Origin: Planctomycetota bacterium
GTDB taxonomy: Bacteria; Planctomycetota; JAMOSO01
Length of the DNA stretch: 34,860 nucleotides
Reading direction: 5' to 3'
Assembly: GCA_027063065.1 (NCBI GenBank)
Contig: JAMOSO010000043.1
Location: 1-34,860 of the forward strand
Shown: piece by piece, positions 1 to 34,860 of the stretch
Layout of the letters: each line of letters begins with the position of its first letter
How positions within the stretch are numbered: position 1 is the stretch's first letter
The notes under the pieces: generated by a model
Database searches by the model: none
The model's input: the letters and a program-made list of their open reading frames with translations, nothing else
What the model was told of the DNA's origin: nothing
Program-made: the position numbers and the translations under genes

Positions 1-1257
1 GTAAGCTCCGATGCAAGCTCATCAGATAATACTGTAAGTAACGAAGAAATTGATGCTTTATTAGCAGGTAATACTGCAGGGGCGTCCCAATCAGAATCTA
101 AAACAACAGTTAGTAATGACGATATAGATGCACTTTTAGCTGGCGCAGGAGGTGGTGGGACTAGCACCGATGCAAGCGCAACAGATAATACCGTTAGCAA
201 TGATGATATTGCTGCCTTATTTGCCGAAAACGCCCCATCGGATAATAATGCGTCGGCTGATTCTAACGATACTACAGTCAGTAATGATGATATGGCAGCA
301 TTGCTTGGCAGTATTGAAGGAATGACAGATACTTCTGCCGACAAAGAGCAGGTTCCACAAAAAATATTAGATTTGGTCGATAGCGCTATTGAGGTAGGTT
401 GTTCCGCTTGGCAAACTTTATTAAATAAAGATGTCAAACAAACTAGAACAAATGCAGAAATTGGCAATCCTGCGGCAAGCTTAGAAGGTAAGGATTTGAT
501 TGGCAGTACTATAGCAATCACAGGTGATATTGAAGGTACATTGTATTTGACGTATAGCAAAGCTGGCGTATCAAGAGCGATTGGTTCGATGTTGATGGAA
601 ACAGACGATGACATTGTAGCTAGAGCCGATAAAGAATTTGACGATGAAGATAAAGATGCTTTTGGCGAGGCTATTAATCAGTGGGGCGGTGCAGTCTCTC
701 AAGCTTGGCGTGATGCTTTGGGTTGTAATATAAGTTTTGGTCCATGCGAATTATCGTATGGTGCTACATTTATGCAGTTGCTTTTGCCTGGCAAGGGTGC
801 GGCAATTATTAATTTTGATTTTTCTATTGGAGATTCTGAAGAATCACCAGCTTGGATGTGTTTAGATTCTAAATTGGTGGAAGCATTAAATCCACCTGAG
901 AAAGAAGATCCAGTGGTTACAGAAGATCCTATTGTTGAGTCGGTAACTACTAATGCACTACCTAGTCAGCCAGAAGAACAATCTGATATTTTAGGTGAAA
1001 ATATTGATGCTGTTTTAAGTATTGAGGTTCCTGTAAGGGTAATAATAGCAGAAAAAAAAATGAGTATGTCTGGGGTCAGAGAAATCACAACGGGTTCTAT
1101 TATTGAATTTGATAAAAACTGTGAAGAAGTTTTAGATGTATATATTGGTAACCAGATGATGGGGCGTGGTGAGGTTATTATTCGCAGAGAACGTTTTGGA
1201 GTGCAAGTTAAAGAAGTGCTTTCTTTAGAAGAGCGCATTAGAATGTTAGGTACATAA
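1..1257 (+). CDS. fliY: FliY-like flagellar switch protein / CheY-P phosphatase, 5' end cut off
   Basis: The frame is open from base 1, so the start lies upstream; 418 codons are visible. Residues 1-104 are a low-complexity Ser/Asp/Ala-rich region with four copies of a TVSN(D/E)(D/E)I(D/A)ALL peptide. This resembles the LSQ-EIDALL peptide at the N-terminus of FliM/FliY, known to bind phosphorylated CheY. Residues about 121-298 form a CheC/CheX-like domain. It contains D219, E223, N226 and P248, an exact fit to the D/S-x3-E-x2-N-x21/22-P phosphatase motif. Residues about 336-418 are a FliN/SpoA C-ring domain ending with a typical GRGEV...FGVQVKEV stretch. This order matches FliY, a C-ring component that dephosphorylates CheY-P. 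Flagellin follows. An internal ATG at 292 is unlikely to be the start because it falls inside the fourth repeat. Confidence 0.85.
   Translation, partial: VSSDASSSDNTVSNEEIDALLAGNTAGASQSESKTTVSNDDIDALLAGAGGGGTSTDASATDNTVSNDDIAALFAENAPSDNNASADSNDTTVSNDDMAALLGSIEGMTDTSADKEQVPQKILDLVDSAIEVGCSAWQTLLNKDVKQTRTNAEIGNPAASLEGKDLIGSTIAITGDIEGTLYLTYSKAGVSRAIGSMLMETDDDIVARADKEFDDEDKDAFGEAINQWGGAVSQAWRDALGCNISFGPCELSYGATFMQLLLPGKGAAIINFDFSIGDSEESPAWMCLDSKLVEALNPPEKEDPVVTEDPIVESVTTNALPSQPEEQSDILGENIDAVLSIEVPVRVIIAEKKMSMSGVREITTGSIIEFDKNCEEVLDVYIGNQMMGRGEVIIRRERFGVQVKEVLSLEERIRMLGT
31..312 (+). repeat. Four tandem EIDALL-type peptide repeats in fliY
   Basis: Coding repeats start at 31, 106, 190 and 274, each 13 codons long, spaced 75, 84 and 84 bases apart. 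The encoded cores are TVSNEEIDALLAG, TVSNDDIDALLAG, TVSNDDIAALFAE and TVSNDDMAALLGS. The linker before copies 1 and 3 is also similar (DAS..DNTVSN), so the ancestral unit was probably about 28 residues. The array may continue upstream of the window. Confidence 0.9.
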
Positions 1258-1272
1258 TCACATAGTGATTAT
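1254..1272. repeat. 8-bp inverted repeat between fliY and flagellin
   Basis: ATAATCAC and GTGATTAT are separated by ATA, giving a perfect 8-bp AT-rich palindrome that includes the fliY stop codon. No T-run follows, so it does not look like an intrinsic terminator. It could be an operator or a weak mRNA hairpin. Confidence 0.35.
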
Positions 1273-1275
1273 CTA

Positions 1276-1303
1276 TTGACCTACTTGTTTTCATGGTTAA
1301 ACT
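1276..1303 (+). promoter_or_regulatory. Possible sigma-70-type promoter for flagellin
   Basis: TTGACC (1276-1281) and TAAACT (1298-1303) are separated by 16 bases; they match consensus at 5/6 and 4/6 positions. This would give a 5' UTR of about 45 bases. No well-spaced flagellar sigma-28 or sigma-54 promoter could be assembled. Confidence 0.3.
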
Positions 1304-1342
1304 CTTTTATGCAAGGATGTGAGTTTAGCGCCGATGCTTTAC

Positions 1343-1350
1343 AAGGAGGT
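1343..1350 (+). promoter_or_regulatory. Very strong ribosome binding site deciding the flagellin start
   Basis: AAGGAGGT sits 4 bases before the ATG at 1355. It is a complete Shine-Dalgarno match, much stronger than most others in the window, fitting a highly expressed structural protein. It fixes the start at 1355 rather than at the in-frame GTG at 1319. Confidence 0.85.
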
Positions 1351-1354
1351 AGTT

Positions 1355-2710
1355 ATGGGTTTAACAGTATCTAATCAAAATTTCTCGATTACAAGTTTGT
1401 TGAATAAACAAACAGATGCGACCCATAAATTTTCACAACAATTAACTAGTGGATTAAAGATTAATCAAGCTAAGGATAAACCTGCAGGCTTGGTTGTTTC
1501 TGAAATGTTGCGGGCTCAAATATCAGGTTTAACGCAAGGTGTCGAAAATTCTGAGCGTGCGATATCAGTTGTTAATGTGGCAGAGGGTGGCTTAAGTAAT
1601 ATTAGTTCTCAATTAACTGACGCTAGAGCTTTGGCAGTAGAAGCTGCAAATTCTGGAGCTATGGACAGCTCGCAAGTATCTGCCTTGCAAGGTCAATTAA
1701 ATTCTATTTTAGGTGGTATTGATTTTCAGGCAAATAATACGAGTTTTGCAGGTCAAAATTTATTAGATGGTTCTCGGGCAATTCAAACTGATAATGTTGA
1801 TGCAAACATTGAAAATATGGATATAACCAGCGCCATTGATGGTACTGTAAATATTGACGTTACAGCAGAGGCAACAGCGGCACAAGCCGATGGCACTCTA
1901 GCGGATAATCAAGCAACTGATGAGACTATTGTAATTCAAGGTGCTTTGGGTACAGCAGAGCTTCAAGTTAGTGCGGGTCAATCACAAGCGGATATTGAAG
2001 CGGCTATTAATGCTCTTAGTGATCAGACTGGAGTGCAATCTAGCAGTGGAGTTATATCTTCTGTTGAAGTTGGTTCAGAAGCCAGTGTATCTATCACTGG
2101 CAATTTAACAGGTATCACAGAAGGTGAGACTATAGGTACAGACATTGAGGGTACTATTAATGGTGCATCCGCACAGGGCTCAGGAAACTCTTTAACAAGT
2201 GCAAGTTCATCATTTACTGGTACTATTACAATGGCACAGGGTAGTGGCACTGGTGATTTTAGTGCTGAAGTAACTGGTGGTGGTATGCAATTTCAACTAG
2301 GTGCTAATAGTGGTGAGTCTGTGCGTGTAGGTTTAAATAGCGCACATACTTCGTCATTAGGTTCTAGTAGCGGGGTTGGTTCTATGCGAGATTTGCTTTC
2401 GGGAGGCTCAGCTTCATTATCACAAAACCCATCGGCTGCCATTGATATTATAGATGCTGCTATTGCAGAAGTATCATCACAACGAGCTGATTTAGGCGCG
2501 TTTACAAGCAATACCTTAGAGTCTAATATTTCTTCTTTGAGTACTGATATTGTTAACACAACAGATAGCGAATCTAGAATTAGAGATACAGATTTTGCTA
2601 AAAGTATAATGGATTATTTGCAATCACAGTTACAAGAAAAATCCACTATCTCTATGGGTGTACAAGCAAACACTAATGCTAAAAATATTTTGAGTTTGCT
2701 AGGTTCGTAA
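1355..2710 (+). CDS. fliC: Flagellin
   Basis: Filament subunit, 451 residues from the ATG at 1355. The N-terminal D0/D1 region (about 1-140) has the usual pattern: SNxxSxxSLxxLN-like start, QLTSGLKINQAKDKPAGL, ISVVNVAEGGLSNI, and an NTSFAGQNLLDGS segment. The C-terminal D1/D0 region (about 365-451) has an SQRADLGA segment, RIRDTDFA and ends AKNILSLLGS. The central part (about 150-330) is a Ser/Thr/Gly/Ala-rich variable region, probably surface exposed, with no family I can name. No signal peptide is present, as expected for type III export. It is convergent with the lipoprotein gene, whose stop codon begins on the very next base. Confidence 0.95.
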   Translation: MGLTVSNQNFSITSLLNKQTDATHKFSQQLTSGLKINQAKDKPAGLVVSEMLRAQISGLTQGVENSERAISVVNVAEGGLSNISSQLTDARALAVEAANSGAMDSSQVSALQGQLNSILGGIDFQANNTSFAGQNLLDGSRAIQTDNVDANIENMDITSAIDGTVNIDVTAEATAAQADGTLADNQATDETIVIQGALGTAELQVSAGQSQADIEAAINALSDQTGVQSSSGVISSVEVGSEASVSITGNLTGITEGETIGTDIEGTINGASAQGSGNSLTSASSSFTGTITMAQGSGTGDFSAEVTGGGMQFQLGANSGESVRVGLNSAHTSSLGSSSGVGSMRDLLSGGSASLSQNPSAAIDIIDAAIAEVSSQRADLGAFTSNTLESNISSLSTDIVNTTDSESRIRDTDFAKSIMDYLQSQLQEKSTISMGVQANTNAKNILSLLGS

Positions 2711-3097
2711 TTATTGCATTTTTTTACGATTTAAGGCCTGTTGTTTAATTTTATTTAAATCTACTTTTTGCATTTTTTGCATATCAAAATGTAATGTTTT
2801 ATGGTCGGTAATTTTTTTAGTCGTCATAAAATCAGCCCCCATATCTATAACAGGATAACCATACCATTTAGGGTTAATATTCACTACTTTGGTTAGAGTG
2901 TTATAATCTTTTAGTTTTAATTCAAAGCGGTATGCACCACCCCCGTGCCATTTAGTGGTTACGGGGGTCGAACCGATTTCTATATCATTGATACTTACTA
3001 AAGCACCTGATGGAGTGCTTGTAATTGTAAGTGTTTTAGTAAGGCATCCAGTAAAAATAAAACTGGCAAAAACGATGGCGATAAATGAATATTTCAT
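2711..3097 (-). CDS. Small lipoprotein with a PEGA domain
   Basis: 128 residues. The N-terminus is a lipoprotein signal with lipobox FTGC (Cys17 would be lipidated). Residues about 23-65 read as a PEGA domain: ITSTPSGALVSINDIEIGST followed by PVTTKW and a GGAYRFELKLKDY strand, a beta-repeat found in surface and envelope proteins. The C-terminus is Lys/Gln-rich. The gene starts one base after the purE stop and is probably the last gene of the truA-purE transcription unit. Function unknown; an envelope-anchored binding or structural role is an inference. Confidence 0.75.
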   Translation of the reverse strand: MKYSFIAIVFASFIFTGCLTKTLTITSTPSGALVSINDIEIGSTPVTTKWHGGGAYRFELKLKDYNTLTKVVNINPKWYGYPVIDMGADFMTTKKITDHKTLHFDMQKMQKVDLNKIKQQALNRKKMQ

Positions 3098-3098
3098 A

Positions 3099-3599
3099 TT
3101 AAATATTTAATGAATCGTTGGCTTCCATTACTTTTTGTGCCATTTCTGCACGGGCATCTTTAACTTTTTGCGCAATGGTTGGATATTTAATACCTAAAAT
3201 TTGAGCTGTCATATATCCAGCATTGCCTGCGCCAGCATTGCCAATTGCTACGGTGGCTACAGGAATGCCAGTTGGCATTTGAACAGTTGATAGTAAAGAA
3301 TCCATACCGCCCAAATCAGATGTTTTCATTGGGACGCCAATTACAGGTAAAGTTGTTAAAGATGCAATAACTCCGCCTAGATGGGCGGCTTTACCAGCAG
3401 CGGCAATTATGACTTCATAGCCATTTTCTTCTGCAGTTGAAAAAAAATCGTGCACTGCCGCAGGGGTGCGATGAGCAGACATTATTTTAACAGTAACATC
3501 TAATGCAAATGATTTAAGTACGTCTATGCAATTTTGCATACACTCTAGGTCAGATTTACTGCCCATAACTACTACTACTTTAGGTGATATATTACTCAT
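3099..3599 (-). CDS. purE: N5-carboxyaminoimidazole ribonucleotide mutase (PurE, class I)
   Basis: Purine biosynthesis: converts N5-CAIR to CAIR. 166 residues, normal family length. Visible motifs are VVMGSKSDL near the N-terminus, SAHRTP, and an AAHLGGV segment where class I enzymes usually read AAHLPGM/V. The substitutions at the Gly/Lys and Pro/Gly positions are unusual but the catalytic His is present. A good ribosome site (AGGAGAAG) precedes the ATG. No purK is present in the window, although class I PurE normally works with PurK. It sits between the STAS-type membrane protein and the PEGA lipoprotein. Confidence 0.93.
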   Translation of the reverse strand: MSNISPKVVVVMGSKSDLECMQNCIDVLKSFALDVTVKIMSAHRTPAAVHDFFSTAEENGYEVIIAAAGKAAHLGGVIASLTTLPVIGVPMKTSDLGGMDSLLSTVQMPTGIPVATVAIGNAGAGNAGYMTAQILGIKYPTIAQKVKDARAEMAQKVMEANDSLNI

Positions 3600-3620
3600 A
3601 ACTTCTCCTGTATTTATATA

Positions 3621-5012
3621 TTATTGAAATAGACCTGGTTCTATTTCTGGCTCTGGTTCAATAAGTGGCTCTACCACGTCGATACTGGCAGGCTCATTAA
3701 TGGCTGTTTCCTCGGTTTGTTTGTGTATTTTTGTTGTGGGTATACTTGCAGGTGGCAAGACACTATTTGGTTGTGTAGGTGTAGGTGTAGGTGTAGGTTG
3801 TGCCTCAGGTATTTGTTGAGGCTCATTTTGCGGTGTCTGCATCTTGTCTGTTAAAATAGGTTGTGTAATAGGCTCGGCTTTTATGCGAGTGGGTAATTTT
3901 ATTTGGGATACTAATGATAGTAATTCCTCATCGTTCATTTTGATATCTTCTATAATTGGAGGCGGAGTAACGCTTGGAGGTAGAATAGTATTTGTGTTTT
4001 TATTAGTGATGATACTGGGCAATATAATTTTGTCTTCTGCAGATAAATTGGCTAATGCTTTATCTTTTGCAATTTGATCTAAAATTTTGGGAGATAACAG
4101 AGCCTGTTGGATAGGTTCTCTAAAAATATTGAGTACGCCTACAATTAAACATAAACCAAATAAAATGGGCATTAATAAACCTTGTTTGTTTATTTGGTGT
4201 TCTCGGTTTGTACTATGTGTTGTTTTGGTTTCAATCTCGGCAAATAAGTCTTCTTTTTCTGCTAGGGTTACTCCGTGCTCAATTGGTTTTGCTTGTGTTT
4301 TGATGTCGTCAAATAGCATTTCTTTTTCGTATTGAGTCACGCCTGGTACAGGTGTTGTATTGTCCTTTTGTTTATCGGGTGTGTGGATAACTTTTGCTTG
4401 GTTATCTTCAGGTGTAAGGTTTGTTTCTGTTTGGGAGTGGTTATCCGTGTTGCTGTGATGTTCGTCAATTAGTTTGTCGTCTAAGATTTTTTCCCACCGA
4501 ATGGCTTCTTCTGCCTGTGATTTAATATGTTGATAAAAAGGGCTTTCCTGATGTGTTACGTCAAGTTTGTCTTTGTTTTTTGTGTTGGGCGTAATTTGTT
4601 TTTGTTGGCTTTTTGGTATTTTTTGTTCACGTCCAAACTTGATTTTGCGTAGTTCTTCTTTTTGCGGTTGTAACTTTTTGGCCATCTTCATAGCTTCAAA
4701 ATTATTTTCAGCTATTATAAAACTGTCTAATACATTGGCATCTGTTAAGGCTTGTGTAACACGGTTGCTCAGTCCAAAAAAAGCCACAATATTGCTAAAG
4801 CTTTTTGCCTTACTTGATAATGCGCTTAAGGCTTGAATGCCAGGAGTGTTTACTTCGTTTAAGGCATTACAATCAAATACTATGCTGTGATCAAGCTCTA
4901 ATAAATGATTTAATTCAGAATGAAATCCTGTGTAATTATCATCGTCCATTTTACCAAGTAATATTACTAGGCTTACTTTGGGTTCTATTTCATTTTTAAT
5001 AACGTATTGCAT
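3621..5012 (-). CDS. STAS domain - transmembrane - proline-rich protein, function unknown
   Basis: 463 residues. About 1-110 resembles a STAS (anti-sigma antagonist-like) domain: a beta strand, then FDCNALNEVNTPGIQALSAL at the position of the usual D-S/T-x-G loop, with T56 as a possible phospho-site. Residues 110-275 are charged and probably disordered; they include two copies of a GVTxxEKExLFxxI motif (about 224 and 247). One transmembrane helix lies at about 278-297. The outer part (298-463) is Pro/Thr/Glu-rich, with a PTPTPTPTQP tract and a PEPEIEP tail. The layout suggests a cytoplasmic STAS module tied to a periplasmic stalk. It lies 33 bases after the cvpA-like gene and 21 bases before purE. 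I do not recognise a characterised homologue of the whole protein. Confidence 0.7.
   Translation of the reverse strand: MQYVIKNEIEPKVSLVILLGKMDDDNYTGFHSELNHLLELDHSIVFDCNALNEVNTPGIQALSALSSKAKSFSNIVAFFGLSNRVTQALTDANVLDSFIIAENNFEAMKMAKKLQPQKEELRKIKFGREQKIPKSQQKQITPNTKNKDKLDVTHQESPFYQHIKSQAEEAIRWEKILDDKLIDEHHSNTDNHSQTETNLTPEDNQAKVIHTPDKQKDNTTPVPGVTQYEKEMLFDDIKTQAKPIEHGVTLAEKEDLFAEIETKTTHSTNREHQINKQGLLMPILFGLCLIVGVLNIFREPIQQALLSPKILDQIAKDKALANLSAEDKIILPSIITNKNTNTILPPSVTPPPIIEDIKMNDEELLSLVSQIKLPTRIKAEPITQPILTDKMQTPQNEPQQIPEAQPTPTPTPTQPNSVLPPASIPTTKIHKQTEETAINEPASIDVVEPLIEPEPEIEPGLFQ
3775..3798. repeat. Hexanucleotide microsatellite (GTAGGT x4)
   Basis: Four perfect tandem copies of GTAGGT, read on the minus strand as alternating Thr/Pro codons in the proline-rich tail of the STAS-type protein. 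A six-base unit would let the tract change length without a frameshift. Confidence 0.85.
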
Positions 5013-5045
5013 GGAAATTATAGTACGAAAGTATCCTTAAAACTG

Positions 5046-5588
5046 CTAGTCTTTTTCATCTAGTTCTAGTCCAATTTTTTTGCGTATTATTTTGCTGGCT
5101 TGTTTAACTTTGTTGTCGCCTATAGCATTGTCGAGCCATTGATAAAAGCTGGTATAATAAACGCAAATTTTAGATGATTCTACTAATGATTCGGTCAAGG
5201 GCGAATTGTAAAAATGCAAAGTTCCAGCAATGATTGCCGTAATTATAAAACCTTTAATAAAACCAAAAATAGCTCCTGCGCCCCTGTTAATAGTTTTTAA
5301 AGCCAGCGTTTCTACAATAGCTGTAGTTAAAGCAGCAAATAAGCGCATGGCGATACCAATGCTTATAAAAATACTTAAATAGCTAATAGCTTTAGCTAAA
5401 TTAATATTGGTAATCCATTGATTTAAAACATTGGCCATTGGTTCACAAAATAATTGTGCTAATACTATGCCTCCAATTAATCCAATAGCCGATGCAACTT
5501 GTTGAATTAAACCGCTAAAGACACCTATAAGAGTAGTGCCTAATATTATGGCAATAAATAACCAGTCTAAAGCACCTAATGTATCCAT
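5046..5588 (-). CDS. cvpA: CvpA-family inner membrane protein
   Basis: 180 residues with about four hydrophobic helices (roughly 8-28, 31-48, 62-85 and 103-125) and a charged C-terminus. The NRGAGAIFGFIKGF segment matches the conserved loop of the CvpA family, named for colicin V production in E. coli and found widely as an envelope-homeostasis protein of unclear biochemical role. Its start overlaps the truA stop by one base (TAATG), implying coupled translation. The partner STAS-type gene follows after 33 bases. Confidence 0.8.
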   Translation of the reverse strand: MDTLGALDWLFIAIILGTTLIGVFSGLIQQVASAIGLIGGIVLAQLFCEPMANVLNQWITNINLAKAISYLSIFISIGIAMRLFAALTTAIVETLALKTINRGAGAIFGFIKGFIITAIIAGTLHFYNSPLTESLVESSKICVYYTSFYQWLDNAIGDNKVKQASKIIRKKIGLELDEKD

Positions 5589-6331
5589 TAATAATAAACC
5601 TCTTCTAGTCTAAGTCCTTTGGCTTCCGCAACGGAATATCTTGGATTGCGAATTTTAGTTTGTAACATTTCTAAGATGTCATCGGGATGTAGTTTTTTTT
5701 GACCTACGGCAATTAAAGCGCCTGCTAAACACCTAACCATTTTATATAAAAAGCCTTTACCTTGTACTGTAAAGCTTACAACGCCGTCTACCTCGTATAT
5801 ATCGGTTGCGTATATTTCTCTTGTTGTGTTATCGCGCGGTGTTCCAGAGTTGCATGTAAAAGCTTTAAAATCTAAATTGCCAATAAAATGTGGTATGGCA
5901 TTTTTTATAGCTTGTATATCAGGTTGGCCTTTTATTTCGCTGGTAGTGCGACGATTAAATGGGGTAATTGCAGATTTAGGAGCAAAGCGATAGCAATATT
6001 TTTTGCCTTTAGAGTCAAAACGGGCATTAAAATCTTTAGGTGCAATATCTATCGACCTTATTAACAAGTCATCCTTAGTCATACCGTTAAGTGCGTATAT
6101 GATTTTTTGTGGTAATATAGGATTGTCAGTGTGAAAATTTGATAAATGACCCCATGCATGTACGCCGGCGTCTGTGCGACTAGAACCTTGCAATTCTACA
6201 GGATGTCGTAATATTTTTTCTAAACACTGGCGCAATTCACCCTGTACGGTTCGTACTTCTGGGGCGTTTAGTTGTTCTTGCCATCCGTGAAAATCAGTGC
6301 CATCATAGGCTGTAATAAGGCGGTAATTCAT
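5588..6331 (-). CDS. truA: tRNA pseudouridine synthase A
   Basis: Makes pseudouridine at positions 38-40 of the tRNA anticodon stem-loop. 247 residues, typical length. The start MNYRLITAYDGTDFHGWQ is the family's first beta strand. The catalytic aspartate is D54 in SSRTDAGVHAWGH. Later motifs include DFNARFDSKGKKYCYR and a KMVRCLAGALIAVG segment. No Shine-Dalgarno precedes the ATG; instead a -10-like TATACT lies 7 bases upstream, so the message may be leaderless. It is first in a run with the cvpA-like gene, the STAS-type gene, purE and the PEGA lipoprotein. Confidence 0.95.
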   Translation of the reverse strand: MNYRLITAYDGTDFHGWQEQLNAPEVRTVQGELRQCLEKILRHPVELQGSSRTDAGVHAWGHLSNFHTDNPILPQKIIYALNGMTKDDLLIRSIDIAPKDFNARFDSKGKKYCYRFAPKSAITPFNRRTTSEIKGQPDIQAIKNAIPHFIGNLDFKAFTCNSGTPRDNTTREIYATDIYEVDGVVSFTVQGKGFLYKMVRCLAGALIAVGQKKLHPDDILEMLQTKIRNPRYSVAEAKGLRLEEVYY

Positions 6332-6338
6332 GTTGCTT

Positions 6339-6367
6339 AGTATATAATAGAAATGATAATTTGTCTT
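6339..6367 (-). promoter_or_regulatory. Probable truA promoter (AAGACA-17-TATACT)
   Basis: On the minus strand, AAGACA (6362-6367) and TATACT (6339-6344) are 17 bases apart. The TATACT ends 7 bases before the ATG, so transcription would start at or next to the start codon. A perfect TTGACA exists further upstream (6384-6389) but has no -10 at suitable spacing. Confidence 0.45.
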
Positions 6368-6416
6368 TAAATAAAGTGTTTATTGTCAAAGTCTAGTAAC
6401 GGAAAATTGTTTCAGT

Positions 6417-6435
6417 TAGTTGGAATCATCAACTA
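6417..6435 (-). repeat. Weak 6-bp hairpin downstream of lpxK
   Basis: TAGTTG and CAACTA flank a 7-base loop just after the lpxK stop. No immediate U-run follows on the minus strand, so this is at most a poor terminator or RNA end-stabilising hairpin. Confidence 0.25.
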
Positions 6436-6456
6436 TAGCGAATGATTGCCGATGCA

Positions 6457-7482
6457 TTATGTGGTAGTGTGTTTTTGCAGGTTTAAATTTAGGCACATCT
6501 GTTTTAAAATGTTTAAATCTTTTATATACATTTGAATTGGCAAATAATATGTTTCGGGTAGATAATCTATAAATGCTTTTAATTTAACGGCATCTTTTTC
6601 TGTAATTAAAAGGATTTCGCCTTGGGCTTTTTTGTGTAGAGCTTTGGCATCTAGCTTAGAAAAATCATAGTGGTCGCTGAATGTGATACATTCTATAATT
6701 TTGATGTTTTTTTCTTGTGCAGACTTGATAAAGCTTTGTGGTTGGGCAATGCCACAGGCCAGAATAGCTTGTTTTATATCGGGGTTTTCTTGGTTATCTT
6801 TTAAGCTTTTTGGCACACCAGCTCGTTTTGTTGCGGGTATAATTGGTGCCTCAATATGAAATTTATCAATTAAGGGTTTGATTGTAGTATCTGAGCTTTG
6901 ATTAATGATGATATTTGCTCTTTTAAGGTTTTTAAGTGATTCTCGCAATAATCCCGCTGGAAATGTGCGTTTAAATCCCCATGGATTATGAGGTGGTAAA
7001 ACTAAAATATCTATATCCCTGTATAGTTGACGATGACCAAAAGCATCATCGGCAATTATAACTTTTGCTCCATTATCAACGGCCTGTTTGGCTGCTATTA
7101 CACGTTTAGGATGGCAGAAGACGTCGATATTATATCGTTGTTTTATCAAAAGAGCCTCGTCATTTAACTGTCCTGTTTGTGCGCCATATCCTCGGCTAAT
7201 GACGCTTGGTTTAATATTTTGCGATATAAATATCTCTATTAATAAACATACTAATGGTGTTTTGCCACCGCCACCAGCAGTTATATTGCCAACTGAAATA
7301 ACCGGTACATTTAACTTGGTACTGCGTTTAATGTTTAATGTAAACAATAAATTGCGAATATCACCAATGCCAGCATATATAAATGATAAAAATATAAGTG
7401 GCAAGCGTATTGTTTTATATAAGATGGTATGGCTAGATATGATTGTAAAATACAAATCGGTCAATAATTTTTTATTAATCAT
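6457..7482 (-). CDS. lpxK: Tetraacyldisaccharide 4'-kinase (LpxK)
   Basis: Lipid A synthesis: phosphorylates the 4' position of the tetraacyl disaccharide 1-phosphate at the inner membrane. 341 residues. The Walker A region reads SVGNITAGGGGKTP, characteristic of LpxK. The N-terminus has a hydrophobic segment (about 20-40), and DDAFGHRQLYRDIDILVL plus the PAGLLRE segment are family motifs. Its presence implies an LPS-type outer membrane. The start overlaps the upstream zinc-ribbon gene by 8 bases, so both are probably translated from one message. Confidence 0.95.
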   Translation of the reverse strand: MINKKLLTDLYFTIISSHTILYKTIRLPLIFLSFIYAGIGDIRNLLFTLNIKRSTKLNVPVISVGNITAGGGGKTPLVCLLIEIFISQNIKPSVISRGYGAQTGQLNDEALLIKQRYNIDVFCHPKRVIAAKQAVDNGAKVIIADDAFGHRQLYRDIDILVLPPHNPWGFKRTFPAGLLRESLKNLKRANIIINQSSDTTIKPLIDKFHIEAPIIPATKRAGVPKSLKDNQENPDIKQAILACGIAQPQSFIKSAQEKNIKIIECITFSDHYDFSKLDAKALHKKAQGEILLITEKDAVKLKAFIDYLPETYYLPIQMYIKDLNILKQMCLNLNLQKHTTT

Positions 7483-7708
7483 TGAGATATTCGCATTGTG
7501 GGCATTTGCTCATGCCAGAATGGTTGGAGTCGATATATTCAAATAGGCAGATTTGGCATGTCCGCATATTGTTTTTTTCTCTTAAGTTGTTGATTTCAAA
7601 GCGTTTAAGAGGCTTTTGACGCCCTATTAGTACCCATATAGGCAAAATTGTTCCCAAAAGTAGCCCTAGGTATAAAAAAATGGCAGAATCAATATCTATT
7701 GTAAGCAT
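7475..7708 (-). CDS. Small membrane protein with a C-terminal zinc ribbon
   Basis: 77 residues from the ATG at 7708 (a TTG three bases earlier is less likely). One hydrophobic helix lies at about 9-28. The C-terminal half has two Cys-x2-Cys pairs, CQIC and CPQC, 18 residues apart, a rubredoxin-like or zinc-ribbon arrangement. The gene has no Shine-Dalgarno but a TATTAT -10-like hexamer 6 bases before the ATG. It overlaps lpxK by 8 bases. I do not recognise a named family; a metal-binding accessory to an envelope process is a guess from position only. Confidence 0.65.
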   Translation of the reverse strand: MLTIDIDSAIFLYLGLLLGTILPIWVLIGRQKPLKRFEINNLREKNNMRTCQICLFEYIDSNHSGMSKCPQCEYLND

Positions 7709-7714
7709 CAAAAT

Positions 7715-7743
7715 ATAATATCAGACGTTGGCTTATATGTCTT
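7715..7743 (-). promoter_or_regulatory. Probable promoter of the zinc-ribbon gene and lpxK (AAGACA-17-TATTAT)
   Basis: On the minus strand, AAGACA (7738-7743) and TATTAT (7715-7720) are 17 bases apart. The -10 ends 6 bases before the ATG at 7708, which predicts a leaderless transcript. The same AAGACA hexamer is seen before truA and yqeY. Confidence 0.45.
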
Positions 7744-7753
7744 TGCTTTTTCC

Positions 7754-7781
7754 TTGTGTCAGTAAGTAGGTGCGTTAAAAT
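7754..7781 (+). promoter_or_regulatory. Possible promoter for the sppA operon
   Basis: TTGTGT (7754-7759) and TAAAAT (7776-7781) are 16 bases apart, matching consensus at 3/6 and 5/6 positions. It is the best candidate I found ahead of the eleven-gene plus-strand block. Confidence 0.3.
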
Positions 7782-7832
7782 TTGTATTTTGGTTTTCAGG
7801 ATTTATTTGGGTATTGCCCAGTTTGGATTAAT

Positions 7833-8837
7833 GTGAAAGAAAAAATTATAGCTGTTTATTTGACTATGTTGTTTATAGTGTCGTTAGTTGTGTTTGTTTA
7901 TAATTTAGATAGTGATAATGATAATACAAATATCGTCAATAATTCTATTTCACCATCGGTATTAATGCATAATTTTGAAAAAAGGCAATTGGGTGATGGT
8001 ATTGCAGTGGTGCATTTATATGGACCTATTAGTACCCAGTCGCAAGCGGGTATTTTGGGCATACCTCAAGGTGGTGCCGATTCAGTTGTGCGCCGTTTAT
8101 TGGATTTAAGTCGAGACGATAGGGTTAAGGCTGTTGTGTTGCGTATTAATTCTCCAGGGGGAACTGTGGGGGCATCGCAAGAAATTAACGCTGCAGTTTC
8201 TAAATTGCGTGAGGCTGGCAAACCTGTAGTTGCTAGCGTTGCCGATATGGCTGCGTCTGGCGGATATTATTCAGCAGTCGCAGCTACTGAAATTTATGCT
8301 AATAAAGGGTCTTTGGTGGGTAGTATAGGCGTTATAATGTCTTTGCCTCCAGGGGTACAGGGATTGATGAAATGGGCTAAGTTAGATACAAAAGGTCGTG
8401 TGTTTACCAGTGGCAAGTTTAAGGATATTGGTTCTGTCTATCGCGATATGTTGCCTGAAGAAAGCACCTTATTGCAAAATTTAATTAATAATACTTATCA
8501 ACAATTTTTAGCGGCAGTTATTAATGGTCGTAAAAATATGAAGCCAAACGAAGTGCGTAAGGTGGCTCAAGGGCAAATTTATACGGGTGTACAGGCGTTG
8601 GAAAATGGTTTGATTGATCATATTGGCACCTTTGATGATGCTGTTTTACGTGCAGGAGCTTTGGGTGGTATAAAAGGAAGGCCTCGCGTTATACCGGCAA
8701 AAATCAATCAGCTGTCTATGTTTTTTGAGCAGTTGTCGATGAAATTTTTAAATATTTCTAATCCAGTAAAAGCATCTTTACAAGAAGCCACAGCCTTTCG
8801 TCTTGAATATCGCTTTCAACCAGGATTATTTAAATGA
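7833..8837 (+). CDS. sppA: Signal peptide peptidase SppA, short form
   Basis: Membrane-bound serine protease that clears cleaved signal peptides. I choose the GTG at 7833, which gives 334 residues beginning MKEKIIAVYLTMLFIVSLVV, a basic start then a membrane anchor; GGA lies 5 bases upstream. A frame extension to a TTG at 7782 has no ribosome site. The ClpP-like core shows RINSPGG, the nucleophile Ser in DMAASGGYYSA, GSIGVIM, and SGKFKDIGS supplying the Lys base, as in the Bacillus-type enzyme of similar length. It is the first gene of the block; its stop overlaps the next start as ATGA. Confidence 0.9.
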   Translation: MKEKIIAVYLTMLFIVSLVVFVYNLDSDNDNTNIVNNSISPSVLMHNFEKRQLGDGIAVVHLYGPISTQSQAGILGIPQGGADSVVRRLLDLSRDDRVKAVVLRINSPGGTVGASQEINAAVSKLREAGKPVVASVADMAASGGYYSAVAATEIYANKGSLVGSIGVIMSLPPGVQGLMKWAKLDTKGRVFTSGKFKDIGSVYRDMLPEESTLLQNLINNTYQQFLAAVINGRKNMKPNEVRKVAQGQIYTGVQALENGLIDHIGTFDDAVLRAGALGGIKGRPRVIPAKINQLSMFFEQLSMKFLNISNPVKASLQEATAFRLEYRFQPGLFK

Positions 8838-9427
8838 GTATAGATACAACTGTATTTGACAAATCTAATCCATATCCTAAATCTGATTGGCAATTATTGT
8901 ATCAAATTATTTGTTGTCCCCAAAAGGCGATGGTGTTTTTGGCGCATAATTCAGCTCCAAATGTAACAGGTGGTTTATTTATTGCATCTGTTTTAGCTAT
9001 TAGTGCTTTAATGGGGGCAAACTTAGGTGTGATGGGTTATTTGGGTGCTATTTTAATGTTTGGTGCAAGTCAATTATTTAACTGGATATTTTTTGTTGCT
9101 CAAGTTCATTTTTGGGCTAATGTTTTAGGATGCCAAGGCAAAATAATGGGATTGTTTAGGGCTAGTAGTAGTGCGTTAGTTCCTTTAATATGTGTTTTGC
9201 CAATTACTTTGTTAATTCAATCAGATGTTTCCATAGCGTATTTGTTTTTAATATTTTGCTGTTTATGGGCTTGTTGGCGTATTAGTATTGCTGTTGCTGT
9301 GATATATGAGGTTGATATAGTTAAGGCAATTATTATTTTAATGGCGCCTATGGTGTCTTTTATGTTCTTAGGTGGTTTATTTATGGCGGGAGAGTTTACT
9401 CTGTTGCTTCAGATCTTAAAAGGATAA
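8834..9427 (+). CDS. Yip1-like multi-pass membrane protein
   Basis: 197 residues with about five hydrophobic segments after a short polar N-terminus (roughly 44-62, 66-90, 108-128, 134-158 and 162-190). The pattern of an N-terminal cytoplasmic WQLLYQIICCPQKAM segment followed by five helices resembles bacterial Yip1-domain proteins, but no decisive motif is visible. It overlaps sppA by four bases (ATGA) and ends 3 bases before purA, so it is co-translated with the housekeeping block. Function unknown. Confidence 0.6.
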   Translation: MSIDTTVFDKSNPYPKSDWQLLYQIICCPQKAMVFLAHNSAPNVTGGLFIASVLAISALMGANLGVMGYLGAILMFGASQLFNWIFFVAQVHFWANVLGCQGKIMGLFRASSSALVPLICVLPITLLIQSDVSIAYLFLIFCCLWACWRISIAVAVIYEVDIVKAIIILMAPMVSFMFLGGLFMAGEFTLLLQILKG

Positions 9428-9430
9428 AAT

Positions 9431-10702
9431 ATGAGTGTTCGTGTTATAGTAGGTGGTCAGTGGGGTGATGAAGGTAAGGGTAAGGTTATTGACTCTTTGT
9501 CTGAAGGTATGGATGTTGTTGTACGACCGCAGGGTGGTGCCAATGCAGGTCATACTGTTATTTTTGAAGATAAAAAAATAGTTTTGCACTTGATTCCTTC
9601 GGGCATATTACATGATGGTGTTCTCAATATAATTGGCAATGGCGTTGTGCTTGAACCAGAAAATATTTTGTCTGAAATCGCAGAAGTAAATAAATACCGC
9701 AAAATTACCAATAATTTGGCAATTAGCGATGCTTGTCATATTGTTATGCCATACCATAAGCGTTTAGATAAACTAAACGAAACACTAAAGGGTAATGATA
9801 AAATAGGCACGACAGGTCGTGGTATAGGGCCTTGCTATAGTGATAAAATTGCGCGCAATGGAATTCGTATGTCGGATTTAATTGATCCTGTGCGTTTTCG
9901 CAAGCGTTTAGAAGCTGTTTTGCCTTTTGTAAACCGTTTATTGGTGGATATTTTTAATCAAACTCCAGAAGATGTTGATTCTATTATTGAATATATGAGT
10001 CCACTTGCACAACAATTAAAGCCTTTTGTATGCGATACGGTTTCATTAATTCATAAAAATTTGGCGGCCGGTAAAAATTTTCTATGTGAAGGTGCGCAAG
10101 GAACATTTTTAGATATTGATTTTGGCACTTATCCCTATGTGACTAGTTCAAATTGTTTTTCTGGTGGTATTAGCACGGGCTCGGGTGTGCCTCCTACAGC
10201 TATTAAAGAAGTGTGTGGAATTACTAAAGCTTATATTACTCGTGTTGGTGAGGGGCCTTTCCCAACAGAATTATTTGATGAAGATGGCAAACAATTGGCA
10301 AAGGTAGGTCATGAATTTGGTGCAACTACAGGTCGCCCTAGGCGTTGTGGTTGGTTTGATGCGGTTTTGGGTTTATATTCTACGCGTATTAATGGTTTGA
10401 CAGAAATAGCATTAACTAAATTAGATGTTTTATCTGGTTTTAAAGTAGTCAAAATTTGCGTAGCTTATCAATATCAAGGTAAGCGTTATGATGTTTTTCC
10501 AAATTCTTTAGAAATTTTAGAAAATTTAACACCAATTTATGAAGAATTACCTGGTTGGACTGAAGATATTACGGGGGTGCGCAAGTTTGAAGATTTGCCA
10601 TTAAATGCTCAAAAGTATATAAAGCGTTTAGAAGAGTTAATCCAAGTGCCGGCTAAGATAATTTCAGTTGCTCCAGATAGAACAGCTATTATCACTAGAT
10701 AA
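9431..10702 (+). CDS. purA: Adenylosuccinate synthetase
   Basis: Joins IMP and aspartate using GTP, the first committed step to AMP. 423 residues, standard length. Motifs seen: GGQWGDEGKGK at the N-terminus (catalytic Asp and P-loop-like element), GGANAGHTV, GTTGRGIGPCY, GEGPFPTELF and TTGRPRRCGWFDA. AAGGAT precedes the ATG by a suitable distance. uppS begins one base after the stop. Confidence 0.97.
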   Translation: MSVRVIVGGQWGDEGKGKVIDSLSEGMDVVVRPQGGANAGHTVIFEDKKIVLHLIPSGILHDGVLNIIGNGVVLEPENILSEIAEVNKYRKITNNLAISDACHIVMPYHKRLDKLNETLKGNDKIGTTGRGIGPCYSDKIARNGIRMSDLIDPVRFRKRLEAVLPFVNRLLVDIFNQTPEDVDSIIEYMSPLAQQLKPFVCDTVSLIHKNLAAGKNFLCEGAQGTFLDIDFGTYPYVTSSNCFSGGISTGSGVPPTAIKEVCGITKAYITRVGEGPFPTELFDEDGKQLAKVGHEFGATTGRPRRCGWFDAVLGLYSTRINGLTEIALTKLDVLSGFKVVKICVAYQYQGKRYDVFPNSLEILENLTPIYEELPGWTEDITGVRKFEDLPLNAQKYIKRLEELIQVPAKIISVAPDRTAIITR

Positions 10703-10703
10703 A

Positions 10704-11408
10704 ATGGAAAATCTTCCCCGCCATGTGGCGATAATTATGGACGGCAATGGTCGTTGGGCAAAAAAACGTGGCTTGATACGCTCGATGGGGCATGATAATG
10801 GAGCGAAAGTAGTTAGCACGATTACAACAGAATGTTCTAATTTAGGTATAGAGCAGTTGACTTTATATGCTTTTAGCACTGAAAATTGGAAACGTCCTAA
10901 GGCAGAAGTAGCTTTTTTAATGAAATTACTTAAAAATTTTGTCAAAAATGAAACTCCTAATATGATGCAAAATAATATTATTTTTAGGCCGATAGGACGG
11001 TTGTATGAGTTTCCTCAAGGAGTGCAGGATACATTAAATGAAACAGTAGAAATGACTAAAAACAATACAGGAACAACATTGTCTTTGGCATTAAATTATT
11101 CAGGGCGTTCTGAAATTACCGACACTTTTAAAAAATTGGCTTATCAGGTTTCCAACGGTCAGTTGTCTCCAGAGGCAATAGATGAGGATTTAATTAATAA
11201 TAATTTGTTTACTGCAGGTATGCCAGAGTTGGATTTAATGATTCGCACAGCTGGAGAACTGCGATTATCTAATTATTTACTTTGGCAGGTTTCGTATGCA
11301 GAATTGTGGGTTACAGATGTATTGTGGCCAGATTTTACAGTGGATATTTTTTATAAAGCCCTAGAGGCATATTCTAAACGTGAACGGCGTTTTGGAGGTT
11401 TGGTATAA
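10704..11408 (+). CDS. uppS: Undecaprenyl pyrophosphate synthase (cis-prenyltransferase)
   Basis: Extends farnesyl-PP with isopentenyl-PP to the C55 lipid carrier precursor. 234 residues from the ATG at 10704; an in-frame upstream TTG would overlap purA and adds non-homologous sequence. Motifs: IIMDGNGRWAKKRGL (catalytic D13), YAFSTENWKRP, and the C-terminal RTAGELRLSNYLLWQVSYAE followed by WVTDVLWPDF, where the usual SGEQRLSN is AGELRLSN. It overlaps cdsA as TAATG. Confidence 0.95.
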   Translation: MENLPRHVAIIMDGNGRWAKKRGLIRSMGHDNGAKVVSTITTECSNLGIEQLTLYAFSTENWKRPKAEVAFLMKLLKNFVKNETPNMMQNNIIFRPIGRLYEFPQGVQDTLNETVEMTKNNTGTTLSLALNYSGRSEITDTFKKLAYQVSNGQLSPEAIDEDLINNNLFTAGMPELDLMIRTAGELRLSNYLLWQVSYAELWVTDVLWPDFTVDIFYKALEAYSKRERRFGGLV

Positions 11409-12271
11409 TGTTAAAAGACAGGGTTAAATCGGCACTTATTGTAGTATTAAGTCTTTGTTGTTTATTGTTTTTGGATTTGATTTTTAATACTTCGGCTCTA
11501 TCAGGTTTTATTTTAATTGTTGCCCTTTTGTTTGGCCTTTGGGAGTTTTCTGAAATGGCTCATAAACAGGGTATTGATATTCATTTTAAAACTACGGCTC
11601 TATTTACTTTTTTATGGATTTTTAATCGACAGGCTAATTACGACAGCAATGTTTGTCCGTATATAGATGGGGTAATAATTTTTGGTTTTTTTGTTTCTAT
11701 TGCCATTTTGCAAGTGCGTCGTTTAGGTATAGGACGCGATGATGAGTGTGCTGTTATTGCTACTTTAGGAGCGAGTCTGTTGGGGTTTGCTTATTTGGCT
11801 TTGGCAGGCGGATATTTATATCAAATAAGGCTATTTGGTATAGATAAGGCCGATAATCAAATATATGGTATTCGTTATTTGATGTATTTTATCTTAATTG
11901 TTAAATCCACTGATATAGGTGCGTATTTTACAGGTCGTCAATTTGGTGCTACCAAGTTAATTGCAAAGTTGAGCCCGGGAAAAACAGTTGAAGGTTTAAT
12001 TGGCGGAGTGTCTTTTGCCATGTTTTTAGCTGTAATTTTTAACTGGTTTTTAGGGATTGGAGAGCTAAGCTTTTTTGGAGCTTTATTTTTTGGCTTGGTG
12101 ATGGGGTTATTAGGACAGTCGGCAGATTTGTTTGAATCCCTTTTAAAACGTAGTTCTGATGTTAAAGATTCTGGCTCTATTATCCCTGGTATGGGCGGTG
12201 TTTTAGATGTTTTGGATTCGTTGATTTTAACTGCGCCAGTGGCATATTGGATGTTTTTAATTTTCGCATAA
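11408..12271 (+). CDS. cdsA: Phosphatidate cytidylyltransferase
   Basis: Makes CDP-diacylglycerol from phosphatidate and CTP in the inner membrane. 287 residues with about eight hydrophobic helices. LSPGKTVEGLIGG and the C-terminal signature KRSSDVKDSGSIIPGMGGVL then DVLDSL are recognisable. The usual PGHGGxLDRxDS reads PGMGGVLDVLDS here; I recall that variant from other PVC-like bacteria, so I do not treat it as inactivating. The adjacency of uppS and cdsA is a common bacterial arrangement. It overlaps uppS by one base. Confidence 0.93.
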   Translation: MLKDRVKSALIVVLSLCCLLFLDLIFNTSALSGFILIVALLFGLWEFSEMAHKQGIDIHFKTTALFTFLWIFNRQANYDSNVCPYIDGVIIFGFFVSIAILQVRRLGIGRDDECAVIATLGASLLGFAYLALAGGYLYQIRLFGIDKADNQIYGIRYLMYFILIVKSTDIGAYFTGRQFGATKLIAKLSPGKTVEGLIGGVSFAMFLAVIFNWFLGIGELSFFGALFFGLVMGLLGQSADLFESLLKRSSDVKDSGSIIPGMGGVLDVLDSLILTAPVAYWMFLIFA

Positions 12272-12275
12272 TATC

Positions 12276-13805
12276 ATGGCAAAAATAAACGATAAAGCCC
12301 TAACTAGAAAATCTAGGGTGGTGCGAAGTTTTAACGAAAAGAAAAACATTATTGACCCTGAACAGATAGAAAAACAAAACAGGTTAATGATATGTGCCAT
12401 CTTTGCCTTTAGCACCCTTTGGGCTTTAGCTAATATGTCTGTTGTTCAGCGACATACGGGTATAATTAGTTTAGGTTATTTGATTCAAAACCCATTGATT
12501 TTAATAGGCACTTTTAGTTTTTGTATCTTGATTATAGGTTTATTTGTTGGCTATGCTAATTGGGCACAGGAGTTATTAGAGCTTAATGTTTTAAAATGGT
12601 CTGGTTTGACTTTTTTGTTATTATTGACGCCATTTTGCGCAGCTTTATCAGAGACCTTGGTTCCAGATGTAGGACTACCTTATATAGCTGTTGCTATTTT
12701 ATTATCCAAATTTTTTAAACCATCATTTATATTTTTTTCTATGACATTAATGATGTTTTGTGTTGGTTTATTTAGAGATTATAATTTAGGTGAAATGTTA
12801 GGCCCGTTAAGTGCTATCTTATGCGTGGCTTTAATCAGGCGAGCTGGTGCAAAACGCTTTGAAGAAATTACTATAGGTTTTTTAGCGGCATTAACTTTGT
12901 GTTTTGTAGATGTAATTATGCAAATGCGCACAAGTATTCAGACGGATGAAAATATTATCCATTTTATTTTTAGTTTAGGTTCTAATGCTGGAATTTATGC
13001 TTTGTATTTTTTACAAGGAATGCTTTCGGCATTTGTAGCCATTTTATTGACACCATTGATGGAAAAGGTATTTGATTTTGTAAGTAAAGCCACATTATTA
13101 GAACTGGGTGATTATAATAACGAACTTTTGCGCGCACTTTTATTGCGCGCTCCTGGTACATATAATCATTCTTTAATTGTGGCAACATTAGCCGAGGAAG
13201 CAGCTAACGAAATAGGCGCTAATGCCTTAGCTTGTAGGGTTAGTGCATATTATCATGATATAGGTAAGATGATAAAACCAGATTATTTTACCGAAAATGA
13301 ATTAGGCAGAAACAATAAACATGGCGAGTTGTCTCCTTCTATTTCAGCTTTAGTTATTACTTCGCACCCTAAGGATGGGCTAGAATTAGCCAATGAATAT
13401 AAATTGCCAAGTATAATCAAAGATGCAATTATGATGCATCACGGCACATCAAAAATAGAATATTTTTATCATAAGGCTTTAGAAATTAAAGATGAAAACG
13501 AAAATATTGACGAATCAATATTTCGGTATCCAGGTCCTCGTCCTAATAGTAAAGAAACAGGTATTATTATGTTAGCAGATGTCGCCGAGGCAGCTACTAG
13601 ATCATTGGGAGAGCCAACCCCAGCTAGGATACGCACGATGATTCATTCGGTGTTTCAAAAGAAAATAGAAGATCATCAATTAGATGAGTGTCCTTTGACT
13701 ATGCGAGAGTTACACCAAATAGAAGAAGTTTTTATACGTATGACAATAGCCATTTTTCATTCTAGGATTAAATATCCTGGTCAAGAAGATAACGAGAAAA
13801 AATAA
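12276..13805 (+). CDS. pgpH: PgpH/YqfF-type 7TM-HD phosphodiesterase lacking the extracellular domain
   Basis: 509 residues. After a basic N-terminus there is a helix at 36-54, only a short loop, then further helices to about 275, and a cytoplasmic HD domain. HD residues visible are H298 (APGTYNHS), H327-D328 (YYHDIGKM), H354, H378-H379 (MMHHG) and D425 (MLADVAEAA), with the family segment YPGPRPNS. Family members such as Listeria PgpH hydrolyse cyclic di-AMP. They are about 700 residues long, with a large extracellular 7TMR-HDED domain after the first helix. That domain is absent here. Activity on c-di-AMP is inferred. It overlaps ybeY as TAATG. Confidence 0.85.
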   Translation: MAKINDKALTRKSRVVRSFNEKKNIIDPEQIEKQNRLMICAIFAFSTLWALANMSVVQRHTGIISLGYLIQNPLILIGTFSFCILIIGLFVGYANWAQELLELNVLKWSGLTFLLLLTPFCAALSETLVPDVGLPYIAVAILLSKFFKPSFIFFSMTLMMFCVGLFRDYNLGEMLGPLSAILCVALIRRAGAKRFEEITIGFLAALTLCFVDVIMQMRTSIQTDENIIHFIFSLGSNAGIYALYFLQGMLSAFVAILLTPLMEKVFDFVSKATLLELGDYNNELLRALLLRAPGTYNHSLIVATLAEEAANEIGANALACRVSAYYHDIGKMIKPDYFTENELGRNNKHGELSPSISALVITSHPKDGLELANEYKLPSIIKDAIMMHHGTSKIEYFYHKALEIKDENENIDESIFRYPGPRPNSKETGIIMLADVAEAATRSLGEPTPARIRTMIHSVFQKKIEDHQLDECPLTMRELHQIEEVFIRMTIAIFHSRIKYPGQEDNEKK

Positions 13806-14221
13806 TGAATGTAATCGATGTTCAAAACAGAAGCAATTATACAATATCACGCGGTTTAATTAGACGAGCTGTACGCGAAGTTCTACTTGGCGAAAACATA
13901 TCAGAAATACCCACTATTGTCGTGGTTGAAGATGAAGAAATGATAAATTTGCATACACAGTTTTCTGGATTGTCTGACACAACCGATGTATTGGCATTTG
14001 CCGATGAAGATGAAGAAGGTTATTTGGGAGATGTTATTGTCAATGCCGCTCAGGCTGAACGCGAGGCAAAAAGTAGGGGGTTGAGTTTTGAAAATGAGTT
14101 TATTCGTTATGCAATTCATGGTACTTTGCATTTATGTGGCTATAAAGATAACAACCAAACTAATCAAAATCAAATGCGTAATTTAGAGGATTTGTACCTA
14201 AAAGTTGCAAATATCGATTAA
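13805..14221 (+). CDS. ybeY: Endoribonuclease YbeY (rRNA maturation factor)
   Basis: Metal-dependent RNase acting in 16S rRNA 3' processing and ribosome quality control. 138 residues. The signature reads HGTLHLCGYKD: H105 and H109 are kept, while the third zinc ligand, usually His in GYDH, is Asp115. I recall the same GYKD form in Bacteroidetes YbeY proteins, so it may still bind metal. SDTTDVLAFADED matches the family's SxxTDVLSFP region. It directly follows the HD-domain gene, a conserved neighbourhood, and abuts the wecA-like gene with no spacing. Confidence 0.92.
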   Translation: MNVIDVQNRSNYTISRGLIRRAVREVLLGENISEIPTIVVVEDEEMINLHTQFSGLSDTTDVLAFADEDEEGYLGDVIVNAAQAEREAKSRGLSFENEFIRYAIHGTLHLCGYKDNNQTNQNQMRNLEDLYLKVANID

Positions 14222-15250
14222 ATGCAATTAAAATTTTTTTATGCCTTTGTCTTATCTTTTGTTATATCTATAGGATTAACAGCGGCTATTTTTTTAATAG
14301 CTAATAAGTATAATTTAGCGTCGCAACCAAGTGCGGATAGGTGGCATAAAACACCAACACCAAATATGGGTGGTATTGCAATTTTTATAGCGTGGTTTGT
14401 ACCGATGTTTTTTTTAGCGATGCCGTCTATCCAACGTATGGGGCTTATGGTGTCGGGGGCATTGGCTTTTTTATTGGGTTTGATAGATGATATTTGGCCA
14501 ATGAGCGCCATTTATAAATTGGGTGCGCAGATAGTTGTGGCTCTTAGCGTTATCTTTTTTGGTATACATGTAGAGATTATAACCAATGTGTACTTGGCTG
14601 TGGTGGTAACAGTTTTATGGATTGTTGCCATTATGAATGCTATCAATTTAATTGATAATATGGACGGCGCTTGTGCGGGGACATCTATTATAATTGCTTT
14701 AAATTTATTTGGTTTGGGGCTGGTATTTCCTTCGTATGCTATTTCATCTATTTGTATGTTGTTGGCTGGTTCATTGGCTGGTTTTTTAGTGTGGAATTTC
14801 CCTCCTGCTAAAATATTTATGGGTGATAGTGGCTCTATGTTTATTGGGTTTGAATTAGCATCGCTATCATTAGTTGGCTCATGGCGGGACGCGTCACATT
14901 TATCAATTATGATACTTATACCACTTTTGCTTTTTACTTTACCACTTTTTGATGTGATTTTAGTTTCGATTATTAGACGTTTAAATGGGCGAGCAATTTC
15001 ACAAGGAGGTCGTGATCATACCTCTCATCGTTTAGTTTTAATGGGTTTAAGTGAAAGACAAACCTTACTTGTAATTTGGACCGTTAGCTTTGTGTCGGGA
15101 TTGTTAATGTATAGCGTTACTTTGGGAAGTTTATTTGCCAAAATAATAGTCGGTTCAGTTTTAGTTGTTTTTTTAATAGGGGCGGGTCTTTTTTTGGGAC
15201 GTTTGGATACATACGTAATAGAAAAAGATATAAAATCGGAGAATAAATAA
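14222..15250 (+). CDS. wecA: Polyprenyl-phosphate N-acetylhexosamine-1-phosphate transferase (WecA/TagO family)
   Basis: Integral membrane glycosyltransferase family 4 enzyme that loads a sugar-1-phosphate on undecaprenyl phosphate to start polysaccharide synthesis. 342 residues, about ten or eleven helices. Motifs: ADRWHKTPTPNMGG, the DD pair in GLIDDIWP, NLIDNMDGACAG, GDSGSMFIGF and GGRDHTSHRL, the last distinguishing WecA/TagO-type from MraY. The exact sugar cannot be read from sequence. It follows ybeY with no gap and overlaps nadB as TAATG. Confidence 0.88.
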   Translation: MQLKFFYAFVLSFVISIGLTAAIFLIANKYNLASQPSADRWHKTPTPNMGGIAIFIAWFVPMFFLAMPSIQRMGLMVSGALAFLLGLIDDIWPMSAIYKLGAQIVVALSVIFFGIHVEIITNVYLAVVVTVLWIVAIMNAINLIDNMDGACAGTSIIIALNLFGLGLVFPSYAISSICMLLAGSLAGFLVWNFPPAKIFMGDSGSMFIGFELASLSLVGSWRDASHLSIMILIPLLLFTLPLFDVILVSIIRRLNGRAISQGGRDHTSHRLVLMGLSERQTLLVIWTVSFVSGLLMYSVTLGSLFAKIIVGSVLVVFLIGAGLFLGRLDTYVIEKDIKSENK

Positions 15251-16803
15251 TGCACCGAAGAAGTTTGCCAGCAGCGGCTTTGAGTAAACACTTACCTAAT
15301 TATACTTGTGATATTTTAGTTATAGGTTCTGGTGCAGCTGGATTGACAGCGGCAATTAATGCCAGCGCTCAAAATTCATCTATAATTGTTATCACTAAAG
15401 AAAAATTAGGCGAGGGTATTACAAGTCACGCACAAGGAGGCATATCTGCAGTGATGGATCCCAAAGATAATTTTGAGGGTCATATTAATGATACACTTTT
15501 AGCAGGTGCGGGATTATGTGATGAAACGGCCGTTGAAACATTAGTAACAGAAGGACCCGATAGAATTAAGGATTTAATAAACTGGGGTATGCCTTTTGAT
15601 AAGCGTGGTTCTGTTTTGTCTTTAACTCGTGAGGGTGGGCATAGGCATAATCGTATTTTGCATGCAGAAGGTGATGGTACAGGCCGTGTTTTGGCAAGAA
15701 CATTGGCAAAAAAGGCCAGAAATTGCTCTGGTATTACAGTGATGGAACATATTATGTGTGTTTCTTTATTGTCAAAAGATAAACGGGGTTTTGGGGTGCT
15801 TGCTCTTGATACTGTTACAGGACAGTTTAAGCGTATATATTCAAAAGTTACCATAATGGCAACGGGTGGAACAGGTCAGGTGTTTAGAGAAACAACCAAT
15901 CCTGTCGGCGCAACTGGCGATGGTTATGCTATGGCTGTTGGCTCAAAAATGACTTTACGCGATATGGAGTTTGCTCAATTTCATCCAACTGCATTATACT
16001 TGGCAGGAGCGCCTAGATTTTTAATTTCTGAGGCTGTACGTGGTGAAGGTGCAGTATTAGTCAATGCCAGTGGCAAAGCTTTTATGCAAGGCGTACATGA
16101 ATTGGCTGATTTAGCTCCGCGTGATATTGTAGCCCGTGCAATTATTCAAGAGATGGCCAATGAAGGTAGCACTAATGTTTATTTGGATTTGTCTAATATC
16201 TCTCAAGAGACTATCAGGCATAGGTTTCCGGGTATTTTGCATATTTGTTCTACATTTGGCTTGGATATTATTAAGGATCGTATTCCAGTTAGTCCTTGTG
16301 CTCATTATTTAATGGGCGGTATTGAAACAGATTTAAATGGGGCAACTTCTATTGAAGGGGTTTTTGCTTGTGGTGAGGCTGCGCGTACAGGGGTACATGG
16401 AGCTAATCGTTTGGCATCTAATTCTTTATTAGAGGCTTTGGTGTTTGGCAAGCGCGCTAGTGATGCAGCATTACAAAATTTAAAATATGCCAGCTCTAGC
16501 ATAGTTGAAGATGGTTTTTTTACCGAGGGCAAAGAACCAGAAAATTTTAATGTTATCGATGCGCAAAATTCAATTAAATCTTTAATGTGGAAATCATGTG
16601 GAATTATTCGCACTCAACCAGCGTTGGAAAAGTCACTAGGTATTTTGCAAAAATGGGAAGGATATATAAATACTTTAGGTTTTAATCATCGCCACGGTCT
16701 TGAATTGCAAAGTTTGTTGACCACTTGTTGCGAGATGGTTCAGGCAGCTACTGTAAGATTGGATTCGATAGGCGCTCATCATATTGAGGAGATAAATGAG
16801 TAA
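15250..16803 (+). CDS. nadB: L-aspartate oxidase
   Basis: First step of de novo NAD synthesis: FAD-dependent oxidation of aspartate to iminoaspartate. 517 residues. FAD-binding GSGAAGLTAAINA near the N-terminus, HAQGGISAVMD, REGGHRHNRILHAEGDGTGR, FAQFHPTALY, RGEGAVLVN and CGEAARTGVHGANRLASNSL are all typical of NadB rather than the SdhA flavoprotein. nadA and nadC are not in the window. It overlaps the upstream gene by one base and pdxA by eight. Confidence 0.95.
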   Translation: MHRRSLPAAALSKHLPNYTCDILVIGSGAAGLTAAINASAQNSSIIVITKEKLGEGITSHAQGGISAVMDPKDNFEGHINDTLLAGAGLCDETAVETLVTEGPDRIKDLINWGMPFDKRGSVLSLTREGGHRHNRILHAEGDGTGRVLARTLAKKARNCSGITVMEHIMCVSLLSKDKRGFGVLALDTVTGQFKRIYSKVTIMATGGTGQVFRETTNPVGATGDGYAMAVGSKMTLRDMEFAQFHPTALYLAGAPRFLISEAVRGEGAVLVNASGKAFMQGVHELADLAPRDIVARAIIQEMANEGSTNVYLDLSNISQETIRHRFPGILHICSTFGLDIIKDRIPVSPCAHYLMGGIETDLNGATSIEGVFACGEAARTGVHGANRLASNSLLEALVFGKRASDAALQNLKYASSSIVEDGFFTEGKEPENFNVIDAQNSIKSLMWKSCGIIRTQPALEKSLGILQKWEGYINTLGFNHRHGLELQSLLTTCCEMVQAATVRLDSIGAHHIEEINE

Positions 16804-17698
16804 GTTAATTATAACTATGGGCGATCCTGCTGGGATTGGTTCGGAAATTATCAATAAAGCTTTGGCGGATAAAGCATTCAATCAAATTGATAATTTGGAA
16901 ATTTTTGGTGAGGCAGATTTATTACCTAATGTCAAAGTACCTGTTCGTAGTTTTGGGGTTGCTCCAAAAGATATTAAAATGGGTCAAGTTAATGCTCAAT
17001 GTGGCCATGCTGCCTATGTGTATTTAGAAGCGGCAATTAAAGAGTGTTTAGCTGGACGTGCCGATGGTATAGTTACTGCGCCATTGCACAAAGAAGCTTT
17101 AAATTTGGCTGGGCATAAATATCCAGGGCATACGGAAATCTTGGCAGAAAAATCTGGCGTTCAAGATTTTGTTATGTTATTGGCGTGGCCTAAATTTGCA
17201 GTAAGTCATATCACAACTCATGTGCCAGTACGGCAAGCTGTGGATTTAATAACTCAAGAAAAAATACTCACTATTACTAAAATCACTAATCAGGCTATGT
17301 CAAAAATACATGGTTCTAATACCCCTATTGCGGTAGCAGCTTTAAATCCGCATGGTGGCGAAAATGGATTATTAGGTTTGGAGGAAATCGAAACAATTAT
17401 CCCTGCGGTTGAAACTTTGCAAGCACAAGGTTTAAATGTCAAAGGGCCATTTCCAGCGGATACAGCCTTTCACAGAGCGTGGCAAGGAGAGTTTAAAGCG
17501 GTCATCGCAATGTTGCATGACCATGGACACATTGCTGGTAAGCTTGTCGATTTTGATTTAGGTGTCAATTGTACATTGGGTTTGCCCTTTGTGCGGACAT
17601 CGGTTGGACATGGGACAGGATTTGATATTGCAGGTAAAGGTTTAGCCAATCCTCAAAGTTTAATATCGGCAATAGAGATGGCATTTAAATTATTATAA
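16796..17698 (+). CDS. pdxA: 4-hydroxythreonine-4-phosphate dehydrogenase
   Basis: Pyridoxal phosphate synthesis by the DXP-dependent route: NAD-dependent oxidation of 4-phosphohydroxythreonine. 300 residues, slightly shorter than the E. coli enzyme. Motifs: MGDPAGIGSEI at the N-terminus, TAPLHKEAL, YPGHTEILAE, the HDHGHIAGK metal-ligand region, and GLPFVRTSVGHGTGFDIAG. GAGGAGAT gives a strong ribosome site inside the nadB end. Pairing with nadB puts two cofactor pathways in one unit. Confidence 0.95.
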   Translation: MSKLIITMGDPAGIGSEIINKALADKAFNQIDNLEIFGEADLLPNVKVPVRSFGVAPKDIKMGQVNAQCGHAAYVYLEAAIKECLAGRADGIVTAPLHKEALNLAGHKYPGHTEILAEKSGVQDFVMLLAWPKFAVSHITTHVPVRQAVDLITQEKILTITKITNQAMSKIHGSNTPIAVAALNPHGGENGLLGLEEIETIIPAVETLQAQGLNVKGPFPADTAFHRAWQGEFKAVIAMLHDHGHIAGKLVDFDLGVNCTLGLPFVRTSVGHGTGFDIAGKGLANPQSLISAIEMAFKLL

Positions 17699-17711
17699 AA
17701 AAGGAAATATT

Positions 17712-19178
17712 ATGCGTTTATTATCATCAATTTTATTATTAACTTTATTTTGTAATGTTGCACAGGCACGTTCTAGGGTATTTATGCGTGCCGAATCTTT
17801 TAATGACATTTCTCGCGAAGAGTTAGTCGTTAAAACTTTGCAGGCATCTAGATCAACTAATGCTGTACAAAATCGTTTTGCAAGAAATGCCCAACGAGTT
17901 TCATTGACATTGTACTTGTTAGAAGCGCGTCGAAATTACGATACTTATTCGTTAGAAAACCAACGTCAATTAGACTTGATATTTGCAAGACCTGTATCTG
18001 ATAAAACTTTTACATCTTCTAAAGGTGATTTTTTAATACATTATACATTAACAGGGGCTAATGCAGTGTCGTCTGTTGATAATGATGTTGATGGAGTGCC
18101 AGATTATATTAACACAATAGCAAATTATTATGACAACTATTCAACGAAGATATATGCAATGGGTTATCCAGCACCGCTAAATGACGGTGATGGTTTATTT
18201 GATGTTTATATTGAGCATATGGAAAATTCTTATGGGGTAACAATCGCAGAAAGTGTAGATCCAAATGTTAATAGTTCTACCACTTATATGAAATTGAATA
18301 ATAACTTATCTGATGCTGATCTAAAAGAAACAATCGTGCATGAGTTTCATCATGCTATTCAATTTGGTATGGCATTATGGGCTGATAGTTGGTATTACGA
18401 GGCTACATCAACATGGATAGAGGCATACTTCGTTGCTGGCGATATGTATCCTGTTGGTTCTATGCCTGTGCTTTTTGATAATCCAGAAAAATCCTTATCT
18501 GATGCGGATGATGGCGGTTATTCACGCAGTATTTGGAATCAATTTTTAGAGGAGACTAAGGGCGCTTCTAAAATTTGTAAAATTTGGAAAAACCTACAAG
18601 ACACATCAAGTCACACTAATAAATCGGTGTTTAAATCATTTGAAACAGTGATGCTAAATGATTTAACTAATTTTCAAAATACATTTATTCAGTTTACCCA
18701 ATGGAATTTAGCCACATCAAATTACACTCGTTTTAATGGTTCTATACCTACTATTAAGTCAACTAATTTTACATCAGAATCTGATAATATTAGCGGTTAT
18801 ATAGGTGCGTTGGGTGCAAGATATTCTAAAATTGCAGTCGATAATCATGATGTTTTATATGTATCAGTTAATGGTAATAATTCGAAGGCTAAAGTTTATG
18901 TGGCTAAAAAAGATTTTATAGGTGGAGTTACTTTTAATGATGTTGCACTCGATAGCTTAGGTCAAGCTCAGGTTAGTATCGCCAATGTTTCAAATGCTAA
19001 AATAGCAGAGCTGTATATTGTGGCAGTGAATACCTCTATAGAAGAGGGAGACTCTAACGATATTTTAATTAATTATTCTAAACTATCGATGCCATCTATT
19101 CCTCAAACAAGTACAGATGATAGTGCAAGTACATCTGGCTCTACTGGAGGAGGTTGTTTGATAAAGGCTTTATTTTAA
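17712..19178 (+). CDS. Secreted zinc metalloprotease-like protein (MXAN_6640-like)
   Basis: 488 residues. Signal peptide at 1-19 with cleavage after AQA. A Ca-binding-like DNDVDGVPDY segment precedes the catalytic region HEFHHAIQFG (H210, E211, H214) and WYYEATSTWIEAYF, where E230 is a likely third zinc ligand. This matches the MXAN_6640-type putative metalloproteases as I recall them. The last residues form a Ser/Thr/Gly linker then GGGCLIKALF, an unusual Cys-containing tail. AAGGAAAT precedes the ATG. It closes the plus-strand block 13 bases after pdxA and shares its stop with mfd. Substrate unknown. Confidence 0.75.
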   Translation: MRLLSSILLLTLFCNVAQARSRVFMRAESFNDISREELVVKTLQASRSTNAVQNRFARNAQRVSLTLYLLEARRNYDTYSLENQRQLDLIFARPVSDKTFTSSKGDFLIHYTLTGANAVSSVDNDVDGVPDYINTIANYYDNYSTKIYAMGYPAPLNDGDGLFDVYIEHMENSYGVTIAESVDPNVNSSTTYMKLNNNLSDADLKETIVHEFHHAIQFGMALWADSWYYEATSTWIEAYFVAGDMYPVGSMPVLFDNPEKSLSDADDGGYSRSIWNQFLEETKGASKICKIWKNLQDTSSHTNKSVFKSFETVMLNDLTNFQNTFIQFTQWNLATSNYTRFNGSIPTIKSTNFTSESDNISGYIGALGARYSKIAVDNHDVLYVSVNGNNSKAKVYVAKKDFIGGVTFNDVALDSLGQAQVSIANVSNAKIAELYIVAVNTSIEEGDSNDILINYSKLSMPSIPQTSTDDSASTSGSTGGGCLIKALF

Positions 19179-22100
19179 GCTTGCGTGTCCCACATACTTT
19201 GTAGCATAAGTCTAACTTGACCGGGAACAGAAGAATCTTTAGCTGGAATTATTATAGTTTTTTCTGTTACCCGTTTTACATTGTAGTTATTTTGAATTAA
19301 CAGCCCGACAATTTCTTTTGTATCGATACCAGCAGTGGATATGTGAATATCGTGATTGCTAATGGATATTTTACTAATGCCTAATTGTCTGGACAATAAT
19401 ACAATTTTGCTTTCTTCGATTAAAGCTCTGACGCTTTCAGGGTATTTACCGTATTGATCTATAATATCTCCCGCAAAATTATCGATTTGTTCTGTAGATT
19501 TAAATTCGCTTAATGCGCGATATATTTCTATTTTATGACGGTGATCAGCTATGTAATCGTCGGGGATAAATGTCTCTTGTCCTAGGCTTATGCTAACTTC
19601 TATTTCTTGAGCTATGCGTTCACCACGTAGTTGTGAAATGGTATCTTTTAGCATATGACAATATAGCTCATAGCCGATGGACTCCATATGTCCAGACTGG
19701 CTTTTACCTAATAGGTTGCCTGCGCCACGTATTTCCATATCTTGCATAGCTAAGTCAAAACCTGCCCCAACTGCAGAAAAATTGGCAATAGCTTTTAAAC
19801 GTCTTTCGGCTTTTGGATTTAAATCTTTTTCTGGATCGGTTAAAAAATAGGCAAAAGCATTGTATTTATATCTGCCAATGCGGCCGCGTAATTGATGTAA
19901 ATTGGATAGGCCATAGTTGTTGGCATTATTAATAAAAATTGTGTTTACATTTGGTATGTCTAAGCCAGATTCGATTATTGTTGTTGCAACCAATATTTTG
20001 GTTGAGCCTTTTAAAAATGCCATCATTGCTTTTTCGGCTTGGTCGCCATTCATTTGGCCGTGTAGAATCCCAATCGGTACATCTGGAATCAATTGGCTTA
20101 GTTGATTGACTATTGCACCTATGCTATTGACTCGATTATGTACAAAATAAACTTGTCCTCCGCGTTCTAGCTCTCTAATAATTGCCTCTTTGATAACTTT
20201 TTCGTCATAGCGCAATACTTGTGTTTTGATGGCTACTCGCCCTGCAGGAGGTGTTTTTAATGTTGAGATATCTTTGATAGTTAGAAAGCCCATGTGTAAG
20301 GTTCTTGGTATGGGTGTTGCGCTCATAGTTAAAATGTCAACCGTTGAGCGAAACCTTTTAAGGGATTCTTTGGCTTTTACGCCAAAGCGTTGTTCTTCGT
20401 CAATGATAATTAATCCTAAATCATTAAAGCTTACGTCTTTGGATAAAATCCTATGGGTGCCTATTAAAATATCCACGGATCCGCGCCCAAGTTTTTCGAT
20501 AACTTGTTTTTGTTCTGCTGGAGATCTAAATCTATCAATGACTTCAATTAAGACAGCAAAGTTTTTCATTCTTTCGCAAAAGCTACGATAGTGTTGTTCT
20601 GCTAAAATTGTAGTTGGTACTAACACTGCCACTTGTTTACCGCTTTGTACGGCTTTAAATGCGGCACGCATGGCAACTTCGGTTTTACCAAAGCCAACAT
20701 CGCCACATAATAAGCGATCCATAGGTGCGTTAGATTCCATATCTTTTTTGATTTCTGCGGTGGAGATACTTTGATCTGGTGTGTCTTCGTATATAAATTC
20801 TGATTCAAATCGTTTTTGTTCTGCCGTATCTGCACAGCAAGCAAAACCAGTAAATTTTTCGCGTTGAGCTTGGATTTCTAAAAGCTCATGAGCCATTTTT
20901 AAAATGCCTTCATGGGCTTTTTTGCGTTTGCGTTGCCAAGTTTTAGCACCAAGTTTATCGAGTTGAACAATTTTATCTTCACTTATACCTATATATTTTT
21001 GAATTAAGTACAAGTTTGTCATTGGTATTAACAGTTTAGAATTGCCAGCATACATAATGGCTAAACAATCGCTTACAGATCCGTTGGGACGAGTAATGGT
21101 TTCCATATACATAAAGCGACCGATGCCGTGCATACTATGTACAATAAAATCGCCTTCTTCTAACTCGGTAAAGCTGGATATACTTGCACGTTGACGTTTT
21201 GGGATATGTCTAGCGGCACTATCTTTGGGTAGGTGTTCTAAGATGTCTGCGGGGCTCATTAATACAAGGCCTTGTTCGGGTAGAACAATTGCTCCGTTTA
21301 AAATGCCGTTGCTAAATGTTAGCGGTATTTGCGGCAGACGCGCAGTGCATAGTTCTTTGATTTGACTTAAGTCGCTACCGTTATGGCAAAAAAAATGTAT
21401 TTGAAATTGCTCTTGGGCAAACCATGATGCAAAATCTTTATGTTTGTTTTGGATTTCCGTCATATCCATATATTGCATACGGATGGCGCTACGATCATCA
21501 GGCTTGTCGAATGGAGTAATATTTAATGATTTTCGTTTTATAAATTCTTGCCATAAACTTGGGTTGTTTTTAAAAAGAGGTGCTAAACTGTCTTCATCAA
21601 AGCAGATTATTTGCGTGCGTCCTTCAAAATATTCATCAATATGATGTGGCGTAGTGGCGTATGTGGCAGCTTTTAAATCCGATAGAGGTATTTCATGCAA
21701 ACCAAAATTTTTAAGTTGTTTGCGAGTTTCTTGAGTAAGTGGATTGTATATTCTAATGGATTCAATTTCATCATCAAAAAATTCAATACGTACAGGCTCG
21801 TCAGATGAATAAGGAAATATATCAATTACAGCTCCTTTAATGGCAAATTCACCTGGTGTTGAAGCAGTCATCTCGCGTATTAGTCCGGCACCGTCTAACA
21901 TTGCAATTAATTCATTGCGTTCTATTTCCATTCCGACGCGCAATGAAAATAATTTGTCGATAAAGGTTTCTAATGGTATGACAGGTTGCAATAATGCCTC
22001 AGCAGAAGCTACTATACAAGTAGATTCTGAGCTATCGGCTAACAGACGTAATACTTGGGTGCGTTGAGCTAAAATGCTTTCATCAATATCATCAGTTTGT

Positions 22101-22330
22101 TCTGGGAGTATATCCCACGCAGGAAACAGATGAGTATTTGGTAAATCAAAGGCTTTTAAATGTTCTGAAGTTATTAAAGCATCGTTTTCATTTTTACAAA
22201 TTATTAAACTGGGAATATCTTGCGCACGGTATGCCGCTAGTAAATCGGCGGCTGTTGAGGCTAATCCAGATATGGTTTTGGCTTTGTTAAGCCCCTTGAT
22301 ACGACTGAGTGGAGAAGATAGTGTTTTCAT
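19175..22330 (-). CDS. mfd: Transcription-repair coupling factor Mfd
   Basis: DNA translocase that removes stalled RNA polymerase and recruits UvrA. 1051 residues, a little shorter than E. coli Mfd. The N-terminal UvrB-like module spans about 1-340. The RNA polymerase-interacting CarD-like domain is at about 385-450 (EEGDFIVHSMHGIGRF). The helicase core has Walker A GDVGFGKTEV (about 547), DEEQRFGVK (about 644) and MSATPIPRTL. Further on are the HNRVNSI and RGRIGR motifs and a C-terminal TRCF domain. No Shine-Dalgarno is visible 19 bases after rdgB. The stop overlaps that of the metalloprotease in TTAA. Confidence 0.97.
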   Translation of the reverse strand: MKTLSSPLSRIKGLNKAKTISGLASTAADLLAAYRAQDIPSLIICKNENDALITSEHLKAFDLPNTHLFPAWDILPEQTDDIDESILAQRTQVLRLLADSSESTCIVASAEALLQPVIPLETFIDKLFSLRVGMEIERNELIAMLDGAGLIREMTASTPGEFAIKGAVIDIFPYSSDEPVRIEFFDDEIESIRIYNPLTQETRKQLKNFGLHEIPLSDLKAATYATTPHHIDEYFEGRTQIICFDEDSLAPLFKNNPSLWQEFIKRKSLNITPFDKPDDRSAIRMQYMDMTEIQNKHKDFASWFAQEQFQIHFFCHNGSDLSQIKELCTARLPQIPLTFSNGILNGAIVLPEQGLVLMSPADILEHLPKDSAARHIPKRQRASISSFTELEEGDFIVHSMHGIGRFMYMETITRPNGSVSDCLAIMYAGNSKLLIPMTNLYLIQKYIGISEDKIVQLDKLGAKTWQRKRKKAHEGILKMAHELLEIQAQREKFTGFACCADTAEQKRFESEFIYEDTPDQSISTAEIKKDMESNAPMDRLLCGDVGFGKTEVAMRAAFKAVQSGKQVAVLVPTTILAEQHYRSFCERMKNFAVLIEVIDRFRSPAEQKQVIEKLGRGSVDILIGTHRILSKDVSFNDLGLIIIDEEQRFGVKAKESLKRFRSTVDILTMSATPIPRTLHMGFLTIKDISTLKTPPAGRVAIKTQVLRYDEKVIKEAIIRELERGGQVYFVHNRVNSIGAIVNQLSQLIPDVPIGILHGQMNGDQAEKAMMAFLKGSTKILVATTIIESGLDIPNVNTIFINNANNYGLSNLHQLRGRIGRYKYNAFAYFLTDPEKDLNPKAERRLKAIANFSAVGAGFDLAMQDMEIRGAGNLLGKSQSGHMESIGYELYCHMLKDTISQLRGERIAQEIEVSISLGQETFIPDDYIADHRHKIEIYRALSEFKSTEQIDNFAGDIIDQYGKYPESVRALIEESKIVLLSRQLGISKISISNHDIHISTAGIDTKEIVGLLIQNNYNVKRVTEKTIIIPAKDSSVPGQVRLMLQSMWDTQA

Positions 22331-22349
22331 AATTTGTATTGATATTTGA

Positions 22350-22934
22350 TTATGTATTTAAAAATGATTTTAATAATTGCATAGCTTTAGCTCTATGACT
22401 TATTTTGTTTTTTATTTCTTCGCCGAGGTTTGCAAATGTATTGTTATATCCTTTGGGGATAAATAACGGATCGTATCCGAAGCCTCCGCTTCCATTGGCT
22501 GTTTCTAAGATATTGCCTTCACAAATGCCAGTACCAGTAAAAATTACATTTGTTTTATGGACTAAAACCAAAGAACAGGCAAAGTGGGCTTGACGATTTA
22601 ATTGTCCTTGTAGCATTTTTAATAATTTTTTATTATTTTCTGTATCACTTGCATTTTCGCCAGCATATCTTGCACTATAAATACCCGGCGCACCATTGAG
22701 TGCATTTACAACCAATCCAGAATCATCTGCTAAAACCATATCATCGCTCAGTTGTGCAATAGCCATTGCTTTTTTTAAGGCGTTTTCTTCAAAGCTTGAC
22801 CCGTCTTCTAATATGTCAATGTCTATACCTACATCTTTTAAAGACTTAAATTTTATTGCGGGTAGTATAGATTGTATTTCTTGTAATTTATGGGCATTAC
22901 CAGTTGCTACAAGTATTTCGTTTGGTGTTTGCAT
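22350..22934 (-). CDS. rdgB: dITP/XTP pyrophosphatase (RdgB/HAM1)
   Basis: House-cleaning enzyme hydrolysing non-canonical purine triphosphates such as dITP and XTP to monophosphates. 194 residues, typical. Motifs: ILVATGNAHKLQEI at the N-terminus, DDSGLVVNALNGAPGIYSAR, the GFGYDPLFIPKGY segment, and a SHRAKAMQLL C-terminus. It lies between yqeY (10 bases) and mfd, forming a small nucleic-acid maintenance unit. Confidence 0.95.
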   Translation of the reverse strand: MQTPNEILVATGNAHKLQEIQSILPAIKFKSLKDVGIDIDILEDGSSFEENALKKAMAIAQLSDDMVLADDSGLVVNALNGAPGIYSARYAGENASDTENNKKLLKMLQGQLNRQAHFACSLVLVHKTNVIFTGTGICEGNILETANGSGGFGYDPLFIPKGYNNTFANLGEEIKNKISHRAKAMQLLKSFLNT

Positions 22935-22944
22935 ATTGTCTCGA

Positions 22945-23364
22945 TTATAAAAGTGCTTTCACGGCTTTGCCGTCAACACGACCTTTGTAGTTACTCATAA
23001 TTTCACGCATTACCATATTGTCGTTGTCGATACCTTTAGCTCTGGCTTCGGCGATGGCGTTTTTAATTTCTGCTTCGGTTAATTTGGAAGGCAAAAACTT
23101 TTGACAATAGGCTATTTCTGCTTTTAGTTCTGAGCTATATTCTTCACCTTTATCGCCAAATTGATCTAATGCTTTTGTGAGTTTTTTTTGATAGGCGGTG
23201 ATTAATTCGATTACAATGCTATCGGTCATTTCTCCTTCAAAGTTAGGCGATTTTTTCTTTTCTAAGATAACAGCGCGCAACGCTTTGTTAAAAGTTAAAT
23301 TTTGGGTGTCTTTGGCTCGCATTAAATCTTTCATCTCAGCAGTTAAATCAGCTTCTATAGTCAT
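22945..23364 (-). CDS. yqeY: GatB/YqeY domain protein
   Basis: 139 residues, helical, matching the stand-alone YqeY family related to the tail of GatB, which contacts tRNA in the amidotransferase. Recognisable parts are LRAVILEKKKSP, ELKAEIAYCQKFLPSKLTEAEI and a C-terminal VMREIMSNYKGRVDGKAVKALL stretch. The cellular role of stand-alone members is unclear. A GGAGAA ribosome site precedes the ATG. First gene of the yqeY-rdgB-mfd unit. Confidence 0.9.
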   Translation of the reverse strand: MTIEADLTAEMKDLMRAKDTQNLTFNKALRAVILEKKKSPNFEGEMTDSIVIELITAYQKKLTKALDQFGDKGEEYSSELKAEIAYCQKFLPSKLTEAEIKNAIAEARAKGIDNDNMVMREIMSNYKGRVDGKAVKALL

Positions 23365-23393
23365 CGTTGTTCTCCATTTTATATAAAAAATAA

Positions 23394-23421
23394 AGTATAC
23401 AAAAAGATTGGTGTATGTCTT
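23394..23421 (-). promoter_or_regulatory. Probable yqeY-rdgB-mfd promoter (AAGACA-16-TATACT)
   Basis: On the minus strand, AAGACA (23416-23421) and TATACT (23394-23399) are 16 bases apart. The transcript would have a leader of about 25 bases containing GGAGAA, so this is a conventional leadered message, unlike the two other AAGACA promoters. Confidence 0.5.
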
Positions 23422-23440
23422 AATATAATTGAGGTGGTTT

Positions 23441-23468
23441 TTGCAAAAATCACATAAAACGTTACAAT
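23441..23468 (+). promoter_or_regulatory. Probable lepA promoter (TTGCAA-16-TACAAT)
   Basis: TTGCAA (23441-23446) and TACAAT (23463-23468) are 16 bases apart, matching consensus at 4/6 and 5/6 positions. The predicted start lies about 18 bases before the lepA ATG. It is divergent from the yqeY promoter, the two separated by under 20 bases. Confidence 0.5.
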
Positions 23469-23492
23469 CTGTCCTTTAAAATTAACTTTTCT

Positions 23493-25301
23493 ATGAAGAA
23501 ACCTATGAAACAAGAAAATATCCGTAACTTTTGTATTATTGCCCATATAGACCATGGCAAATCAACTTTGGCAGATCGTCTTATGGAATTGACTCAAGGG
23601 GTTAAACATTCGGGTCGTCACGAACAGGCTTTAGATGATATGGATATCGAAAGAGAACGCGGTATTACCATAAAAGCCCGTGCTGTTACTTTGCAGTATC
23701 AGCGCCCCGATGGCATATATGAATTAAATCTAATTGATACACCAGGGCATGTTGATTTTTCTTACGAAGTAAGTCGATCACTTGCTGCTTGTGATGGTGC
23801 TATTTTATTAGTTGATGCTTCACAGGGTATAGAGGCACAAACATTGGCTAATTACTATTTGGCAATAGAGCAAAATTTAGAAGTTATCCCTGTAATGAAT
23901 AAGCTTGATTTACCCCATGCACGTCCCGATGAGGTCGCACAGGAAATAGAAGATACTTTTGGTTATCCTGCCGAAGATGTAGGACGCATTATTGCTAAAA
24001 CAGGTGAGGGTGTCGACAAGCTGTTGGATTTTTTAGTGGATAATATACAAGCGCCAGAAGGCAATATTGAGGCTCCAACAAGAGCTTTGATTTTTGATAC
24101 GGTTTATGATGATTATCAGGGTGTGATAGTTTATTTTAGGGTAGTTGACGGTATATTAACAAAACGCGATAAAATTCGTATGGTGCGAACTGGACGCAAT
24201 TACGACATTGTAGATATTGGTATATTTGAGCCAGCACGAAAATCTGTAAAAGAACTACAGCCGGGTCAGGTAGGTTATTTGACCTGTCATATAAGAGATT
24301 TAAGTGAAGTATCTATGGGTGATACCATCACTTTAGACAAATTTGAAAACGTTGAACCATTGCCTGGTTATCAGCCTATGAAACAAATGGTGTTTTGTTC
24401 TATTTTTCCTACTGATAATGCCGATTACAAAGCTTTGCGAACAGCCCTAGAGAAATTACAACTTAATGACGCGGCCTTTACTTTTAATCCTATTACTTCT
24501 GTGGCTTTAGGGTTTGGGTTTAGGTGTGGCTTTTTAGGGATGTTGCATATGGAAATTGTCCGAGAACGCTTAGAGCGTGAAGGCAACGTGGCAGTTATTC
24601 AAACAGCGCCTAATGTTACTTTTAAAGTAGTTAAAAAAGATGGCGTTGAGGAGATGGTGGATAATCCAACAGATTTGCCAGACCCGGGTTCTATTGAAGA
24701 AATTCATGAGCCAATAGTTAGAATGCAAGTGATGGTTCCTCAAGAATATATCGGTGCCATAATGACATTAAGTCAAGAAAAACGTGGTGAATATGTACGT
24801 ACAGAATATATAACCTCTAGCAAGGTAATGCTTGTTTATGATATTCCGATGGCTGAGATATTGTTTGATTATTATGATAAATTAAAAAGTTGTACCCGAG
24901 GTTACGGCACAATGGATTTTGAATTTAAGGAGTTTCGCAAAGGCACATTGGTTAAATTAGATATTTTAATTGCTGATGAAGTGGCTGATGCTCTTTCGGT
25001 CATTGTACATAGTGAATCCGCTGACAGAATAGGCCGTAGTATGCTTAAAACATTGAAGAAAGAAATCCCTCGTCATATGTTTAAAGTGGCGTTACAAGCA
25101 GCTGTTGGGGCTAAAATTATCGCACGCGAAACTATCAGTGCGATGAGTAAAAATGTAACGGCAAAGTGTTACGGTGGTGATATTAGTCGCAAACGTAAGC
25201 TTTTAGAAAAACAAAAAGAAGGCAAAAAAAAGATGAAAGCTATTGGCAGTGTTAATGTGCCACAAGCGGCCTTTATGGCAGTTTTAAAAGTTGAGGATTA
25301 A
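23493..25301 (+). CDS. lepA: Elongation factor 4 (LepA)
   Basis: Ribosome-associated GTPase that acts on stalled or mis-assembled ribosomes. 602 residues, full length. GTPase motifs: AHIDHGKSTLADRL (G1), RERGITIKA (G2), DTPGHVDF (G3), NKLDLP (G4). The LepA-specific C-terminal region includes YGTMDFEF, SADRIGRSM and a basic tail rich in KRKLLEKQKEGKKK. No Shine-Dalgarno is apparent before 23493; an in-frame ATG 12 bases later is equally possible. The gene is alone on its strand between divergent yqeY and convergent folA. Confidence 0.97.
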   Translation: MKKPMKQENIRNFCIIAHIDHGKSTLADRLMELTQGVKHSGRHEQALDDMDIERERGITIKARAVTLQYQRPDGIYELNLIDTPGHVDFSYEVSRSLAACDGAILLVDASQGIEAQTLANYYLAIEQNLEVIPVMNKLDLPHARPDEVAQEIEDTFGYPAEDVGRIIAKTGEGVDKLLDFLVDNIQAPEGNIEAPTRALIFDTVYDDYQGVIVYFRVVDGILTKRDKIRMVRTGRNYDIVDIGIFEPARKSVKELQPGQVGYLTCHIRDLSEVSMGDTITLDKFENVEPLPGYQPMKQMVFCSIFPTDNADYKALRTALEKLQLNDAAFTFNPITSVALGFGFRCGFLGMLHMEIVRERLEREGNVAVIQTAPNVTFKVVKKDGVEEMVDNPTDLPDPGSIEEIHEPIVRMQVMVPQEYIGAIMTLSQEKRGEYVRTEYITSSKVMLVYDIPMAEILFDYYDKLKSCTRGYGTMDFEFKEFRKGTLVKLDILIADEVADALSVIVHSESADRIGRSMLKTLKKEIPRHMFKVALQAAVGAKIIARETISAMSKNVTAKCYGGDISRKRKLLEKQKEGKKKMKAIGSVNVPQAAFMAVLKVED

Positions 25302-25813
25302 TTTTTTTTGTTGTAGGTTACAAAATTAAAATCATGTCGATTTTTATTGTCGGCATGATATGATTTTCGGGATACTTCTTGCCAAATATTTGTATCTATT
25401 TCAGGAAAAAACGTATCTCCAGTGTAGGAGGCATCAACTTCTGTAATTTCTAAACAATCGGCAATATTGATACTTAAATTATATATTTCGCCACCGCCAA
25501 TAATAAAAGCTTGTCCTGTTTGATATGTTTTAGCATGTTTGATAGCTATGTCCAATCCTTGACATACAACGGCATTTTGAATTTGGTATTTTAAATTGCG
25601 AGAAATAATAATATGGGGTCGATTGGGTAAAATGCCAGGTAAACTCTCAAAGGTTTTGCGTCCCATAATTATTGGATGCCCAGATGTGAGGGTTTTAAAA
25701 TGTTTTAAATCTGTAGGTAAGTGCCATAATAAAGTATTATTTGCTCCAATAGTACGTTTGTTGTCCATGGCGACTATTATACTTAATTTAAAATTATCTG
25801 TTTGTGGTTGCAT
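25298..25813 (-). CDS. folA: Dihydrofolate reductase
   Basis: Regenerates tetrahydrofolate with NADPH. 171 residues. Visible motifs: IVAMDNKRTIGANNTLLWHLPTDLKHF with the substrate-binding acidic residue in the P-T-D-L region, IIMGRKTFESL, and FIIGGGEIY. It lies 6 bases after thyA, so the two are probably co-transcribed. This fits the need to reduce the dihydrofolate released by thymidylate synthase. Its stop overlaps that of lepA in TTAA. Confidence 0.96.
   Translation of the reverse strand: MQPQTDNFKLSIIVAMDNKRTIGANNTLLWHLPTDLKHFKTLTSGHPIIMGRKTFESLPGILPNRPHIIISRNLKYQIQNAVVCQGLDIAIKHAKTYQTGQAFIIGGGEIYNLSINIADCLEITEVDASYTGDTFFPEIDTNIWQEVSRKSYHADNKNRHDFNFVTYNKKN
25331..25368 (+). terminator. 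Possible lepA terminator hairpin inside the folA coding end
   Basis: ATCATGTCGA (25331-25340) pairs with TCGGCATGAT (25350-25359) with one G-U, around a 9-base loop; the tail on the plus strand is ATGATTTTC, only weakly U-rich. It begins 30 bases after the lepA stop. The hairpin is clear but the terminator assignment is not. Confidence 0.35.
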
Positions 25814-25819
25814 ATTGGT

Positions 25820-26725
25820 TTAAATAGCTATCGGAGCTTTAATGGTTGGCTCAGGGTTGTAATTGAGCAGTTCAAAATCATCTGCTGTAAAATCAAATAT
25901 ATTGTCAATATCTGGATTTATTTTAAGTGTTGGCAATTCTTTTGGATTGCGTTTTAGCTGTGTTTTGGCTTGGTTAAAATGATTTTTATAAAGATGAGCG
26001 TCGCCTAATGTATGTACAAAATCGCCTAGTTTGAGATTGGTTATAGATGCTATCATCATTGTTAATAAGGCATAAGAGGCAATATTAAATGGTACGCCTA
26101 AAAAACTATCGGCACTTCTTTGGTATAATTGACAAGACAACTTATTATTTTGCACATAAAATTGGTATAAACAATGGCATGGTGGTAGACCCGCTTTACT
26201 CATTTCTTCAATTTCTGGCGGATTCCATGCAGATACAATTAAACGCCTAGAGTTAGGATTGTTTTTTATTTCATTTATCACCCAGTCTAACTGATCAAAA
26301 CCATTAAAATTACGCCATTGTCGTCCATAAACAGGGCCTAATTCACCCCATTTTTTGGCAAATAGTTCGCTGTCTTTAATATTTTGTATAAATTCTTGCA
26401 TTTTTTTTGCCCATTGTGGGCTGTGTTTGGGGTATTGGGCTTCTAAGTCATTGCTTTTTAAATAATTTTGAAACGGCCATTCATTCCAGATGCGTACGCC
26501 ATTATTTACCAAATAGCGTATATTGGTATCTCCTTTGGTAAACCATAATAATTCATGCAAAATTGAGTTCCAATGTACTTTTTTGGTGGTGCATAGCGGA
26601 AATCCTTCATTTAAATTAAAACGCATTTGGTATCCAAAAATTCCAGATGTACCAGTGCCAGTACGATCCTCACGACTTTGACCTTCATTAATTATTTTAT
26701 TTAATAAATTAAGGTATTGATGCAT
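25820..26725 (-). CDS. thyA: Thymidylate synthase (ThyA)
   Basis: Methylates dUMP to dTMP using methylene-tetrahydrofolate. 301 residues, longer than the 264-residue E. coli form because of an insertion of roughly 35 residues before the [13 protein letters not shown] motif. Other motifs: [28 protein letters not shown], the active-site Cys in [30 protein letters not shown] and [16 protein letters not shown] lies about 7 bases before the ATG. First gene of a thyA-folA pair. Confidence 0.97.
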
Positions 26726-26782
26726 TTCTACTCCAAGATAGCTTCGTCAGTTGCGACTAAAATAAATGAATTTAAGAAAACG

Positions 26783-26812
26783 AGTATACCAATAATCTAT
26801 GTATTTTAGCAA
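26783..26812 (-). promoter_or_regulatory. Probable thyA promoter with extended -10
   Basis: On the minus strand, TTGCTA (26807-26812) is followed after 18 bases by TATACT (26783-26788), preceded by TGG to give an extended -10 (TGGTATACT). The predicted start is about 50 bases before the thyA ATG. Confidence 0.5.
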
Positions 26813-26835
26813 CGCTATTTGGATGTCAATAATAT

Positions 26836-26874
26836 CACATAATTAATATATAATAAATAACTTATAATTATGTG
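26836..26874. repeat. 10-bp inverted repeat between thyA and gspG
   Basis: CACATAATTA (26836-26845) and TAATTATGTG (26865-26874) are perfect reverse complements separated by 19 bases. They lie in the only sizeable intergenic region, between the divergent thyA and gspG. It could be a two-site operator or a hairpin; no T-run follows. Confidence 0.4.
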
Positions 26875-26905
26875 TCTAACTAAGTGCAAAAATCTTAAAA
26901 AGTTG

Positions 26906-26930
26906 TAAAATACAGTTTTATTTTAAGGAT
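26906..26930 (+). promoter_or_regulatory. Possible -10 and ribosome site of gspG
   Basis: TAAAAT (26906-26911) is a plausible -10, with no convincing -35. AAGGAT (26925-26930) is a good Shine-Dalgarno 5 bases before the ATG at 26936. Confidence 0.35.
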
Positions 26931-26935
26931 TAGAT

Positions 26936-27352
26936 ATGTTACGCAAAAAATATTTTTCATTAGTAGAATTAATGATAGTAGTTTCTATTTTGGCTTTAGT
27001 AGCAGGAATTGTCGCTAAAAATGTTATGGGTTCTAAACATAAAGCAGATATTGATTTAACGTCAGTTAAGATTAGCAATATAGAAGGTGCTTTGGATTTG
27101 TTTAAAATTGCTCATAATCGTTATCCAACTACAGAAGAGGGCTTAAAAGCATTAGTTTCTAAGCCGGATGATCCAGATGTTGAAAATTATCCAGATGGTG
27201 GCTATTTAAAAAAAATACCAAAAGATCCTTGGGGTAATGAATTTTTATATCTTTCACCGGGCTCCAATGGTGCAGTTGATATTTGGAGTAAAGGTCCAGA
27301 CGAAAACCCTGGTACGGAAGATGATATTACAAACTGGGCCGATAAAAAATAA
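26936..27352 (+). CDS. gspG: Type II secretion major pseudopilin GspG-like
   Basis: 138 residues. A short basic leader MLRKKY is followed by FSLVELMIVVSILALVAGIV, the class III signal and pseudopilin helix. The C-terminal half has RYPTTEEGLKALV, GYLKKIPKDPWGNEFLYLSPG and the DIWSKGPDENPGTEDD calcium-site region, diagnostic of GspG. The residue before the cleavage point is Tyr, where Gly is nearly universal; the Glu at position +5 is kept. First gene of the gspG-gspH-gspI-tsaB unit. Membership of a full secretion system cannot be shown here because other core genes are absent. Confidence 0.93.
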   Translation: MLRKKYFSLVELMIVVSILALVAGIVAKNVMGSKHKADIDLTSVKISNIEGALDLFKIAHNRYPTTEEGLKALVSKPDDPDVENYPDGGYLKKIPKDPWGNEFLYLSPGSNGAVDIWSKGPDENPGTEDDITNWADKK

Positions 27353-27881
27353 TTTTTCATTAATTGAAATTTTAATTATGACAAGTCTCATAGCGTTGGT
27401 TATGGGCATAGCCTCAGTGTCTTTTAGTGGAGTTACTAAAGAGGGGCGTTTTCGTCATGCTGTTAATACTTTAGTTAAACATATTGATACGATTAGACAT
27501 AGGGCAGTGAGTATGCAAAAACCCTTACGTTTGGTTTATGATTTATCAAATAATGCTTATTGGGCAGAGATATTGCCTGCGCAAAGGGGTTTAATGTCAG
27601 ATGATAAGCTATCTTCTTTAAAGTTAAAAAAGTATTATTTACCAAAAAATATCTTTTTTGAAGAAATTCAATTATCAAAGGATAAAACAATTAACTCGGA
27701 TTCCATAGCTCTTGATATAGATAAAAATGGTATGGTAAGCAATCATCATATTTATCTTAAGCAAGATGAATATGTTGCTAGAATAGAAGTGCATTCTATA
27801 TCTGGTTTAATTGAGGTTGTGCAAATTGATAATGGCATTTTAGCTGACGATTGGCCTAGTCCAAGTTTTGGACATAATTAA
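27321..27881 (+). CDS. gspH: GspH-like minor pseudopilin
   Basis: 186 residues from the ATG at 27321. This gives the leader MILQTGPIKNN and mature start FSLIEILIMTSLIALVMGIA, a class III signal with Asn at -1. The leader is encoded entirely by bases that also encode the end of gspG; the mature Phe codon begins 2 bases after the gspG stop. The start is poorly supported by a ribosome site (GGAAG is directly adjacent). Residues after the helix (RFRHAVNTLVKHIDTIRHRAV) resemble the GspH/FimT pattern. An upstream ATG in frame would lie deep in gspG. It overlaps gspI as TAATG. Confidence 0.75.
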   Translation: MILQTGPIKNNFSLIEILIMTSLIALVMGIASVSFSGVTKEGRFRHAVNTLVKHIDTIRHRAVSMQKPLRLVYDLSNNAYWAEILPAQRGLMSDDKLSSLKLKKYYLPKNIFFEEIQLSKDKTINSDSIALDIDKNGMVSNHHIYLKQDEYVARIEVHSISGLIEVVQIDNGILADDWPSPSFGHN

Positions 27882-28270
27882 TGCATAAATCTGCTTTCAC
27901 TTTGGTCGAAGTTATGATGGCTGTTTTATTGTTGGCAACTGTGGCTGCCACTTTAATGAAAGTTGTTAATAATTCTTTGCGACAGTTGGCTCAAGCTCAA
28001 ATAGAAGTCTCTAAAGAGCATGCTATATACGAAGTTATTGCCGCAGATGCAATTTCAGATGACGATACAGTATCGGGTGGAAATATAGAAGATTTAGATG
28101 GAGTAGTATGGTATCGCAGTGATAGTGAAGCCTTTTTAGATGATGATTTGTCATTTAAACTGGTACAAATTAATTTACAATCAGATAAATTTAAAATAAC
28201 GCAGCCTAATAAAAAAGATGTAAATCTTGATACAATAGATGCAGAGGTTGTTATTGAAAGGATAGATTAA
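27881..28270 (+). CDS. gspI: GspI-like minor pseudopilin
   Basis: 129 residues. Leader MHKSA then FTLVEVMMAVLLLATVAATLM, a class III signal with Ala at -1 and Glu at +5. The region after the helix (NNSLRQLAQAQIEVSKEHAIYEV) fits a GspI-type minor pseudopilin. The remaining domain is short and acidic with no further family signature. It overlaps gspH and tsaB by one base each (TAATG), so the three are tightly coupled. Confidence 0.75.
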   Translation: MHKSAFTLVEVMMAVLLLATVAATLMKVVNNSLRQLAQAQIEVSKEHAIYEVIAADAISDDDTVSGGNIEDLDGVVWYRSDSEAFLDDDLSFKLVQINLQSDKFKITQPNKKDVNLDTIDAEVVIERID

Positions 28271-28911
28271 TGTATACTTTAGCTATTGAAACTTCTACAG
28301 ATTTAGGCACGATTGCATTGAGTTGTGATGATAAATTATTGGGAGAAATTGAATTGCCCGATAAACGCAATCATTCTAAATTATTGGTCTCAACAATCGA
28401 AGAAATTTTAAAACAATACAATATTGATAAAAATGCCATAGATGTATGTGCAGTTGCCAAAGGGCCTGGTTCGTTTACAGGTATTCGCATAGGTGTAACA
28501 ACTGCTAAAACTTTGGCGTGGGCATTGGGGTGGCAAGTGGCAGGTGTAGATTGTTTGTTGATTAGAGCGCAAGCAATGCTAGAAACAATAGATACAAAAT
28601 ACGATTATTTATGTCCTACTATGAATGCTTTAAACGATGAATATTTTTATGCTATTTATGATAAAGATTTAAATGTTATTTCAGAGCCTCAATTAATAAG
28701 TGTAAATGATTTTAACAATTTAAAATTATTAGATAATACTTTTGTATTTGATGATTCGCTTATACAACCACGCAGTTTACATATATGTAAATTAGTTGAC
28801 AGGTTTAATGATTTGACAAGTGATGATGTGCATGGGTTAAGTCCTTTATATCTAAAAAAATCGGCAGCTGAGCGTCATCATGATGCCTTGGATAAAGCAA
28901 ACAAGTTATGA
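28270..28911 (+). CDS. tsaB: tRNA threonylcarbamoyladenosine biosynthesis protein TsaB
   Basis: Partner of TsaD/TsaE in making t6A37 on ANN-decoding tRNAs. 213 residues. LAIETSTDLGTIALSCDDK at the N-terminus, GPGSFTGIRIGVTTAKTLAWAL and a C-terminal GLSPLYLKKSAAE segment are typical of TsaB. The gene is essential in many bacteria. It is embedded between gspI (TAATG overlap) and the AsmA/GspN-like gene (ATGA overlap), so it depends on the pseudopilin message; no promoter of its own could be seen. Confidence 0.92.
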   Translation: MYTLAIETSTDLGTIALSCDDKLLGEIELPDKRNHSKLLVSTIEEILKQYNIDKNAIDVCAVAKGPGSFTGIRIGVTTAKTLAWALGWQVAGVDCLLIRAQAMLETIDTKYDYLCPTMNALNDEYFYAIYDKDLNVISEPQLISVNDFNNLKLLDNTFVFDDSLIQPRSLHICKLVDRFNDLTSDDVHGLSPLYLKKSAAERHHDALDKANKL

Positions 28912-30140
28912 AATTTATATCACAAAATAGACGTAGCTGGTATTTGGGTTTAATTTTTATATTTGTCTTAATACCGCTTTTAATTTCTGTAATACTTTGG
29001 TTAGGGTTTAAAACATCTTTTATCGCCAATACTATTTCATTAAAGGCGTCCGAGTTGGCTGGGCAATATGTAAGGGTTGCCAAAGTGGTGCCGCATGGAT
29101 TTGGGGGTATTAGCTTATTGGATGTGCGAGTAGAAGCGCTAGGTAAGGATAGACCAATTGTAAGCGCAGAAAATATCACATGGAATAAACACGGTAAAAA
29201 TAAATTATATGTTAGTAATGGTGAGCTATATTTAGAACCAGGTACAGATACGGCATTGATTAAGATTTTAAAAAGGCTAAAAAAAAGTAAAAATTCTGGT
29301 ACTGCTAAAAATAAGTTTACAGAAATTATCCTTAAAAACTGCCAGTTAATTTTGCCTAATTTACAAGACAAGTCTAAGAATCTTACTTTAGTAATTAATG
29401 ATTTATCTTTAAAATTTAACCAATCAAAGTTTTCAGTTTTAAATATTGGTTCTGCTTTTTTAAGAAGCAAATTTATTTCAGCCAAATTAAATATTGCATA
29501 TAATATTAAAACAGGTGCAACGGGTACTATTGCCGATGTTGTTTTAAATGGTTTAAAATTACCAGTTATTGAGATGCTCCCTTTAAAAAAAGGTGGGGCT
29601 AAAGTAATTTGGGCTGATATATTAAATGCAGAAATATTTCCTAAATTTGATACAAACGATATTTGTGATGGGATTAAATTACAACATTTAGATGTCAATG
29701 TAAAAGCGTTGACTGCTTATAAACCAAATATAAATAAACTTGTTAAAAAGGTTTTAGGTTTGTCTAATCCGCATATCTTGGGCGGTTTTGTTTATCAATT
29801 TAAAGAACAGATGCCCTTAAAATGTGATGTTAAATTGGTAGGTTCTAATCAAAACAGTTTTCAATTAAATGTAAGCATGGATAAGCAAAAACAATTAACA
29901 ATTATTTCTAAATCAAATCAAGATGTTGCAGTATTAAAAGGTAAATTAGTTTTTCCAAAAAATTGTTCTACGATAATAACTACAAAAATAATTAATCACA
30001 AATTAATAGGGCATATTAAAAAATCAAAGTTTACAGTTGATGTTCCACATATTGGGCTTAAAGTGCAAGACATAAGATTAGAGGATACTTTTAAATTTAA
30101 GATTAGTTCGGCGGTGGATAAGGAAAATAATTATGAATAA
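28908..30140 (+). CDS. Single-pass envelope protein, AsmA/GspN-like, unassigned
   Basis: 410 residues. A basic N-terminus (KFISQNRRSWY) and one transmembrane helix at about 13-37 are followed by a beta-rich periplasmic region with a GGISLLDVRVEALGKDRPIV segment. That arrangement (helix, then strand repeats of the form GIxLxDVxV) recalls AsmA-like and GspN proteins, but the match is only by pattern. Lying behind pseudopilin genes makes a GspN-like part of the secretion apparatus plausible. It overlaps tsaB by four bases and the next gene by eight. A 297-residue open frame on the opposite strand is treated as a shadow. Confidence 0.65.
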   Translation: MKFISQNRRSWYLGLIFIFVLIPLLISVILWLGFKTSFIANTISLKASELAGQYVRVAKVVPHGFGGISLLDVRVEALGKDRPIVSAENITWNKHGKNKLYVSNGELYLEPGTDTALIKILKRLKKSKNSGTAKNKFTEIILKNCQLILPNLQDKSKNLTLVINDLSLKFNQSKFSVLNIGSAFLRSKFISAKLNIAYNIKTGATGTIADVVLNGLKLPVIEMLPLKKGGAKVIWADILNAEIFPKFDTNDICDGIKLQHLDVNVKALTAYKPNINKLVKKVLGLSNPHILGGFVYQFKEQMPLKCDVKLVGSNQNSFQLNVSMDKQKQLTIISKSNQDVAVLKGKLVFPKNCSTIITTKIINHKLIGHIKKSKFTVDVPHIGLKVQDIRLEDTFKFKISSAVDKENNYE

Positions 30141-30756
30141 AAATAATAATAGCTTGGGTCAACATTTGGTAAAAAATGGTTTGATAACCGAAGAGCAACT
30201 AGCTAAAGCATTAAAGTATCAATCGGTAAATGGTGGTAAGTTAGGTGCTATTTTGGTGGATTTGGGCATAATTAAATCATCGCAATTGTTACAAAGTTTA
30301 TCTGCTATTAGCCAGACGCCTATAGTGAAAGCCGATGAAATATTTATTGATCATAAATTAATTAAAAGTTTTGAATATACTCTAATGCTCAAACACGATT
30401 TTGTTCCAGTGGCTAGTGATGCCAATACTATTAAAGTGGCAACATCTGACCCTTTTAATCTTGACGTTATTAATATAGTGGAATTTGAAACCGAAAAATC
30501 TGTAGAGTTATGTATTATGTCTGGAGAAGATATAAATAAAATATTAAATCTAGTATATCATCCTCAAGTTCATAAGCCTAGTGTTTCGCCAGCACCAAAG
30601 CAACATGTTAGATCTGATAAAATTCGCTCGCAAATTCGTAATGCGTCTTTTCGTGAGGTATTATTAGCTTTAGTAGACGAGCTAAATGATAAGGGGTTAG
30701 TTAAGTATAGCGATATCTTAAAGCGTGTTGAATCTCGTCAACAGCAAAAAATTTAA
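30133..30756 (+). CDS. Stand-alone GspE/MshE N-terminal domain protein
   Basis: 207 residues. Residues 6-145 match the N-terminal domain of type II secretion/type IV pilus ATPases (GspE/PilB/MshE): LGQHLVKNGLITEEQLAKAL, then GGKLGAILVDLGIIKSSQLL, and a second half with HDFVPVASDANTIKVATSDP. No Walker A, Walker B or other ATPase motif follows; instead there is a short basic linker and a helical C-terminus. Domains of this type can bind cyclic di-GMP or dock the ATPase; which applies here is unknown. It overlaps the AsmA-like gene by eight bases and shares TTAA stops with the response regulator. Confidence 0.8.
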   Translation: MNKNNNSLGQHLVKNGLITEEQLAKALKYQSVNGGKLGAILVDLGIIKSSQLLQSLSAISQTPIVKADEIFIDHKLIKSFEYTLMLKHDFVPVASDANTIKVATSDPFNLDVINIVEFETEKSVELCIMSGEDINKILNLVYHPQVHKPSVSPAPKQHVRSDKIRSQIRNASFREVLLALVDELNDKGLVKYSDILKRVESRQQQKI

Positions 30757-31430
30757 TCACTAAAGTAATAACCTTGTGAATGCAAGGTTATTAATATTTT
30801 TGGTTTAGATGGATTGTCTTCTATTTTTTGTCTTAACGATGCTATATGAATGTCTACAGTACGAGTAATATGTGTGGCATTATATCCCCATATTTCTTTT
30901 AGCAATTCTGCCCGCGAAATAACGCGTGGTTTATGTTCTATAAAATATTTTAATAAATCATATTCTTTGGCGGTTATATTTTGGTCTAAACCGTTGTGAG
31001 TTAATTTATGTGTGTTGTAATCTAGTACGTTGGCACCAAATTTAATAGTAGGCAAAGTTGATTGACTTCTGCGTAAAACGGCAGAAATTCTTGCCAATAA
31101 TTCTGCAGGAGAAAACGGTTTGCTTAAATAATCGTCAGCTCCGGCATTTAAGCCTTCTATGCAGTCTGTTTGTAAACTTTTGGCGGTCAGAAAAATAATA
31201 GGTATTTTAATTTTATTTTTACGCAATTTTTTGCATATTTCTAACCCGTTTAGATCTGGTAACATGCGGTCTAAAACTATTAAATCATAAGCCTGTGTTA
31301 AGCCTTTTTGTAAACCTTCATTGCCGTTGATGCTATGTACACATTGATAATTATTGTTTTCTAAAAAATCTTTTAAGGCATTGGCTAATGGTATTTCATC
31401 TTCAATTAGTAGAATTTTTTTGAGAGTCAT
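30753..31430 (-). CDS. OmpR/PhoB-family response regulator
   Basis: 225 residues. Receiver domain 1-120: acidic pocket E10-D11-E12, phospho-acceptor D54 in LIVLDRMLPDLNG, T82 and K104 (LSKPFSPAELLAR). The C-terminal winged helix at about 130-225 has TAKEYDLLKYFIEHKPRVIS, then RTVDIHIASLRQKIE and a GYYF end. It is expected to bind DNA as a phosphorylated dimer. No histidine kinase is adjacent; the gene overlaps the membrane coiled-coil gene as TAATG and appears to be last of the gcvPA-gcvPB unit. The target genes are unknown. Confidence 0.92.
   Translation of the reverse strand: MTLKKILLIEDEIPLANALKDFLENNNYQCVHSINGNEGLQKGLTQAYDLIVLDRMLPDLNGLEICKKLRKNKIKIPIIFLTAKSLQTDCIEGLNAGADDYLSKPFSPAELLARISAVLRRSQSTLPTIKFGANVLDYNTHKLTHNGLDQNITAKEYDLLKYFIEHKPRVISRAELLKEIWGYNATHITRTVDIHIASLRQKIEDNPSKPKILITLHSQGYYFSD
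30766..30801 (+). terminator. Intrinsic terminator of the gsp/tsaB operon, inside the regulator gene
   Basis: TAATAACCTTG (30766-30776) pairs perfectly with CAAGGTTATTA (30783-30793) around a 6-base loop, followed by ATATTTTT on the plus strand. The stem starts 10 bases after the stop at 30756. It lies wholly within the last codons of the convergent response-regulator gene, around its conserved GYYF end. Confidence 0.8.
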
Positions 31431-32416
31431 TATCTATTGCGTGTTCGCGATTGTAAGGATTTTACATTGGTATTAAAGAGTACTGATTCTGCTTCGAGCT
31501 TTTTTAATTTGTTTTGTAAATTTTTATTTTGATTAATATTGTCGGTTAATTTATCCCTTAATCTTTGGTTTTCAGAGCGTAGTATAATTAGTTCTTCACG
31601 ATTATTAGGTGCATAAGTTTGTTGTGATTTTAGGCGTTGTACAATTTTAGTTAGCTCTCGATTTAAATTTTGTGATTTTGTTAAATCAATTTGTAATTGA
31701 GTATTTTTATTTTGTAAATCTTTAAATGCCTGTGGTAGCTTAGCTAGTTGAGCTTTACCATCTTTGATGGCTTTAAGCTCTTGGTATAGTTGTTCTAGTT
31801 GCGTACTGCTGGCTTGTAATTCATTATTTAAAACCTCATTGCTTTTTTCTAGCATTTGGTATTGTTCGCTCATTTGTTTTAATTTTTTAACCTTTGGGGT
31901 TATAACAGCTTTAAGTTGAGCTTCGCGTTTTTCGTATGCTTCTTTCATCATACTAAAACTTGTTTCCATTTGTTCGTTTAGCGTAGCAGTATGCGAAAGT
32001 ATCGCTTTATTTAATAGTTTGTTTTTTTCACGATAATCATCTTCTATGGCTTTTAGTGCTTGGGAATTTTGTATAAGGTTTTGTTGGTTGGTTTTAACTT
32101 GAGATAATTCGTTTTCGGCAAGCGAGCGTTTTACTTGTTCTTGTATAATTAAATAACCGCCAATAGCAATGACCATTGCCACTAATATTGTAATGGCAAT
32201 GACTCCTTTGCGAGAACCATTAGCTTTTTCTATGCTAAGAGCTATTTTGTTTAAATCATTAGGAAGGTTTCGCAAAGACTCTATTGCTTCTTGAGCCACT
32301 TGTACATTGCTTAAATTGTTATTTGTTTTTGTAAGAGGTGATGATTTCACATCTCTAGTTAAAGAGGTTGAGAAATCATCATCATTAAAATTAACACTAA
32401 TTTTGTTTTTAGACAT
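31430..32416 (-). CDS. Membrane-anchored long coiled-coil protein, function unknown
   Basis: 328 residues from the ATG at 32416, which overlaps the gcvPB stop as TAATG; an ATG 15 bases upstream is in frame but breaks that pattern. A charged cytoplasmic N-terminus (1-68) is followed by one transmembrane helix (71-91) and a long heptad-like region (about 92-320) rich in Lys, Gln, Glu, Asn and Leu. No catalytic motif is seen. The arrangement resembles envelope-spanning structural or sensor-accessory coiled-coils. Directly followed by the response regulator with a one-base overlap. Confidence 0.75.
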   Translation of the reverse strand: MSKNKISVNFNDDDFSTSLTRDVKSSPLTKTNNNLSNVQVAQEAIESLRNLPNDLNKIALSIEKANGSRKGVIAITILVAMVIAIGGYLIIQEQVKRSLAENELSQVKTNQQNLIQNSQALKAIEDDYREKNKLLNKAILSHTATLNEQMETSFSMMKEAYEKREAQLKAVITPKVKKLKQMSEQYQMLEKSNEVLNNELQASSTQLEQLYQELKAIKDGKAQLAKLPQAFKDLQNKNTQLQIDLTKSQNLNRELTKIVQRLKSQQTYAPNNREELIILRSENQRLRDKLTDNINQNKNLQNKLKKLEAESVLFNTNVKSLQSRTRNR

Positions 32417-33873
32417 TATGTATAAGGGCAAAAAGCTAAATTCATATCTTTGGCTGCTTTTACTTCATCCACGCGTCCTACAAAAGTATTGTGTGGTGCA
32501 CTTGTTATAGCTTCAGGATTTTCTTTTGCTTCTTTGGCAATGTCTAACATAATCGCAATAAAATCATCAATAGTTTGTTTGCTTTCTGTTTCGGTTGGTT
32601 CAATCATTAATGCTTCTTTAATTACCAACGGAAAATACATAGTCGGTGCATGCATACCACGATCTAGTAGAGCTTTTGAAATATCAATTGCATGTACGCC
32701 GTATTGATTTTGTCTGCTTGCAGAAAACACAACTTCGTGCATGCAAGTTCTGTCGATAGGTAAGTCATAGGCAGGTTTTAGTTTTTCTTTTATGTAGTTG
32801 GCATTTAATACCGCTATTGCACTAGCTTTTTTTAATCCATTGCCACCTAGTCTAAGCATATAAGTATAGGCGCGTAAAGTTACTAAAAAGTTACCATAAA
32901 ATGCACTTAGGTAGCCTATAGATTTTTTGGCATTATATTGTAAACCCAAAGTGCCGTCTTCACGTTTTTCCACTAACGATATAGGTAGGTAAGGTTGTAA
33001 TCTTTTGCTAACTCCAACAGGGCCTCCGCCTGGTCCGCCTCCACCGTGTGGGGTTGAAAAGGTTTTGTGAATGTTGACATGGATTACATCAAAGCCCATT
33101 TCACCGGGACGGCAATGTCCCATAATTGCATTTAAGTTTGCACCATCATAATACATTAATGCACCATGTTTATGGGCTAAGTTGCTTAACTTTTTAATTT
33201 CAGGGTTAAATACTCCAACGGTATTAGGGCTTGTTAGCATTACTCCAGCAACATCGTCATCCATGGCGGCCTCAAATGCCGCATAATCCAAACACCCATT
33301 GTCACCAGATGGTATTGTGATACATTTGTATCCTGCAATAGCAGCTGAGGCAGGATTGGTGCCATGTGCAGCGTCAGGTATTAATATTTTATTTTTGTGA
33401 CTATTGCCATTATCGCGGTGATAAGCTGCTATTAACATAATACCAGTTAGCTCGCCATGTGCGCCTGCCATTGGTTGCATTGTAAAAGCATCCATACCGC
33501 ATATTTCGCAAAGCATCTTTTCGCTTTCATATAGCACTTGCAAAGCGCCTTGCGTCAATACTCCGCCAAGTTTTAATTGGCTTAGTAATGGGTGTAATCC
33601 CGCAAATCCTTCGAGTGATGCCATGGCTTCATTTACTCTGGGATTATATTTCATTGTGCATGAGCCTAACGGATAAAAGTTAGTATCAATTGAAAAGTTG
33701 GTTTGCGACAATTGTGTAAAATGCCTTACAACTTCTAGCTCACTTACTTCTGGTAATTCGGCGTCTGTTGCTCTTAAGTATTTTGAATCTAGTTCTGTTT
33801 TGTAGTCGGTTGTGCTGTTTGGAAAGTCAATACCGCGACGACCGGGTTCTGATTTTTCAAAAATTAACGACAT
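32416..33873 (-). CDS. gcvPB: Glycine dehydrogenase (decarboxylating) subunit 2
   Basis: P-protein beta subunit of the glycine cleavage system, which decarboxylates glycine with PLP. 485 residues, the usual length for the split form. The PLP lysine is at about residue 270 in NIHKTFSTPHGGGGPGGGPV. Other typical segments are YPLGSCTMKYNPRVNE, PMAGAHGELTG and DAAHGTNPASAAIAGY. GGAGGA lies 6 bases before the ATG, inside the end of gcvPA, and the two genes overlap by 10 bases. Confidence 0.97.
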   Translation of the reverse strand: MSLIFEKSEPGRRGIDFPNSTTDYKTELDSKYLRATDAELPEVSELEVVRHFTQLSQTNFSIDTNFYPLGSCTMKYNPRVNEAMASLEGFAGLHPLLSQLKLGGVLTQGALQVLYESEKMLCEICGMDAFTMQPMAGAHGELTGIMLIAAYHRDNGNSHKNKILIPDAAHGTNPASAAIAGYKCITIPSGDNGCLDYAAFEAAMDDDVAGVMLTSPNTVGVFNPEIKKLSNLAHKHGALMYYDGANLNAIMGHCRPGEMGFDVIHVNIHKTFSTPHGGGGPGGGPVGVSKRLQPYLPISLVEKREDGTLGLQYNAKKSIGYLSAFYGNFLVTLRAYTYMLRLGGNGLKKASAIAVLNANYIKEKLKPAYDLPIDRTCMHEVVFSASRQNQYGVHAIDISKALLDRGMHAPTMYFPLVIKEALMIEPTETESKQTIDDFIAIMLDIAKEAKENPEAITSAPHNTFVGRVDEVKAAKDMNLAFCPYT

Positions 33874-34860
33874 AGTATTTCCTCCAAGGCGGCGGCAGCC
33901 ACATCAATTTCTTCTTTAGTGCGTTTTTCAGTAAAGGCCATTAATAAAAGGTTGTCTAGTCCTTTGTAATAACGTCCTAAAGGCCAACCGATAGCTATGC
34001 CTTTTTCAATCATTGCTGGGATAACTTCGTTGGCCGATATTGGTAACTCTATGGTTATCTCATTGAAAGTTGGTGAAGATGTCTTGACGCTGACATTTTT
34101 TATTTGGGCAAAACGTTTTTTGGCATAAGAGGCTCTATCAAAACATGTTTGGGCAATTTCTTTTAGCCCTTGTTTGCCAACTAGGGATAAATAAATAGTG
34201 GCTCTTAATGCCATTAAAGCTACATTGGTACACACATTTGAGGTGGCTTTGTCACGGCGTATGTGTTGTTCTCTGGCTTGTAATGTCAACACATAACTTT
34301 TATTGCCATTGGCGTCGACAGATTCTCCACAAATTCTACCAGGCATTTTGCGTGCTAGCTTTTTAGTTGTTGCCATAAAGCCAAGGTAAGGACCGCCAAA
34401 ACCCAATGGAATGCCAAGGCTTTGTCCTTCACCTGTTACAATATCGCACCCCATCGAACAAGGATCTTTTAAAATAGCTAAACTAATGGGGTATGTTGAT
34501 GCTACCACTAATGCTTTATGGTTGTGAACCATTTGGCAAATATCTGTAAAATCGTCAATAGCTCCAAAAAAATTAGGATTTTGAATTAGTACTGCACCAA
34601 CCGAATCGTCTAATAAATTTTGAAATGCTTGACGGTCAGTTTGTCCGTGGCTAATTGGCGCTTCAACTAATTCAATATCTAAATTTGTTGTATAGGTTTG
34701 AATCATTTGCCTATAGATAGGATTGACGCCAGAGTCCATTAATACTTTATTGCGTTTAGTTACGCGCAAAGCCATCATCATACCCTCATATAAGGCAGTG
34801 CCTCCATCGTATAATGATGCATTGGCTACTTCCATACCGGTCAATCGACATATCATAGAT
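33864..34860 (-). CDS. gcvPA: Glycine dehydrogenase (decarboxylating) subunit 1, 5' end outside window
   Basis: P-protein alpha subunit. The frame stays open to the right edge; the visible part begins SMICRLTGMEVANASLYDG, which lies about 110 residues into normal GcvPA proteins (about 440 residues). The ATG at 34856 is therefore internal. Typical segments: PLGFGGPYLGFMA, then the MPGRICGESVD and LTLQAREQHIRRDKATSNVC motifs. Together with gcvPB it makes the two-subunit P-protein. gcvT and gcvH, usually upstream, are not in the window. Confidence 0.95.
   Translation of the reverse strand, partial: SMICRLTGMEVANASLYDGGTALYEGMMMALRVTKRNKVLMDSGVNPIYRQMIQTYTTNLDIELVEAPISHGQTDRQAFQNLLDDSVGAVLIQNPNFFGAIDDFTDICQMVHNHKALVVASTYPISLAILKDPCSMGCDIVTGEGQSLGIPLGFGGPYLGFMATTKKLARKMPGRICGESVDANGNKSYVLTLQAREQHIRRDKATSNVCTNVALMALRATIYLSLVGKQGLKEIAQTCFDRASYAKKRFAQIKNVSVKTSSPTFNEITIELPISANEVIPAMIEKGIAIGWPLGRYYKGLDNLLLMAFTEKRTKEEIDVAAAALEEILCR

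Follow-up and report, generated by a model that had tools for sequence, protein, structure and literature searches.

Tandem FliM-type peptides on a FliY-type flagellar protein: a candidate multivalent catcher of CheY-P at the motor switch

The fliY-type gene and its protein

The window, i.e., the whole stretch of 34,860 nucleotides that was analysed, is an entire contig (C43) of a genome assembled in 71 contigs (2.13 Mb, 90% complete). Its first open reading frame runs on the forward strand and is open at the 5' end, base 1 being in frame within the gene, and the neighbouring flagellin gene supplies a flagellar context. The features discussed here are the following.

1-1257, forward: fliY-type gene; 418 residues are present and the 5' end is lost at the contig edge; it encodes the peptide array, a CheC-like domain and a FliN C-terminal domain
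4-33, forward: linker preceding copy 1, similar to the linker preceding copy 3
46-63, forward: copy 1, core EIDALL from residue 16, in the unit TVSNEEIDALL
121-138, forward: copy 2, core DIDALL from residue 41, in the unit TVSNDDIDALL
205-222, forward: copy 3, core DIAALF from residue 69, in the unit TVSNDDIAALF
289-306, forward: copy 4, core DMAALL from residue 97, in the unit TVSNDDMAALL; modelled helix at residues 96-103
340-903, forward: CheC-like middle domain (residues 114-301), pLDDT mostly high
655-678, forward: putative CheC-type catalytic motif D219-x3-E223-x2-N226, with a proline at +22 (from the motif and the alignment to 4hyn)
1009-1221, forward: FliN/SPOA C-terminal domain PF01052 (residues 337-407, Pfam)
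1319-2710, forward: flagellin gene, directly 3' of the fliY-type gene

The C-terminal domain scored 58.2 bits against PF01052 (cut-off 23.8). For the middle domain, there was a profile match to Thermotoga maritima FliY (4hyn) with an E value of 1.3e-16, the CheX Pfam model stayed slightly below its cut-off (25.5 of 27 bits) and PF04509 (CheC), searched for in the whole of this genome, returned no match; the domain is nearer to the CheX/FliY models than to CheC PF04509. In the structure model, which was built from ten sequences and is confident in the middle domain, the closest structure to this domain was 4hyn, T. maritima FliY (Z 21.6, rmsd 2.6 across 183 residues); FliM, CheC and CheX came next. 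The name FliY, proposed by the earlier note from the letters alone, is thus borne out in architecture (CheC-like plus FliN domain) and in fold. The NCBI FliY equivalog cut-offs were missed (PRK08432, 75 of 219 bits; PRK08119, 59.6 of 218) by this protein with its missing N-terminus and distant lineage, so that FliY-type is the safe name rather than that of a certified FliY equivalog. Identity with FliM was rejected on the failure of the protein to match PF02154, and membership of the HubP/FimV proteins was ruled out by the domains (an NCBIfam scan returned no FimV model) as well as by the residues preceding the core.

The stretch D219-x3-E223-x2-N226 aligns with SAVGEAMN in T. maritima FliY, while the first CheC-type half-site appears degenerate by eye. 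At the level of sequence one CheC-type catalytic motif is intact, which supports the earlier suggestion that a phosphatase-type domain lies in the same chain as the array. A D-x3-E-x2-N-type motif was kept in 14 of the 28 FliY-like relatives, and with half of them lacking it the family need not be catalytic. The window protein mirrors FliY of T. maritima and Bacillus subtilis in its domain order, CheC-like fold, D/S-x3-E-x2-N site and FliN C-terminal domain, and those proteins, CheC-FliN fusions acting as the CheY-P phosphatase of the switch, carry one peptide as against at least four here. It also differs from FliY in that, of its two CheC-type half-sites, just one seems intact and in that its own genome encodes a separate, single-peptide FliN. 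With FliM it shares the succession of an EIDALL-type peptide, a CheC-like domain and an SPOA domain, but, unlike FliM, it has no PF02154 match and bears both a phosphatase-type motif and an array. It has been reported that FliY can act as a CheY-P phosphatase (PMC9126983, PMC340952).

The peptide array and the contig edge

The EIDALL peptide of FliM and FliY is the site for CheY-P (PMC9126983). The presence of at least four such copies in the window protein, claimed by the earlier note, is confirmed; the spacing of about 28 residues that it gave applies to two gaps (28 and 28) and fails for the first (25), so that the array is not uniform. Common to the four copies is the unit T-V-S-N-[DE]-[DE]-[IM]-[DA]-A-L-[LF]. 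When the first 112 residues were shuffled 200,000 times, one core appeared in 179 shuffles and two or more in none, against the four observed; the array is not due to chance. With the FliM-type consensus [LV][SD][QN]x[DE][IV]DALL, copies 1 and 2 agree, Asn replacing Gln (the window units read SN, FliM peptides SQ or DQ), and copies 3 and 4 depart from it, as Ala replaces the core Asp and Phe or Met is found in addition. Two core types are consequently present, IDALL (copies 1 and 2) and IAALF/MAALL (copies 3 and 4). In the structure model the array is disordered (pLDDT mostly below 50), apart from one short helix at copy 4.

Pooled over the copy pairs, the 11-residue unit gave pS 0.82 and pN 0.14 (pN/pS about 0.17, with selection inferred from copies within one gene only), and synonymous sites near saturation together with so low a pN suggest that selection maintains the units and that they did not arise by recent duplication. 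Tandem Repeats Finder detected no array in this region, which is consistent with the divergence of the copies at the DNA level. Copies 3 and 4 are identical at 9 of the 11 unit residues in spite of differences at 8 of 33 bases, and the change from Asp to Ala is common to both; the decay that had been suggested for them is therefore not favoured, and they look like variants rather than decayed copies.

A comparison with homologues, proposed earlier as a check, told in two directions: none of the 28 other FliY-like proteins of the phylum has the strict motif or such an array (a loose DLDxLL close to the N-terminus occurs in a few), whereas the conservation seen from copy to copy speaks against a merely low-complexity region. 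It might be supposed that the region is only a low-complexity linker through which the motif has spread by duplication without any function, as FliY-like relatives do without the array, the linkers are rich in Ser, Asp and Gly, and one linker pair was recently duplicated. We regard this as highly improbable, since the 11-residue unit has been kept although its synonymous sites are near saturation, and since divergence is seen in the linkers but not in the units.

That linker pair also bears on the missing 5' end. Between the linkers that precede copies 1 and 3, 24 of 30 bases agree, as compared with 8-13 of 30 for the other linker pairs, which indicates that the array probably continues 5' of the contig edge, with at least one further unit upstream of copy 1 in the assembly gap. 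A search with the first 30 bases of the contig in all other contigs of the genome revealed no overlapping contig. Furthermore, PF02154 (FliM) gave zero matches in this genome at E values up to 1, and it was matched in 31 of 59 relatives. In three relatives (G017, G004 and G031) the fliY-type gene is immediately preceded by fliM, so the absence of FliM here is probably part of the same assembly gap as the missing end of the array. The loss of FliM was accordingly rejected as a firm claim, the contig breaking where those three relatives have fliM.

Similar arrays on other bacterial proteins

Among 392 genomes of the phylum, eight had arrays by a two-core DNA pattern, and none did by its reversed control. 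All eight array genomes encode FliN/FliY-type proteins, as against 224 of the 392 overall (p 0.011, kinship ignored). Apart from that of the window, the arrays lie on coiled-coil proteins (G031, G155, G240 and G293), on membrane-helix proteins with a TPR-like end (G261 and G287) and on a 481-residue protein (G017). In the two membrane proteins (L034 and L035), a FliM-like TQEEIDALF comes first, followed by GQDDIDALL units, the membrane helix and the TPR-like end. A search for close relatives yielded 24 pattern matches, none confirmed as a relative.

Across 85,000 species genomes, a three-core pattern recovered 45 loci. This wide scan was limited to first cores with GAT and to gaps of 50-80 bases and thus undercounts GC-rich and widely spaced arrays, so its silence on arrays in FliM, FliN and FliY elsewhere is weak evidence. 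Viral contigs contained no three tandem cores. Among the 44 array proteins scanned, the FimV core (LysM) was found in 29 and the FimV C-terminal model in 23; within L046-L090, mostly from Colwellia, Pseudoalteromonas, Thalassotalea and Shewanella, DIDALL cores occur in the cytoplasmic repeats of HubP/FimV. These polar landmark proteins of the Alteromonadales resemble the window protein in their tandem DIDALL units, in a spacing of roughly 16-35 residues and in an acidic disordered region, but they are membrane landmarks, have neither a CheC nor a FliN domain and do not read S[QN]x before the core.

The recurrence of the IDALL core in acidic HubP/FimV repeats, whose known partners are polar proteins (PMC8789113), raises the thought that the units of the window protein, too, bind a partner other than CheY, as may hold for those repeats. 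We consider this very unlikely: before the core, HubP units mostly have DPD or ADD, whereas SN stands there in the window units; the non-HubP arrays mostly show [SGDN]Q, as do FliM and FliN peptides from the same phylum and genome.

Several of the remaining carriers have other bodies altogether. One array lies on a CheZ (L064:2-979, reverse strand; PF04344, 41.1 bits against a cut-off of 30.7) encoded on a contig from one MAG, labelled Rhodothermus, and its C-terminal tail consists of four SQ-x-EID-x-LF units. In E. coli CheZ the CheY-binding peptide is likewise at the C-terminus. Like the window protein, this CheZ combines the body of a CheY-P phosphatase family with tandem EIDALF peptides, and it differs in its unrelated phosphatase fold, the C-terminal position of the array and a spacing of 15-17. 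By analogy it would be a parallel case, in which another CheY-P phosphatase body has gained the same kind of tail. In a Desulfobacterales MAG (L088:3-1301, forward strand), six SQDDIDALL-type units are joined to a membrane helix and a FliL-like end; this is a probable FliL, with PF03748 at E 0.034, below the cut-off. A Lentisphaeraceae MAG encodes a free-standing protein of 570 residues (L051:5218-6927, reverse strand) that contains roughly a dozen DQSEIDALL units and lacks any recognised domain, and in a further locus (L063) the array is accompanied by a membrane helix and Ig-like domains.

Such carriers give some ground for the idea that the array serves chiefly to lower free CheY-P, as a buffer or sink, and has a small role in switching, for comparable arrays in the phylum occur on coiled-coil, membrane-TPR and free-standing proteins without a motor domain, and both the phosphatase-type chain and the CheZ case fit the removal of CheY-P. 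The array chain of the window has, however, the SPOA domain of the C-ring and is encoded beside flagellin, which places it at the switch, and a mere sink is quite unlikely in our estimation.

Similar arrays on several unrelated bacterial proteins hint that a means of catching or buffering CheY has been overlooked. It is conceivable, and we propose it tentatively, that FliM-type CheY-binding peptides in tandem form a general, undescribed module, which catches, buffers or channels CheY-P multivalently on unrelated proteins, the carriers being FliY, CheZ, probably FliL, coiled-coil scaffolds, membrane-TPR proteins and free-standing proteins. A literature search on tandem EIDALL or DIDALL peptides found no description, with thin coverage of subscription papers, so that an earlier description is possible. 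If the arrays do bind CheY, their occurrence on unrelated proteins including CheZ would make multivalent capture a recurring solution, for which these proteins offer concrete test cases.

Proposed capture of CheY-P at the switch and candidate partners in the same genome

The best explanation of the window protein, and one that we hold to be fairly probable, is a disordered multivalent catcher of CheY-P on the motor switch, possibly feeding the phosphatase domain of the same chain. In this arrangement the usual single N-terminal CheY-catching peptide of a FliY-type C-ring protein would have been replaced by a disordered tail with four or more FliM-type peptides, each of which would become a short helix when bound to the alpha4-beta5-alpha5 face of CheY-P. 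With several copies tethered together, the local concentration of CheY-P would rise and its rebinding at the rotor would be favoured, and captured CheY-P might then be handed to the CheC-like site in the same chain, by which the signal would be cleared at the switch. Copies 3 and 4, without the Asp of IDALL, may differ in binding strength. Counted against capture are the lack of the strict motif in the FliY-like relatives, the SN in place of SQ or DQ, the missing core Asp of copies 3 and 4, and the many similar arrays on HubP/FimV, which are not established as CheY binders. Normally, one peptide per subunit governs both the CheY-P held by each switch subunit and the link between capture and dephosphorylation at the motor; a natural switch protein with at least four peptides beside a phosphatase-type domain would allow valency to be varied in one chain.

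Candidate partners are at hand in the same genome. Two single-domain receivers, canonical CheY-like proteins at C48:36820-37152 and C48:80557-80892, share 46-49% identity with E. coli CheY; of 14 positions that we take to lie around the FliM-binding face of CheY, 9 and 10 are identical in them. Within its 2.1 Mb the genome has 57 receiver-domain matches, many of them to single-domain proteins, and 11 CheW-domain matches, and thus seems well endowed with chemosensory signalling; its chemotaxis gene clusters number at least three, one of which reads cheA-cheD-cheY-cheX-cheB from the translations.

So many receivers and clusters, together with the two core types, could mean that the copies are specialised for different CheY paralogues and that the array brings the output of several chemosensory systems together at one motor. 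Nevertheless, among the receivers tested only three distinct ones are close to E. coli CheY overall, and the flanking TVSN is identical in all four units; we think specialisation of this kind unlikely.

Single peptides of the same type occur elsewhere in this genome. The separate FliN carries one canonical N-terminal peptide, LSQDEIDALLGG. Additionally, on contig C24 (L178:6542-6838, forward strand), a protein of about 99 residues begins MSDVLSQEEIDALLSG, a canonical FliM-type peptide, and a CheY-like protein (C31:6818-7159, L138; 173-residue open frame) contains DDIDAII in an N-terminal extension.
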